NCBI RefSeq assembly: GCF_007753265.1
Contig: NZ_CP036349.1
Coordinates: forward strand, 310,001 to 374,000
Direction: 5' to 3'
DNA from: Botrimarina mediterranea
GTDB lineage: Bacteria > Planctomycetota > Planctomycetia > Pirellulales > Lacipirellulaceae
Length of the DNA stretch: 64,000 nt
The number at the start of each line of letters is the position of its first letter. Position 1 is the stretch's first letter. Position numbers and translations under genes: made by a program. Shown one piece after another: positions 1-64,000 of this stretch. The notes under the pieces were generated by a model. That model ran no database searches, was not told the origin of the DNA, and saw only the letters and a program-made list of their open reading frames with translations.

Positions 1-1
1 G

Positions 2-343
2 CCCAACAAGAGTGAAGCGATCCGGGAGTATCTGAAGTCGCATCCGGACGCCGGCCCGACCGAAGTCGCCACCGAGCTGAAGAAGAAGGGCATCGACGTC
101 GCCCTGGCGCTGGTGAGCAATGTCAAGGCCGCGATGCTCGGCCGCAAGAAGAAGAAAAAGAAGAAGAAGGGCGCGAAGCCCGGCCCGAAGACCGGTCGCG
201 TCGGCCGTCCCGCCGGTCGTCCCGCCGGCCCCACCGACAAGGTGAGCCTGTCGCACCTGATCGAGGCCCAAGATTTCGCCGCGAAGGTCGGCGGCGTCGA
301 GCAGGCCCAAGCGCTGCTCAAGGCGCTCGGCAAGCTCAGCTGA
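2..343 (+). CDS. Small Lys-rich, AT-hook-like protein (5' end outside window)
   Basis: The reading frame is open from the first bases of the window to the TGA at 341-343, so the start lies upstream. The visible N-terminal part (SEAIREYLKSHPDAGPTEVA) looks like a small helix-turn-helix domain of a type common in planctomycete proteins. It is followed by a run of eight lysines and a GRVGRPAGRPAG stretch resembling an AT-hook, then a C-terminal helical segment. I infer a DNA-binding or nucleoid-associated protein; no specific target can be named. A strong terminator follows. Confidence 0.7.
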   Translation, partial: PNKSEAIREYLKSHPDAGPTEVATELKKKGIDVALALVSNVKAAMLGRKKKKKKKKGAKPGPKTGRVGRPAGRPAGPTDKVSLSHLIEAQDFAAKVGGVEQAQALLKALGKLS

Positions 344-398
344 GGCGGAAGCTGTTAGCGGTTAGTCGTTAGCAGTTAGCGAATGAGACAAACGAAAG

Positions 399-432
399 AG
401 AGGCCGCGACCCTTGGGTCGCGGCCTCTTTTT
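399..432 (+). terminator. Rho-independent terminator
   Basis: A perfect 14-bp stem (399-412 with 415-428) is followed by five T residues (428-432). It lies 56 bp after the stop codon of the small Lys-rich gene and before the convergent DUF4870-type gene, so it could stop transcription from the left. Confidence 0.85.
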
Positions 433-462
433 GTTGGACGCCGCGGCGTTTCTCGGAGGGAG

Positions 463-879
463 TCAGAAGAACGCGATCGAGGTCGGGTACTTCCAGAGCT
501 GGCCGTTGCTTGCCTTCACCGCGCCGATGATCGGAAAGATCACGCTGATCGCGCCGAGGAAAATGACCAGGGGGATGCCGATAAACACCAAGCAGAGCGC
601 GAGGGCGATCGCCCACCAGATAACCGAGGTGATGATCCAGTTCACCACAACGCGGCCGTGGGCGTCGATCTCGGGGGACTCGTCCTTCATCGTCAGCCAG
701 ATCACCAGCGGAGCGATGAAACCGGCGAGCGGAACGACGTAGCCGGCGAAGAGCGACAGATGCAGCAAGATCGGCCACGTCATGTCCGCGGCGGGGCCCA
801 CCGGCTGCGAGTGATGGGGGGAGGCGGGAGGCTCGGCCGGTTCGGCGCCGAAATTAGCGTAGGGGTTCTTTTGTTCCAC
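463..879 (-). CDS. DUF4870 (Tic20-like) membrane protein
   Basis: About 138 residues. The N-terminal 35 residues are polar and Pro/Ala-rich. They are followed by three or four hydrophobic segments (LLHLSLFAGYVVPLAGFIAP, WIITSVIWWAIALALCLVFI, FLGAISVIFPIIGAV) in the order typical of DUF4870/Tic20-like integral membrane proteins. The function of this family is not established. I chose the GTG at 877-879 because a GGAGGT Shine-Dalgarno sits about 10 nt upstream; a longer reading to 936 has no such support. Confidence 0.8.
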   Translation of the reverse strand: MEQKNPYANFGAEPAEPPASPHHSQPVGPAADMTWPILLHLSLFAGYVVPLAGFIAPLVIWLTMKDESPEIDAHGRVVVNWIITSVIWWAIALALCLVFIGIPLVIFLGAISVIFPIIGAVKASNGQLWKYPTSIAFF

Positions 880-921
880 AGCGCAGCGACCTCCGAGGTT
901 GGAAAAGGCGGTCAGCAGGGA

Positions 922-1016
922 GCTTTCAGCGGTCAACTGTTAGCTAGATATAAGGCAAGAGCCGCCGCCGTACCACGGCAGCGGCTCTCGTCCCTTATTA
1001 GCTGATCGCTGAAAGC
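922..1016. repeat. Nested inverted repeat around a hairpin
   Basis: GCTTTCAGCGGTCA at 922-935 is repeated inverted at 1000-1016 (GATCGCTGAAAGC), flanking a separate hairpin. A related GTTAGC/GGTTAG motif lies at 351-380. This matches the general abundance of intergenic palindromes in this window. Confidence 0.55.
958..988 (-). terminator. Hairpin downstream of gltD, possible terminator
   Basis: Arms 958-971 and 975-988 form a 14-bp stem with one mismatch, 45 bp beyond the gltD stop codon on the minus strand. The following sequence is only moderately T-rich, so termination strength is uncertain. Confidence 0.45.
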
Positions 1017-1033
1017 CGATCGCTGACCGCTAC

Positions 1034-2608
1034 TTACACCACTTGCTGCGGCAGATTCACACCCGGCGCGGGCAGCGACGTGTAGCCCATCAGGTACTCG
1101 TCGATCGCGCGGGCGGCGCCGCGGCCCTCGTTGATCGCCCACACCACCAGCGACTGACCGCGGCGGCAGTCGCCCGCGGCGAAGACGCCGGGGACGCTAG
1201 TGGCGAACTTGCCGTGCTCGGCCTTGATGGTCTTCCAGCCGCCGCGCGGGGCCTGGGTCTCGAGGTTGAGGCCCTCGGCCAGCGACAGCTCGGGGCCGAC
1301 GAAGCCCGTCGCCAGCAGCACCAGCTCGCACGGCCAGACCTTCTCGCTCCCCTCGACCTCGCTGAACGGCGCGCCGCCGACGATCGGCTTCGACCAATCG
1401 ACCGTCACCGTCCGTACGCCGGTGAGCTTGCCGTCCTTGCCGACGTACTCCTTGGTGAGCACCGAGTACTTGCGCGGGTCCTCGCCTTCTTTGGCGATCA
1501 TCTCGGCGTGCGAGTAGTCGATCCGGTAGACCATCGGCCACTGCGGCCAGGGGTTGTTGGCGCGACGCTCCTCGGGCGGCTTGGGGACGACCTCGAAGTT
1601 GGCGATGCTCTTTGCGCCGTGGCGGAGCGAGGTGCCGATGCAGTCCGCGCCCGTGTCGCCGCCGCCGATGACGATGACGTTGAGCCCTTCGGCCGACAGG
1701 TAGGCTTTGTCGCCGAGTTTCGAGTCGAGCAGGCTCTTGGTGTTGCGCGTCAGGAAGTCCATCGCGAAGTGGATGCCTTCCAGGTCGCGACCCGGGCAAT
1801 TGCCGGTGGGGTCGAACGGCTTGGCGGCGCCGGTCGATAGGAGCACCGCGTCGAACTCGTCGACCAGATGCTGCGGATCGACGAACTTCACCGGCACCTT
1901 GCGCTCCTGCATGATGGCCGTCATGTGGCCGGGAGCGAACTCTTCCTCCTTGCCGACGTGGACGCCGGTGACGAACTTGACGCCCTCTTCCCGCAGCTGG
2001 TTGACGCGGCGTTCGACGGTCCCCTTATCGAGCTTCATGTTGGGGATGCCGTACATACAGAGCCCGCCGATGCGGTCGGCGCGCTCGTAGACGGTGACGT
2101 CGTGGCCGGCGCGGCGGAGCTGCTGCGCGGCGGCGAGGCCCGCGGGGCCCGAGCCGACGATCGCGACCTTCTTGCCGGACTCGAACTCGGGGGGCTCGGG
2201 GACGACCCAGCCCATCTCCCAGCCCTTGTCGATGATCGCGTTCTCGATGTTCTTGATCGTGACCGGTGGGCTGGTGATGCCCAGGACGCACGACCCCTCG
2301 CACGGTGCGGGGCAAGCCCGGCCGGTGAACTCGGGGAAGTTGTTCGTCTTGTGCAGCCGCGCCAGCGCGTCCTTCCACCGCCCGTGGTAGACGAGGTCGT
2401 TCCACTCGGGGATCAGGTTGTCGATCGGGCAGCCGGTATCCGACTGACAGAACGGCACCCCGCAATCCATGCACCGAGCGCCCTGCGTCTTGAGCTGCTC
2501 CTCGGGGGCGTGGGTGTAGATCTCGAGGTAGTCCGCGGCACGATCGAGCGCGTCCCGGTAGGGAACGGCTTGGCGTTGGAACTCTTTAAATCCGGTGGGT
2601 TTTCCCAT
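1034..2608 (-). CDS. gltD: Glutamate synthase small subunit
   Basis: 524 residues from an ATG ([10 protein letters not shown], the usual N-terminus of the family). The subunit oxidises NAD(P)H and passes electrons through flavin and iron-sulfur centres to GltB, for glutamine plus 2-oxoglutarate to glutamate. The N-terminal Fe-S domain has Cys46, 49, 54 and 60 (CMDCGVPFC) and Cys99, 103 and 107. A FAD-binding GSGPAG lies at 152-157 and an NAD(P)-binding GGGDTG at 315-320. A TTG five codons upstream is possible but unlikely. The gene lies downstream of gltB with an unrelated small gene between them. Confidence 0.96.
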
Positions 2609-2644
2609 CGACCGCTGTCTCAACTAAAGGGAGAGCTTGTTTCT

Positions 2645-3101
2645 GAATGACCAATGACCAAGCCCCAATGACCAATGTCAGTGAAGGATCATTTAGCTGT
2701 GGGTTTAGTGTTTCTGTAGATGGCTCCGAAGACCAGAGTCAGCTCTTTCGCCTCTTGCCAATGCCGCCTAGCCAGTTCTTTTGAATCGGGACATGCGGCG
2801 GCAATCATACGGAGCCAATACTGGGTTTCGCGCGATTCACGGACACAAACACTGATTCGGTATTGAAACTCTTTCCGCGACCCAGCCTCGTCGGCTTCGG
2901 CGTAGTTGGCGCCGATGCTCGTTGCCGACCGAACCAACTGACGTACCAAAGGGCCATTAACATCGTCGCGATGCAATCCTCTAACGAACCGAATGACTGC
3001 CTCCCCAAACACCGCCGTACGCTCCGCAAGATCAAAGTCTCGCTTCGGCACAGCGGCGCCAATCGAATCATTGGTCATTGGGGCTTGGTCATTGGTCATT
3101 C
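2645..3101. mobile_element. Candidate gene-repeat cassette with 33-bp terminal inverted repeats
   Basis: The segments 2645-2677 and 3069-3101 are perfect 33-bp inverted copies built from TGACCAA/CCAATGACC units. They bracket nearly the whole four-helix-bundle gene, which interrupts the usual gltB-gltD adjacency. There is no transposase inside. I infer a non-autonomous mobile or duplicated cassette; the inverted repeats are directly visible, the mobility is not. Confidence 0.45.
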
Positions 3102-3107
3102 TGATCC

Positions 3108-3111
<4 letters not shown>
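2689..3111 (-). CDS. Four-helix-bundle protein (S23/IVP-like)
   Basis: 140 residues, matching the four-helix-bundle family related to 23S rRNA intervening-sequence proteins and to Avd of diversity-generating retroelements. Typical features are LVRQLVRSATSIGANYAEAD, then SRKEFQYRISVCVRESRETQYWL in two stretches and a C-terminal KELTLVFGAIYRN helix. The GTG start overlaps the gltB TGA by 2 bases (GTGA), suggesting translational coupling. The first residues (MTNDQAPMTND) are encoded by the inverted repeat itself; an internal ATG at 3097-3099 is an alternative start. No rRNA or retroelement is nearby and the function is unknown. Confidence 0.85.
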
Positions 3112-7790
<4,679 letters not shown>

Positions 7791-7856
7791 CGCGTTAATC
7801 AAGAAAGGGGTCGCGGTGACTTCGTAAGGAGGGAGAGGGGACTCGAGCGGCGGCGG

Positions 7857-8831
7857 TCAGGTGGCGCCGGCTCGCGGCGAGCCGTTGGCCGAGCCCTTGC
7901 CGAGGCCGTTGCGCGGGATCGGCGCCGGCAGGTCGTTGGCGTGTCTCGCCAAGAGCCGCAAGAAATGCTCGGCCGCTTCGGTCAGTTCTTCGTCACGCAG
8001 ATGGATGACGCCCAGCGGGCGCACGAAAGTCTCGGGCTTCCCCTCGTCGTCGACGAGGTCGACCCGCACGAGCGAACCGGAGTAGGTCTCGTTGAGGAAG
8101 GTCTGGGCCGGGAGCAGGCCGATCCCTTCGCCGACTTCGATCGCGCGTTTAACAAACTCAAGGTTGTCGAACTCGGCGGCGACCTTGGCCGAGACGTTGT
8201 GCGACGCCAGCCAGCGGTCGATCTCGTCGCGCACGCGTAGGCCCGCTTGCGGCATCACCATGAACTGACCGTCGAGGGTGTGGACCGCCACCTTGCCGGC
8301 GGTGGCGAGCTCGTGATCGGGGTTAACCGCAAGGGCGAACGCCTCGTCACGCCACGGCGTGACGCCGAGCTGGCGGCCCGCTTCGGGGAAGCTGGTGATG
8401 CCCAGCTCGGCTTCGCCCGACAGGACCGCGGCGCGGACCTGGTCGGGGTGCATGTAATCGACCCGCAGCTCGGCGCCGGCTTGCTCGCGCCGGAACTCTT
8501 CGACGACGCGGTGCATCTGCCCGAGGCCGACCGAGTAGATCGCCGCCACCCGCAGTCGCCCGCCGGGGCACTGTTGCAACCCGCGGACGAGGCTCTCCAG
8601 CTCTTCGTAGCGCTGCACGAGCTCGCGACAGCCCTCGTAGTAGGCCGTCCCCGCGTCGGTGACGAGGAACGGCCGCCGTGAGCGGTCGATGAGCTCGACG
8701 CCCAAGCGCTCTTCGAGGTGATTCACCAGCTGGCTTGCGCTGGGCTGCGAGACATGATTCAGCTCGGCAGCTTTCGAAAAGCTGCCTAGTCGGATGATGT
8801 CGCAGAACACCTTGAGTGATTTCAGGTGCAT
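7857..8831 (-). CDS. LysR-family transcriptional regulator
   Basis: 324 residues. The N-terminal winged helix-turn-helix (residues 1-60, LKVFCDIIRLGSFSKAAELN and SQPSASQLVNHLEERLG) is followed by a LysR substrate-binding domain (about 90-300). A Pro/Ser-rich tail ends the protein. It lies directly upstream of gltB in the same direction. LysR protein GltC controls gltAB in Bacillus, so control of glutamate synthase is a reasonable inference here, but the co-directional arrangement differs from the divergent gltC-gltA layout. Confidence 0.92.
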   Translation of the reverse strand: MHLKSLKVFCDIIRLGSFSKAAELNHVSQPSASQLVNHLEERLGVELIDRSRRPFLVTDAGTAYYEGCRELVQRYEELESLVRGLQQCPGGRLRVAAIYSVGLGQMHRVVEEFRREQAGAELRVDYMHPDQVRAAVLSGEAELGITSFPEAGRQLGVTPWRDEAFALAVNPDHELATAGKVAVHTLDGQFMVMPQAGLRVRDEIDRWLASHNVSAKVAAEFDNLEFVKRAIEVGEGIGLLPAQTFLNETYSGSLVRVDLVDDEGKPETFVRPLGVIHLRDEELTEAAEHFLRLLARHANDLPAPIPRNGLGKGSANGSPRAGAT

Positions 8832-9354
8832 CGAGAACGCAAAACCGAGATTGGCGGCGGATTGCCGGGGTAGTCAATTAGGCCGGCCAATAGGAGCAGT
8901 CGCAGCATAGGCCAGAGCAAAGTAGCGTAGGCAAGACCTACGCCATGCGTCAACGGTTCGCGGCCGCAAAGTGCTAGCGGCGGGCGCCGGAAAAGTAGAA
9001 AAGTCGGCGCCACCCGAACGGGTGGTTTTACTCAACCCCCGCTGAGAGCCGCTAGAAGGCCATCTACGGCGTCCCAGCACGCCGGAGGGACAAACCATCA
9101 AGCGGCGCGCAAAGCACCGCGTAAGGGCCCTTTATGGCCGCATGAACGCACGTATACGACAGCGCCGAGAGGGTGGGGGGAGAAAGCGACCGAAACCCCT
9201 CCCTGGAGGTGTTCGTCTGAGCCGTGGGCGCGAGCCCTCGGTGGGTGGCTGGTACCCGCTTCACACCGAGGGCTCCCGCCCACGGCTCAGACCCGACGGA
9301 TGGGTCAGACCCAACGGGGTGGTGGCGGGAACGTCGTGATCCAGCCGCGGCGGA
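8832..9354. other. Intergenic region of 523 bp, no gene
   Basis: I see no supported coding sequence. Short frames here have no recognisable features. The segment presumably holds the promoter of the LysR gene, and it contains a large hairpin at 9216-9291. Confidence 0.6.
9216..9291. repeat. Long intergenic hairpin, core-containing repeat (copy A)
   Basis: Arms TCTGAGCCGTGGGCG... (9216-9243) and its near-perfect inverse (9264-9291) enclose an asymmetric loop with CTGGTACCCGCTT followed by CACCGAG. The same loop core appears in repeats at 56851-56933, 57101-57180 and 58985-59066, and the stem is shared with 53928-54002. Confidence 0.85.
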
Positions 9355-10503
<1,149 letters not shown>

Positions 10504-10510
10504 GGGAGGG

Positions 10511-10647
10511 AGAGGCTAGAGGCTAGCGGCTAGAGGCTAGATGATGGCGGTCTAGCCAATGCGGTTGATCAAGCGATTTCTACGTCGGGCGCCGAGAGGC
10601 GGTTCCCACCCATTCTCTAGCCTCTAGCCTCTAGCATCTAGCCTCTC
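10511..10647. repeat. Inverted arrays of CTAGCCTCT units flanking a divergent promoter region
   Basis: Left array 10511-10541 (repeated AGGCTAG) and right array 10615-10647 (repeated CTAGCCTCT) are inverted relative to each other. They enclose about 75 bp between the divergent cyclophilin and rsmD genes, which must contain both promoters. Confidence 0.75.
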
Positions 10648-10652
10648 CCCCT

Positions 10653-11375
10653 ATGGCCAAGCGACGTCCCAAGAGTGACATCCCCACCGAAGCGATCGAT
10701 CTGCGGATCATCGGCGGCAAGTATCGCGGTACGAAACTGACCAGCGAGCCCCTGCTGCACACGTCGGGCGCCGTCGCGGGCGAACGGGTCACGCGGCCGA
10801 TGAAGCACCGGGTGCGAGAGGCGATCTTCAACCTTGTCGGCACGGACGCCGAGGGGAAGCACGCCATGGACCTGTTCGCGGGGACCGGCGCGCTGGGCCT
10901 GGAGGCCCTGAGCCGCGGGGCCGCTAGCTGCCTGTTCATCGAACGCCACGTCCCCACCGCCGAGATCGTCAAGCAGAACATCAAGGCGATGGGCGTGGAG
11001 GGGGTGTGCGAGTTGATGATGGCGAGCGCCTTTGTGTGGGCGCAAAGAGACTTAGGGAAGAGGGACGGGGGACGGGGGACGAGGGAAACCGATCCGCCAT
11101 CCGCCATCCCCAACCCGCAATCGCCCTGGCTGGCGTTCATCTCGCCGCCATACTCGTTCTTCATCGAACGGCAGGACGAGATGCTGATGCTCATCGAGGC
11201 GCTGTTGAAGCACGCGCCGCCGGAGAGCATGCTGGTGATCGAAGCGGACCAGCGCTTCGACTTTTCACTCCTTCCCGGTCGGGTGAAAGAGCATCGCTCG
11301 GAATCGGGTTGGGACGTCCGCGAATACGCACCGGCCGTGGTGGGTGTCCTTCGTATCGGAGACGAGTCCGTATGA
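10653..11375 (+). CDS. rsmD: 16S rRNA (guanine966-N2)-methyltransferase
   Basis: 240 residues. RsmD methylates G966 of 16S rRNA using S-adenosylmethionine. Family signatures are LRIIGGKYRGTKL near the N-terminus, RPMKHRVREAIFN, the SAM site DLFAGTGALGLEALSRGA (from residue 73) and the catalytic SPPY (about 164-167, an NPPY variant). An unusual Gly/Arg/Pro-rich stretch (about 133-158) lies just before SPPY and looks repeat-derived. The stop overlaps the next start (ATGA), so the esterase gene is probably co-translated. Confidence 0.93.
   Translation: MAKRRPKSDIPTEAIDLRIIGGKYRGTKLTSEPLLHTSGAVAGERVTRPMKHRVREAIFNLVGTDAEGKHAMDLFAGTGALGLEALSRGAASCLFIERHVPTAEIVKQNIKAMGVEGVCELMMASAFVWAQRDLGKRDGGRGTRETDPPSAIPNPQSPWLAFISPPYSFFIERQDEMLMLIEALLKHAPPESMLVIEADQRFDFSLLPGRVKEHRSESGWDVREYAPAVVGVLRIGDESV
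11053..11123 (+). repeat. Repeat-like insert translated within rsmD
   Basis: This low-complexity stretch (GGGACGGGGGACGGGGGAC, then GATCCGCCATCCGCCATCC and CAACCCGCAATCG) has the texture of intergenic repeats, yet it stays in frame between the SAM-binding half and the SPPY motif of RsmD. Confidence 0.5.
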
Positions 11376-12328
11376 TCTGCCGAATGATTATTCAGGTGCT
11401 GATGTCGGGGACGCTGTCGGTCGCTACGACGATAGCGGCGGGTTCGGAGCCAATCGAAATCGCGCTGTGGGGCGACACGCAACTCGCCGCGGACGACATC
11501 GGCAAGTACGAGGGTCGTGAGAGTGATCGACCGAATCGCTGGCTGACGGGCGTCGAGCACCCGGTCGTTAGCGTCTATCGACCCGAGGCCATGAACGCGA
11601 CCGGCGCGGCGGTCGTGGTCTTCCCTGGCGGCGGCTACGCAGGGCAGGCGATCGACAAGGAAGGGCACTACGTCGCCGAGTGGTTGAGCCAGCGCGGCGT
11701 CACCGCAATGGTGGTCCCGTACCGCTGCGGCGGCGGCAAGCAGTTGCATCCGGTCCCGCTGGCCGATGCGAAGCGCGCGGTGCGCCTGATGCGCAGCCGT
11801 GCGGAGGAATGGGGAGTGGATACCGCGAAGATCGGTGTGATGGGCTTCTCGGCCGGCGGGCATCTTGCCGCGACCGCATCGACCCTCTTCGACCTGCCGC
11901 TGGAAGGGCCACTCGAAGGGATCGACGATACGTTCGCCGAAGTCTCCGCCCGGCCCGATTTTTCGATCCTCGTTTATCCCGTGATCTCGATGCGCCCCGA
12001 AGTATCGCACGGCGGGTCGGGTCGGAATCTGCTCGGCGAATCGCCCGACGAGGCGCTCGTCGTACAAATGTCTGCTGACGAACAAGTCACCGCCCAAACA
12101 CCGCCGGCGCTGATCGTCCACAGCATCGACGACGGCGCGGTGCCCGTCGCCAACGCGCAGCGCTACTACGAAGCGTGCCGTGCGCACGGCGTGCCCGTTG
12201 AGATGCACCTCTACGAGACGGGCGGCCACGGCTATGGCATGTGGGCGACCGAGGGGTCGGTAGCCGCTTGGCCCGCGGTGCTGGAGGGGTGGCTGGTGGG
12301 ACGTGGGTTGGCCACCGCAGCCAACTAA
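11372..12328 (+). CDS. Exported alpha/beta-hydrolase, esterase-like
   Basis: 318 residues. The ATG overlaps the rsmD stop. A hydrophobic N-terminus (IIQVLMSGTLSVATTIAAG) suggests export. The alpha/beta-hydrolase fold shows an oxyanion motif FPGGGY, nucleophile elbow GFSAGGH (about 157-163), acid near VHSIDDGAVP and histidine in GGHGYGM near the C-terminus. This is the acetylxylan esterase/BD-FAE-like group that deacetylates plant or algal polysaccharides; the precise substrate is not determinable. Confidence 0.88.
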   Translation: MICRMIIQVLMSGTLSVATTIAAGSEPIEIALWGDTQLAADDIGKYEGRESDRPNRWLTGVEHPVVSVYRPEAMNATGAAVVVFPGGGYAGQAIDKEGHYVAEWLSQRGVTAMVVPYRCGGGKQLHPVPLADAKRAVRLMRSRAEEWGVDTAKIGVMGFSAGGHLAATASTLFDLPLEGPLEGIDDTFAEVSARPDFSILVYPVISMRPEVSHGGSGRNLLGESPDEALVVQMSADEQVTAQTPPALIVHSIDDGAVPVANAQRYYEACRAHGVPVEMHLYETGGHGYGMWATEGSVAAWPAVLEGWLVGRGLATAAN

Positions 12329-12351
12329 CGAGCGTCAGCGACGTGCGCTGT

Positions 12352-12520
12352 CCCCCTCCCTTATTAGGGAGGGTTTAGGGGAGGGTCTTGATACTCCCTC
12401 AACGATGTCGCGCACAACTGGGTCGCGCTACAACTAGATTGCGTGTCGCTCCAAAGGCGGACGACATCGTTGCAGACGATCGACACCCTCCCCCGACCCC
12501 TCCCTAAAAGGGAGGGGGGA
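12352..12520. repeat. MITE-like element with CCCTCCCT/AGGGAGGG termini
   Basis: Left end 12352-12387 (CCCCTCCCTTATTAGGGAGG then GTTTAGGGGAGGGT) is inverted at 12484-12520. A second inverted pair, CAACGATGTCG at 12400-12410 and CGACATCGTTG at 12462-12472, is nested inside. A similar element occurs at 19119-19295. Confidence 0.7.
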
Positions 12521-12531
12521 TTCTTCACTCC

Positions 12532-13110
12532 CTACTTCTTCGCCAATTCCTTCTCGATGTCGGCGACGAAGTCGGCGTCTCCTGGCGCGACGCCCGACGC
12601 GTAGCGGCCCACGACCTTGCCGTCGCGGCCGACGAGGAACTTCTCGAAGTTCCACTTGATCGCGCCGGGGTGGGGCGACTCTTTCGTCAGGTACTTGTAG
12701 AGCGGCGCTTGGCCGTCGCCGTTGACCTCGACCTTCTCGAGCATGTCGAAGTCGACGCCGTACTTGGTCGAGCAGAACGTCGCGATCTCTTCGGCCGTCC
12801 CGGGCTCTTGGCCGCCGAACTGGTTGCAGGGGACGCCGACGATCTCGAGGCCCTGGTCGGCGTACTTCTCGTTGAGCGCTTGCAGGCCGGCGTACTGACG
12901 GGTGTAGCCGCACTTGCTGGCGACATTGACGAAGAGCACCACCTTGCCGGCGTACTCGTCGGCAAGGTTCACGGGCTCGCCTTCGAGGGTCTTCATCTCG
13001 AACGCCAGCGCGGCGGGCGCCTTGGAGTCGGCGAGGAGGTCTTGGGCGGACACGATGGCGGCCTGGGTGAGGAGGGCGATGGCGAGGGCGGAGCCGAGCA
13101 GGCGTTGCAT
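12532..13110 (-). CDS. Exported glutathione peroxidase family protein
   Basis: 192 residues. A signal peptide (MQRLLGSALAIALLTQAAIV, cleaved after SAQ) precedes a complete glutathione-peroxidase fold. The catalytic cysteine is Cys67 in VASKCGYT; the partner glutamine is in PCNQFGG (Gln97), and Trp152 with Asn153 are in KWNFEKF. It reduces hydroperoxides, in bacteria usually with thioredoxin-type donors, and here probably in the periplasm. It is a Cys form with no selenocysteine codon. It follows the dehydrogenase gene on the same strand. Confidence 0.95.
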   Translation of the reverse strand: MQRLLGSALAIALLTQAAIVSAQDLLADSKAPAALAFEMKTLEGEPVNLADEYAGKVVLFVNVASKCGYTRQYAGLQALNEKYADQGLEIVGVPCNQFGGQEPGTAEEIATFCSTKYGVDFDMLEKVEVNGDGQAPLYKYLTKESPHPGAIKWNFEKFLVGRDGKVVGRYASGVAPGDADFVADIEKELAKK

Positions 13111-13180
13111 GGCGCTAGCGGAGTTAGAGGTTGGTTGGTTGTCGAACCGATTGTAGGCGCAAGTCCGGAGCGGGTAGCCC

Positions 13181-14596
13181 TTACTGTCTTAAGGCGGCGC
13201 CGTCGTTGGTGAGTTTGACCACCATGTCGGGGCCGTTGAGCACTGCGTAGATGGCGCCGCTGGGGTCGATGGCGATGTCGCGGACACGGCCGGCGCCCTT
13301 GAGCAATTGCTCGTTGTGCATCACACGGCCATTGGCGATGGCGAGTCGCTGCACCGTCTCGTACGATAAGCCGCTGACGATCAGGTTGTTCCGCCAACGG
13401 GGGAACTCTTCGCCCCGGCAGAACTCGACGCCACAGACGGCGATCGACGGGACCCAGTAGTAGACGGGCTGCTCCATCCCCTTGGCGCGTTGCTGGTCGC
13501 TGATCGCCAGGCCGTTGTAGTTGATGCCGTACGTGATCTTAGGCCAGCCGTAGTTGGCACCCGACTTGAGGATGTTGACCTCGTCGCCGCCCATCGGGCC
13601 GTGCTCGGTCTCCCAGATGGCGCCGCTCCGCGGGTGCGTCGCCAGGCCCTGTGGGTTGCGGTTGCCGTAGGTGAAGACCGAGGGCATGCCTTCGTTGCCG
13701 TCGGCGAACGGGTTGTCGGTCGGGATCGAACCGTCGCGGTTGATGCGGTGGACCTTGCCGTTGGGGAGCTTGGGGTCCTGCGCATCGTCTTGATGGCCGC
13801 GCTCGCCGATCGAGAAGTAGAGACGCTTCTGCTTGTCGAACGCGATGCGGCTGCCGAAGTGCAGGCCGGTGTACTTGTAAGTCTCCTCGGGCGCCTCGAA
13901 CAGGACCTCCTGGTCGATCCAGGCGCCGTCCTTGATCTTGCCGCGGACGACGCGCGTCATCGCGCCGGGGTTGTTGTGCCGATCCTTCTTTCCGCTGCCG
14001 TGCGAGTAGCTCAGGTAGAGCCAGCCGTTCTCGCTGTAGTCGGGGTCAACGGCGACGTCCAAGAGACCGCCTTGAACGAACGTGACGACCTCGGGCGTAC
14101 CGCTGATCGGCTTGGGGTCGAGCTTGCCATCACGCACGATGCGGAGGCGGCCGGGGCGCTCGGTGATGAGGGCGGTGTTGCCGTCGATGAAGGTCAGCGC
14201 CCACGGAAGTTCGAGGCCGCCCTCGATCCACTTCGTGACCTTCACGTCGTAGTCGCGCGTTGCGAGTTGTTCGGGGAGCGGCGGGCGCTCGGCGCCTTCG
14301 CGTTTGGCGGCGTCGCGGATGTAGCGGATGACGCTGTTGACATCCTCGTCCGAGAGCGTCGCCCCGTAGGCGGGCATGCCGACGGCCGAGATGCCGAACT
14401 TGATGTTGCGGAACAACTCGCCGTCGCCGCCGCCGAACTGCCAGAAGCCATCGACCATGCTCTGGGCGTTGCCCCCTTGCAGGTCGCGGCCGTGGCACGA
14501 GGCGCACTTCTCGAGATAGATCGCCTCGCCACGGTCTTGCGCCGTGGCGATCGTAGCGAAACCCATCGCGATGGCGATTAACAAGTACTTTTGCAT
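13181..14596 (-). CDS. Cytochrome c / PQQ-type sugar dehydrogenase fusion
   Basis: 471 residues starting MQKYLLIAIAMGFATIATAQ, a signal peptide; in-frame Met and GTG codons upstream give no export signal and were not used. Residues 25-105 form a cytochrome c domain with heme motif CASCH (31-35) and candidate Met ligand in AVGMPAYG. From about 115 it is a soluble glucose dehydrogenase-like six-bladed propeller: GGLELPWALTFIDG, ITERPGRLRIV, GLLDVAVDPDY, YTGLHFGSRIAFD, TYGNRNPQGLATHP and WETEHGPMGGDEVN. It probably oxidises sugars in the periplasm, with electrons leaving through its own heme. Confidence 0.92.
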   Translation of the reverse strand: MQKYLLIAIAMGFATIATAQDRGEAIYLEKCASCHGRDLQGGNAQSMVDGFWQFGGGDGELFRNIKFGISAVGMPAYGATLSDEDVNSVIRYIRDAAKREGAERPPLPEQLATRDYDVKVTKWIEGGLELPWALTFIDGNTALITERPGRLRIVRDGKLDPKPISGTPEVVTFVQGGLLDVAVDPDYSENGWLYLSYSHGSGKKDRHNNPGAMTRVVRGKIKDGAWIDQEVLFEAPEETYKYTGLHFGSRIAFDKQKRLYFSIGERGHQDDAQDPKLPNGKVHRINRDGSIPTDNPFADGNEGMPSVFTYGNRNPQGLATHPRSGAIWETEHGPMGGDEVNILKSGANYGWPKITYGINYNGLAISDQQRAKGMEQPVYYWVPSIAVCGVEFCRGEEFPRWRNNLIVSGLSYETVQRLAIANGRVMHNEQLLKGAGRVRDIAIDPSGAIYAVLNGPDMVVKLTNDGAALRQ

Positions 14597-14626
14597 TTCT
14601 GTTGTCCGTCGAAGGTGCATTTCATT

Positions 14627-14692
14627 GCCCACGAATCACACGAATTGGCACGAATAAGGGGGTATTCGTGTTGATTCGTGTGATTCGTGGGC
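14627..14692. repeat. Inverted repeat (CACGAATCACACGAA type)
   Basis: Arms 14627-14656 and 14663-14692 are 30-nt inverted copies with three mismatches, separated by six bases. The hairpin lies between the dehydrogenase and DUF1559 genes, both on the minus strand, and may act as a terminator or mRNA-end structure. Confidence 0.8.
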
Positions 14693-14699
14693 CGTCTCA

Positions 14700-15704
14700 T
14701 TAAGGAGTTGAAGTCGTTGTTGATTCGTCGGCGCGGTTGGCGTTGCGGCGGTGAAGTTCGGGGTCGATGTCATAGGCGATCCACTGCACCGAGCCGTCCG
14801 CCATCGCGAAGCCGCAGCCGGTGGGGTGGGCGCTGCCGAAGCTGCGGTGGAAGGCTGTCGCGCTATCGGGGCCGAGCGGCGAATCGACGTTGGCGAAGCG
14901 GGCGACGTCGGCGCCATGGCCGACGAAGGCGAGGCCGTCGTCGCCCCAGTCGAAGGGGCCGCCGCTTTCGACCGTCTTTTCGAACGAGCCGAACTGCACT
15001 CGCTTCTCGCCGACGGCGTAGGTCTTGCTTGTGCCGTCAGTGATTTGCGGGATGCGGATTTCGCTACGGGCGAAGAAGAGGCCGGTGGCGTCGAAGGCGT
15101 TGCCCCAGTCGTGCGTGTCGGCGCCGTCGAGCGTCGCGGGGCCGTCGTTGTTGGTGACGACGTCGCCAGCGCTGGCGGCGTAGTCGGTCTTCATCACGAA
15201 GGGCGAGGGTTCAGCATTGACGATGGGCTTGCTGCTTGTGAACGGATACAGCGCGGCCGCGCGCCGGCTTGGGCAGTAAGCAATGCCGACGACGGTCTGC
15301 GCCATCTGCGCGGCGGCTTGCAGCTTAGCGTCGCCGGTGAGACCTTTGCCCATGTCGTGCACCGCCGACTCTTCGACATAGGGCAGCACGTTGTAGAGCC
15401 AGCCGCCGGGCTGGTTGCGATCGGAGCCGCGGTCGGCGTCGCCGGTCCAGAGGTAGCTCCAGCCGCCGGTGGGGAAGCGGCCGAATTGCTCGTGGTGCGT
15501 CTGCATCGCGATCGCGAACTGCCGCAAGTGGCTCTGGCAGGTCCCGCGGCGGGCCGCTTCGCGGGCTGCTTGAACCGCGGGGAGGAGCATCGCCACGAGC
15601 ACGCCGATGATGGCGATCACCACCAGCAGTTCGACGAGCGTGAAGCCTGCGGCAGCGAACGTGAAGCCGGCGAGGGAGGGGCGGCGGCGTGGCGGGGTCT
15701 TCAA
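14700..15704 (-). CDS. DUF1559 prepilin-like protein
   Basis: 334 residues. The prepilin-type N-terminus (AAAG then FTLVELLVVIAIIGVLVAML) carries the methylation and cleavage site of type IV pilin/pseudopilin proteins. PAVQAAREAARR then leads into a DUF1559 domain ending in FAMADGSVQWIAYDID. This planctomycete family is greatly expanded and of unknown function; members are thought to be exported surface or pseudopilus proteins. The only usable start is a TTG at 15702-15704. No partner genes are adjacent. Confidence 0.88.
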   Translation of the reverse strand: MKTPPRRRPSLAGFTFAAAGFTLVELLVVIAIIGVLVAMLLPAVQAAREAARRGTCQSHLRQFAIAMQTHHEQFGRFPTGGWSYLWTGDADRGSDRNQPGGWLYNVLPYVEESAVHDMGKGLTGDAKLQAAAQMAQTVVGIAYCPSRRAAALYPFTSSKPIVNAEPSPFVMKTDYAASAGDVVTNNDGPATLDGADTHDWGNAFDATGLFFARSEIRIPQITDGTSKTYAVGEKRVQFGSFEKTVESGGPFDWGDDGLAFVGHGADVARFANVDSPLGPDSATAFHRSFGSAHPTGCGFAMADGSVQWIAYDIDPELHRRNANRADESTTTSTP

Positions 15705-15838
15705 GGCGTGGTGTCGCAGGGAGGATCAAGCGGGCGAGACGTCAGTATAGGCCAGCGAATCGCCCGTGTGGTGAGTAGCCTTTGACGATCCTGTGACGTA
15801 GCAAACGGATTCCCGGTCCTTCCTGCCCGAGATATACG

Positions 15839-16861
15839 ATGCCCCGCCTGCTTGCCGTCGCTTTCTCGCTCGCCGCCGCTGTTGCGTCTGCCCAGGACCT
15901 TGAAACCAAGGATGGACCCGTCTCGGTGCGGACCTGGGGTTACCAGCTCCAGCGGCACGAGCCCGTCGCGATCGCCGCGGCGCCGCACGACTTGATGGTG
16001 GTGGATTTCGCGAGGCATGGCGACGAGGCCAGCAAGTTCACAAGTGACGAGGTCGCCGAGATGCAGCGCCGGGTCGACGGGGGCCGGCGTGTGGTGGTTG
16101 CCTATCTCTCGATTGGCGAGGCAAGTGAGTTCCGCGCCCATTGGCGCCGTGAGTGGACCCGCAGCGGTCGCGCACGGGGCGCGCTGACCGGCGCCGCACC
16201 GGCTTGGCTGGGACCGGTGAACCCCGATTGGCCCGAGTCGCGGAAGGTCCGCTACTGGGACCCGGCGTGGCAGGCGATCGTCTTCAACGACGCGCGCAAC
16301 GGCTGGCTCGATCAGATCGTCGCTCAGGGATTCGACGGGGCGTACCTCGACATCGTCGATGCGTATTACTTCTGGGGCGCGAAGGCGAAGCAGCGCGATC
16401 GCCGCGATGGTGATCCGATCGACCAACAAGACGCCGCGCGGCGGATGGCGACGTTCGTTGTTTCATTCACCGCGCACGCTCGGGAGGTGAACCCCAAGTT
16501 CTTTGTGATCCCGCAGAACGGCGAGTTCATGTTGAACGACTTGCGGCACGGCAAGCATCCCCAACCAGATGACGCACAGCTCGCCGGGGACTATCTGGAC
16601 GCGATGGGCGCGATCGCGATCGAAGACACGTACTACCGCGGCGACGAGGATGAGAACAACGCGCTGGCGACCGACGGCGACAAGGTCGAGGTGCTGAAGT
16701 CTGATTTCCTAAAAGAGGGCAAGGTGGTGCTCGTTGTGGATTACGTTAACGATGGTGAATTGGTCGCTGACTTCTGCCGCCGCGCTCGTGCGGACGGGTT
16801 TATTCCGTACGCTGCGCCGACGCGCGGGCTCGACCGTTTAGGTCCGCCGGGGGGTGGCTAA
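15839..16861 (+). CDS. Secreted GH114/TM1410-like glycoside hydrolase
   Basis: 340 residues. A signal peptide (MPRLLAVAFSLAAAVASAQ) is followed by a TIM-barrel-like domain with the signatures of the MJ1477/TM1410 family related to GH114 (endo-alpha-1,4-polygalactosaminidase). These are WGYQLQ, RVVVAYLSIGEASEFR, VRYWDPAWQAIV, GFDGAYLDIVDAYYFW (likely catalytic Asp/Glu region) and FFVIPQNGEFML. The substrate is unknown, probably an amino-sugar polymer. A terminator follows directly. Confidence 0.85.
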   Translation: MPRLLAVAFSLAAAVASAQDLETKDGPVSVRTWGYQLQRHEPVAIAAAPHDLMVVDFARHGDEASKFTSDEVAEMQRRVDGGRRVVVAYLSIGEASEFRAHWRREWTRSGRARGALTGAAPAWLGPVNPDWPESRKVRYWDPAWQAIVFNDARNGWLDQIVAQGFDGAYLDIVDAYYFWGAKAKQRDRRDGDPIDQQDAARRMATFVVSFTAHAREVNPKFFVIPQNGEFMLNDLRHGKHPQPDDAQLAGDYLDAMGAIAIEDTYYRGDEDENNALATDGDKVEVLKSDFLKEGKVVLVVDYVNDGELVADFCRRARADGFIPYAAPTRGLDRLGPPGGG

Positions 16862-16890
16862 TTTAGCCGACGTGGCGTTTCAAAATCGGT

Positions 16891-16896
16891 TATAAT
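16891..16896 (+). promoter_or_regulatory. Candidate -10 box (TATAAT)
   Basis: A perfect TATAAT precedes the six-hairpin glycosidase gene by 55 bp, but no good -35 hexamer is seen and a terminator hairpin starts nine bases later. It could be chance. Confidence 0.3.
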
Positions 16897-16904
16897 GTGG
16901 GGCT

Positions 16905-16931
16905 AAAAGGCGTCGTGCGGAACGCCTTTTT
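16905..16931 (+). terminator. Rho-independent terminator
   Basis: A perfect 9-bp stem AAAAGGCGT/ACGCCTTTT with an 8-nt loop and a short T run lies 44 bp after the stop of the GH114-like gene. Confidence 0.75.
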
Positions 16932-16951
16932 CCTCCGGCAGAAGGCGACCG

Positions 16952-19108
16952 ATGCGACACGGCTTGCTCTCCCTCTTAGCGGTCCTGATGGCAGCCGCGT
17001 GCCATGCCGCGGAGCGGACGGATCGCGACGCGCCGATCGATCGTGAGGACCCCATTGATCGTGAGGCGTTGGTCCGGCGGCACAACATCGTGCTGACCGA
17101 GTTCCACGACGACTCACCGCTGGCGGTGGGCAACGGGACGTTCGCGTTCAACTTCGACGTGACAGGTTTGCAGACTTTCCCGAGCGAAGAGCCGGGCGCC
17201 GTGCCTCTAGCGACGATGGCCGAGTGGGCATGGCATTCGTTCCCCGGCAGCGAGGACGTGCCGTACGAGGCGGCGCTGCGTGAGTACACCGTGCACGGCC
17301 GCAAGGTTTCGTACGCGACCGATATGAAGAGCGACGCCGCCAAGTCGCTGCGCGCCAATCCCCACAAGTTCAACTTGGGCCGCATCGCCCTGCGGCTGAC
17401 GCACAAGGACGGCAGCGCGGCGACCCGCGACGACATCAAGTCACCGCGGCAGACGCTCGACCTGTGGACGGGCGAAGCGGTGAGCGAGTTTGAGTTCGAT
17501 GGCGAGCCGGTGACGGTGCGGACGGTTGCTCATCCGAAGATGGATGCGGTGGCCGTGTTGATCGAGTCGCCGCTTGGCGCTGAAGGTCGTGTGGCGATCG
17601 ACGTGACCTTTAGCTATCCCACGGGCGAATGGGGCCCGCGGATGGATGACTGGTCGAAGCCGGAGCGGCATAAGACAGAACCGTTGATAAGTGACGGTAG
17701 CGTCAACGCACACTCTGTGCGTGAGTTAGATGGGTCCCGCTACGGTGTCTTTCGAACACAGCGACACGTCGACGGCGATGTTTACGGCGCCGATCCGCAT
17801 TCCTGGCGGATTGGATGGCGTACTGAAAAGAATGAAGTGTTGATTGCATTCAAAGAAGGCTCGATCAGTGGTGGCGGCGATTCCAATTACGCGGCAAACC
17901 TTCAAGCCTCCGCCGACCATTGGAAAAATTTCTGGCAGCGTGGCGCGGCGATCGATCTGTCGCAGAGCACCGATCCGCGTTGGCGGGAGCTGGAGCGTCG
18001 TATCGTGTTGTCGCAGTACCTGACGGCGTTGCACTCGGCGGGGACGATGCCACCGCAGGAGACGGGGCTCGTGTGCAACTCTTGGTTTGGCAAACACCAT
18101 CTCGAAATGCACTGGTGGCACGCGGCGCACTTTGCGCTGTGGGGTCGGGCGGACCTCCTGGAGCGGAGCCTCAGCTGGTACGAGGAGATCCTGCCCGCTG
18201 CGCGACGCATCGCGGAGCGGCAGGGTTACGCGGGCGTTCGCTGGCCGAAGATGACCGATCCCGAGGGCGTTAGCAGCCCGAGCTCGGTTGGCGAACTCTT
18301 GATCTGGCAGCAGCCGCACCCGATCTGGCTCGTGAAACTGCTGTACGACGCGGACCCGACGCCGGAGACGCTCCAGCGCTACTGGCCGATCGTCGAGGCG
18401 ACGGCCGACTTCATGGCGGACTACGCCCACGACGACGCGGAGGGCGATCGCTATGTGCTCGGCCCGTTACTGGTCGCCGCGCAGGAGAGTTATAGCGGGC
18501 TCAAGGAAGGCGGCGTGCTCAACCCGACGTTTGAGCTGGCCTACTGGCGGTGGGCGCTCGGCGTGGCGAGCGAGTGGCGTGAGCGGATGGCGCTGCCGAA
18601 GAACGAGAAGTGGATTGACGTGGCTGAGAAGATCGCGAAGCCCACAATACGCGACGGTGAGTACGCGGCGATCGAGACGGCGCCGTACACGATCCGTGAG
18701 GACCACCCCTCGATGCTCGCGGCCTTCGGCATGCTGCCCGACGTGGGCCTCGTGGACCGCCAGGTGATGGACCGGACGCTTACCGGCGTGCTCGACGATT
18801 GGGACTGGCAATCGACGTGGGGTTGGGACTGCCCGATGGCGGCGATGACGGCGGCGCGGCTAGGCCGGCCCGAGGACGCGGTCGCACTGCTGCTGCGCGA
18901 CACGCCGAAGAACGGCTACCTGCCGAGCGGCCACTGCTGGCAAGAGAACCGCCTGCCGGTCTATCTGCCGGCAAACGGCGGCCTGTTGTACGCGGCCGCG
19001 ATGATGGCGGCGGGCTGGGAGGGCGCCGACGCGTCGCAGCACGCGCCGGGGTTTCCGGCGGATGGGTCGTGGGTGGTGCGATATGAGGGGCTACGGCGAG
19101 CGGAGTGA
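16952..19108 (+). CDS. Secreted six-hairpin glycosidase-like protein
   Basis: 718 residues with a signal peptide (MRHGLLSLLAVLMAAACHA). An N-terminal beta-rich region (about 45-320) is followed by an (alpha/alpha)6-barrel-like domain containing GLVCNSWFGKHHLEMHWWHA, ELLIWQQPHPIWLVKLLYD and DDWDWQSTWGWDCPMAAM. The layout resembles GH65/GH95-type enzymes, but I cannot assign a family or substrate. An AAGG Shine-Dalgarno precedes the ATG. Residues 24-38 contain a short duplicated PIDRE motif. Confidence 0.82.
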   Translation: MRHGLLSLLAVLMAAACHAAERTDRDAPIDREDPIDREALVRRHNIVLTEFHDDSPLAVGNGTFAFNFDVTGLQTFPSEEPGAVPLATMAEWAWHSFPGSEDVPYEAALREYTVHGRKVSYATDMKSDAAKSLRANPHKFNLGRIALRLTHKDGSAATRDDIKSPRQTLDLWTGEAVSEFEFDGEPVTVRTVAHPKMDAVAVLIESPLGAEGRVAIDVTFSYPTGEWGPRMDDWSKPERHKTEPLISDGSVNAHSVRELDGSRYGVFRTQRHVDGDVYGADPHSWRIGWRTEKNEVLIAFKEGSISGGGDSNYAANLQASADHWKNFWQRGAAIDLSQSTDPRWRELERRIVLSQYLTALHSAGTMPPQETGLVCNSWFGKHHLEMHWWHAAHFALWGRADLLERSLSWYEEILPAARRIAERQGYAGVRWPKMTDPEGVSSPSSVGELLIWQQPHPIWLVKLLYDADPTPETLQRYWPIVEATADFMADYAHDDAEGDRYVLGPLLVAAQESYSGLKEGGVLNPTFELAYWRWALGVASEWRERMALPKNEKWIDVAEKIAKPTIRDGEYAAIETAPYTIREDHPSMLAAFGMLPDVGLVDRQVMDRTLTGVLDDWDWQSTWGWDCPMAAMTAARLGRPEDAVALLLRDTPKNGYLPSGHCWQENRLPVYLPANGGLLYAAAMMAAGWEGADASQHAPGFPADGSWVVRYEGLRRAE

Positions 19109-19118
19109 GCGTCTGCTT

Positions 19119-19295
19119 ATTCCCCTATCTTTTTGGGGAGGCCACTTCTTCGGAAAACGGGGGGAGGGTCTGACTTGTCCGTTACGCAACGTCTATTTGG
19201 CAACTAGCGCTTTTGAAGTTGATTCGCCAAAAACCCGCACTCCGTTGGACGCGTTTCACCCTCCCCTAACCCCTCCCTCAAAAGGGAGGAGAATT
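19119..19295. repeat. MITE-like element, second copy of the CCCTCCC family
   Basis: Right end 19258-19295 (CACCCTCCCCTAACCCCTCC then CTCAAAAGGGAGG) pairs imperfectly with the left end 19119-19172 (TATTCCCCTATCTTTTTGGG and GGGGGGAGGGT). Its size is close to that of the element at 12352-12520. Confidence 0.6.
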
Positions 19296-19414
19296 ACCGA
19301 GCCGTACCGTTCTCCCAACACGTGGCCTGTATCGCGTCATCCATCCGCAACCCGCTCGCGTTGCGGGTTATCATGTCGCCACACCACTCGTCGCCACTCT
19401 TTCGAGGCCTCTCG

Positions 19415-19996
19415 ATGAAACCCCTGTCGCTCGCCATCGTCGCTGTTCTCGCCACCGTCGCCCTCGCTGACGAGTTGCCGCCGACGCTCACGAAGAGCCT
19501 CGACGGGTGGAAGCCCTCGACGCTCGCGCATTGCTGGGAGCTTGAGGACGGGGTTCTTACGGTCACGAGCGACGAGAGCAGGAAGGGTTCGACCTTGTGG
19601 ACCGAGAAGGAGTATGACGACTTCATCATCGAGCTGGAGTTCAAGTCGGTTTCGGGGACGGTCGATTCGGGCGTGTTCTTGCGGCAAGAGAACGACCAGA
19701 TCCAGATCGGCATCTCGGGGTCGCTGAAGCGCGACATGACCGCGTCGCCTTACATCGGCGGGAAGGGCTACCCGGTCGAGGCGACGGGCGTGGCCGACGT
19801 GCTGAAAGCGGACGGCTGGAACGCGATGAAGGTGGTCGCCGTGGGGAACGACTACGACGTCTGGCTCAACGGCAAGCACGTCTGCCACTACGAGTCGGAC
19901 ACCGCCGTTGAGCGCGGCCCGGTGGGCCTGCAGCTGCACCCGGGGAATGAGATGGTGGTCCAGTTCCGCAACGTCCGGCTGGCCGAACTCCAGTAG
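19415..19996 (+). CDS. Exported DUF1080 protein
   Basis: 193 residues beginning MKPLSLAIVAVLATVALADE, a signal peptide; in-frame upstream codons lie in repeat-rich leader and were not used. It is a single jelly-roll DUF1080 domain (now linked to 3-keto-disaccharide hydrolases and glucanase-like folds), with LDGWKPS, FIIELEFKSVSGTVDSGVFL, DGWNAMKVVAVGNDYDVWLN and VGLQLHPGNEMVVQFRNVRL. Many planctomycetes have large families of these. Activity here is inferred from the family only. Confidence 0.88.
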   Translation: MKPLSLAIVAVLATVALADELPPTLTKSLDGWKPSTLAHCWELEDGVLTVTSDESRKGSTLWTEKEYDDFIIELEFKSVSGTVDSGVFLRQENDQIQIGISGSLKRDMTASPYIGGKGYPVEATGVADVLKADGWNAMKVVAVGNDYDVWLNGKHVCHYESDTAVERGPVGLQLHPGNEMVVQFRNVRLAELQ

Positions 19997-20040
19997 AGCT
20001 GGGGGCCAGTAGGCGAGAGGTTGAGCGGGCACCCAGGGCT

Positions 20041-20079
20041 CCCCCTCTCCTAGCCCCTCCCCCTAAAGGAGGAGGGGGA
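20041..20079. repeat. Short CCCCTCC/GGAGGGG hairpin
   Basis: A single-ended relative of the elements at 12352 and 19119 (CCCCTCCCCCTAAAGGAGGA followed by GGGGGAATTT). It lies 45 bp after the DUF1080 stop and may serve as a terminator. Confidence 0.6.
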
Positions 20080-20168
20080 ATTTGTGGCGGTTTCTGCGTA
20101 ACCAGCGGCCGGTCCGCGGCGTGGCTAAGATAGCCGTTGCGTGACTCGACCTCAGCGAACCGCCCGCC

Positions 20169-21818
20169 ATGACCTGGAACCTCTTGTCGCGTCTGCCGCT
20201 GGCCCTTCTTGTTGCGGCGGCGATTACTTCGCCGGCGGCGGCCCAGGGGCCGAGCCAGACAACGCAGTACCAGGCGACCGACGCGGCCTTTCTGAACCCC
20301 GAGCGGGGGTTCATGCAGTTCAGCAATCTGCTCGACCCGTGGAACTACGGCAACGCCCGGGCGCAGGGCGTTTCGATCGTGTACGCCGGCGCGACGGCGA
20401 GCGCGTTCCGCAACGCGCCGCTGAGCCAGAGCTTTCTGAACCAGATTCAGAACGGCTTCGACGAGGCCCGGGAGCACGGCATCAAGGTCAAGTTCCGCCT
20501 CAACTACAACAACGACGGCGGCGCCGACGCCCCGAAGAGCGTCATTCTCGGCCACATCGAGCAGCTGCGCCCGCTTTGGGAAGCGAACAAGGACGTGATC
20601 TTCCACATGGACGCCGGCTTCATCGGCGCTTGGGGGGAGTGGCACGGCTCGACCAACGGGAACGACACGGTGTCGAATCGGACCGAGATCCTCGGCGCCA
20701 TCCTCGACGCGTTGCCGGTGGACCGGACCGTCGGCATCCGCACGCCGCACTACAAGCGGCAGATCTTCGGCGGATCGTCGGGGAGCGAGTCGGCCGTCAT
20801 CACCGCGGCCAACGCGTTTGATGGGAGCGACCTGTCGCGCGTCGGGCACCTCAACGACTGTTTCTTGTCGTCGCCGAACGACGTGGGGACCTACGTTACG
20901 CCGGGCTGGAGCCGGGCGCGGGAGATCGGCTACATCGGCGGCGAGAGTCGGTACGCGGCGCACGGCGGCGAGACATGCGGGCGGCACGAGTGCAACGATG
21001 CGCCGAACGCGATCGCCGAGATGACGGCGCTGCACACCGACTATCTGAATATCAACTATCACCCCGACGTGATCCAGCACTGGCGCGACGCGGGCGCGTT
21101 CGACGAGATCGCGCGGCGGTTGGGTTATCGCTTCGAGTTGAAGGAGGCGGCGTTGCCGACAATGGCGAAGCCCGCGGGGCTGCTACCGCTAGAGTTCACG
21201 ATTGACAACGTCGGCTTCGGCGAGCTGTTCAACCCGCGGCCTGTCGAGGTAGTGCTGCGTCACAACACGACGGGTGAGGTGACGACCGCCAAGCTATCGG
21301 TCGATCCCCGCTGGTGGGCCGGCGGCGAGATGGCCAGCGTCGAGACGCAGCTGGTGCTGCCCGAGGACCTTGCCGAGGGGCAGTACACGGTCGCGCTGTG
21401 GATGCCCGACGCGGACGCCTCGATCCGCGACGACGTGCGTTACGCGATCCGCTTCGCCAACACGGGCGTGTGGGAGGCGGCGACGGGATACAACGTGCTG
21501 ACGACGACACTGGCGATTTCGGAAATGGCGCCGGGGCCGCTCTTCGAGGCGGCGGAGTTTGCGGAGGCGATCGAGCCGGGGAGCCTGTCGCTGCTGGGCG
21601 ATTTCAACAATGACGGCGTGGTCAACGCGGCTGACTACACCGTGTGGCGGGACGCGGGCATGGGCGCCGCGGAATACGGGCAGTGGGCGGCGAATTACGG
21701 GGCCGTGTTGCCGGCGGCGGCGTTGTCGGTCCCGGAGCCGGGGACGCTAGTGATCGCCATTGTCAGTGGTTGCTTGTTGGCAAAGCAGCAAAACCGGGGG
21801 CTAAGGCCCCGCGGCTGA
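20169..21818 (+). CDS. DUF4874/DUF4832-like protein with dockerin repeat and PEP-CTERM
   Basis: 549 residues. A signal peptide (LPLALLVAAAITSPAAAQ) is followed by a DUF4874-like barrel domain (NPERGFMQ, IKVKFRLNYN, GFIGAWGEWHG) and a DUF4832-like region (RLGYRFELKEAALP). A dockerin-like EF-hand (GDFNNDGVVNAADYTVWRD, about 480-498) comes next, then SVPEPGTLVIAIVSGCLL, a PEP-CTERM signal. The last residues (NRGLRPRG) and the TGA are encoded by an intergenic repeat, so the C-terminus may have been rewritten by repeat insertion. I infer a secreted carbohydrate-active or binding protein. Confidence 0.85.
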   Translation: MTWNLLSRLPLALLVAAAITSPAAAQGPSQTTQYQATDAAFLNPERGFMQFSNLLDPWNYGNARAQGVSIVYAGATASAFRNAPLSQSFLNQIQNGFDEAREHGIKVKFRLNYNNDGGADAPKSVILGHIEQLRPLWEANKDVIFHMDAGFIGAWGEWHGSTNGNDTVSNRTEILGAILDALPVDRTVGIRTPHYKRQIFGGSSGSESAVITAANAFDGSDLSRVGHLNDCFLSSPNDVGTYVTPGWSRAREIGYIGGESRYAAHGGETCGRHECNDAPNAIAEMTALHTDYLNINYHPDVIQHWRDAGAFDEIARRLGYRFELKEAALPTMAKPAGLLPLEFTIDNVGFGELFNPRPVEVVLRHNTTGEVTTAKLSVDPRWWAGGEMASVETQLVLPEDLAEGQYTVALWMPDADASIRDDVRYAIRFANTGVWEAATGYNVLTTTLAISEMAPGPLFEAAEFAEAIEPGSLSLLGDFNNDGVVNAADYTVWRDAGMGAAEYGQWAANYGAVLPAAALSVPEPGTLVIAIVSGCLLAKQQNRGLRPRG

Positions 21819-21908
21819 TTCAGTGTCCGTATCAGCCGGCACGCCTTAGCGTCCGGTTATTTAGCTCCGTATCAACCTAGCTGCTGGTGGGTCGCGACCC
21901 ACCCTACG
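21792..21908. repeat. Composite repeat (modules P and Q) at a gene end
   Basis: Module P (21792-21817) is a perfect 26-nt inverse match to 53858-53883. Module Q (21840-21858, CACGCCTTAGCGTCCGGTT) is a perfect inverse match to 54039-54057. GTGGGTCGCGACCCAC, a palindrome, follows near 21887. Module P overlaps the stop codon of the upstream gene. Confidence 0.85.
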
Positions 21909-21980
21909 ACTGTGCGCACCATACCGATTCCGACCAAGACACCGTAATCGGCGTCTGGACACGCCTCTCACATTTTGGGC

Positions 21981-23396
21981 CTACTTCATCGCGATCACCA
22001 GCGACATCACCACCGCGGCGGTGAAGAACAGGAAGCAGACGACGAGGCCGACGCCGATGAAGGGGCCGGGTCTCAGTTGGGCGCCGACCTCGGGCTGATA
22101 GAGCTTCGGCAAGATCCAATAGAGGCCGACGATCATCGCCAGCGCTTGCAGCGGCGTGAGGACGAGGCCTTCGAGGGTGGCTGCGAACTGCACCAAGGCA
22201 ACCGGGTTGTAGCCAAGCCTATAGACGATGGCCATGCTTGCAATCAGATAAAAGACCAGCCAGGCGCGGCGGCGGGTGATCGGCGACCAAGCGGCGACCG
22301 TCTTGGGCAGGCAGAGCCGCACGCAGTCATCGAGCAAGTAGGGCCAGCCGGCAACTTGGGCGAGCTGGGTCGAGACGAGTGCCGCGGCGCCGCCGACAAG
22401 GAAGAGCGTCGCGCCGGTCGAGCCCCACTGGCTGCCGAAGAGCGACGCGAGGGTGAAGGCGACTTTGGTTCCTTCGGGCGCGACTTCATTGGCGCCGAGC
22501 ACCCCCGCGCCGGCGAGAAGGAAGCCGCTGGTGACGGCGATGCCGACGACCATCGCCGAGGTGGCGTCGAATGTCACGAGCCGGCGCCAACCGGCAATTC
22601 GTTGGGCGTCTTCGCTATTGAGCGTCTTGAGTAGGGCCTCGTCGGCGGGCTTGCCCTGACGGTTGCCCGCCGCGGCGCCGTAGCCCGCTCCCATGACCCA
22701 GTAGGTGTACCAGACCTGACTGGCGAAGCCGCCGGCGCCCCAGCCCAAGAGCGGGAGCACTTCGGACCAGCCGTTGGGGTTGGCCTTCTGCGCGACGGCC
22801 CAGTCGGGGACGGCGGGGACTTTCGGCACGAGTCCGGCCAAGAGTTCTCCGAGCGGCGGCATCACCTGCACCGCGATAACGACAACGCCGACGAGTGTCA
22901 GCGAGATCAGCGCCGCCATGACGAACTTCATCATGCGGAACTCGCCGATCCAGGCGATCGTGACCGCAAACAGGGTCACCATCCAGCCGGCAAGGTAGGC
23001 GGGGATCGGCGTCAGCTCGGCGATGAAGACGCCGGCCGACGAAGCGATCGAGCCGATCGCGAAGATCGACGCGACGAGCTGGACAAAGAAGACGACCCAC
23101 ACGAAGGCGTTCTTCGGGCCCGGGAGGCGGCCGAAGAGGTCGATCATGCTTTCGCCGGTGGCGACCGTGTACCAGCCGCCCGCCAAGCCGATCAGGTACT
23201 TGAGGAAGACGCCGATGAAGACCGCCCAGAGGACGCCGCTCCCGAGGACGGCGCCGGTGCGGGTGGCGAGGATCACCTCTCCTGAACCGATGTACTCGGC
23301 GCACCAGACGATCGCCGGGCCGACCGCTAGCAGAAGGGCGGCGCCCCGCGGCGGGAGGGCGATCGCGGGTCTCGGTGGGTCGGCTGGCTTCGACAT
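21981..23396 (-). CDS. Nramp-related membrane transporter
   Basis: 471 residues starting [10 protein letters not shown]; the in-frame extension upstream lacks family features. About 11 hydrophobic segments follow the LeuT-fold Nramp pattern ([40 protein letters not shown], LATVNoted below). Canonical Nramp metal-site motifs are absent: the TM1 DPGN motif is replaced by GSGE, and TM6 has no Met-Pro-His but [13 protein letters not shown] therefore call it Nramp-related with unknown substrate rather than a manganese/iron importer. It stands alone on the minus strand. Confidence 0.82.
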
Positions 23397-23573
23397 ACGA
23401 TCGGCGGCGGAAAAGAGCGGGGAAAAGGTCCGGACAGTGTAACGGACCGGGCCGTCGTTGGCTCTGTGTGGTTTGCTCTGGGCCGTCGAGTCGATCACAC
23501 TACCGGGCTCTCCCGACGGGAGAGTTTAGCAAGTTCCCGCCGATCGCCCCGCCCCGCCCGCCACGATCTCCCG

Positions 23574-24548
23574 ATGTCGCAACTGAAACGCATCCTCGTC
23601 ACCGGCGGCGCCGGGTTCCTCGGCTCGCACCTCTGCGAGCGTTTGGTAGGCGATGGCCACGACGTGATCTGCGTCGATAACTTCTTCACGTCGCAGAAGT
23701 CGAACGTCACGCACCTGCTCGACAAACCGAACTTCGAGCTGGTCCGCCACGACATCACCCACCCGCTGTGGCTGGAGGTGGACGAGGTCTACAACCTGGC
23801 CTGCCCCGCGGCGCCGGGCCACTACCAGTACAACCCGATCAAGACGATGAAGACCTCCGTCATGGGGGCCATCAACCTGCTCGGCATGACGAAGCGTTGC
23901 CGTGCGAAGATCTTGCAAGCCTCCACCAGCGAGGTCTACGGCGACCCCGAGATCCATCCGCAGCCCGAGTCGTACCGCGGCAGCGTCAACCCGATCGGCC
24001 TCCGCGCGTGCTACGACGAAGGCAAGCGCGCCGCTGAGACGCTGTTCATGGACTACCACCGCCACAACGGCGTGAACGTCCGCATTGTGCGGATCTTCAA
24101 CACCTACGGCCCGCGGATGCACCCATTCGACGGCCGGGTGGTGTCGAACTTCATCCGCCAAGCGCTGGCGGGCGAGGACATCACTGTCTTCGGCGAGGGC
24201 AACCAGACGCGCTCGTTCTGCTACCGCGATGATTTGATTGAGGGCATGATCCGGATGATGAACGCGCCGGACGACTTCGTCGGACCGGTGAACATCGGCA
24301 ACCCGGGCGAGTTCACGATCCTCGAGCTGGCCGAGAAAGTGATCGCGCGGACGGGATCGAAGTCGAAAATCGTCCACCGCCCGCTCCCCTCCGACGACCC
24401 GACGCAGCGTCAGCCCGACATCACGCTGGCGAAGGCAAAGCTCGGCTGGGAGCCGAAGGTGAAACTCGACGAAGGGCTCGACAAGACGATCGAGTGGTTC
24501 AAGTCGGTGAATCTTAGCGACTTCCGCGCGCCGACGCCGAATTACTAG
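23574..24548 (+). CDS. uxs: UDP-glucuronate decarboxylase (UDP-xylose synthase)
   Basis: 324 residues from [12 protein letters not shown]; the longer frame upstream is not family-like. It is an extended short-chain dehydrogenase with NAD-binding GGAGFLGS (11-18), [14 protein letters not shown] (118-120) and the catalytic YDEGK (Tyr147, Lys151). [19 protein letters not shown] and the [16 protein letters not shown] stretch are diagnostic of UXS. It converts UDP-glucuronate to UDP-xylose, a sugar donor for surface glycans. It could feed the glycosyltransferases at 44-50 kb and 62-64 kb, though it is not in an operon with them. Confidence 0.95.
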
Positions 24549-24629
24549 GGGACGGGTTAGGGCTGAGATGAGAAGGGATTTCGACGGCTGACGCCGTTGC
24601 CTAAGTGGGGCTCGGGTGGAGAGGGCTCG

Positions 24630-26027
24630 ATGGTGCGTTGCAGCTTAATGGTGTTGGCCGTCCTGTTCTGGCCCGCGGCTGCGCCGGCGCTGACGACGTT
24701 GATCGACAACGGCCCGTCATCTAACCGTGTCGATATCGTCTTCCTCGGCGATGGCTACACGCAGACCGACCTCGACGCGGGCCTCTACACGTCGCACGTC
24801 AATGCGTACTTGGATTATAAGTTCGAGCCGTCGGCGCTCGCGGACCCGTTCCCGCGGTACCGCAACTTCTTCAATGCCCATGCGATCGAGGTCGTCAGCA
24901 ATGAGTCCGGCGCCGATCAGCCGCCCAACGGGATCTTCTACGACACGGCCCTCGACGCCACCTACTTCACCAGCGGCACCGAGCGGCTGCTGACGGTTAG
25001 CACGTCGAAGACCAATGAACAGCGGAATCTCGGCCTCGCTGGCATGGGGATCACGGCCGACACGCAGTACGTTGTGGTGAACGATACGAAGTACGGCGGC
25101 TCCGGCGGGACGTACGCGGTCTTTGCGGGCGGCAACTCGAGCTCCAAAGAGATTGCGTTGCATGAGGTCGCCCACTCGTTTTCACGCCTCGCCGACGAGT
25201 ACGTCAGCTACAACAGCCCCTACACCGGTGGCGAGCCGACCGAGGTGAACGTCACCAAGGACCCCAATGGAGCCAAATGGAGCCACTGGCTCGGTTACGA
25301 CGACCCGCGCGGCTCGAACCTCGACATCGGCGTTTACGAGGGCGCCCGCTACTACGAGTCCGGGGTCTATCGCCCGTCGCTCGACAGTAAGATGCGGTCG
25401 CTCAACCGGCCGTTCGACGCGGTGTCGCGGGAGAAGCTGATCCAGGACATCTACCGCTACGTCGATCCACTCGATGGATTCCTCGGCAACAGCCAGACGC
25501 TCGTGGCGCCGGAGGAACTATGGGTCGACGTGGTCGATTCCGAAGTGATCCTCGTCGAGTGGTCGATCGACGGGACGCCGAGCGCCGCGAACAGCGGGGA
25601 GTCTTTCGACGTCTCGCTCGAAGGACTCGCCCCCGGCAGCTACGCAATCTCCGCCCGGGCGTACGACGAAGTCCTCGACTTCGCCAACACCGGCGGCGCC
25701 TTGGACCTGGTGCGTAGCGGCTACTCGGAGCTAGAGCAATTTGTTTCGTGGGACATCGTGATCCCGGCCACGGGAGACTACGACCACGACGGAGTCATCG
25801 ACGCGGCCGACTACGAAGTTTGGCGCAGCGCGTACGGATCGACTGAACTGCTTAATGCCGACGGCAACGGCGATGGCGTCATCGATGCGGCGGATTACGT
25901 CGTGTGGCGCGACGCCTTTGCCGCCGCCGCTTCGGCATCCAGGATCCCCGAGCCCGCCGGCTGCGTCCTGTTGGTCTCGATGGTGGTGTTAACAGGTAAC
26001 GCTGTAAGATTCCGGAATGATGCGTAA
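24630..26027 (+). CDS. M64-family peptidase with dockerin repeats and PEP-CTERM
   Basis: 465 residues from MVRCSLMVLAVLFW (signal peptide). The catalytic domain is M64 (IgA peptidase)-like: VDIVFLGDGYTQTDL, NFFNAHAIEVVSNESG and the zinc motif HEVAHSF (from residue 178) with downstream LADEY. A beta domain is followed by two dockerin-like EF-hands (GDYDHDGVIDAADYEVWRSA and GDGVIDAADYVVWRDAF) and IPEPAGCVLLVSMVVL, a PEP-CTERM anchor. It is probably a secreted, cell-associated metallopeptidase. Confidence 0.88.
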   Translation: MVRCSLMVLAVLFWPAAAPALTTLIDNGPSSNRVDIVFLGDGYTQTDLDAGLYTSHVNAYLDYKFEPSALADPFPRYRNFFNAHAIEVVSNESGADQPPNGIFYDTALDATYFTSGTERLLTVSTSKTNEQRNLGLAGMGITADTQYVVVNDTKYGGSGGTYAVFAGGNSSSKEIALHEVAHSFSRLADEYVSYNSPYTGGEPTEVNVTKDPNGAKWSHWLGYDDPRGSNLDIGVYEGARYYESGVYRPSLDSKMRSLNRPFDAVSREKLIQDIYRYVDPLDGFLGNSQTLVAPEELWVDVVDSEVILVEWSIDGTPSAANSGESFDVSLEGLAPGSYAISARAYDEVLDFANTGGALDLVRSGYSELEQFVSWDIVIPATGDYDHDGVIDAADYEVWRSAYGSTELLNADGNGDGVIDAADYVVWRDAFAAAASASRIPEPAGCVLLVSMVVLTGNAVRFRNDA

Positions 26028-26445
26028 CAGCGCCGATCCGCCGTGCGACTTGCTGTTTGTCTACGGCACATTGATGAGCCGCTTCTACAACGTCCACGCC
26101 ATCGCCCTGCGCCAAGCGGCGACGCTGCTTGGGCCGGCGACCTACCGCGGCCGCATGCACCGCGTGACGGGGCCGCGTGGCTCGCTCGTCTACCCGGTGG
26201 TGGTTCCGTCCGTCGACGCGGCCGAAGCCGTTCATGGCGAACTCTATCGAGTGACCGACCGACGCGTTCTGGATCGGCTCGACGTGTACGAGGGCTGCGC
26301 CGCCGACAGCCCGCGACCTCATGAGTACCGACGTGTGATCGCCGAGGTGACGCCCCAAGACGGCGACACGGCGTCAGCGATGATCTACGTCTTTCAAGGG
26401 ACCGCCGACCGCTTGCCAAGAATTGCGGACGGCGTGTTCCGCTAG
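26017..26445 (+). CDS. Gamma-glutamylcyclotransferase-like protein
   Basis: 142 residues with the GGCT/AIG2 fold: FVYGTLMSRFYN (substrate loop), ATYRGRMHRV, YPVVVPS, VHGELYRV and LDRLDVYEGC, where the Glu is the likely catalytic acid. It overlaps the 3' end of the peptidase gene by 11 bp. Family members release 5-oxoproline from gamma-glutamyl peptides or act on related amides; the substrate here is unknown. Confidence 0.88.
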   Translation: MMRNSADPPCDLLFVYGTLMSRFYNVHAIALRQAATLLGPATYRGRMHRVTGPRGSLVYPVVVPSVDAAEAVHGELYRVTDRRVLDRLDVYEGCAADSPRPHEYRRVIAEVTPQDGDTASAMIYVFQGTADRLPRIADGVFR

Positions 26446-26466
26446 TCGGCTTTCTGACGAGCTCGC

Positions 26467-26667
26467 TTACTGGCGATCGACAGTGACCGCGGAGTTGCCA
26501 ACCGATGCAACCTGATTGACCTCAGGAGTCGCCGGCGTCGGCGAGGCCGTGTAGGACAACGCGACGAAGCCCGCGATCCAAGCGAGCACAAACCCGAGCG
26601 TCTCGCCGTAATAGACGAGGCCTGACCAGCTCATCCAATTGGGGACGGTGGCGGAATGGCGGGACAT
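26467..26667 (-). CDS. Small membrane protein
   Basis: 66 residues from an ATG at 26665-26667. One strong transmembrane segment (ETLGFVLAWIAGFVALSYTA) is preceded by a short basic N-terminus and followed by a polar tail. No family is recognised. Longer in-frame starts to 26760 exist but add a Pro/Arg-rich segment without support. Confidence 0.45.
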   Translation of the reverse strand: MSRHSATVPNWMSWSGLVYYGETLGFVLAWIAGFVALSYTASPTPATPEVNQVASVGNSAVTVDRQ

Positions 26668-26839
26668 GTCACGGCGGGTGGATAGCGGGCAGGTCGTGCG
26701 CCAAGCGGGGACGGCGCGTGGGGAGATTACACCGCACGGCCCCGAAACGGGCAAGATCAATCGTAGACCCGCCCGAATCGTTCATCTAGACCACCCGCTG
26801 GGGGGCGTCAAAGGGGCTGGCGGCCCGCCAAACCGGCGG

Positions 26840-26845
26840 TATACT
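26840..26845 (+). promoter_or_regulatory. Candidate -10 box of tRNA-Val
   Basis: TATACT lies 38 bp before the tRNA 5' end, a plausible distance, but the -35 region is not recognisable. Confidence 0.35.
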
Positions 26846-26883
26846 TTGAGACTCGCCGTCGCGGCCCCACCGCAACGGCCGAA

Positions 26884-26957
<74 letters not shown>

Positions 26958-27499
26958 CTAGCTGTAAACGGTGAAGGCGTCGGACCTTAGGCCGATCCCC
27001 GCGATGGTCGCGGGAGCTGCCCGCGAGCCGAAACGGGTGTCGTTACTACACCATTTGGCCAATTCGATGGGCAAAACCGTCCCTGAGGGAGCGGGCAAAC
27101 CGCCCCGCGTCCCCGCCTGCTGCCTCCACAAGCCGACCGAACAAGCGTTCGTGAGGGTCGCGGGCAAGTTCGTCTATCTTGGGGCGTACGGCAGCGAGAA
27201 TTGTGATCGGCAGCCGAAAAGTGCCGCGCCCGGCGGGCCGCTGCCGGTCGGTCCGATCGGCTCCCCGCGCTATCGACCACTCTCGCAAGTGGTCGCGGTC
27301 CCAGACGTAGTGCTCCACCTGGAGGGTCGACAGTTCGTTGGGTCGCTCGTCGCCGAGTCGCCGGCGTAGGTCACCTTCCGGATGCGGCGATTCGCGTTGT
27401 CGTAGCCGTACTTGATGTTCGTCCGGTTTGAAGGATTGGCGTTCTCTGGGTCCAACTCGACCCTCACCACCAATAAGTACGGCTTCCCAACCGCGATCC
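26958..27499. other. Gene-poor stretch after tRNA-Val
   Basis: Apart from the RHS remnant at about 27235-27480, I see no supported coding sequence. The segment directly after the tRNA contains no recognisable integrase or attachment-site repeat. Confidence 0.5.
27235..27480 (-). pseudogene. RHS/YD-repeat protein remnant, frameshifted
   Basis: One frame reads IKYGYDNANRRIRKVTYAGD, a classic YD-repeat signature. The continuation is only found after a frameshift near 27330: ELSTLQVEHYVWDRDHLREW, which matches the sequence after YD repeats in RHS proteins. No start, core barrel or toxin tip is present, so this is a small decayed fragment of a formerly much longer gene. It lies 20 bp beyond the ankyrin gene on the same strand. 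Confidence 0.55.
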
Positions 27500-28312
27500 C
27501 TAGGGCGACTTTGCTTTTCTTCGCTCGGCCACAGGGGAGGTGTCGCCCAGGTCCATCCCGTGATCCGACAAGAAGTCCATCACCTTCTTCAACCAAGGCT
27601 TTTGCTCGTCGGGGGCCGCATCAATTGGTCGGTTGCGGTAAAACCAACCGACGTAGTCGACCCCGTTTTCCCGCACGTTACGAAAGTTGGCTCCTGCTTT
27701 CAGGAGCATATAAGCTATATCGTACTCCGCGTACTCCGAAGCAATTTCCAGAGGCGTTGCGCCGATTTTGTCACGATGATCGACATCGGCCCCGGCGTCG
27801 ATGAGTGCTTTCGCAGCTTTTGCGGCCTCAATGCGGCATGAGTAGAAGATAGGGGTCTCGCCCGGGTAGTACGGATGGCCTTTGTTCGTTCGGTTGGGAT
27901 CAGCGCCATACTGAATCGCCTTCTCGACCCACCAGCCGTCGTTCATCTCAGCGCACGTATGGATCGCCGCGTCGCCCCAGTTGTCCCGTTGATTGGGGTC
28001 GGCGCCCAACTCAAGGAGAGTCTCGAAACCCACCTTGTTCGACGCCACAACAGCTCGAAACAGAGGAGTTACACCGGCGCGGCCCGAAGAATTTACGTCC
28101 ACGCCCTCAGCGACTAGTCGCTTAATCGTGGGGGCGTCACCCGCTTCCGCGGCTTGTACGAGGGCAAGCACACGCTTATTGGGGAATAGGACTTTCGCAG
28201 ACGAGCGATAGCGATCCACCGGCATGCATCCAGAAGCAAGGGCAACGATGCAAATCGTGACAAAGAGCGTCGTGAAAGTTGACCGGCGGATAACTAACGA
28301 TGGGGAGTTCAT
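27500..28312 (-). CDS. Ankyrin-repeat lipoprotein
   Basis: 270 residues from MNSPSLVIRRSTF; the longer frame upstream lacks an export signal. The lipobox VALASGC gives a lipidated cysteine near residue 30. Four to five ankyrin repeats follow: LVQAAEAGDAPTIKRLVAEG, AGVTPLFRAVVASNKVGFET, WVEKAIQYGADPN, AAKALIDAGADVDHRDKIGA and TPLEIASEYAEYDIAYMLLK. It is probably an envelope protein-binding lipoprotein. Ankyrin proteins sometimes act as immunity factors next to RHS toxins, which is a speculative link here. Confidence 0.8.
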   Translation of the reverse strand: MNSPSLVIRRSTFTTLFVTICIVALASGCMPVDRYRSSAKVLFPNKRVLALVQAAEAGDAPTIKRLVAEGVDVNSSGRAGVTPLFRAVVASNKVGFETLLELGADPNQRDNWGDAAIHTCAEMNDGWWVEKAIQYGADPNRTNKGHPYYPGETPIFYSCRIEAAKAAKALIDAGADVDHRDKIGATPLEIASEYAEYDIAYMLLKAGANFRNVRENGVDYVGWFYRNRPIDAAPDEQKPWLKKVMDFLSDHGMDLGDTSPVAERRKAKSP

Positions 28313-28784
28313 CTTGTCGGCAAGAGTTTCTAACACCGGTTCGATCGAGGAACTCTTGCGAGCGATTTCTGTCGATCTCACGCGCTGATGGCCAATCCCC
28401 GATTCATTTATCAGGCGACATGCTCGGAAGGTACTAAACGCTAGCAGCGATTGATGACCCAACGGTGAGGCTCGGGTAGCGCAAGTCTCTATCTTAGCTT
28501 GCGACCGGATGTCGGGGGACTTTACACCCTCAAACGATGCGTTGCTAGCGTTTGATCGACCCGCCGGGTGCTCTGATCGCCGCCGTCTCTGCTAGCACGA
28601 GAGGCGACTTTTCGTACGCTAACGATAGGGCAACGAGGTGCGGCGGCGCGTCCCGCAGAATCCCGTTTATCGCGACGGCGTGCCTCGGCGGAAGTGCCGA
28701 ACATGAGTGATGCGGCGACCCGTGTGCCATTGACGGTCTCCGGATGAAGGGTCGGTCGTCTGCTGCCGCAACGAGAAATTCCGA
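28313..28784. other. Intergenic region of about 470 bp, no gene recognised
   Basis: Short frames on both strands show no family signature, signal peptide or convincing ribosome binding site. Promoters of the divergent ankyrin and TolC genes are expected here. Confidence 0.5.
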
Positions 28785-30251
28785 ATGCGTTGCTACACAC
28801 TACCTGCCTGCGTCTTGCTCGCCACGACGTGCCTAGGTTGCGCGACGACGACGCCGGCGATTCCAATAGCGGGCACCCCGTCGGCTGACTTTGACACGGA
28901 GTCCGGCCCCCTGGCGTCGGCGTCCGGAGAGTTCTCTTCGACCGCATCCGCGGCTGGTTGTGAGACAGGGCAGCCCCATATCCTACTGGTCACGGGCTAC
29001 ACATCGGCGACAGGCCAAGCTGAGACTTCAACGGCGCCAGAGATGAGCTTGGAAGACCTGGAGGCGATCGCGCTCGCCCATAACCCGGCCATCAAAGAAC
29101 TGACAGCGACGACGCAGAAGGCCGCCGGTTACAGGGCGCAGGTTACGGCCCGCCCCAACCCACGCGTCGGCTACCAGGGCCAACAGCTTGCTGACGAGGG
29201 GACGGATCAGCACCTCGCGTTTGTTGAGCAAGAGATTGTCACGGGCGGAAAACTCCAGCTCAATCATCGGGTTCTGAACGCGACCGTCTGCGCACAGCTA
29301 CAGGAGCTAGAAGCGCAACGGCTCCGCGTCACAACCGATATCCGCATCCGCTTTTACGAGGCGCTAGCGATCCAACGCCAGCTGCAGCTGATCGACGACT
29401 TCTCGATTGTCGCCGAGAAGGGTTACACCCTTGCGGAGCAAAGGAAGAAGGCGGGGGAAGGCTCGCAGATCGACACACTCCAGGCCCGCATTCAAAAGAG
29501 CGAAGTGGGCCTGTCGAGACGGCAAGCGACCGCACGGCTGGCGGCGACTTGGCGTGAGATCGCAGCCCTTGCTGGACAGCCTAACATGGCGCAGGCGCCG
29601 CTTGCCGGGGCGCTACCGACCGAGACTCCGTCGATGGAGTGGAACTCGCTTGCTAACACGGTCGTCGCCACGAGCCCCGAGTACGCCGCCGCACGCGCTC
29701 GCGTCGCCCGCGCCCGAGCCGCCGTGGAGAGACAACTCGCTCAGCAGACGCCTAATTTGGCCGTCCAGATGGGGGCTGGCGTCGATAACGGTACGGACTC
29801 GGGGATGCTCAACGTCCAAGTGGGCGTTCCGATCCCGCTCTACAACAAGAATCGTGGGAATATCGCTGCCGCTCGTGCGGAGGTCTGCCGCGCGATCTTC
29901 GAAGCGGAGCGGATCGAGAACGACGTGAAGGCGCGCCTCGCGGTTGTCTCTCAGGAGTATGAGACGGCGGCGGCTGCGATCGAGCAGTACGTGTCGGAAA
30001 TTCTCCCCAGCGCTAGTTCTTCGATGGAGCTTGCGGAGAAGGCGTACCAAGCGGGCGAAGCGGACTTCGTGCAAATCCTGATCGCTCGAAAGACGTTCTA
30101 CGATTCGAACGTGCAGTACATCAACGCGCAGGCCCAACTCGCGATTGCCCGGGCGAAGATCGAGGGCGTGTTGCTCACCGGCGGACTCGACGCGGTGCGT
30201 GACGACAGCGGTGACGACAGCCTTCGCGGTCAGGCCTTCAGTCAACAGTGA
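28785..30251 (+). CDS. TolC-family outer-membrane efflux lipoprotein
   Basis: 488 residues. A lipoprotein signal ends in TTCLGC (Cys19). About 65 Ser/Thr/Ala-rich residues lead to two outer-membrane-factor repeats: MSLEDLEAIALAHNPAIKEL with ARPNPRVGYQGQQL, and later NTVVATSPEYAAARARVARA with VQVGVPIPLYNKNRGNIAAA. These are CzcC/TolC-like alpha-barrel halves forming an efflux duct. No RND pump or membrane-fusion gene is adjacent, so its partners must be encoded elsewhere. Confidence 0.9.
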   Translation: MRCYTLPACVLLATTCLGCATTTPAIPIAGTPSADFDTESGPLASASGEFSSTASAAGCETGQPHILLVTGYTSATGQAETSTAPEMSLEDLEAIALAHNPAIKELTATTQKAAGYRAQVTARPNPRVGYQGQQLADEGTDQHLAFVEQEIVTGGKLQLNHRVLNATVCAQLQELEAQRLRVTTDIRIRFYEALAIQRQLQLIDDFSIVAEKGYTLAEQRKKAGEGSQIDTLQARIQKSEVGLSRRQATARLAATWREIAALAGQPNMAQAPLAGALPTETPSMEWNSLANTVVATSPEYAAARARVARARAAVERQLAQQTPNLAVQMGAGVDNGTDSGMLNVQVGVPIPLYNKNRGNIAAARAEVCRAIFEAERIENDVKARLAVVSQEYETAAAAIEQYVSEILPSASSSMELAEKAYQAGEADFVQILIARKTFYDSNVQYINAQAQLAIARAKIEGVLLTGGLDAVRDDSGDDSLRGQAFSQQ

Positions 30252-30425
30252 GGCTGAGCGATCGTGGGCCCGCCCGATCCGCTCGCAATGGCACTCGGAA
30301 GCCGTATCGTAAGCCTCTCTCGACGAGGTCGATTCCCTTGATTTGGCGCCGCATTCCCGACGCCCAACCAGATTGAGGGATCTACTGTGGACTCTACGAG
30401 AAGCAACGAGTTCGTTGTATTCGTA

Positions 30426-31241
30426 TCAGAGAGGTTTCACTCGGACATTGCGGAACGCCACGGCGCCGTGATCCATCTGCAAGTAGAGCGGTCCTTTCTC
30501 AACTTCAGGCAATGGGTCCGTTGTGTTCCCTGTGGGCGAATCGACCTCCACGTCGCGCTGGACGAGCTCTCCGTTTAGCGTAACCTTTAGAAAGCGTGCG
30601 TTCTCGACCTTCTTGCCCTCGGAGTTGAAGCGTGGAGCTTGGAAGACGATCCGCAGCGTCTGCCATTCGCCGGGCTTCTTGGAGGCGTTGCGCAAAGGGG
30701 CGACGCCCTCGTCGATGTATTTGATTCCTCGCTTCGCGCTGACCCAGTGCGGATAGACGCCGCCGCATTCGACTCCGCTGAGCGCCTCCTTGCCCCAGCT
30801 GTCGTAGAGTTGGATCTCATACCGCCCTTGAAGCTTGACCCCCGAGTTGCACCCTTCGCCGAGAACGAACTCCAGCACGACCTCGCAGTCTGCGAAGTGC
30901 TCGACGGAGTTAAGGTTGTTGTCATCCCCGTAGGCGAATTTCCTACTAGCGGCGACAACCCCCACGCCAGGAATAGTTTTCAGGTGACTCGCGTCGTCAG
31001 CGATCTTAACGCCTTGGCATTCGACCAGATTCCCGCCCAACCCTGTGACACCCGAGGCGCCCTCCTTCCCGATGATTGTGACCCATTCACTGGCGGCGGC
31101 CTTCTCGGAGGTCGTTGCCGCCGCCACCTTCTGAACCTCGCGGGCATCGGCGTCGGTAGAACGCGGGTCTGCGGCAGTCGCTGTCGAGACCACCAATGCG
31201 AGGCATATCGCCATTAAGGGTGTCGGTAAGGCATTCATCAT
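30426..31241 (-). CDS. Exported DUF1080 protein
   Basis: 271 residues with a signal peptide (PLMAICLALVVSTATAAD). The DUF1080 jelly-roll domain is more typical than that of the paralogue at 19.4 kb: FADCEVVLEFVLGEGCNSGV, LQGRYEIQLYDSWG, GVYPHWVSAK, KKPGEWQTLRIVFQAPRF, VTLNGELVQRDVEV and GPLYLQMDHGAVAFRNVRV. This suggests a sugar-binding or disaccharide-processing role. It lies just beyond the end of the 31-44 kb surface-protein block and may or may not belong to it. Confidence 0.88.
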   Translation of the reverse strand: MMNALPTPLMAICLALVVSTATAADPRSTDADAREVQKVAAATTSEKAAASEWVTIIGKEGASGVTGLGGNLVECQGVKIADDASHLKTIPGVGVVAASRKFAYGDDNNLNSVEHFADCEVVLEFVLGEGCNSGVKLQGRYEIQLYDSWGKEALSGVECGGVYPHWVSAKRGIKYIDEGVAPLRNASKKPGEWQTLRIVFQAPRFNSEGKKVENARFLKVTLNGELVQRDVEVDSPTGNTTDPLPEVEKGPLYLQMDHGAVAFRNVRVKPL

Positions 31242-31323
31242 TCGTTTGCTTCGTTGTGTGGCGGAGACGCCCGGCGTGTAGTGTGTATGAAACCCTTATC
31301 CTACCCGAATCGGACTACTGTTG

Positions 31324-33162
31324 TTACCGCTTGGGGCTGCGCGCGGAAAGTGCGGCCGCGACTGCCGCGAGCCCTACGGAGGACGGTTCCGGGATCGATC
31401 GCAAGGATAGACTCAGGCCAACTTTCGCGAGCGCCGCTCGCATGATCGCCACGTCGCGCAGGTCGGTGACGCCGTCGAGGTTCTGGTCCCCGAGCGACCA
31501 CGCCAGGTCGGTGTTGCCGCTGGTGGACGACCGCCACCCCTGCCGGAAGAGCTGGGCGTCGGCCTGATCGATCGCGCCGTCGAAGTTCAGGTCGCCGTAA
31601 ATGCGACGGAAGTCGAAGCCGCTGATCTCGTTCTCTCCCGCGATGATCTCGTACTCGGTCCCGTTGACGACCAGCGTGAAAGGCGAGTCCGAGGTGACGA
31701 CCACGTTCCCCTCGCCGTCGCTGACGAGGTCCGCGGTGACGTCGCCGATGTGGAGCCCTTCGATGCCCAGCCTGCCCGGCCGCTCGAGACGCCACGTGAC
31801 CGTGTTGCTCGTCGCGTCCACGTCGAAGCCCAGGACGTTCTCGACGAACAGCGAGATCGGCCCCAGCGCCGACCACCCCGTGAAGTTCGGGCGGCTGATG
31901 TTGTTCGGCCCCGTCGCGGGGCGGGCCTCGTCGGGGTCGTAGACCTCCCAGATCGACGCGCCGTGCTCCGGGTCGTCGTACTCGGTCCAGGTCTTGTACA
32001 TGTGCTGGATCAGGTTGTAAGCGGTCTCGTCGGCCTCGCCGAACCGCTCGTACTTCTCCAAAGCCTTGACCCCCATGTAAGCGGTGGGGAGCCAAACGCC
32101 TCCCCGCCAGTAGTCGCCGTCGGGGTCGTAGTCCTGATCGTTGCGTGCGACCGACGGCCAGGGGACGGCGCCGCCGAGCTGGTTCGGGTCGTTCACCATC
32201 TCGGCCATCCGCGCGACCTGCTCGTCGCTCGCCATCTCGGCGAGCACTGGCCAGAACGACGCCGGCGTCTTCACCCGCATCGGCTCGAGCGTGTTGACAT
32301 TGATGTCGTAGTAGGTCCCGTCCTCTTCGTCCCAGTAGTGCGTGTTGACGACGTCCTTGATCTCGTTGTAGGTGTTCATCCACTGGGCCGACTCGGCGTT
32401 GTTGCCGAGCGCCTCGTGCAGCCGGGCGATGCTCAGCGCGCTGAGCCCTTGCTGGGCGATGGCGTCCACCCAAAGCATGTCGCCTTTCTCGTTGCGGCCG
32501 CGCGGCGTGTTGTCCATGCCGCTGTAGTTGCCGATGTTCCCCCAGTGGTAGCCGAGCAGGTTGCCCTGGGAGTCGTTGACCCGCTCGTTGTGCGTCCAGC
32601 GGAGCGAGTTGGTGTTCTCATTGCCGGGGACCTTGGTCCCAACCGGCACGGTGTCGAACCACTCGAAGTGCTTCTGCAAGTACTGATCTTCGTTGATCAG
32701 CTCGCTGATGTGGGCCGTGTTCTTCTGCGCCTTGTAGTTCTCCCACTCGGTCCACGCGTAGAGCGGTGGGTTGTCCGGGTGGCCGTTGACGAGCGGGAAG
32801 CTGTCGAAGTCGTCGTGGATCGGCTGGTAGAAGTTCTGCAGGCTCTCGATACCGGGGAAGCTCTGTGGCGCGTACTTCGTAAACAGCGACATAAACGCGG
32901 TGTCCCACGGCCAGATGATGTTGGCGCTGTGGGCCTCGTCCATGTAGGGCGACTGCGGGAGCCTTGGGTCGACGACGACGTGGTCGGCCGCCCCTTCCCA
33001 GGCGCGCCAGTAGAAGTCCACCAGCCCCGGCTGCGCGTCGTAGATGGGCTTGGGGACCTCGTCGCGCCAGGCCTCGCCCTGCGCGAGGCACGGCAGCGGC
33101 GCCGCAACGGCGGCGACGCCGATCGCCAGCGCCCGAATCGATCGAAAGATTGTCTTCATCAT
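31324..33162 (-). CDS. MGH1-like glycoside hydrolase with dockerin repeats and PEP-CTERM
   Basis: 612 residues. A signal peptide (IRALAIGVAAVAAPLPCLAQ) is followed by an (alpha/alpha)6 domain resembling trehalase/GH63 (MGH1-like). Markers are ANIIWPWDTAFMSLFTKYAP, NPPLYAWTEWENY, GDMLWVDAIAQQGLSALSIA, YWRGGVWLPTAYMGVKAL and NFTGWSALGP. A small beta domain, two dockerin-like EF-hands (GDLNFDGAIDQADAQLFRQG, GDQNLDGVTDLRDVAIMRAA) and SIPEPSSVGLAAVAAAL complete it. It is the last gene of the leftward surface block and probably a wall-anchored alpha-glycosidase of unknown specificity. Confidence 0.88.
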   Translation of the reverse strand: MMKTIFRSIRALAIGVAAVAAPLPCLAQGEAWRDEVPKPIYDAQPGLVDFYWRAWEGAADHVVVDPRLPQSPYMDEAHSANIIWPWDTAFMSLFTKYAPQSFPGIESLQNFYQPIHDDFDSFPLVNGHPDNPPLYAWTEWENYKAQKNTAHISELINEDQYLQKHFEWFDTVPVGTKVPGNENTNSLRWTHNERVNDSQGNLLGYHWGNIGNYSGMDNTPRGRNEKGDMLWVDAIAQQGLSALSIARLHEALGNNAESAQWMNTYNEIKDVVNTHYWDEEDGTYYDINVNTLEPMRVKTPASFWPVLAEMASDEQVARMAEMVNDPNQLGGAVPWPSVARNDQDYDPDGDYWRGGVWLPTAYMGVKALEKYERFGEADETAYNLIQHMYKTWTEYDDPEHGASIWEVYDPDEARPATGPNNISRPNFTGWSALGPISLFVENVLGFDVDATSNTVTWRLERPGRLGIEGLHIGDVTADLVSDGEGNVVVTSDSPFTLVVNGTEYEIIAGENEISGFDFRRIYGDLNFDGAIDQADAQLFRQGWRSSTSGNTDLAWSLGDQNLDGVTDLRDVAIMRAALAKVGLSLSLRSIPEPSSVGLAAVAAALSARSPKR

Positions 33163-33173
33163 GTTGTAGAGCT

Positions 33174-35444
33174 TCAGTGTTCCGTTGAAAGCACGCGTCG
33201 CTGGTCCGCTCGGAGCGCCAGCACGCCGACCGACGCGCCGATCGCGATGGCCGCCGCCGAGGGTTCGGGCACGACCGTCGCGGAGCTGGCCGCGGCGGTC
33301 GATGCGCTGGCGCCGTAGTTCTGCGCCCAGGTCAGGTAGTCTTGCTGGCCAATCGATCCCGTGTGCCCGGGCGCTCGGCTGCCCGGCGCGAACGCCGTCG
33401 GCGAGCCGCCCAGATTGTCACGGTAGACCGTGTAGTCGGCGCTGTTCACGACGTCGTCGCCGTTGAAGTCCCCGAGCGGCGCGTCGAGGCTCTCGTAGAC
33501 GACCGGCACTTCGACGAGCCCCTTGTCGGCGTCGTGGTAGGTGAAGTGCAAGTCATGGGCGTCGACCTCGGCGTCGTACAACTTGCCGAGCGTGACCCGG
33601 GTCCCGGCGGCGATCGTCGAGTTCCCTTGCAGGAAGGCCTCGCCGACGAACGACGCGTCGCCGCCGTCGAACTCTTCCCAGCCGTCGCCGGTCGGCGGCG
33701 TCTGCGGGTCGCCCTGCTGTTCGAAGTCTTGCTCTTGCAGGCTGCGCCAGTTGGCCTTGCTCAGCGACGAGCCGTCGCTGGTGATCTCGTAGAAGTCGAT
33801 GTCGATGTCGACCGTGCTGCGGTTCTGCAGCCGCACCACGCCCCGCGCCCGATCCACGACGAGCTCGAGCTCCGGCGCGGGGGTGAGGGTCGGCGGCGCC
33901 GTGGCGAGGCGGACCTCGTCAATGCTATAGGCGTTCGTTCCCGCGAAGTTCGCGATCCCGATGCGGTCGAACGCGAAGCCGGTGAACAGGTCGAGCGTCG
34001 CGTCGCCCGGCCCCGTCAGGTCGTCGCGGTCGTTGGGGTTGAAGAAGATGTTGGCCGTGTCGGCGTTGAGATCGAACCGCACGACGAACAGGTTTGTGTC
34101 CGTGTTGAAGTCGCCCAGCCGCGCCTCGTCCCCGCCGCCGCCGCCGACGCTGCCCCGGCTGCGGGCGTAGAAGGCGTTCTCGGAGCCGCCGTTGGGATTG
34201 CCGTCGTCGTTGCGTAGCAAGCCGATTTGGAAGACGCGGAACGGATCGGCGTCGCCGCCCATTTGAAGCTCGAGCGCGGAGTAAGGGTCACCGTTCGCCG
34301 TGCTGTTGCTCGAGAGGTAGCTGAGGTACGCCACGCCCGAGTTGTAGGTCTGCGGCAGGTTGCGTTGAAAGCGCGAGCCGTCGCCGAGGCTTGTCGCGGC
34401 GATGCCGACTTCACTCGCCAGTGTCGGGTAATCGAGTCCCGGACCGGCAAGGGTCCAATCGGCCCCGGAGCGCGAGAAGTTGTTCCGCCACGCGCCGCCC
34501 CAGCCGCTGCCGCCGTTGCGACCGGCGAGCCCGCCGGTGCTGTAGTGGAACGACTCGACGGTTTGCGCCTGAACGATGGTTGGCGCTAGGACCGCGACGA
34601 TGCAGAGGCTGGGCGTGATGACGCGCGCCCCGTGCCGCCGCAAGTTCCAACGAACGCGACGGCGGAACGCCAACGCCAGAGCCGCGCACGCCGCGACGCC
34701 AAGCGTGGAAGGCTCCGGCACGCTTGTCAGCGTCGCCAGCGACCCGGCGCCATGCTCGGCTTCGTAGCTGTTTTTAAAGAGGACAAAGTCGCGGGCGTCG
34801 GTTTTGCCGTCGCCGTTCATGTCGCCGTGGGCGTGGGCCTCGACCTGGTTGAAGGCGCCCAAGTCGCTGCGGTAAGCGTTGCGGAAGGCGCGCCAGTCGG
34901 CGGCGTCAACGGCGCCGTCGCCATCGAGGTCGCCGGGCGCGACGGGGTCGCCGAGATACGTCACCGCGATCGGCAAGACCTCGCCGCTGTTGAGCAGGAG
35001 CTCGGCGCGGACGTCCTCGTAAGGGCTGCGTAGCCACGGCGTCCCCAAGTCGATTGTCACACCGCCCGGACCAAAGACGCCGCCGTCGCCGCCGCCGAGC
35101 TCGGCCTCGCTGAGGTCGTGAGGCCCCCCCTGCGAGAGCACGGACCAGTGGTCGTCGCTGTCGATCGATCCATCGCCGTCGGCGTCGTAGGCGCCGGCCA
35201 CGGGGGTCCACGCCGCCGGCGCAAACGAGCCCGCGTCCGACGTCAGGGAGTACCCCGCGATCGGCAGGCTCTCGGTCGAGTTGTTGGCGAGGAGAACCCC
35301 GCCTGTCGCGCGGTTGACGAGCAACTCGACGTCGTCGCCCACCGCTTCACTGCCTACCGCTACGAATCCGCTCGCAACGCAGCACGCCAACGCCGCCGTC
35401 AATCGAGTCGCAACGCCGCGCCGTTCAAATCGTAAATCGCTCAA
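33174..35444 (-). CDS. Two PEP-CTERM/dockerin proteins fused in one frame
   Basis: 756 residues from a TTG. The first part has a signal-like N-terminus, a lamin-tail-like beta domain, dockerin-like repeats (GDLDGDGAVDAADWRAFRNA, GDMNGDGKTDARDFVLFKNS) and a complete PEP-CTERM (SVPEPSTLGVAACAALALAF plus RRRVR) at 241-265. A second signal peptide (ITPSLCIVAVLAPTIVQAQ) follows at about 276-295. Then come another secreted domain, a dockerin-like repeat (GDFNGDDVVNSADYTVYRDN) and a terminal PEP-CTERM (VVPEPSAAAIAIGASVGVLA). This looks like two adjacent genes joined by loss of a stop, or by a sequencing error. Confidence 0.75.
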   Translation of the reverse strand: MSDLRFERRGVATRLTAALACCVASGFVAVGSEAVGDDVELLVNRATGGVLLANNSTESLPIAGYSLTSDAGSFAPAAWTPVAGAYDADGDGSIDSDDHWSVLSQGGPHDLSEAELGGGDGGVFGPGGVTIDLGTPWLRSPYEDVRAELLLNSGEVLPIAVTYLGDPVAPGDLDGDGAVDAADWRAFRNAYRSDLGAFNQVEAHAHGDMNGDGKTDARDFVLFKNSYEAEHGAGSLATLTSVPEPSTLGVAACAALALAFRRRVRWNLRRHGARVITPSLCIVAVLAPTIVQAQTVESFHYSTGGLAGRNGGSGWGGAWRNNFSRSGADWTLAGPGLDYPTLASEVGIAATSLGDGSRFQRNLPQTYNSGVAYLSYLSSNSTANGDPYSALELQMGGDADPFRVFQIGLLRNDDGNPNGGSENAFYARSRGSVGGGGGDEARLGDFNTDTNLFVVRFDLNADTANIFFNPNDRDDLTGPGDATLDLFTGFAFDRIGIANFAGTNAYSIDEVRLATAPPTLTPAPELELVVDRARGVVRLQNRSTVDIDIDFYEITSDGSSLSKANWRSLQEQDFEQQGDPQTPPTGDGWEEFDGGDASFVGEAFLQGNSTIAAGTRVTLGKLYDAEVDAHDLHFTYHDADKGLVEVPVVYESLDAPLGDFNGDDVVNSADYTVYRDNLGGSPTAFAPGSRAPGHTGSIGQQDYLTWAQNYGASASTAAASSATVVPEPSAAAIAIGASVGVLALRADQRRVLSTEH

Positions 35445-35566
35445 AGAAGTAACGCGTCGTCGCGCCCCCGCTCTCGGTTGCCTGCAAGTTCCCTGTCCTC
35501 CTACGCATGGCCGATCCGACCTTCGAACCTTCCTCCCTGCCGCTCAGCCCGCCTCGCTCAGCCCGC

Positions 35567-36697
35567 TTAGCTCCGCCGCTTGCCGAGGCCCGCGAGCGCG
35601 AGCCCCACGGCGAGCGACGTCATTGTCGTCGGCTCGGGCGTGGCGACAGCGAAGCTCGAACCAGACGAGGCGCCGTAGTTGGCCGTCCAGACGCCGTAGT
35701 CGGCCTGGTCGATGACGCCATCGCCGTTGCCGTCGGCGCGGAGGTCGCTCGTCGAGTCGAGCGTGTCACGCCAGACCGTGTAGTCCGCCGCGTTGACCGA
35801 GCCGTCGCCGTTGTAGTCGCCGTGGAGGCCGACATAACGCACCTCGCCGGCGAAGCCGTCGCCGGCCGTGTCGGAAGTCAGCAAGAACGAGAAGTCGAGG
35901 TCGCGGAGCCCCCCGACCGTGTAGGCCGAACCGAGGTCGTAGCTCGCCCCCGCGGCGATCGTCAGCGGCGCCAGCGGAGCGCCGGGGCTGCTGCTCGTGT
36001 CGAGCCGCGAGACCTCGGCCAACGCGTTCGCCGTGCCGACGTTCTGTTCCCAGTTGGCGACCGTGTCACGCAGGCCGTTCCAGCTCGGGTCGAGCGAGCC
36101 CGCGGCCGAGCTGATGATGTAGGCCTCGATCTCGACGGCGATCGCTGACTCGTTGGTCAGCGTCACGGCGCCCGTGCCGAAATCGACGTCGAGCACCAAG
36201 TTGTTGAAGCGGGCGTTCTCGTAGTTCACAGCGCCCACCTCGACCGCCGAGTTGTTGAGCGCGTCGGTGTAGCGGAACGACACGTCGCGGTACTCGTTCC
36301 CGAAGCCGGCCGCGGTCTGCGCCGAGGCGATCCGTGACGCGTTGGTGGTGAACGAGGCGCCGAGGCTGCGCGAGCCGCCGGGACCGAGGCTGAGGACGCT
36401 GTTGGGGTTGGTCTCCAGCAGCAGCTCGCTGCTGGGGGAGTTGGTGGCTTGCCAGCCGTCGCCCACGGCCGTTTCCAGAGGCGCCCAACCGGCCGGGTTG
36501 AGCAGCCCGTCGTTCGCCGCGCTGCTTTGCAGCGAGGCGAGGTCGTAGCCGTTCAGTTCGACCGTCTCGGTGTCGCTCGTGTTGACGACCCGGACGAGGC
36601 CCGTGGCTTGATCGATATTCAGCGCCAGCTGCGCGGAGACCGGCGCCGCCAGGGACGTCAGGGCCGCCGTCGCGAAGAGGAGTGCGTGCTTGTTCAT
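35567..36697 (-). CDS. PEP-CTERM protein with dockerin repeats
   Basis: 376 residues. A signal peptide (ALLFATAALTSLAAPVSAQ) precedes two related beta domains starting LALNIDQATGLVRVVN and NLVLDVDFGTGAVTLTN, each about 120 residues. Two dockerin-like EF-hands (GDYNGDGSVNAADYTVWRDT, GNGDGVIDQADYGVWTANYG) and TPEPTTMTSLAVGLALAGLG plus KRRS form the C-terminus. The internal domains resemble those of the fused neighbour at 33-35 kb. Role unknown; probably a cell-surface structural or binding protein. Confidence 0.85.
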   Translation of the reverse strand: MNKHALLFATAALTSLAAPVSAQLALNIDQATGLVRVVNTSDTETVELNGYDLASLQSSAANDGLLNPAGWAPLETAVGDGWQATNSPSSELLLETNPNSVLSLGPGGSRSLGASFTTNASRIASAQTAAGFGNEYRDVSFRYTDALNNSAVEVGAVNYENARFNNLVLDVDFGTGAVTLTNESAIAVEIEAYIISSAAGSLDPSWNGLRDTVANWEQNVGTANALAEVSRLDTSSSPGAPLAPLTIAAGASYDLGSAYTVGGLRDLDFSFLLTSDTAGDGFAGEVRYVGLHGDYNGDGSVNAADYTVWRDTLDSTSDLRADGNGDGVIDQADYGVWTANYGASSGSSFAVATPEPTTMTSLAVGLALAGLGKRRS

Positions 36698-36780
36698 TGG
36701 AGATATCTCAAGAGGTAGGCATGAGATGCGGGGGTGGATTGGTAACCGCTCAGCTGTGTCGCGCGGCCGGGCCGCGCTGG

Positions 36781-37776
36781 TCAGCCAGCGCGACGGGAGC
36801 GGGTCGCGGCGCCGACGACCGCCAGGCCGGCGACGAGCAACGCGGCCGGCTCGGGAACGGCGCTGGTAGCGCCGTCGGTGCGGTTCTGTTGCCAGACGCT
36901 GAAGTCCTTGAGGTCGATCACGCCGTCGCCGAACACATCGCCGAGTGAACCGGGCGTCACCGCGGGGCCGCCGATGCGGCTGGCGATCTCGTTGTAGTCG
37001 GCGATGTTGACTTGGCCGTCGCCGTTGGTGTCGCCCGTCACGCCGCCGGCCTCTTGATAGCCGACGCCGTCGTACCAGACGCGATTCCCCGCGGTGAGAT
37101 TGCGGATGTAGATATCGATCTGGCCGCTCCCCGGCGCGACGGCTGTGCCGACACGGGCAGAGAGGAGGTCGAGGTCGGAGGGGACGCCGTTGGTGCGGGT
37201 TTGGTCGTTGCTAAAACCCGGGTTCAGGTCGTTCGTATAGAACACGCCGGGATTCGAGGCGACGTACTCATTGGTCGTGTTGATGTCGTCGTAGTTGCTA
37301 AATGGCAACTCCGCCGCTTCGTAGACCGGACCGGTCGCGTTGTTGAGATCAGCGACGCTGTAGTTGGTGAACGCCGAGTCCGCGGCCCCGGGGCCCTGTA
37401 GCGAAGCATCGAGGTACCAGTTGCCGGTCCCGCCGGCGCCTTCCCAGAAGAAGGCGTAGAAGTTGTACTCCACGCCCGGCGTGAGTCCCGTGATGGTCGT
37501 GACCAGCTCGGTCGGATCGACGCCGTTGGAGCTCATGAACTGGTAGACATCGCCGCCGACGCCGTTGTCACGCACGACCCAATCGTCGAACCCGGCGCCG
37601 AAGAGCTGCGCCGTGTTGCCGGTCGATCGGTCGGTCTGTTCGCCGGGGGTGAGGATCGGTCCCAGCGAGTCGGCGTCCACGTAGGTCACCGGCTTCTGGG
37701 CCAGCGCCGTCGCGCAGGCCGTCGACGCCATGACCGCGACGGCGACGTTCCTTAAAGACAAGGGTCCAAGAGACAT
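36781..37776 (-). CDS. PEP-CTERM protein with dockerin repeats
   Basis: 331 residues with a clear AGGAG ribosome binding site 8-9 nt before the ATG. A signal peptide (VAVAVMASTACATALAQ) is followed by a beta-sandwich domain (about 30-240: ELVTTITGLTPGVEYNFYAF, NRVWYDGVGYQE). Two dockerin-like repeats (GDTNGDGQVNIADYNEIASR, GDVFGDGVIDLKDFSVWQQN) and AVPEPAALLVAGLAVVGAAT plus RSRR form the end. Ligand unknown. Confidence 0.85.
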   Translation of the reverse strand: MSLGPLSLRNVAVAVMASTACATALAQKPVTYVDADSLGPILTPGEQTDRSTGNTAQLFGAGFDDWVVRDNGVGGDVYQFMSSNGVDPTELVTTITGLTPGVEYNFYAFFWEGAGGTGNWYLDASLQGPGAADSAFTNYSVADLNNATGPVYEAAELPFSNYDDINTTNEYVASNPGVFYTNDLNPGFSNDQTRTNGVPSDLDLLSARVGTAVAPGSGQIDIYIRNLTAGNRVWYDGVGYQEAGGVTGDTNGDGQVNIADYNEIASRIGGPAVTPGSLGDVFGDGVIDLKDFSVWQQNRTDGATSAVPEPAALLVAGLAVVGAATRSRRAG

Positions 37777-37832
37777 TGGTGAATACTCCTTGCGACCGCC
37801 CTGCGGCGGATCGGGTGGTTGGTGAAATGATC

Positions 37833-38900
37833 TCAGCGGGCGCGACGCAGCCCGAACATCGCGCCGGCCACCGCGAAGGCGGCCGATAGCAGCGACGCCG
37901 GCTCGGGAACCGCTTGGCTCATGCCGAGGGCGAACACCGTCGGGTAGTTCTGCTGGAAGAACCGCAGGTCACGGAAATCGACAGCGCCATCTTCGCCGGC
38001 GATGTCGACGCCGAGCCCCGCTTGCAGGCCGGTGTAACCAAGGCTGTTGCGGACGTTGTTGAAGTCCGTGACGTCAACAACGCCGTCGCCGTTGGTGTCG
38101 CCATCGACGATGGGCGGCAGGTCGTTGAGCGTGCTGCCCGGGCTCGAAAAGAGGGCCGCCACTTCACGGACATTCAAAGCCGCGGAGTAGATTTGCACGT
38201 CGTCGACCGTCCCGGCGAGCCCATCGACCGGGGACGAGCGCCCCAGCCGGCCGATCTCGAAATTGTTCAACGTCGGCAACTGAGCGAAGAAGGACCCCGT
38301 CGCCGCGTCGGCGAGCATGCCATCGACATAGTAGCTGCCGGTCGATGTGGCGTAGTCGATGCTCAGGGCGATGTGATGGAACTCGCCATCGGTAATGACC
38401 GGCCCTCCACCGACATCGCCGACGTTGGTGTTCGTGGCCTTCCGGCTACGGCCGTAGCCCGTGCCAGCGGGTGCGAACTGGCCGTTGCCGAGAACGCCCG
38501 AGTCGATGTAATCGTTGCTCAGGGTGTTGTTGCCCATGAAGACCGCGACGTTGCGGTTGCCGGTATCGACGCTCTGCACCCAGTACGAGAGGGTGAGTTG
38601 ATTGCTGGCGACGATCGGCGCGAAAACGCCCTGGGCGTCCGCCATATCGACGATGTCCGCCTGCGCGGCGCCGCCGCTAAAGGTGAACGCCGACCCCGCG
38701 ACGCCCGTCGCGCTGAGGGTCACGTTCGCTCCAATCGCGCCGTCGTTGCCGCTGGCCACGACCTCGTTGACGGCCGTCGAACCGGAGGCCTCGTCGAAGC
38801 GGTAGTGAGCGACGAGGTCCGCCTGGCAGCACGTCGCCGCCGTGAGACACGCCAAAGCCGCGAGGCCTCGGCGTGGCAAGTTGTATTCACTCCATGTCAT
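37833..38900 (-). CDS. LamG-domain PEP-CTERM protein (copy 1)
   Basis: 355 residues from an ATG with GGAG 8 nt upstream; an in-frame GTG eight codons earlier is less likely. A signal peptide (RGLAALACLTAATCCQA) precedes a LamG/concanavalin-like domain (about 30-230: LVAHYRFDEASGSTAVNEVV, NQLTLSYWVQSVDTGNRNVA, FEIGRLGRSSPVDGLAGTVD). A dockerin-like segment (GDTNGDGVVDVTDFNNVRNS) and AVPEPASLLSAAFAVAGAMF follow. It is a close paralogue of the next gene, which lacks the dockerin part. LamG domains typically bind glycans. Confidence 0.88.
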   Translation of the reverse strand: MTWSEYNLPRRGLAALACLTAATCCQADLVAHYRFDEASGSTAVNEVVASGNDGAIGANVTLSATGVAGSAFTFSGGAAQADIVDMADAQGVFAPIVASNQLTLSYWVQSVDTGNRNVAVFMGNNTLSNDYIDSGVLGNGQFAPAGTGYGRSRKATNTNVGDVGGGPVITDGEFHHIALSIDYATSTGSYYVDGMLADAATGSFFAQLPTLNNFEIGRLGRSSPVDGLAGTVDDVQIYSAALNVREVAALFSSPGSTLNDLPPIVDGDTNGDGVVDVTDFNNVRNSLGYTGLQAGLGVDIAGEDGAVDFRDLRFFQQNYPTVFALGMSQAVPEPASLLSAAFAVAGAMFGLRRAR

Positions 38901-38945
38901 CAGAGTAGCTCCAAGGATGGTCACGCTTGTGAGTGATGATGGGGC

Positions 38946-39791
38946 CTAGCACGCCGCGAGTCGGCGCTTGCGAAGCGAGAGCAGACCGGCGCCGGCGACG
39001 ATCATGCCGAGGGTGGTTGGCTCGGGGAGCGCAACGCCCGGGTTGGCGTACAAGGCGCTGATCTGCGCGGGGCCGAGCACCACGTCGTAGATCTGCAGGT
39101 CATCGACCGTGCCCGCCAGGCCGTCGACCGGGGACGAGCGTCCCAACCGACCGACTTCCAAGTTGTTCAGCGTCGGCAGGGCTGCGAAGAACGAGCCGGT
39201 CTCCGTGTCGACCAGCGCGCCATCGACGTAGAAGGACCCGGTCGAGGTCGTGTAGTCGATCGCGAACGCCACGTGGTGGAAGCTGCCGTCGTTGACAACG
39301 GGGCCGCCGCCGATGTCGCCGACGTTGGTGTTCGTGGCTTTCCGGCTACGGCCGTAGGTCGAGCCAGCCGGTGCGAACTGGTTGTTGCCGAGAACGCCCG
39401 AGTCGATGTAGTCGTTGCTGGCGGTGTTGTTGCCCATGAAGACCGCGACGTTGCGGTTGCCGGTGTCCATGCTCTGCACCCAGTACGAGAGGGTGAACTG
39501 ATTGCTGGCGACGATCGGCGCGAAGACGCCCTGGGCGTCGGCCATATCGACGATGTCCGCCTGTGCGGCGCCGCCGCTGAACGTGTAGGCCGTCCCAGCG
39601 ACGCCGGCGGCGCCGAGCGTCACGTTGGCGCCGACGGCGCCGTCGCCGGTGGCGACTTGGTTAACGGCCGTGCCGCCAGAAGTTTCATCGAAGGGGTAGT
39701 GGGCGATCAGCGCTGCCTGCGCTGAAGTGCCGGCGACGAGCATCGCGGCGGCCAGCAGTCGTGTGAGTCGTTGCGGGTTCATGTGGTGCAT
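38946..39791 (-). CDS. LamG-domain PEP-CTERM protein (copy 2)
   Basis: 281 residues; GAGGT stands 7 nt before the ATG at 39789-39791. A signal peptide (RLLAAAMLVAGTSAQA) is followed by the same LamG domain as copy 1, with long identical stretches (FSGGAAQADIVDMADAQGVF, SRKATNTNVGD, GRLGRSSPVDGLAGTVDD), then ALPEPTTLGMIVAGAGLLSL plus RKRR. It has no dockerin segment. The pair looks like a recent tandem duplication followed by gain or loss of the dockerin module. Confidence 0.88.
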   Translation of the reverse strand: MHHMNPQRLTRLLAAAMLVAGTSAQAALIAHYPFDETSGGTAVNQVATGDGAVGANVTLGAAGVAGTAYTFSGGAAQADIVDMADAQGVFAPIVASNQFTLSYWVQSMDTGNRNVAVFMGNNTASNDYIDSGVLGNNQFAPAGSTYGRSRKATNTNVGDIGGGPVVNDGSFHHVAFAIDYTTSTGSFYVDGALVDTETGSFFAALPTLNNLEVGRLGRSSPVDGLAGTVDDLQIYDVVLGPAQISALYANPGVALPEPTTLGMIVAGAGLLSLRKRRLAAC

Positions 39792-39929
39792 CGTTCAACC
39801 TCGGGCGCATTAGCGGGTGTGGAAAAGAAGAGAATAGAGAAAAGCAAGTGAGGAGTGGTCGCCCCGTGGGCGGACCGTAGGCCACCCAACAGCCATGGGT
39901 GGGCTGTTGGTCGTTAAAGGAAACGGGAT

Positions 39930-40376
39930 TCAACCGTTCGTTTCGATGTAGGGCTTTCCGTTGCCCCAAGTGAGTTCCAACTTGAGGTCGTCGGTGGGGC
40001 CAGTGATGTCGATCTCGATCCCCGACGAGTTGGGGTCGGCGTATTTTTCGGGCGCGTGCCACTTCGTTTGGGTTTCGCTGAGCGACTCCCGCGCCATGAC
40101 GGCGACGCGATTCGGGCCACGCAACGTCCCGTCACCGGGTTCGTAAGAGGCGAGTGTGAATCGTCCCTCGGCGTCGATCTGGCCCGACGCGCTGCGGCCT
40201 TTCGGGGGCGTGAACGTCACGAAGCCGTGCTGCACCGGCGCGCCGTCGATGAGGACCACGCCAGAGACGGGCACTCGCTGCGGCCGTCCGTCGCCACACC
40301 CCGAGGCAAACGCGAAGGATGCGACCAACAGTCCCGAGACGGCAATCCGACCAATGTTCTTGACGCGATCAATCAT
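39930..40376 (-). CDS. Small planctomycete lipoprotein with carboxypeptidase-regulatory-like fold
   Basis: 148 residues from MIDRVKNIGRIAVSGLL. The lipobox ASGC gives a lipidated cysteine near 27. A transthyretin/carboxypeptidase-regulatory-like beta domain follows (VPVSGVVLIDGAPVQHGFVT, GQIDAEGRFTLASYEPGDG, GPNRVAVMA). Such lipoproteins commonly sit directly after DUF1559 genes in planctomycetes, as here, where its start overlaps the DUF1559 stop by 8 bp. Function unknown. Confidence 0.85.
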   Translation of the reverse strand: MIDRVKNIGRIAVSGLLVASFAFASGCGDGRPQRVPVSGVVLIDGAPVQHGFVTFTPPKGRSASGQIDAEGRFTLASYEPGDGTLRGPNRVAVMARESLSETQTKWHAPEKYADPNSSGIEIDITGPTDDLKLELTWGNGKPYIETNG

Positions 40377-41322
40377 TGGTGACGAAGTCCTCCGACGCGA
40401 TCGTGCTGAGAGCTCGATACGAATCCATGTCGATCTCTTCCGGCAAGAACTCGACGTGACCGTCGCCGTAGGCGAAATTCGCTCCACCCGGGTGCCGACT
40501 GGCGAAGGCGCCGTTGCTCCCTTGCGTGGCGCCGAAATCAATTACTAAGCCCAGACCAGGCGCTGTATTCAGCGGGTTGGTCGTGGTGCGCATCGAGTCG
40601 GCGTGGCGAGCCGCGAAGGACCAGATGTTGGAGCCCTTGCGGGTGTGGGGATCGATGACCTCGCCTACAAAGAACGTCTTCGACAATCCGTCGATGACCT
40701 TGCGAAGCGCGATGGGGTTGCCGTAACGGAAGGCGCCGGTGTTGTCGCACTTTGCACTGACGCCTACCTCGGGCGGGCCGATCGACCCCGTAACGAAAGC
40801 ATACGTGCCGGTGGCCGGCTTGAGGCCGTTACGGATCGGACCTGGGTCGGGGTTTTCATGAATCGCGGGCGACTGTTCACTCGGACAGACGTAGATGTCC
40901 GGCCGGGCCTCGGGGAGACCCTCACGGCCCGGGAGCCTGTGCCAGTTGTTGCCGGTGTTGTCCGACATCCAGACATAGGGAGACTTGTCCAACTGATACT
41001 GGTCGTACAACGCGCCCTCTTCCAACTGCGGCAGAATGAGCACAAACCCGCTGATGCGATGCTTGTTGATCTCCGACACCTTCCCCGTCTCTGGGCACTG
41101 GTCGAAGAACGGCGTCGCCGGGGGTAATCCTCCATTGGTGTCCTCGTAGTTGAGGATCGCCAGCGCGATGTTCTTGAGGTTGTTGACACACTGGTTGCGA
41201 CGGGCCGCCTCGCGCGCGGCCTGCACCGCCGGCAAGAGCAACGCCACCAGGATGCCGATGATGGCGATCACCACCAGCAGTTCGACGAGCGTGAAGCCCC
41301 GTTGCGTCGACTTGCGATTCAT
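40369..41322 (-). CDS. DUF1559 prepilin-like protein
   Basis: 317 residues from MNRKSTQRGFTLVELLVVIA; an in-frame ATG at 41371-41373 overlaps the upstream gene and is less likely. The prepilin motif RG then FTLVELLVVIAIIGILVALL is followed by PAVQAAREAARRNQC and a DUF1559 domain with CPSEQSPA and NFAYGDGHVEFLPEEID near the end. It lies between the FecR/LamG gene and the lipoprotein gene, all overlapping or nearly so, which supports one operon. Confidence 0.92.
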   Translation of the reverse strand: MNRKSTQRGFTLVELLVVIAIIGILVALLLPAVQAAREAARRNQCVNNLKNIALAILNYEDTNGGLPPATPFFDQCPETGKVSEINKHRISGFVLILPQLEEGALYDQYQLDKSPYVWMSDNTGNNWHRLPGREGLPEARPDIYVCPSEQSPAIHENPDPGPIRNGLKPATGTYAFVTGSIGPPEVGVSAKCDNTGAFRYGNPIALRKVIDGLSKTFFVGEVIDPHTRKGSNIWSFAARHADSMRTTTNPLNTAPGLGLVIDFGATQGSNGAFASRHPGGANFAYGDGHVEFLPEEIDMDSYRALSTIASEDFVTND

Positions 41323-41362
41323 TGTGTTTTGCCTCGAGTCCGTTGTCGCGACTCGGCCTTGT

Positions 41363-43153
41363 TCAAAGTCCATTGGAGTGTCCCTCGAAGGCGCCCATCG
41401 CCCGGTAATGGGACCCGATCTCGTCTTCCGAAAGCGCCCGGTCGTAGATGGCGAGCTCGTCGAGTTCGCCGAAGTACATGCGGCTGGTGCGGGCGTCGGA
41501 GATCTGACCGACCACCGCGGCCAGCCCCTCCGCCAAGTCGCTGACCTCCTGCGTCTGGCCGGCCAGCTTGCCGTTGAGGAACAGACGCATCTGGTCGGCC
41601 GACTTGACGCAGGTCACGTGCTGCCACTCACGCACGGCGTGATTGCCGTCGCTGAAGAGCTGCGTGCCGCCGACGGAGTCGGGCGAGTGCCGGTGCAAGT
41701 AACGCAGCTTCTGCGGACGCATCGTCAACGCGTCGCCGCTGTAGCCGCCGATCTCGATCAACAGGCCGTGCTTCGACGTGGTCGGCGGCTGCGCCGCTTC
41801 GATCGACGGCTCGAGCTCGGGGACCAGGAACGACACGATCGTCGCGGTGTGGTGGTGGCTCGGGTTCATCCAGAACTCGACCGAGTAGTCCGCCGGCAGC
41901 TCGTCGGTGATTGGCTCTTCCGTCGCCAGGTACCTCGAGCCGATGTCGCCGACGTAGAAGTTCACGTAGCGATTGCCAGGAAGCCCCGCGACCCGCACAG
42001 GGCCTTTGGCGTGGAGGTGAAACTTGTCCTGCACCTCGTTGACGAACGAGTTGTCCTTGAAGGTCTCGAAGCGGTAGTAGGCGATCGGGGAGGATTGCCT
42101 GACGGCCCCGATGTAATCGTCGGTGACACGGATGTCGCCGCCGCGGATCAGCCCCTCCGCGTCGAAGAGGCCGGGGTTGGCGTCGCCCTGCTCGGCCTTG
42201 GTGACGACCCCCTGCGACGACGTGATCGAGCACGACTCGCCGGCGGAGATGAGCAGCCCCCCCTTCACGGTGAGCAGATCGGTGTTGCTGAGGTCGCGCC
42301 GGCTTTCGAGCGTGGCGAAGCCGCTGAAGACGTGGATCTCGCTCTCGTTGTCGAGCGAAGCGATCCCCACCTTCGCGCCAGCGGACAGGTGCAGTCGCGA
42401 CAGCGGCAGGTCGAGCGTCACGCCGCGTGAGGAGACGCTTGAGGAGAGGTCGACGAGCATCTTCCCATACCGCAAGATCGGCAGCCCCTCGGAGCTGAGG
42501 ACGATCGCCGCGGGCCCCTCGAGCTGGACGTCGGCCCGCCAGCCCGTCGATTCGATCGACAGGGCCGCGAAGCCCTCCAGCAGCTCGACGACCTCGCCAT
42601 CGCGGAGCTTCAGCGAGTTGGCGCCGATGCCCTCGGGCGCCGCGCCCCACACGCAATTCGAGACCTTCGCGACGAAGACGCTCTGCGGCGAATCGACGCT
42701 AGCCACTGGCGTCGGACCGCCGCGGCCGCCGACAAGCCAAGCGCCAAAAACCACGCCAATCAGCAGCGTCGCCGCCAGGGCGCCGGTTCCGGCAGGAAGC
42801 GGGAACAGGCTCCAGGCGTTCGCGCGGGGCGTCGTGCCTTGATTGCGCCGCGCCGGGACGGCATGGCGGCCGGCAAGGGCGTCGGCGGCTCCGCCGTACA
42901 ACCGGGCCGCCGCGCCCTCTCCGGCCACCCCGCCGAGTTGATCCCCAAGCTGCTGATTCTCAAGCTGCCGCTCACTCAAGCAGCGCTCGAGCGTGCTTTG
43001 ATCTTGCGCAACGCAGGCCACGATCGCCTGCAACTCTTCGTCGGCGGCGATCTGCGCGAAGAGTCTAGCTTCTTCATCCGGCGTCGCCTGCCCGTCACAG
43101 ACGAGCAGCCAACGACGGAGCACGTCGTGTTGTTCTCGTTGCTGCTTATCCAC
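41363..43153 (-). CDS. FecR-LamG membrane protein, probable anti-sigma factor
   Basis: 596 residues from a GTG with GGAGG 5 nt upstream, inside the end of the sigma gene (8-bp overlap). The cytoplasmic N-terminus (about 1-110) is followed by one transmembrane helix (ALAATLLIGVVFGAWLV). A FecR-like beta domain (about 160-300: LRDGEVVELLEGFAALSIES, VQLEGPAAIVLSSEGLPILR) and a C-terminal LamG domain (about 365-590: IAYYRFETFKDNSFVNEV, LPADYSVEFWMNP, FGELDELAIYDRALSEDEI) complete it. FecR proteins pass extracytoplasmic signals to ECF sigma factors; the fused LamG domain suggests glycan sensing. Confidence 0.9.
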   Translation of the reverse strand: MDKQQREQHDVLRRWLLVCDGQATPDEEARLFAQIAADEELQAIVACVAQDQSTLERCLSERQLENQQLGDQLGGVAGEGAAARLYGGAADALAGRHAVPARRNQGTTPRANAWSLFPLPAGTGALAATLLIGVVFGAWLVGGRGGPTPVASVDSPQSVFVAKVSNCVWGAAPEGIGANSLKLRDGEVVELLEGFAALSIESTGWRADVQLEGPAAIVLSSEGLPILRYGKMLVDLSSSVSSRGVTLDLPLSRLHLSAGAKVGIASLDNESEIHVFSGFATLESRRDLSNTDLLTVKGGLLISAGESCSITSSQGVVTKAEQGDANPGLFDAEGLIRGGDIRVTDDYIGAVRQSSPIAYYRFETFKDNSFVNEVQDKFHLHAKGPVRVAGLPGNRYVNFYVGDIGSRYLATEEPITDELPADYSVEFWMNPSHHHTATIVSFLVPELEPSIEAAQPPTTSKHGLLIEIGGYSGDALTMRPQKLRYLHRHSPDSVGGTQLFSDGNHAVREWQHVTCVKSADQMRLFLNGKLAGQTQEVSDLAEGLAAVVGQISDARTSRMYFGELDELAIYDRALSEDEIGSHYRAMGAFEGHSNGL

Positions 43154-43694
43154 CGACCCCTCCTAGGTTGCGCTGCACGCACTCGTGCAGGCTGCGGTGA
43201 ATCGACGCCAACGAGCGGTAAACCCGGGCGGACGACATCCCCAGGTTCTCGGCGATCTCTTTCACGCTGTATTGGTGGTAGTAACGCGACTGCACGATGC
43301 GCGACTGCGAAGCCCCGAGCTTGCCGATGCACTCCAGCAGAGCGTCACGCCGCTGGTCCGCGGAACGAGCCGCGTCGAGGGCCTTTTCCGATAGCGCCTC
43401 GATCAACTGCGGGTCCAGCGCGTGCTGGCGACGGCTACGCGAAAGGTGCGACAGCGTCTTGTAGCGGGCGATAGCGCAGCTCCAGGCCAGGAAGTCGGTG
43501 CCGAACTCGAACTGCTCCCATTTCCGCAGCAAGACGACGTTGGTCTCTTGGAAAACATCGTCCGCGTCGTGACGGTTGGCCGTCAGGGCGAGGACGTACC
43601 CGTACAGTGCGCTCGAATGTTTCGAGAGCAGACGCACAAAGCGGTCCTGGCGGTCCGCCTCCGACTCAGCGGATTCGTTCGGGTCGAGCGTCAT
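43146..43694 (-). CDS. ECF-type RNA polymerase sigma factor
   Basis: 182 residues from MTLDPNESAESEADRQDRF; upstream in-frame sequence is leader, not protein-like. Region 2 (YGYVLALTANRHDADDVFQE, then FGTDFLAWSCAIARYKTLSH) and region 4 (QSRIVQSRYYHQYSVKEIAE, LGMSSARVYRSLASIHRSL) are clear. It is the first gene of the leftward block and overlaps the FecR/LamG gene, its probable anti-sigma partner. It likely controls at least the downstream surface genes. Confidence 0.93.
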   Translation of the reverse strand: MTLDPNESAESEADRQDRFVRLLSKHSSALYGYVLALTANRHDADDVFQETNVVLLRKWEQFEFGTDFLAWSCAIARYKTLSHLSRSRRQHALDPQLIEALSEKALDAARSADQRRDALLECIGKLGASQSRIVQSRYYHQYSVKEIAENLGMSSARVYRSLASIHRSLHECVQRNLGGVGG

Positions 43695-43747
43695 TGGGAG
43701 CAGTTTCGACAAGATTCGGCGCAGCGGCACGTGGAGACAAGAGCGCA

Positions 43748-43759
43748 GGGTGATCACCC
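43748..43759. promoter_or_regulatory. Palindrome upstream of the ECF sigma gene
   Basis: A perfect 12-bp palindrome, GGGTGATCACCC, lies 54-65 bp before the sigma-factor start codon. It could be an operator or chance; no other copy was noticed. Confidence 0.25.
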
Positions 43760-43968
43760 CGCACGCAGAAGAATCCGCCACCGGTTGCTTTTTTCGCGCT
43801 GAATCTGAGGAAGATTCGGAAATAATTAGGAGAAAGCCTGTCCGATTGCGGATCGACGAACTTCCCGGGCCCCAAAGCAATCGCCGCCGACCTGGGTAAA
43901 CTACGGGGCACTAACGACTTGCGGCGAAATGGTCGCGGCAAGCGAAGCCGCCAGCTGGCTCGAGATGC

Positions 43969-44532
43969 ATGCGTCCGATCACCAAAACCTACGCCGACCC
44001 TCTCGACCTTGTCTGGCTCCATGCCGCCAAGCAGATGGGAATGCGCGTCGAGCGGAGCGCTGAGGTCAACGCCTCGTGGAGCGGCAACGGCGTCCTCACG
44101 ATCGGCACGGCCGAGACGCTCGACCCGGACGACTCGCTCGCCCAGATGATTCTCCACGAGGCCTGCCACGCGCTCGTAGAAGGCCCAGAGAGCCTCGCGA
44201 AGCTCGACTGGGGACTTCTGAACAACCCCGACAAGAAAGCCCACGAGCATGCCTGCCTGCGGCTCCAGGCGGCTTTCGCCGACTTGGCTGGCATGCGGGC
44301 CTTCTTCGCTTCGACGACGATGTTCCGCCCCTACTACGATGCTCTGCCAGATGTCCCGTTGGCGGACGGCGACGATCCCGCGATCGCGATGGCGCAGACC
44401 GCCTGGCGGCGAGCGTTTGAGGGCGCCTGGGGTAAGGTCATAGCCGATGCCCTCGGACAGACGGCCCATATCGCCCAGGCGGTGCGGAGGGTCGCGCCGG
44501 AGAATTCGCTGTGGCAATACGATCCGAGGTGA
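43969..44532 (+). CDS. Conserved hypothetical protein with HEACH metal motif
   Basis: 187 residues from MRPITKTYADPLDLVWLHAA. A zincin-type HEXXH (HEACHALVEG, about residue 62) is followed by LLNNPDKKAHEHACLRLQAA, giving further possible metal ligands. No signal peptide is seen, so it is likely cytoplasmic. It resembles conserved planctomycete hypothetical proteins, but I cannot name a family. The TGA stop forms the first bases of a repeat also found at 53785. It is divergent from the ECF sigma gene. Confidence 0.75.
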   Translation: MRPITKTYADPLDLVWLHAAKQMGMRVERSAEVNASWSGNGVLTIGTAETLDPDDSLAQMILHEACHALVEGPESLAKLDWGLLNNPDKKAHEHACLRLQAAFADLAGMRAFFASTTMFRPYYDALPDVPLADGDDPAIAMAQTAWRRAFEGAWGKVIADALGQTAHIAQAVRRVAPENSLWQYDPR

Positions 44533-44566
44533 GCCGTCGGCGCTCGCCGCGGGTGGCGCCATCGAT
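44530..44566. repeat. Repeat module R at a stop codon
   Basis: TGAGCCGTCGGCGCTCGCCG followed by CGGGTGGCGCCATCGA matches 53785-53823 with three mismatches and a 3-nt gap. Its first three bases are the stop codon of the HEACH gene. Confidence 0.8.
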
Positions 44567-44569
44567 TCC

Positions 44570-45580
44570 TCAACCCGCCTTGCGCCACAAACCCTGCACA
44601 GCGTTGCGTAGCGACCAGCGCAGCTTCTGCTTGAGCAGCCGGCGTTGCTCCTTGACGATTTGTAGCCGCAATTCCGGAGCGGGCGCGGGGCGCCAGCCCC
44701 GCCACTCGGTGCGCTCGAGCGTTTCGAAGAAGGCGCTGGTGAAGGGGTGTCGGCAGCCGTCTTGCCACGGTTTGATTGGTGAACAGAAGTGGACGATCCA
44801 CGGCTCACGCCGCAACGGCCCGATGGCGTCCTTGCCGACCGGGCTCAGCCGCCACGATGGGTAGTTGTAGATGTGCGCGCCTTGATTCCAACGATGGTCG
44901 AGCTGCCGCCAACGATCCGCAAGAACGACGTTCAAGGCGTACTGGTCCCACCACAGAACCTGTTCGGAATTCTCTTGGAGGCATTCGAGCACGCGCTGGG
45001 CGATGCGTTCTTCACGCCACAGCGCGAGATTCGCCACCATCAGCCCCGAATTGAAGTACGGCGCTTCGGGACGGAGTCCTAGCTCGCGATAGTTCGCGAC
45101 CGGCCGCGCCGCCGCCAGCAGCGGCAGCCTTTCGGCGTAACGGTCCGCTGCCACCTCCGCGTCGATCCACGGCGCCGCGAGGTCCTGCACGGCCTGGATC
45201 AGCGAGTCGCCCGGCGGCTCGTCCCACAGCGCCGTCACGTCGCGCCGTACGAGCATATCCGAGTCGAGATAGATGACGCGGTCACTGTCGAGGATCGTCG
45301 GCAACAACAGCCGTAAGTAAGCCGCCGCCGAGACGTGGCCACTGACGGGCGCGCCGGCAATTGTGCGGGTGTCGGGGCGTTGCCATTCGATCTCCAGCCG
45401 TGGGTCGTCCCACGAAGCTTTAAGTCGCTCACGGCTTGTTGTGGAGATGCCGCCATCGAGAATCACCAGACGCAACTGTGTCGATGGCGCCAGGCTATCA
45501 ATGAGCGAGCGGACCGTCACCGCCAGCGGGATCGCGTAGTTCTCATCCGCGGCCGTAGCGACGACGACTTTTGTAGGCAT
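44570..45580 (-). CDS. Glycosyltransferase family 8 protein
   Basis: 336 residues from MPTKVVVATAADENYAIPLA. GT8 signatures: LAVTVRSLIDS, RLVILDGGIS, the nucleotide-sugar DxD motif in RVIYLDSDMLVRRDVTALWD, PYFNSGLMVANLALWRE, DQYALNVVLADRWRQLD and IVHFCSPIKPWQDG, the last with the conserved histidine. The protein transfers a sugar from a nucleotide donor with retention. It is the final gene of the leftward glycan cluster and ends in a basic C-terminal helix. Confidence 0.93.
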   Translation of the reverse strand: MPTKVVVATAADENYAIPLAVTVRSLIDSLAPSTQLRLVILDGGISTTSRERLKASWDDPRLEIEWQRPDTRTIAGAPVSGHVSAAAYLRLLLPTILDSDRVIYLDSDMLVRRDVTALWDEPPGDSLIQAVQDLAAPWIDAEVAADRYAERLPLLAAARPVANYRELGLRPEAPYFNSGLMVANLALWREERIAQRVLECLQENSEQVLWWDQYALNVVLADRWRQLDHRWNQGAHIYNYPSWRLSPVGKDAIGPLRREPWIVHFCSPIKPWQDGCRHPFTSAFFETLERTEWRGWRPAPAPELRLQIVKEQRRLLKQKLRWSLRNAVQGLWRKAG

Positions 45581-45611
45581 CGGTTTGCTCACCGAAGAGT
45601 GAAACGGCGTG

Positions 45612-46634
45612 TTAAGCGGCGTGGCGTTGCGGCGTCGCCGTAACGGAGCCCGGGAGGCTTGGCCGGTCCACTCGCTGCACACCTGCGTCGAATCCGTGCC
45701 GCAGCCGGCAGTAGCCCGCTCTGACAAGGTTCTTCCAACGCTTCGGCCGCATCCGCCAAGCTGTGTAATACAGTAGCGCAGCCCGTGCGGGTTGCACCGA
45801 TGGGTCCGACGCTTGACGCTGACTGGTGTGAAGCTTCGCCGCCAACTCGAGCGATGAGGCGATGGCGCGGGAGCAGCGCCCACGTCGCGCGCCCGGCATG
45901 CCGAGGTGCTTCGTCGAGATCGCCGCGAACTCCTCGATGGTCTCGGCGAGCCGCTGGGTCGTCGCGCCGGCGTGCTCTTTGCGGTAGAGGCAGTGGGCGC
46001 CGCCGACGTATCGGAATCGTTTGCCGGCGGAAGCGGCCCGCATCATAAAGTCGGCGTCTTCGCAGCATCGGTACCCCGCGTCCCAAGGGCCGACTTCGCC
46101 AACCACGTAGCGCCGCACGACGGTCGCCGACGGTGTAACGAAACTGCGTCCGAAGAGTGAGGTTGGAAAACTCTGCACCTCTTCCGGCGTCGGGCCCCAG
46201 AGCCCAAGCAAGGCGTGATCAGAGCTGGAGAACATGACTACCGTTGAATAGGCCAAGTCGTCTCCCGACTCAACCAGCGAGCTGACACAGGCGTCGAGAT
46301 GCGTTGGGAGCCAGCGGTCGTCACAGTCGAGGAACGCGATGTACTCGCCCCGCGACTCCAGGAAGGCGCGATTGCGAGAGTACGCGGCCCCGCACGACGG
46401 ATCGTTCCTCAGGTAGGTCACCCGGTGGTTTGGGTGAGCGCTGGCGAACGCACGCACCACGTCTTCCGCCGGCTCGGGCGAACCGTCCTCGACAATCACC
46501 AACTCCCAGGCGTCGTAGGTCTGCGCCGCGATCCCGTCGAGCGCCTCTTGTAGGTAGGCCCTGCCGTTGCGCATCGGCGTGATGATCGAAACCAGGCCGG
46601 GCGTCTCGGGGTGTTGGAAGGTCAGCGGCTGCAT
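45612..46634 (-). CDS. Glycosyltransferase family 2 protein
   Basis: 340 residues; GGAG stands 6 nt before the ATG. The GT-A domain shows VSIITPMRNGRAYLQEALDG, LVIVEDGSPEP, GAAYSRNRAFLESRGEYIAF and the metal-binding FLDCDDRW, then CEDADFMMRAASAGKRFRYV (acceptor site). The C-terminal 100 residues are basic and helical. It lies 31 bp before the GT8 gene. Sugar and acceptor are not determinable. Confidence 0.93.
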   Translation of the reverse strand: MQPLTFQHPETPGLVSIITPMRNGRAYLQEALDGIAAQTYDAWELVIVEDGSPEPAEDVVRAFASAHPNHRVTYLRNDPSCGAAYSRNRAFLESRGEYIAFLDCDDRWLPTHLDACVSSLVESGDDLAYSTVVMFSSSDHALLGLWGPTPEEVQSFPTSLFGRSFVTPSATVVRRYVVGEVGPWDAGYRCCEDADFMMRAASAGKRFRYVGGAHCLYRKEHAGATTQRLAETIEEFAAISTKHLGMPGARRGRCSRAIASSLELAAKLHTSQRQASDPSVQPARAALLYYTAWRMRPKRWKNLVRAGYCRLRHGFDAGVQRVDRPSLPGSVTATPQRHAA

Positions 46635-46666
46635 GGCGTCTCCTCGCGCGGCGCAAGCAATATCGA

Positions 46667-47305
46667 TTAAAGGACCCAGACCGAACCGCCTAAGCGACGC
46701 GGTCCACCGAACTCATCGACGACTTGAATGACGCCGGGAAACTTGTCGCAGTAGTCGTGGCCGGAGATGATCTTTGCGCCCGCCTCTTTGGCCCACTCGA
46801 TATCTTTCTTGGTTTCCTCGTAGTCGTGCATCGCGTCGAGGAAGACCATCGCCGGCGCCGGGCCGTTGTAAGAGCGGTAGTACTCGTTCTTGTCGGCGCG
46901 GATCATCTCAACGTCGCCCTTTTCGATCAGGTAGTACAACACCTGTCCGGCGAGGGCGGCGTGAACGTCGGGCGCCAGTCCCCACGGGTTCCAGCAGTAG
47001 AGATCGACCGTCTTGATCTGCTGGTGTGGCGCCTTGACCAGGGCCATCTCGGTGGCGGTGATGCCTAGCAGCGTACCGACCTCGATGATCGGGCCCTCGT
47101 AGCGGCTCGACTCACGGACCAGTTCGCGGAGGAGCTCCACCCCTTCGGGCTCGACCGTGCAGTCGGCGGGGTCGAAGGAATGCAGGCCTGGTAGGGCGAT
47201 GGGGGCAGGCTCACTAGGGCGGCCCGTCAGGCGGCGCACGGGCCTAGTGACTTCGCGCCACAGCTTGTTGGCGATCGGGCGGGGGACGTTTGCGGTTGTG
47301 CTCAT
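46667..47305 (-). CDS. Class I SAM-dependent methyltransferase-like protein
   Basis: 212 residues with GGAGG 6 nt before the ATG. After a basic N-terminus, GPIIEVGTLLGITATEMALV is the SAM-binding loop. KTVDLYCWNP, MVFLDAMHDYEETKKDIEWA and KIISGHDYCDKFPGVIQVVD follow the methyltransferase-24/cephalosporin-hydroxylase-like pattern. Its position between an ABC exporter and glycosyltransferases suggests modification of a glycan or its carrier. Confidence 0.85.
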   Translation of the reverse strand: MSTTANVPRPIANKLWREVTRPVRRLTGRPSEPAPIALPGLHSFDPADCTVEPEGVELLRELVRESSRYEGPIIEVGTLLGITATEMALVKAPHQQIKTVDLYCWNPWGLAPDVHAALAGQVLYYLIEKGDVEMIRADKNEYYRSYNGPAPAMVFLDAMHDYEETKKDIEWAKEAGAKIISGHDYCDKFPGVIQVVDEFGGPRRLGGSVWVL

Positions 47306-47387
47306 CGAGCGCCTCCGTGCGCTGGGTAGGTGAGTCTTCGATTCTCAGCGGAACGACCAATGGGAAGCCGATCGCTATCTCGTTCGA

Positions 47388-49322
47388 TTATGCCGCGATG
47401 GCGGCCTTTGCGTTGACCTCGACGAGCTTGCCGTCCTCGACTCGGACCACGCGGGTCGCGAGCGACAGCGTGCTCTCACGGTGAGTGATGAACAGGATCG
47501 TGCGGTCGGCGCCGTAGTCGTTGAGGGCGTCGTGGATCAGGCGTTCGCTCTGGGCGTCGATCTGGCTAGTGGCCTCGTCGAGGATCAGCACCTCGGCATT
47601 CCTTAGGAACGCCCGCGCCAGGGCGACGCGTTGCCGCTGCCCGCCGCTGAGCCGGTGGCCGTTGGAGCCGATCACCGTGTTGTAGCCGTCGGGGAGCGCA
47701 TTGATGAAGTCGTGCGCCCGGGCAAGCCGTGCCGCCTCGTAGACTTCCTCTTCCGTTGCCTCCCAACGCCCGTAGCGGATGTTGTGCAGGATCGATTCGT
47801 TGAACAGCTCGGTTTGCTGCGACACCACGGCGAACCGCGAGCGCAGGTCGTGGAGGCGGTACGATTTCACCGGTTTGCCATCGATGAGCACCTCTCCCGC
47901 TTGCGGGTCATAGTACCGGCAAATGAGGTTGACCATCGTGCTCTTGCCGGCGCCGTTGGGGCCGACAACCGCCAAGCGGTCGAGTCGGTTAATCACCACA
48001 TCGGCGCCGCGTAGCACGTCGTGCTTGCGGTCGTAGCTGAACGTGACGCCCTTGAGTTCGATCCGCTGGATCTCGTCGGGCATCGGCTGCGGCTCTTTGG
48101 GCTCGTAGAGGGCCGACTCCCAGTCGAGCACCGGGTAAAGCATGGTCGCCGCCGCCATGCCGTTGTTGAGACCAGTGACGACGCCGGACAGCTTCCGCAA
48201 TGGGTCGGCGGCGCCGATCAGCAGGCCGAAGAACACCGTCACCGCGGGGATACTGAGCGGCTCGTCCGTCATCGGGATGCCGAAGAGCGTCGTTTGCTTG
48301 TTGAGCACCAAGTAAGACGATGCCAAGAGCCCCACGCACAGCATGCCCATGCCGAAGAACTCGGTAATCGGGCCGGAGAGCGCATTGTAGAAGTTCGCCA
48401 GCATCGCCGTGCTCTTCATCTGGCCGGTCGCTTCGTCGAAGCGTTCCCGCTCGAAGTTCTCCATCGTGTTGGCTTGCACCGTGTGGTGGCCGCCAAGCAC
48501 TTCGAGCAGCACGTGGTGGAAACCGAGGGAGCGACCGAGCACGCGGGACGAGAGCGAACGGACGCGGCGGTTGAGCGTCAGCACGAGGTAGGCCGCAACC
48601 GGTGCGAAGATCAGCGACACCAGCGTCAGCCGCCAAGAAACGCAGAACGCGCCGATGAGGCACGAGAGGATCCGCAGCGGTTCGGTGATGGCGCCGCCGT
48701 AGAAGCTGGTGATGCCCATCGACAGCATGTCGGAGATGTGGGTGATCTGCGCTTGGAAGCCGCTGATACCCATGACCTGAAAGCCGTGGCGGTCGAGTTC
48801 GAGCGACTTGTTGAAGACCCTGTTTCTAAGGTCGCGAATCGTGCTCTGTGTCACGTGCGCAACGAGCATCGCGTTCGCCATCATCAGCAAAACACGCACC
48901 ACGGTCCCCAGAAAGACAATGCTCACCACCAAGACGACCGTCGAGAACGGGCCCGCCGGGAGCCAAGCGTCGAGCCTCGCTTGCATCCATTCGCCCGAGG
49001 TGAGTGCGGCGCGGTCCAGCTGGAGACGGGCTTCGATCGCTTCGATTGACGCCGGCTCCATCGCGTTGTCGGCGGCCCCGTCGGCCGCTTGCAGGGCCGC
49101 CAGTTTCGTCTCACCCGCCGCGACCTTTTCGCGGAGCTCTTCGACCCGCATGGCGTGGGTCTCTTGCAGCGAGTGACCGCTGAGCGTGGTTTGGATGAGC
49201 GGGAACATCGCGGCGATGTTGGCGCCCCAGAGCACCGCGACGCCCAGCGAGCAGGCGATCGCCGCCACCAACGCCGGCCAGTGGCGAGTCCCTTCGCCCA
49301 GCGCTCGTAAGAAGTACTTCAT
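47388..49322 (-). CDS. MsbA-like ABC exporter (fused permease and ATPase)
   Basis: 644 residues. The membrane domain spans about 15-395 and the ATPase 415-630: Walker A GPNGAGKST (454-462), signature LSGGQ (558-562), Walker B LILDEA (579-584) and switch ITHRES. It should flip a lipid-linked glycan or lipid. Unusually, about 75 residues between TM1 and TM2 (50-125, rich in Glu/Ala/Leu, e.g. VEELREKVAAGETKLAALQA) form a predicted coiled coil facing the periplasm. It lies within the glycan cluster. Confidence 0.93.
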   Translation of the reverse strand: MKYFLRALGEGTRHWPALVAAIACSLGVAVLWGANIAAMFPLIQTTLSGHSLQETHAMRVEELREKVAAGETKLAALQAADGAADNAMEPASIEAIEARLQLDRAALTSGEWMQARLDAWLPAGPFSTVVLVVSIVFLGTVVRVLLMMANAMLVAHVTQSTIRDLRNRVFNKSLELDRHGFQVMGISGFQAQITHISDMLSMGITSFYGGAITEPLRILSCLIGAFCVSWRLTLVSLIFAPVAAYLVLTLNRRVRSLSSRVLGRSLGFHHVLLEVLGGHHTVQANTMENFERERFDEATGQMKSTAMLANFYNALSGPITEFFGMGMLCVGLLASSYLVLNKQTTLFGIPMTDEPLSIPAVTVFFGLLIGAADPLRKLSGVVTGLNNGMAAATMLYPVLDWESALYEPKEPQPMPDEIQRIELKGVTFSYDRKHDVLRGADVVINRLDRLAVVGPNGAGKSTMVNLICRYYDPQAGEVLIDGKPVKSYRLHDLRSRFAVVSQQTELFNESILHNIRYGRWEATEEEVYEAARLARAHDFINALPDGYNTVIGSNGHRLSGGQRQRVALARAFLRNAEVLILDEATSQIDAQSERLIHDALNDYGADRTILFITHRESTLSLATRVVRVEDGKLVEVNAKAAIAA

Positions 49323-49361
49323 GTGTCAAACAGGCCGTCAGCTCAGTTGCTTGTCACACGC

Positions 49362-50342
49362 TCAAGAGGCTTTCGCCGGCGTGTAGAGGTTCAGGTCACG
49401 ACGCTGTTCGTAGCGGGCCGCAATCGGCGCGGGCGCGTGGCGTGACCGGTAATAGTGCCTCCAGATCGTCCAGGCCAGCCCGATCCGCCGTGTCAGGCGC
49501 GACCGCGACGCCAGCGTCGTTCGCAAGTAGCGTTTCAGCATCGCGTGAGTCGGCTTCGGAACCGTCATGAACTCGAGGTGCAGCAGTTCGGCCAGCTGCG
49601 CTCGGTCGAGCCCCAGGCGCCGCGAGTAGTGTTCGATGAGCGTTTGCGCTTGGAGGCGTCGCTGGTACTTGCCGGCGGCGTCCTCGGGCTTGCCGTAGTG
49701 GGCGTTGTGGTCGTGGACGCGGTAGGCGACCAGCGGTTCGGGAACGCAGTACTTCCGTACCCCCGCTAGCGATGCGCCATACGCCAAACAGAGGTCGGCG
49801 TTGATCCTCCACAGCGGGTCCATGTCCGGCGCCGGCAAGAGTCTCTCGAGGGTCGAGCGCCGCATCGAGACGCACGAAGTCGACGCCCCGCACCACACGC
49901 CCCCCGTCGCCAGAACCGCCACGGAGTAGCCCAGATCGATCTCGTCAGAGAACGGACGCTCGACCCGCTCGATCCGGCCGAACAGCCGGCGGCCGCTGAA
50001 GACATAGCCGACATCGGGCCGCGTCTGAAAGACGCCGGCGGTCCGCTCGACATAGTTGGGCTCGAAGAGGTCGTCGGCGTCGAGGAAATACAAGACGTCG
50101 CCCGTCGAGGCGGCGAGTCCCGCGCTGAACGCCGAGAGTTGGCCCCCGTTGGGTTTCCGCACGACCTTCAGTCGCGGGCAGCGCTGCTCGAGCGCCGACA
50201 GCACCGCTAGCGATTGGTCGTTCGAGCCGTCATCGACGACGATGATCTCGTCGAACGGCGCCGATTGCGACAACGCACTATCAACCGCTTCGGCGACGAA
50301 GCGGCCGTAGTTGTAGTTGTTGATGAGACAACTTAGTCGCAT
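49362..50342 (-). CDS. Glycosyltransferase family 2 protein
   Basis: 326 residues from MRLSCLINNYNYGRFVAEAV; an earlier in-frame start is not family-like. GT-A motifs: SALSQSAPFDEIIVVDDGSN, VRKPNGGQLSAFSAGLAAST, LYFLDADDLFEPNYVE (DxD) and a later INADLCLAYGASLAGV acceptor region. It is the first gene of the five-gene leftward glycan cluster and lies 39 bp before the ABC exporter. Confidence 0.93.
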   Translation of the reverse strand: MRLSCLINNYNYGRFVAEAVDSALSQSAPFDEIIVVDDGSNDQSLAVLSALEQRCPRLKVVRKPNGGQLSAFSAGLAASTGDVLYFLDADDLFEPNYVERTAGVFQTRPDVGYVFSGRRLFGRIERVERPFSDEIDLGYSVAVLATGGVWCGASTSCVSMRRSTLERLLPAPDMDPLWRINADLCLAYGASLAGVRKYCVPEPLVAYRVHDHNAHYGKPEDAAGKYQRRLQAQTLIEHYSRRLGLDRAQLAELLHLEFMTVPKPTHAMLKRYLRTTLASRSRLTRRIGLAWTIWRHYYRSRHAPAPIAARYEQRRDLNLYTPAKAS

Positions 50343-50736
50343 GACGCCACACCACAATGTTGCATTTTGGTTCGCTCGACATCCTGTCGAGCCGGCGGCG
50401 TCGGTTGCTTGCAAACGTCCGCCGAATCCCTCCAGCGCAACCTCTCCGGACCTAGGCCGAAAAATTCCCGCGTATGAACCCCATCGGGATTCAATTGGCG
50501 AAAGTTGGGCGAAATTTCCGATTGGGTAAAATGTGACGCCATCGTGCCGCTAGCTGCTAGTCCAACTTGTGCAGCAAAGCGGCTGCTAAACGCGGGCCTC
50601 CCTATAGGGGGAACGGCGCATGCCCGCCAGACCAGTGGCCGCTAGCGGCGCCGGCAGCGATGGTCACGGAGAAGCCGAATTCTTCAGTTAGCCCACGGTC
50701 ATTGACCGGGAACTAACTCTGTTCCACCAAGAAGGC
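50343..50736. other. Intergenic region of about 390 bp, no gene
   Basis: No supported coding sequence or clear repeat. It presumably contains the promoter of the glycan cluster and the end of the transglutaminase-like transcript. Confidence 0.5.
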
Positions 50737-51771
50737 TCATTGCGCCATCACACCGGCGCCATCCGAGACGACTTCGCGGATGTACTTCACGCTCGGCGTA
50801 CGGCCCCCGCGCGCAGCGGGGTACGCCATCAAGAATTCGCTAGCGTAACGCAGTTTCTCGCCACGACGCTCGGGGACACGGAAGTCGTCCCCCTTCTGCA
50901 TGATGGGCCGGGTGATCGGCATCTCGGCAAAGGCGATCGTCCCCGCGCTCTCCGACGGCAGCCAGACGCCGTCGTCTTCGCCCCGCTCGAAGTAGATCTC
51001 GGGATAGACGTGATCGTTGACCCACACCATCCGCGCCGGGATGTCCATCGAGCGGCACAGGGCGATGATCAGCGCGCTGCGGCCGTGGCAATCGGCCGAG
51101 CCGGTCTCGAGCGTCGTTACCGCGCTGGTGTCGGGGCCCTCGAGGTACTCGATGTTCTCCATCACGTAATCGTAGACCGCCTCGACACGCTCGAAGTCGC
51201 TGGCGTCGGGGTTCGACTCCTCCAGGTCTTTTTGGATCTCGCGCGCCAGCTTCTTGATCTTCGGGTGCCGCGCTTCGATGAACGAGCTGGGGCTAACGTA
51301 TCCCCGCATGCCTCGGGGGACACGCTCGGGGATCTTAAGTTCCACGGCTTCGGCGTCGCTCGGCGGCGGCGTGGTCCGGGTGGTCACTTCATAGGTAAGG
51401 ACTGCTCGGGCCTCGGCGCCGTTCTCCAGGTACGGCAGCGCGAACAGCATCTGCCGGGCGTTACCATCGGCGAGGTCGCGGAAAGTCGCCGTCACGCCCG
51501 GGGAGAAGTCCTCTTCGACGACGCGCACTTGTTGCTCGTCGCAAGCGATCGGCACGGCGACCATCCCGAGGATGTCGCGGCAGGCGCCACGCTTGGCAGT
51601 CACCACGGCGCCGACTCGGAAGCGGACGGTCGTCACCTGGGCCTCTTCCACCGAGGCCGACGCCTCGCCCACGGGCGTGTCGAGCAACTGCGCCGACGCA
51701 ACACTACCGATCAATAATGCAACCGCCGTTAGACAAGCACGCATCCGCACCCCCCTCAGAGAATTCGCCAT
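50737..51771 (-). CDS. Exported transglutaminase-like protein
   Basis: 344 residues. A signal peptide (RACLTAVALLIGSVASAQ) is followed by an N-terminal beta region and a transglutaminase-like cysteine protease domain. ETGSADCHGRSALIIALCRS holds the catalytic Cys (about 229), MVWVNDHVYPEIYFE the His, and DDGVWLPS the likely Asp. The Met at residue 10 is an equally good start. Such domains cleave or cross-link peptides in the envelope. Confidence 0.87.
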   Translation of the reverse strand: MANSLRGVRMRACLTAVALLIGSVASAQLLDTPVGEASASVEEAQVTTVRFRVGAVVTAKRGACRDILGMVAVPIACDEQQVRVVEEDFSPGVTATFRDLADGNARQMLFALPYLENGAEARAVLTYEVTTRTTPPPSDAEAVELKIPERVPRGMRGYVSPSSFIEARHPKIKKLAREIQKDLEESNPDASDFERVEAVYDYVMENIEYLEGPDTSAVTTLETGSADCHGRSALIIALCRSMDIPARMVWVNDHVYPEIYFERGEDDGVWLPSESAGTIAFAEMPITRPIMQKGDDFRVPERRGEKLRYASEFLMAYPAARGGRTPSVKYIREVVSDGAGVMAQ

Positions 51772-51944
51772 GACCCAACTGGGACGCTAGCACCAGTGTA
51801 CGCACCGGCCCGAGGGAAGAGGGAGAAACCCGCCCAGCGCGGCGTCACCGGCCACCGCCGTCGATTCAACCGCAACATCGCGCACAACCGGCCCACCCAG
51901 CCGCTGGCGGCAGCCCGCGGCAAACCCAGAAGTTTACGACCCAC

Positions 51945-52002
51945 AAAAAAACACAGCCCGCCACCCCTTCGCTCAGGACAGACGAAGGGATGGCGGGCTG
52001 TG
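51945..52002 (-). terminator. Rho-independent terminator (minus strand)
   Basis: A 20-bp stem with one mismatch (51952-51971 with 51983-52002) encloses an 11-nt loop and is followed on the minus strand by a run of seven T. It can end transcription from the small Cys-rich lipoprotein gene. Confidence 0.85.
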
Positions 52003-52065
52003 GGATCGTCAAGAGCCGCAGCGAAGCGGGGAGGGCGGCGACTCGTGACGCGTTTCGTGTTCGTG

Positions 52066-52095
52066 CTTAGCCCCCCGTCAGTGACGGGGGCTAAG
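52066..52095. repeat. Palindrome CTTAGCCCCC/GGGGGCTAAG
   Basis: Near-perfect palindrome (one extra C on the left arm) 12 bp after the stop of the lipoprotein gene. The TTAGCCCC text also occurs in module P (53871). Confidence 0.7.
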
Positions 52096-52107
52096 TGGGG
52101 AGTCGTG

Positions 52108-52473
52108 TTACTGGACCGGCGCTGGGCCCGGAAGCGATCCCGCGTTTGGATCGATCAGCACGCCATTGGAGGGCATCGAGTAGCCGCCGCTGCAGCTCTC
52201 GCACGCTTGGCCCGAGGTCCAGCCGCTGTCCATCTGCGGGTACGCGGTCATATAGCCACAGCCCGGATCGGCGCCGGCGTAGCTGCAGCCCGGGTCGTAG
52301 GCCATCGGCATCGGAGCCGGGGCGTACGCGACCGGCGCCGGCGCGGCGACGGCCGAGTTGCCGCCGCAGAAGGCCCCGCGGCAGATGAAGTCGCGGAACC
52401 GGCGGCAGCAGCCGCAGCCCGTCACGCTGGTGATGACTGTCGTTGCAATACAGAGGGCGATTACTTTCTTCAT
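52108..52473 (-). CDS. Small Cys/Pro-rich lipoprotein
   Basis: 121 residues from MKKVIALCIATTVITSVTGC, a lipoprotein signal with Cys20. The mature part is rich in Cys, Pro, Tyr and Gly (CGCCRRFRDFICRGAFCGG, PAPVAYAPAPMPMAYDPG, CESCSGGYSMPSNG). Proteins of this texture are frequent in planctomycetes and may be disulfide-linked envelope components; no function is known. Transcription probably ends at the terminator at 51945-52002. Confidence 0.7.
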   Translation of the reverse strand: MKKVIALCIATTVITSVTGCGCCRRFRDFICRGAFCGGNSAVAAPAPVAYAPAPMPMAYDPGCSYAGADPGCGYMTAYPQMDSGWTSGQACESCSGGYSMPSNGVLIDPNAGSLPGPAPVQ

Positions 52474-52785
52474 GGCGGCATCCTTTCGGCGGGGCGGCGC
52501 ATGCGCTAGGGGCGCAGCGCCGTGGGGGTGTCGCGACACGCCACCGTCGTGACTTGTGGGGGGAGGGCGTAGGCGTCACTTCCCGTGACGCAGCCGCGAG
52601 ACGCGCCCTTCGTGAGGGGTCTCGTTGAAGCCGCGAAACACTACCTCACGCCGCGTGGTGTGCAAATGAAACGGTTGATTTTTTTCAACATAGTTCCGGC
52701 GCGGCCTCGGTTGCGCGGGTAAGTTACGGCAGTTGTCCGGTCCCACCCCCCCATTCGACGCCGCGACGTCCGTCACTACGCGCCG

Positions 52786-53781
52786 ATGAGTCGTACCCTC
52801 CCCACGATTAACACCGCTCTCCGCGCGCTCGCGTTGGTAGCGATTGCGTCGATCGCAACGGCCGACTGTGTCCGGCCGGGCGACCGTGTGCTGCTTGTCA
52901 GCACCCGACCCGTCGGCTGCACGACCGACCCCGCCCGGCTGGCGAAGGGCGTCACGGCTGCGGAGCGCGCCGACTGCCGCTGGAACGCGACCGACTTTAG
53001 CGCCGCGATGGCGTCGCTCGACCCGACGCTGCCGATCGTCTTCTACGTCCACGGCAACCAGATCACCGCTTCGGAAGCGCGCCGCTGCGGGCTCGACGTT
53101 TATACGCGCCTCGTGCGCTGCGCCGAAGACGACCGGCCGATCCAATTCGTCGTCTTCTCGTGGTGCTCCGACAAGGTGCCGGGGCTGCTCAAGGACTTCC
53201 GTGAAAAGGCGGCCCGCACAAAGCCGGTGGGCTACCAGTTCGCTTGGGTGATCAGCCGCCTGCCGCAAGGCTCGCATGTCGGCCTCATCGGCTACAGCTA
53301 CGGCGCCCGCGTCTGTAGCGGCGCGGCGCACCTCCTGGCGGGCGGTTCGCTCGGCGGGCTGACGCTCGGCGCCGACTGCCCGGCTTGTGGCGTCGCTTCG
53401 GTCCGCGCGGTGTTTCTTGCGGCCGCCTATGACGCCTGCTGGAACTCACCCCGCGCCTACCACGGGCTCGCGCTCAACCGGATCGACACGCTCCTCTCGA
53501 CGACCAACCCGATCGACCCGGCGATGAAGTACTACAAGTGGGTGCCGATCAATTCGAAGCCCCCCGCGGTCGGCGGCGTCGGTCCCCGAGGTCTTTCTCG
53601 AGAGCAAGCGGCGCGCGTGCGGCTGATGCCGGTCGCCAACTCGGTTGGCCGCAGCCACGATGTCTACGACTACCTCGCCGCCCCCGGCCTGATGCGGGCC
53701 GCCTGGCGCCGCGTCGCCTTCGCCGATGTGTCGCTCGAGCCCGAAGCCGCGGGAGCCGACGCCGATGCCATCGGCGAATAA
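52786..53781 (+). CDS. Exported alpha/beta-hydrolase
   Basis: 331 residues. A signal peptide (ALRALALVAIASIATAD) is followed by LLVSTRPVGC, IVFYVHGNQI (oxyanion region), QFVVFSWCSDKVPG and the nucleophile elbow GLIGYSYGARV. A possible histidine is in SVGRSHDVYDYL near the C-terminus. This is the DUF900-like hydrolase pattern (VHGxN...GYSxG). Substrate unknown. A composite repeat island starts just after its stop. Confidence 0.83.
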   Translation: MSRTLPTINTALRALALVAIASIATADCVRPGDRVLLVSTRPVGCTTDPARLAKGVTAAERADCRWNATDFSAAMASLDPTLPIVFYVHGNQITASEARRCGLDVYTRLVRCAEDDRPIQFVVFSWCSDKVPGLLKDFREKAARTKPVGYQFAWVISRLPQGSHVGLIGYSYGARVCSGAAHLLAGGSLGGLTLGADCPACGVASVRAVFLAAAYDACWNSPRAYHGLALNRIDTLLSTTNPIDPAMKYYKWVPINSKPPAVGGVGPRGLSREQAARVRLMPVANSVGRSHDVYDYLAAPGLMRAAWRRVAFADVSLEPEAAGADADAIGE

Positions 53782-53783
53782 AG

Positions 53784-54060
53784 ATGAGCCGTCAGCGCTA
53801 GCCGCGGGTAGCGCCGCCATCGACGCTTCCAACCACCAACCGCCAACCGCCAGCCGCCAGCCGCGGGGCCTTAGCCCCCGGTTAGCGCGGGATACGCCCA
53901 GGCGTCGAGGTTCCCCTCCGTGAACGCCTTAGCCGTGGGCGGCAGCCCTCGGAGTGCAGCGCAACCCGTCCTCCACTCCGAGGGCTGCCGCCCACGGCTA
54001 AGACGCGACGGTTTGGTGAACCGTGCTCTAGCGTCAAGAACCGGACGCTAAGGCGTGCTG
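53784..54060. repeat. Composite repeat island (modules R, P, hairpin D, Q)
   Basis: In order: module R (53785-53823, also at 44530), an AACCGCC/CAGCCGC minisatellite (53831-53857), and module P (53858-53883, inverse of 21792-21817). Next is hairpin D with a perfect 29-bp stem (53928-53956 with 53974-54002), then module Q (54039-54057, inverse of 21840-21858). No gene is present. Confidence 0.88.
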
Positions 54061-54071
54061 GTTGATATCGC

Positions 54072-55241
54072 CTACAACCGCGACATCACCTGTAAGAAGT
54101 CCTGCTCCAGTTCCGCCGGCGGGCCGAAGTGCTCCGTGAACACCTTCAGACGTTGCCGAGAGGTCTCCGCGTCGGACTCATCCGCGGGCGGGCCGTCGAA
54201 CGGCTTGTACTTGCTCAACTCTTTCACATACGCGACGTAGTCGTCGCCGTGTTTCTTGATCAGGTAGTAGTTGAGCGCCCAGGCGTCGGCGTACGCCTCA
54301 CCAGCGGTGCGCGAGTCGCGCAAGCGATCGTCGGACGCCAGCAGACTCGTTAGCGACGCGCCATTCCACTTTGGCAGGTTGCGGCGGAACGATTGCAAAC
54401 GCCGTTGATTCACGTGGCCGATGCCGCTCCAGCCGCGGCTCGTGCCGGCGCCGGGCGCCTCGAAGTACGCGGCCATGCCTTCGACGAGCCAGATCGGCAG
54501 GTCGGCGTAGCGTTGCATCAGGCCCGTATTGAAGCAGACCTGGTGGGTCGCTTCGTGGACGATGGTCGCGACCAGCGGCTCGGCGGCCGGCAGCGATAGC
54601 ATCCGGGTGATCTCACGCCGTGAGCCGCTCCGCATGCCACCGGCGCGGAGCTGTTGCGCGCCGGTGATGTCGTACATCCGCACCCGGTTGGTGGTCATGT
54701 GGTAGTAACCCACGGCGCCGGCGGGCACGCCCTCGGCGCGGCTGGCCGCGTTGTACGCCGCCGCCGTTGAGTGAATGACGATTGGTAGCGGGAACTCGGG
54801 TTCTTCAAGTTCGATCCCCGCGCGCTTCCAATAGCGCACTAGCGCCTTCTGCAATCCCTCCAGTAGCGAGCTCGACCACTCGGCGTACTCGCGGCTGGTG
54901 TCGTAGGCGATGACGTAGTGCTTGGTTGGGTGCAATCGAAAGCCCGCCGGCAGGTCCGCCAGCAATCGCTCGCCGAGTTCATCGGCCGTCGCCGGGGCGA
55001 AGGGCGCATCGTCGCTCGACGCGGAGAGGACGTCGTCCGCCGCGATCAACCGCCGCGCGCCGTCGACGCTCTCGAAGAAGCAGTTGCCCGACGAGTCTTT
55101 CATCAGCACCCGCCCCGTGGCGGTCGCCGTCACCGCGTCCGCGTCAGGGTAGGGGCGATAGCGGAACGTGAGCGTGTCCATCGCGCCGGCAAGTGGGGCG
55201 ATGCCTAGCAGCAGAACGGCGACGAAGAGCGGGCGGGGCAT
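54072..55241 (-). CDS. Exported DUF1570 metallopeptidase-like protein
   Basis: 389 residues. A signal peptide (MPRPLFVAVLLLGIAPLAGA) is followed by a small beta domain (about 25-95) and a gluzincin-like domain: HYVIAYDTSREYAEW, then VATIVHEATHQ (HEXXH, about 229) with downstream WLVEGMAAYFE supplying the third ligand. AYADAWALNYYLIKKHGDDY follows. This is the planctomycete DUF1570 family, thought to be peptidases, but activity is not shown. Confidence 0.88.
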   Translation of the reverse strand: MPRPLFVAVLLLGIAPLAGAMDTLTFRYRPYPDADAVTATATGRVLMKDSSGNCFFESVDGARRLIAADDVLSASSDDAPFAPATADELGERLLADLPAGFRLHPTKHYVIAYDTSREYAEWSSSLLEGLQKALVRYWKRAGIELEEPEFPLPIVIHSTAAAYNAASRAEGVPAGAVGYYHMTTNRVRMYDITGAQQLRAGGMRSGSRREITRMLSLPAAEPLVATIVHEATHQVCFNTGLMQRYADLPIWLVEGMAAYFEAPGAGTSRGWSGIGHVNQRRLQSFRRNLPKWNGASLTSLLASDDRLRDSRTAGEAYADAWALNYYLIKKHGDDYVAYVKELSKYKPFDGPPADESDAETSRQRLKVFTEHFGPPAELEQDFLQVMSRL

Positions 55242-55340
55242 TCCTCTAGCTTAGTCCACACACAGCCCGCGTGACGACCGCGATCTTCCCCGAGACGCTA
55301 TGGGCTTACCTACGTGTTCGCCGAGACACGCAGCCGAGTC

Positions 55341-56720
55341 TCAGAGCTCGACCTCAATGCCATGGTCGTCGTCGCCGCTGATATCGTCGCGGGCGTCGCT
55401 CTTCTCACGCTTGCGGAGATAGATCTTGATCGGCGTCTCGGCGTACGGCAGCTCGTCGCGGAAGCGGCCCAGCAGGTAACGCAGGTACGGCTTCTGGAAC
55501 GCGGCCGGGTTGCTACAGAACAGCACGATCGTCGGCGGTTGCACGCCCACCTGGGTCGCGTAGTACAGCTTGGGCCGGCGGTTCTGGTAGACGCTGGGCG
55601 GGTTCCGCTTCACCGCGTCGCGCACCAGGCGATTCAGCTCGCCCGTGCCGACACGCTCGCGCGATTGCTTGAAGAGCATCTGCGCATGGTTCAACAGCGC
55701 CTTCACGTTTTTCCCGGTCTTGCCGGTGATGAAGGCGATCGGCGCGTAACGCAGGCCAGGCAGTTGGTCGTTGATATAATGGACCCACTTCTCGGTGGGC
55801 ATCGTGCCGGCGTACTTGTCCCACTTGTTGACGACGATCACGCACGGCTTGTACTCCGTCGTGATGTAGTCGCCAAGCTGCTTGTCGACGTTGCCGATCC
55901 GCTCGCCCGCGTCGAGGAACAGCAGCGTCACGTCCGCGCGGCGGACCGAGCGCTGCGCGCGGTGGGCGCCGTAGAAGTCGATGTCGAACTTCGCTTGTGC
56001 GCGGGTGCGACGCACGCCGGGAGTGTCGATCGCAACAAAGCCCTTGCCGTCGAGTTCGAACCGCACGTCGACGCTGTCGCGTGTGGTGCCGGGGACCTCG
56101 CTGACAATCATCCGCTCGGCGCCGGCGAGCGTGTTGACGAACGTGCTCTTGCCGACGTTGCGGCGACCGACAATCGCCACTTTCATCTCCGGCTCGCCCG
56201 GATCGACGTCGTCGACCGACTCGGGCGGCAGCGTCTCGGCGATGCGGTTGAGCAGCACCGCCTTGCCGCGGTTCTGCAAGGTGCTCACCTTGAGCGGCGC
56301 CCCGTGGCCGAGCTTGCCGAACTCGTCGGCGGCGTGGTCGAACGTCTCGTCGTCAGTCTTGTTGGCGATGCAGAGGATCGGCGTCTTCAGGTACCGCAGC
56401 CGTTTGGCGACTTCCTGATCCATCGTCATCAGCCCATGCCGGGTATCGACGACGAACAGGATCAGGTCGGCCGAGTCGATCGCCTGCGTGATCTGGGACT
56501 CGATGTCCTCGGTGAGCTCGTCGGCGTCCATGTGGCCCATGCCGCCGGTGTCGACGAGCTCGAAGAACCGCTCGTCGTGGTGCATCAAGTAGATGACCCG
56601 GTCGCGGGTGATGCCGGGCTTGTCATCAACGATGGCGACACGCCGCCCCGCGAGCCAGTTCAGCAGGCTGCTCTTGCCGACGTTCGGCCGACCGACGATG
56701 GCGACTTGGGGGATGCCCAT
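55341..56720 (-). CDS. der: Ribosome-biogenesis GTPase Der
   Basis: 459 residues with the diagnostic two tandem G domains. G1: GRPNVGKS (10-17), PGITRD, DTGG, NKTD. G2: GRRNVGKS (about 186), PGTTRD, DTPG and NKWD. A C-terminal KH-like domain (VYQNRRPKLYYATQVGVQPP) follows, then an acidic tail. Der acts in 50S subunit maturation and is usually essential. Confidence 0.97.
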   Translation of the reverse strand: MGIPQVAIVGRPNVGKSSLLNWLAGRRVAIVDDKPGITRDRVIYLMHHDERFFELVDTGGMGHMDADELTEDIESQITQAIDSADLILFVVDTRHGLMTMDQEVAKRLRYLKTPILCIANKTDDETFDHAADEFGKLGHGAPLKVSTLQNRGKAVLLNRIAETLPPESVDDVDPGEPEMKVAIVGRRNVGKSTFVNTLAGAERMIVSEVPGTTRDSVDVRFELDGKGFVAIDTPGVRRTRAQAKFDIDFYGAHRAQRSVRRADVTLLFLDAGERIGNVDKQLGDYITTEYKPCVIVVNKWDKYAGTMPTEKWVHYINDQLPGLRYAPIAFITGKTGKNVKALLNHAQMLFKQSRERVGTGELNRLVRDAVKRNPPSVYQNRRPKLYYATQVGVQPPTIVLFCSNPAAFQKPYLRYLLGRFRDELPYAETPIKIYLRKREKSDARDDISGDDDHGIEVEL

Positions 56721-56850
56721 GGGGTGGGGAGAGGCGTTAGGCGGGGAAGGGAGCGGGACCCCCCATCGTAGCTGGTTCGCGACCCCAGGGGCGCCCGCCG
56801 GGATGACAAAGGGGTAAACCGCCGGCGACCCCCCCCACAGAAAAGCATCG

Positions 56851-56933
56851 GTGCGAGCCGGGACGCTTCAGCTCTCGGAGGGACCTTGGCGCCCGCTTCC
56901 CACCGAGGACTAACGTCCCTGGCTCGCCGTCGG
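56851..56933. repeat. Core-containing palindromic repeat (copy B1)
   Basis: Outer stem GCGAGCCGGGACG / CGTCCCTGGCTCGC (56853-56865 with 56915-56928). The loop contains TTGGCGCCCGCTT (56886 on) followed by CACCGAG, as in copy A at 9216. Confidence 0.8.
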
Positions 56934-57100
56934 TCGAATTGGCTTGCGGATCGCGATCGCGATCCAGAACGCTGATCAATGGCTTGAATTTCGCACCGAT
57001 GGCCGGGTCGGTACTTTTGTCCACTGGCAGCGCAATCGTTCGTTAGGACGCATCCTCGGCGATTTGGCGCTGGTCTGGCGCGGCCTAAGCAAGTGGGCGA

Positions 57101-57180
57101 AGGCGAGCCGGCGACGTTAGTCGTCGGTGGGGAGCGGGCGCCAGGGTTCCACCGGAGACCAACGTCCCCGGCTCGCCGGA
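57101..57180. repeat. Core-containing palindromic repeat (copy B2)
   Basis: Outer stem GGCGAGCCGGCGACGTT (57102 on) pairs with AACGTCCCCGGCTCGCC (57161-57177). The core, in inverse orientation, is at 57123-57144. The left arm is copied exactly inside the downstream gene at 57372-57396. Confidence 0.82.
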
Positions 57181-57208
57181 CACTCTTGGCGCCAGTACCC
57201 TGAGGGGC

Positions 57209-58024
57209 ATGGACCAGCCGCCTTCTCTGCCGTCGCCACGGGCCCTCACGCAGCGTCTGGAGAGCTTGCAGGCGGCGGGGGTAACTTTGCTGCCGCGGCG
57301 TGAGGGACGCGTTCTAGAGGCCCCTACGGCGACGAGAGAGGCGGTTCCGACAGCCCCTCTTAGGGTTCCTCCGACGACTAACGTCGCCGGCTCGCCCGCC
57401 CCTCCGGCGGCGACCAGCGCGCCCCTCGTCCCCCCTCCCCCCTCCCCGGTCCCCGCGGCGTCAGCCGCCCCCACCCTCGAGGTCCTCTGCTCGGAGGTCG
57501 CGGGCTGCACCGCTTGCCCCGAGTTGGCCGCGACGCGGACACAAACCGTCTTTGGCGTCGGCAACCCAACGGCGCGGCTGTGCTTCATGGGTGAGGCGCC
57601 GGGCGCCGACGAGGACCGGCTCGGCGAGCCCTTCGTCGGCCGGGCCGGGCAGCTGCTCGACAAGATGATCGAGGCCTGCACCCTCAGCCGCGGCGAGGTC
57701 TATATCCTCAACGTGCTGAAGTGCCGCCCGCCGGGGAACCGCAACCCGACGCCCGACGAGGCCCGCAACTGCCGCGGCTACTTGCAGCGGCAGCTCGAGC
57801 TGATCGACCCGGAGTACATCTGCTGCCTCGGCGCCGTCGCGGCCCAGAACTTCCTGCAAACGGACACGCCGATCGGCCGACTCCGCGGCCGCGTCCACGA
57901 ACACGCCGGCCGCAAGGTGGTCTGCACCTACCACCCGGCCTACCTGCTGCGCAACCCCTCGGCGAAGAAGTACGCCTGGGACGACCTCAAGCTGCTAATG
58001 CGGCAACTGGGCGTGGAGCTATAG
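57209..58024 (+). CDS. Type-4 (Fe-S) uracil-DNA glycosylase
   Basis: 271 residues. The conserved domain (about 88-270) has four candidate cluster cysteines (Cys100, 103, 172, 188), GEAPGADED (128-136), [25 protein letters not shown] and [11 protein letters not shown] with the late His. It excises uracil from DNA, including at elevated temperatures. The first 87 residues are a Pro/Ala-rich linker; residues 55-63 (PTTNVAGSP) are encoded by an exact copy of an intergenic repeat arm. Confidence 0.93.
57372..57396. repeat. Repeat arm translated within the uracil-DNA glycosylase gene (copy B3)
   Basis: These 25 bases are an exact inverse copy of 57102-57126 from the adjacent intergenic repeat. They code for part of the N-terminal linker. 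Confidence 0.85.
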
Positions 58025-58045
58025 CCGCAAACCCCTTCGTGGGCT

Positions 58046-58117
58046 TCAGCCGTAGGCGGCAGCCCACGGCGCGCCGGGTACCAGGGTCGTATCGAGGGCT
58101 ACCGCCCACAGCTCAGA
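58046..58117. repeat. Core-containing palindromic repeat (copy C, degenerate)
   Basis: AGCCGTAGGCGGCAGCCCAC (58048 on) pairs imperfectly with GGGCTACCGCCCACAGCT (58096-58113). The loop has CGGGTACCAG, the inverse of the core start. Confidence 0.6.
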
Positions 58118-58415
58118 CGCACCGAGATGGTTCGCGTTCGCTGCCTCACGAATCGCTCCGGGGTCGCCCGACTTGAGTTTTTTTCTTCGCAAGCATTGGC
58201 GGCGGTCGGGTTGTAGCGATTGCGCAAGCTAAGGCGCGGAACCCTGCCGTTCGTGACGGTCACGCGAATTGGCGATCGCGCATCCCGTGTCCTCTTGGCG
58301 TCCAATTGCTTTCGGCAGTTGGGGGGTGTTGATAAAGTCAGATTCAGGCGTCGGCGGTTGTGCCGAGAGCCACCGCTACGCCACAGATCGACCCCGCTGC
58401 CGCCGCAGAAGCGCG

Positions 58416-58982
58416 ATGATCGCCCCGAAACAAAACCTCGATCCCGTCGATTGCCTGTTGCGCAACGCGGAGCTGCGCGACCAACTCGACCCGTTGTTGG
58501 ACGAGTCGATCGACATCGTCGACACGGGGCGGATGTCCACGGTCCACGAGAACGACTTCCTGGAGTCGATGCTCGCCTGGGAGCGGGCGCCGATGCTGCC
58601 GATCGGCGAGTGGTTCGATCCGAAGCTCACGCTCCCCGAGCCCGATGGCCTCGAGCCCGACGAGATCGCGCAGCTGCTGACCCAAACGGTCGAAGCGTTG
58701 TTCACCAAGAACGTCGTGCTCGATTTCACCGACCATCTGACCGACCGTCAGCTCTACACGCTGATCGCCCGCGACATCCTGCCGGCGTTCGAGAAGAAGC
58801 TCGACCGCCAGGGGACGTACCTCCACTGGGACTGCGCCAACCTCGGCGAAGACCCCGAGGCGTGGCTGCGTTACTACGCCAGCGAAGACGAACGCCAGAT
58901 GTGGCAGGAAGAGACCGGCGAGGACCTGCCGCCAGCAAGCGAAGCGCCCTTCGTGCGAAAACTGCCGAAGGCGCCGATGTGA
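58416..58982 (+). CDS. Conserved hypothetical protein
   Basis: 188 residues from MIAPKQNLDPVDCLLRNAEL; the frame extends upstream without support. It is acidic, without signal peptide or membrane segment, and contains LLDESIDIVDTGRMSTVHEN, LESMLAWERAPMLPIGEWFD, LTDRQLYTLIARDILPAFEK and LHWDCANLGEDPEAWLRYYA. No family with a known role is recognised. It looks like a conserved cytoplasmic planctomycete protein. Confidence 0.75.
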   Translation: MIAPKQNLDPVDCLLRNAELRDQLDPLLDESIDIVDTGRMSTVHENDFLESMLAWERAPMLPIGEWFDPKLTLPEPDGLEPDEIAQLLTQTVEALFTKNVVLDFTDHLTDRQLYTLIARDILPAFEKKLDRQGTYLHWDCANLGEDPEAWLRYYASEDERQMWQEETGEDLPPASEAPFVRKLPKAPM

Positions 58983-58984
58983 GA

Positions 58985-59066
58985 ACGGCGAGCCGGTGAC
59001 GTTGGTTGCTGGAGTGTAAGCGGGTACCAGCTTTACTCCGGTCGCTAACGCTTCCGGCTCGCCGTC
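58985..59066. repeat. Core-containing palindromic repeat (copy B4)
   Basis: Outer stem ACGGCGAGCCGG / CCGGCTCGCCGT (58985-58996 with 59054-59065). The loop holds AAGCGGGTACCAG (59018-59030), the inverse core. It begins two bases after the preceding stop codon. Confidence 0.82.
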
Positions 59067-59070
59067 TTAC

Positions 59071-59203
59071 GTAGGGTCCGCTGTGCGGACCGCACGATTG
59101 ATTCACAGCAATCAACCAGTCTCTCAACGATTGGACCGTGAGCCGGAGTGCGTGATCCACTGGTGTGGAGAAACTAACGCACGGTCCGCACAGCGGACCC
59201 TAC
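59071..59203. repeat. MITE-like element with 22-bp inverted ends
   Basis: GTAGGGTCCGCTGTGCGGAC plus CG (59071-59092) is perfectly inverted at 59182-59203, enclosing 89 bp without coding capacity. The right end supplies the TAG stop of hemW (59200-59202, minus strand). Confidence 0.85.
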
Positions 59204-60330
59204 AAGAGCTCGGGCCAGATTGCGTCGCTCACCAGGAGCCCGGCGCGCGTCAATCGCACGCACTCGTCATCGCTGCTCAACAGCCCGAGTGACGTGAACC
59301 GCTCGATCTCTTTGCCGGCGAGCTGTTCGACCTGGTATCCCGTCTGGGTCGCGAAATCCTGGCGACGCACGCCTTCGAGCCGGCGAAGGCCGAACACCAA
59401 GCGTTCGCGGGCCTTCTCCTCCGGCGTCAGTTGTTCGCGCTCGGCGACGGGGGACTCGCCCGCTTCGAGGCGGCGCATCCACGTCGTCGTGCTGCGATGA
59501 TTCGTCTCACGGACGCCATCGACGTAGCGCGCCGCGCTGGGCCCGGCGGCGAACCACTCACGGCCGGTCCAGTAGGCCTCGTTGTGGCGGCTGCGGCGAC
59601 CGGGCCGCGCGAAGTTCGAGACTTCGTAGTGCGTAAAGCCGCGCTCCGCTAAGCGGTCGATCGCCAGCTCGTACATGGAACGCTGCAGTTCATCGTCGAG
59701 TTCCGCAAGATCGCCGTGCGAACGCCGGGACCAGAAGGAGGTCCCCTTCTCGTACGTGAGGCCGTAAGTTGAGGCGTGCGTCGGCTCGAGCGCAACGGCC
59801 GCGTCGAGGTCGGCACGCCATTCGTCCAGTGTCTCGCCGGGCGCGGCGAAGATCAGATCGATCGCGACGTGGAGACCCGCGTCCTGCGCTGCCCGCACGA
59901 CGCGGTGAACGTCCTCGGGCGTGTGGTCGCGTTCGAGGTGGCGGAGCTTCGCGGGGTTGAGCGACTGGACGCCAAGGCTCAAGCGCGTGACGCCGCGGTC
60001 GGCGAGCAGGGCGATCGCTTCCGCAGATAGGTCGCCCGGGTTGGCCTCGACCGTGAACTCGGGCTCGGCGCCCTCCACAGCCGGGAACCATTTCCGGGCG
60101 AGGGTCAGCAATTCGTCGAGCAGCGGCAGCACGAGCCGTGTCGGCGTTCCGCCGCCGAGGTAGAGCGTTTCGACGGGCCGCGGTGTATCGAGCTGCGCCA
60201 GTTCGACGCCAAGCGCCCGCAGATAGGCCGGGGCCAAATCATCCCGGCCGGCGACGACGGCGAAGTTGCAGTACCCGCAGCGATGCCGACAGAAGGGGAC
60301 GTGGAGGTAAGCGGAGCGGGGAGGAGTCAT
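59200..60330 (-). CDS. hemW: Heme chaperone HemW (radical SAM)
   Basis: 376 residues from MTPPRSAYLHVPFCRHRCGY; an in-frame start at 60405 is not family-like. The radical-SAM cluster motif is Cys14, 18 and 21 (CRHRCGYC), followed by the GGGTPT loop and EANPGDL. The HemW C-terminal domain (NEAYWTGREWFAAGPSAARY) is present. HemW was often annotated as coproporphyrinogen III oxidase but is a heme chaperone; the single fourth cysteine motif of true HemN is lacking. Overlapping palindromes lie just upstream of the start. Confidence 0.92.
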   Translation of the reverse strand: MTPPRSAYLHVPFCRHRCGYCNFAVVAGRDDLAPAYLRALGVELAQLDTPRPVETLYLGGGTPTRLVLPLLDELLTLARKWFPAVEGAEPEFTVEANPGDLSAEAIALLADRGVTRLSLGVQSLNPAKLRHLERDHTPEDVHRVVRAAQDAGLHVAIDLIFAAPGETLDEWRADLDAAVALEPTHASTYGLTYEKGTSFWSRRSHGDLAELDDELQRSMYELAIDRLAERGFTHYEVSNFARPGRRSRHNEAYWTGREWFAAGPSAARYVDGVRETNHRSTTTWMRRLEAGESPVAEREQLTPEEKARERLVFGLRRLEGVRRQDFATQTGYQVEQLAGKEIERFTSLGLLSSDDECVRLTRAGLLVSDAIWPELL

Positions 60331-60331
60331 T

Positions 60332-60351
60332 GCTCCGCGGAGCGGCTCCGC
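60332..60351 (-). promoter_or_regulatory. Overlapping palindromes at the hemW translation start
   Basis: GCTCCGCGGAGC (60332-60343) and GCGGAGCGGCTCCGC (60337-60351) overlap directly before the ATG. In mRNA they would form alternative hairpins covering the ribosome binding site. Confidence 0.35.
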
Positions 60352-60528
60352 TTCCTGACGGGCGCGGCTCGAGTAAAGCTGCTCGAGAAAATCGCTAAGC
60401 CGCAAGCGGCGGCAAGCATTAGGTTGCGAGCGAACGAAATCCTGGCGCTAACCAGGCGAAGTCGCGCCCGGAATACCTCAGCGAGCAAGGTCTTGGCATC
60501 GCCAAGCCGAGCCTCGCAAGAAAACAGT

Positions 60529-60600
60529 GGAGCGGAAGGGAGTCGAACCCTCGACCTCTGCATTGCGAACGCAGCGCTCTCCCAACTGAGCTACCGCCCC
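60529..60600 (-). tRNA. tRNA-Ala (anticodon CGC)
   Basis: Minus-strand cloverleaf: acceptor GGGGCGG/CCGCTCC with the alanine identity pair G3-U70, D arm AGCTCAGTTGGGAGAGC, anticodon stem CTGCG/TGCAG with loop TTCGCAA, and T arm TCGAGGGTTCGACTC. CCA is not encoded. Confidence 0.93.
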
Positions 60601-60672
60601 ATGTCGCAGACCCGAAATCCTAAATCCTCCGCCCGGGGCTGTCTACTGAGTCCTGGTGGGTCGTTTACGAAA

Positions 60673-60918
60673 GGAGAGGGGGATGTTGGTGATAGGGGGG
60701 ATCGCAAGCGAGCGGGCGTAACCCCTCATGCGGCGGGACGGGACGACGCAAATTGTCGAACGTGATGCCTTTGGGGATTAACAGGCAGCCGCGGAGCGGC
60801 TGGCGGTCCATCTCCAAAATGCGACTCGATGACACCTACGACGTCGGTGCGGCTTGAACCAAAAAGCGGCCTAACCTTCCGCCTGCGATCCCCCCGATCA
60901 CCAACATCCCCCTATCCC
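60673..60918. repeat. Inverted repeat pair enclosing about 190 bp
   Basis: AGAGGGGGATGTTGGTGATA followed by GGGGGGATCGCA (60675-60706) is inverted at 60895-60918 (TGCGATCCCCCCGATCACCA then ACATCCCC). It fills the gap between tRNA-Ala and nrdR; no gene is seen inside. Confidence 0.75.
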
Positions 60919-60937
60919 CTTCAAAAAAACGCCTCCC

Positions 60938-61408
60938 CTAACGCGGCGTCTTCCGCGGGTTCTCGAGGAAGGGCCGCAGCTCTTCCACGAAGTCTTGGGC
61001 GTCGCTGAATTGGCGGTAGACGCTGGCGAAGCGGACGAACGCCACTTGGTCGAGTTCCCGGAGGTGCTCCATCACCAGCTGGCCGAGGGCGGCAGACTCC
61101 ACCTCGGTCTCGAAGCTCTGGTAGACGTCGTTCTCGATGTTGGTGACGGTGGCCTCGATCTGGTGGGTCGAGATCTGCCGTTTCCAGCAGGCCCGCTCGA
61201 GCCCGCGGAGGATCTTTTCGCGGTCGAAGGGCGCCCGCGAGCCGTCCCGCTTGATGACCTTGATGGTCGTCTCTTCGGGCCGTTCGTAGGTCGTGTAGCG
61301 CCGCCCGCACGCCACGCATTCGCGCCGGCGGCGGATCGCCAAGCCGTCTTGGCTGGCCCGGGAGTCGATCACCCGGTCGTTGTCTTTGCGGCAATAAGGG
61401 CACCTCAT
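60938..61408 (-). CDS. nrdR: Transcriptional repressor NrdR
   Basis: 156 residues from MRCPYCRKDNDRVIDSRASQ; the longer frame upstream is not NrdR-like. The zinc ribbon uses Cys3, 6, 31 and 34 (CPYC, CVAC). An ATP-cone domain (about 49-139: IKVIKRDGSRAPFDREKILR, VAFVRFASVYRQFSDAQDF) senses nucleotides. NrdR represses ribonucleotide reductase genes when dATP is high. No nrd gene is in the window. Confidence 0.97.
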   Translation of the reverse strand: MRCPYCRKDNDRVIDSRASQDGLAIRRRRECVACGRRYTTYERPEETTIKVIKRDGSRAPFDREKILRGLERACWKRQISTHQIEATVTNIENDVYQSFETEVESAALGQLVMEHLRELDQVAFVRFASVYRQFSDAQDFVEELRPFLENPRKTPR

Positions 61409-61562
61409 GGCGTGAAGATAGCCGACGGGCCGCCGCCGGTCATTCACTTCTGCCGCGGATTTCTTGGGCAAGGTCCGGCTGGCGCCGGCGAAGGCCACTT
61501 TGGCGCCAAGAACGCTATACTCGGCCTACGTGCCGCCGTCCCGCCCCCTGTTCCAGCTAGCA

Positions 61563-62135
61563 ATGCCGATGCCGGACCCAACGCCAACCGACGCCACTCC
61601 CCGCGACCGCTTTCAACAAGCCGCGGCCGACCGCCAATCGAGCGCCCATGAGCCCGAGGCGCCCCTCTGGGCCGGCAGCTATTCGCATCTGGCGATGCTC
61701 GGCACGTGGGTCGGCGGCGCCATCGTCACCATCGCCGCGGTCGTCGTCGCCGCTCTGATGAACACGCCCGGCGGCGGCTGGCTGATGGTCCTTTCGGGCA
61801 TCGGCGTGATGTGGCTCGCCCTGGCGGCGTGGTACGGCTACCGCCGCTTGAGCGTCCACTACAGGCTCAGCACGCAGCGACTGATCCACGAGGACGGCTT
61901 CCTCTGGCGGAAGGTGGACCGCGTCGAACTGATCGACATCGACGACGTCACCTACCGCCAAGGCCCCGTCGAACGCCTGCTGGGGGTCGGCACGATCGTC
62001 ATCGCTTCGAGCGATGTCACCACCCCCGAACTAAGACTGCCCGGAATTGAAGAGGTCTCAAAGGTCGCCGACATCATCGACGACGCCCGACGCAAGGAAC
62101 GGCGCAGCCGCGGGTTGCACATCGAGTCGGTCTGA
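61563..62135 (+). CDS. Membrane protein with bacterial PH-like (bPH2) domain
   Basis: 190 residues from MPMPDPTPTDATPRDRFQQA. A polar N-terminus is followed by two transmembrane helices (GGAIVTIAAVVVAALMN, GWLMVLSGIGVMWLALAAWY). A YdbS/bPH2-like domain follows: YRLSTQRLIHEDGFLWRKVD, RVELIDIDDVTYRQGPVERL and GVGTIVIASSDVTTPELRLP. The family is membrane-associated with no firm biochemical role. Confidence 0.87.
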   Translation: MPMPDPTPTDATPRDRFQQAAADRQSSAHEPEAPLWAGSYSHLAMLGTWVGGAIVTIAAVVVAALMNTPGGGWLMVLSGIGVMWLALAAWYGYRRLSVHYRLSTQRLIHEDGFLWRKVDRVELIDIDDVTYRQGPVERLLGVGTIVIASSDVTTPELRLPGIEEVSKVADIIDDARRKERRSRGLHIESV

Positions 62136-62158
62136 CGACGGAGGGTGGTAGCTGGGGA

Positions 62159-62222
62159 GTCCGATAGACCGGTAGGGTTGCGCCGGCTGCGAGTTCTCTG
62201 ACGGACTAACCGTCTATCGGAC
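62159..62222. repeat. Inverted repeat GTCCGATAGAC
   Basis: GTCCGATAGAC (62159-62169) is perfectly inverted at 62212-62222 within the gap between the bPH2 and glycosyltransferase genes. Confidence 0.6.
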
Positions 62223-62311
62223 CACCGGACTCGCCGCGGCGTCGTTGCCCCCGCGTTGCGGCCCGCGCATGCTAGAGGCCTCCCGCCTCTTGCCGTGCGA
62301 GCCCGCCCTCC

Positions 62312-63616
62312 GTGCACGTCGTCGTCGTCACCCACTACTTCCCGCCGATCGGCGGCCCCGGCGCCCGGCGCATGTTGGGTTGGGTGAACGGCTTTGTCGC
62401 CGCCGGCGCCCGGGTGACGATCGTCACGCCCGCGGCCCATCCGCGCGACCCCTACTACCAGCCTGGCGAAAGCTACGACGGCCCCGCGACGGTCGTCACG
62501 CCAGCGATCTTCGACCCCGCGCGCTTCGCCCGCGGCGGCGACGGCAAGCCCGTCGTCAGCGAAGGACCACCGTCCGAGAAGCGCGGCCTCGCGGCGCGCT
62601 TGCGGCCGTGGTTGCTAATGCCCGATCAAAGGCGATTGGCGAACGGCCCGCTGTTTCGCGCGGCGCTCGCGGCGATCCGCGACGAGCCAGCAATCGTGCT
62701 CACGTCGAGCCCTTACAACAGCGTCCACCTTGCTGGACGGGCGATCAAAAAGCGTCTCGGCGACAGCGCGACGTGGATCGCCGACTTCCGCGATGACTGG
62801 TTCCACCCCGTCTTCTTCCCGTTCCCCAACGCCGCCTACCGCGCGTACAACCGCGGACTCGAAGCCAAGGTTTTGCGCGACGCCGACGGTCTAACGATCG
62901 TCAGCCGCAGCACGCTCGACAAAGTGCGCTCGCGCCACGCGGATTTCTCTGTGGACTTTTGGAGCACCGAAGAGAGCGGCAAGTGGCGCTGGGTTCCGAA
63001 CGGCTTCGATGCGACCGGCGTTGAAGCGATTCTGAACGCGCCGGTTCCGCCGCGCGATCCGTCGGCGCCGGTGAGACTGCTCTTCAGTGGCACGCTCTGG
63101 CAGGGGCATCCACTGGAGGCGCTCGTCGCTGCGCTCGGAAACGTTGCGGCAAAGACGGGCCAGCGCTTCCGTTTCGAGCTCGCCGGCCGTGTGATTCAGC
63201 CCGTGCCGCCGACGCCCGATGCTGAACGCGTCGAGATCTTCACCGCCGGCTGGAAGCCCTACGAGGAATCGCTCACCGCCACGCGGCAAGCGGACTTGCT
63301 GCTCGTGCACACGGGCCCCGAGTCGCAAGACATCAAAATCAAAATCTTCGAAGCCGCCGCGGTGCGCCGCCCCGTGCTGGTGCTCGGCCCCGAAGACTCA
63401 GCCACGGTGCGCCTAGTGCGCGAGCATGTCGCCGACCCGCTCATCGCCGACCAAGACAACGAACCCGCGATTGTCGCAGCGCTTGAACGTTACTTAACGA
63501 GCACCGACGAATCCCGCCACGCCTTTACCGGCGTCCCCGCCGAGTACGACCGCCTCGTCCAATCGCAACGACTGCTCGACTGGGCTAGTCGATTAAGAAG
63601 AATGGGACGCGGATGA
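62312..63616 (+). CDS. Glycosyltransferase family 4-like protein
   Basis: 434 residues from a GTG. GT-B fold: VVVVTHYFPPIGGPGARRML near the start, VLTSSPYNSVHLAGRAI, WIADFRDDWFHPVFFP, VPNGFD, VRLLFSGTLWQGHPLEALVA and IKIKIFEAAAVRRPVLVLGP (nucleotide-sugar site). The last residues (RRMGRG) and the TGA lie in a 26-bp inverted repeat arm. It probably adds a sugar to a surface glycan together with the next gene. Confidence 0.9.
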   Translation: MHVVVVTHYFPPIGGPGARRMLGWVNGFVAAGARVTIVTPAAHPRDPYYQPGESYDGPATVVTPAIFDPARFARGGDGKPVVSEGPPSEKRGLAARLRPWLLMPDQRRLANGPLFRAALAAIRDEPAIVLTSSPYNSVHLAGRAIKKRLGDSATWIADFRDDWFHPVFFPFPNAAYRAYNRGLEAKVLRDADGLTIVSRSTLDKVRSRHADFSVDFWSTEESGKWRWVPNGFDATGVEAILNAPVPPRDPSAPVRLLFSGTLWQGHPLEALVAALGNVAAKTGQRFRFELAGRVIQPVPPTPDAERVEIFTAGWKPYEESLTATRQADLLLVHTGPESQDIKIKIFEAAAVRRPVLVLGPEDSATVRLVREHVADPLIADQDNEPAIVAALERYLTSTDESRHAFTGVPAEYDRLVQSQRLLDWASRLRRMGRG

Positions 63617-63704
63617 CGCGGATAGAAGAGATTTCCACGGATTGAGTTCTTGCTTTTCATCTTCGTGAATCCATTTAAATCCGCGTCATCCGCGTCCCAT
63701 TCTT
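63598..63704. repeat. Inverted repeat (GGACGCGGATGACGCGGAT type)
   Basis: Arms 63598-63623 and 63679-63704 are perfect 26-bp inverted copies separated by 55 bp. The left arm includes the end of the glycosyltransferase coding sequence; the right arm ends 5 bp before the next start codon. Confidence 0.88.
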
Positions 63705-63709
63705 AGCCA

Positions 63710-64000
63710 ATGCAAGAACTACCGCCGCGAATCGAAGTCACCGGCCTCGCCGTCGATCCTGTCGATCGAAGACAGCTGTTCAACTACGTCGTCGCCGCGG
63801 CGCGGGACAAGTCGGCGCGGTGGACGGTGGGTTATCTCAACGTCCACGTCGCCAACCTCGCCGCGCGCGACGCACTGCTGCGGCAGTACCTCAACGAGTT
63901 GTGCGACCTCGTCTACTGCGACGGCAAGGGCATTGGTTGGGGCGCGCGGCTGCAAGGTTTGCCCGAGCCGCCGCGCATGACCGCCGCCGATTGGCTGCCG
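63710..64000 (+). CDS. WecG/TagA/CpsF-family glycosyltransferase (3' end outside window)
   Basis: The first 97 residues are present. After IEVTGLAVDPVDRRQLFNYV come GYLNVHVANLAARDALLRQY and YCDGKGIGWGARLQG, then PPRMTAADWLP, the conserved order of the WecG/TagA/CpsF family (GT26). Members transfer ManNAc-type or related sugars to undecaprenyl-linked glycans. The proximity to the GT4 gene suggests that an exopolysaccharide locus continues to the right. Confidence 0.9.
   Translation, partial: MQELPPRIEVTGLAVDPVDRRQLFNYVVAAARDKSARWTVGYLNVHVANLAARDALLRQYLNELCDLVYCDGKGIGWGARLQGLPEPPRMTAADWLP

Follow-up and report, generated by a model that had tools for sequence, protein, structure and literature searches.

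A short segment translated within a uracil-DNA glycosylase (UDG) of Botrimarina mediterranea is very likely a half-REPIN, a single REP of a RAYT-associated class left by an ancestral REPIN insertion whose other arm was lost or decayed, and which was tolerated as a spacer. The insertion is neither peculiar to UDG nor recent, and UDG is one of many proteins with in-frame REPs in this planctomycete.

The udg gene lies at 57209..58024 on the forward strand of the window (the whole 64,000-nt stretch of DNA that was analysed) and encodes 271 aa. Its product scored 204.6 bits against TIGR00758 (UDG family 4; cut-off 125.3), with the match beginning at aa 100, and also matched Pfam UDG. This whole-domain score above the curated cut-off, together with a Cys pair (C100 and C103) that is invariant in the orthologue alignment, places the protein in family 4. 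It consists of an N-terminal helix, a disordered Pro/Ala linker and a catalytic core; in the AlphaFold (AF2) model the helix spans residues 10–22, pLDDT is below 50 almost throughout aa 29–81, and the confident core starts at ∼90.

Within the linker-coding part of udg, positions 57371–57396 are the exact 26-nt reverse complement of intergenic positions 57102–57127, and a wider match (57102–57130 with 57368–57396) is complementary at 28/29 positions. The sequence-only reading had reported an exact inverse copy of 25 nt at 57372–57396, in frame before the catalytic domain; the copy is confirmed, the exact run being one nucleotide longer, as is its placement, given the reading frame and a TIGR00758 match from aa 100. 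The segment is read CCG ACG ACT AAC GTC GCC GGC TCG CC, giving PTTNVAGSP at aa 55–63, which fall inside the low-confidence, predicted disordered linker, so that an insertion there would have been tolerated. A AGGGTTCC-type inner spacer flank (57362..57370, forward strand) is common to the udg repeat and to the intergenic arm at 57152–57177, indicating that the copied piece was slightly longer than the arm itself. When the udg copy was examined for the two inverted arms of a REPIN, one arm was found: the best candidate for a left-arm remnant matched at 15/28 positions, and 166 of 300 shuffles did equally well. As no second arm is detectable, the forward-strand copy at 57371..57396 is a singlet, and because no remnant of its partner is recognizable, the insertion of a full REPIN in udg is inferred.

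The repeat belongs to a large family. Its core has five matches in the window (≤3 mismatches; 0.00 expected in shuffles) and, with ≤2 mismatches, 80 forward and 84 reverse matches in the genome, as compared with 0 for a reversed-pattern control; leaving one loop base free raises this to 82 + 88, or ∼170 copies in 5.87 Mb. Each arm comprises an 8-bp stem, a 4-nt loop (mostly TAAC) and a constant CTCGCC tail. Stem sequences vary while pairing is kept (CCCACGAT/ATCGTGGG, CCGACGAC/GTCGCCGG, CCGGTCGC/GCTACCGG). In an unbiased test of the stem, in which sites were picked by CTCGCC alone and the expectation was obtained by re-dealing the stem halves, 7–8 of the 8 pairs were present at 88/751 intergenic sites (∼6 expected) and at 20 coding sites (∼4 expected), both above chance. 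Arms are often paired in inverted orientation, most commonly 50 nt apart. One such REPIN-like dimer, 76 nt in length with arms at this spacing, lies just upstream of udg (57102..57177) and forms a long hairpin (z −4.04); a second, more diverged intergenic dimer occupies 56851..56928 (left arm from 56851, right arm 56903–56928), and a diverged pair is found at 58987..59063 (58987–59007 on the minus strand, about 59038–59063 on the plus strand).

A short hairpin of 20–50 nt, a high copy number, a mostly intergenic location (22/151 sites within called CDS, though 78% of the DNA was called coding) and a conserved tag adjoining the stem (GGCGAG on the reverse strand, NGAG at RAYT-flanking copies) identify the family as a REP element, often arranged in REPIN-like inverted pairs. 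With CGAG as its tag, it falls outside the GTAG- and CGTC-tagged REP superfamilies. Exact REP cores are nearly missing from one third of the chromosome, ∼2.1–3.85 Mb (2/70 exact matches).

The genome contains five matches to Y1 transposases. One gene, at 4084871–4085422, has REP hairpins with a GGCTC tail on both sides, and its best match is NCBIfam REP_Tyr_transpos at 46.6 bits, below the cut-off of 80; the homologue in the congener G001 (692335–692880) lies between two REP dimers. At L179 and L180 a Y1/HUH gene is flanked by its cognate REPs, with hairpins of the same class on either side, as in a RAYT system. The homologue is present in this genome (G000), G001 and G003, and was not found in the congener G002, which also has none of these REPs. 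We therefore regard the RAYT-like gene as a candidate transposase for the class, which may have carried out the insertion in udg. Other RAYT-like genes, L182 in G001 and L184 in G000, are flanked by different REP classes (CCGAGGGC-TCGC-GCCCACGG and CCCGACGC-TAGC-GCGT), which hints at several RAYT–REP pairs in the genus.

Copies of the REP number 170, 61, 23 and 0 in G000, G001, G003 and G002, respectively, and the class is patchy in the Lacipirellulaceae (a family assignment based on Aeoliella straminimaris), being abundant also in G039 and G042 and near background in most others. Alignment of UDG orthologues revealed the same insert in the same place in G001, identical at 27/29 nt and encoding PPTTGVAGSP, with one change; the segment was missing from G003, G002 and the other aligned family members. 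The only orthologue with the peptide thus also has the repeat DNA, contrary to what a peptide conserved independently of the repeat would predict. G000 and G001 group together in the UDG tree with moderate support (88/83). On this distribution the insert probably dates to their common ancestor, a single insertion being the simplest reading. The arm 250 bp upstream is just one of ∼170 copies, and the insert is older than the separation of G000 and G001, so that its origin as a local duplicate of that arm is not supported.

A gene-level survey of 2.06 Mb, which used a simple codon-usage gene caller that itself shortens udg, covered 151 REP-like sites ending in the CTCGCC tail and placed 22 of them within called genes. 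For 14 of these the reading frame yields PTTNVAGS or GEPATLVV; this preference is only a hint, since the two arms of a dimer do not count as independent cases. CarB (G000:C1:5845967-5849404; L167, L168–L170) carries two in-frame REP dimers, both common to G000 and G001; G003 and G002 each have an empty site 2, and site 1 is a decayed half-REP in G003. A HemD–HemE fusion (G000:C1:5601543-5603588; L175) has an in-frame dimer in its linker, which is represented by a half in G001 and is absent from G003 and G002. A DUF1844 protein (G000:C1:1024667-1025080; L163) has a full in-frame dimer, and different single halves are present in G001 and G003. Further in-frame dimers or arms occur in a Cons_hypoth698 membrane protein, an unassigned protein and a methyltransferase (G000:C1:5116129-5117682, 5110440-5111477 and 1119089-1119874). 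Coding matches with six of the eight pairs were at chance level (27 observed, 29.3 expected); that in the Fpg gene (5390527) and others like it were rejected, and such matches were counted as REPs only if otherwise supported, as in CarB and probably EF-G. The ValRS (G000:C1:719716) and MnmE (5410107) genes share an identical 26-mer, CCCGCGGCTAGCGCCGACGGCTCACC, possibly of another repeat class.

Were translation of UDG to start downstream of the repeat, the segment would be 5′ untranslated DNA and its apparent frame an artefact of annotation. N-terminal codon usage is indeed weak, and the simple gene caller begins udg at 57587. Nevertheless, the frame contains no ATG, GTG or TTG from the end of the repeat up to residue 106, itself beyond the Cys100-x2-Cys103 pair, and the first in-frame starts after the repeat, TTG 57524 (aa 106) and ATG 57587 (aa 127), are both inside the conserved core. 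Moreover, the start region is conserved: family members have an LESL..AGV motif ahead of the linker, and its residues E18, L20, A23 and G24 are common to 16/16 aligned orthologues. A start beyond 57396 was accordingly rejected as very improbable, and translation from ATG 57209 very probably runs through the repeat. It is also unlikely that G000 and G001 acquired the repeat at the same linker by two independent insertions, or through gene conversion by other REPs. The poor alignment of the linker flanks and the many donor copies in both genomes would allow this, but position, frame and orientation are all identical in the two genes, the loops (TAAC and TGGC) differ as divergence predicts, TGGC being rare in G001, and the inserts in CarB, HemD–HemE and DUF1844 are likewise common to both genomes.

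Retention by selection, either because the repeat forms a DNA or mRNA hairpin regulating udg or because its peptide makes a useful linker, seems quite unlikely. In its favour, the identity of the repeat between G000 and G001 exceeds the 57–67% of the flanking linker, all nine third positions of its codons are identical, and in other species many REPs lie within genes for replication and repair (Di Nocera et al., 2013; PMC3733652). However, third positions of the catalytic region are 70% identical, and 15 of its 166 nine-codon windows show full identity as well, so the excess conservation of the repeat is not significant; being better conserved than its flanks, though not beyond the catalytic region, the repeat leaves some room for selection or gene conversion. 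The disorder of the insertion site also argues against selection, as does the folding of the udg REP alone, little better than that of shuffles (z −1.17). REPs are also found in metabolic genes, CarB and HemE among them, so no bias towards repair is evident. A broader proposal is that the RAYT–REPIN system repeatedly supplies proteins of the genus with flexible linkers in ready-made form, REPs being in frame in many conserved proteins and mostly read as Pro/Gly/Thr-rich GEPATLVV or PTTNVAGS, and that some, the udg copy included, were kept for their linker properties; we consider this unlikely.

The peptide is best read as the product of a half-REPIN that is immobile and neutral and was accommodated as a spacer. 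A REPIN, comprising two inverted REPs, would have entered the linker-coding part of udg in the common ancestor of G000 and G001 in a stop-free frame; the partner arm would then have been lost or have decayed, leaving an immobile REP read as PTTNVAGSP. The residues, which follow the short helix at the N terminus and precede the glycosylase core, would serve as a spacer with little or no effect. The earlier suggestion that the repeat adds new peptide to a DNA-repair enzyme thus holds as far as in-frame translation in the linker is concerned, while an added function found no support. The udg case is a clean and datable one in which such an enzyme has gained residues from a mobile-type repeat in a bacterium; it comes with a donor family, a candidate for the transposase, relatives that have an empty site, and a structural explanation of why the insert was tolerated. 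With its inserts in CarB, HemD–HemE, DUF1844 and other proteins, the genus offers a setting in which to ask whether proteins simply tolerate REPs or have their linkers shaped by them.

In-frame insertion of REPs has precedents in other bacteria. REPs were reported inside genes of many species, with single or dimeric elements in frame in functional genes, among them uvrA, uvrB, recB, polA and DNA ligase; it was argued that insertions in linkers may be neutral and speculated that REP insertions modify repair proteins (Di Nocera et al., 2013; PMC3733652). In its main text that study makes no mention of udg, and no description of the present family was found in the literature searched. The elements studied here similarly lie in frame inside functional genes, but their tag is CGAG/NGAG rather than GTAG or CGTC. 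The likeness to Rickettsia palindromic elements drawn by the sequence-only reading is fair for the event, since those palindromic elements are likewise read in frame within numerous unrelated proteins; the comparison covered this behaviour. They are about 150 bp long (PMC10969869), in contrast to the 26-nt arms and ∼76-nt dimers here, whose anatomy is that of REP/REPIN elements with a RAYT. In REPIN/RAYT systems, inverted REP doublets form hairpins and the RAYT gene is flanked by its own REPs (PMC3116915; PMC8266576), and REP singlets are regarded as defunct REPIN remnants (Bertels and Rainey, 2011; PMC3116915). The inverted doublets, hairpins, singlets and REP-flanked RAYT-like gene described here match those systems, including TnpA-REP (PMC8266576), and differ in belonging to a planctomycete, Lacipirellulaceae-related family and in the presence of several dimers within genes. 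To the known in-frame REPs they add a udg case, dated by phylogeny, and an NGAG-tagged class of REPs from a planctomycete.
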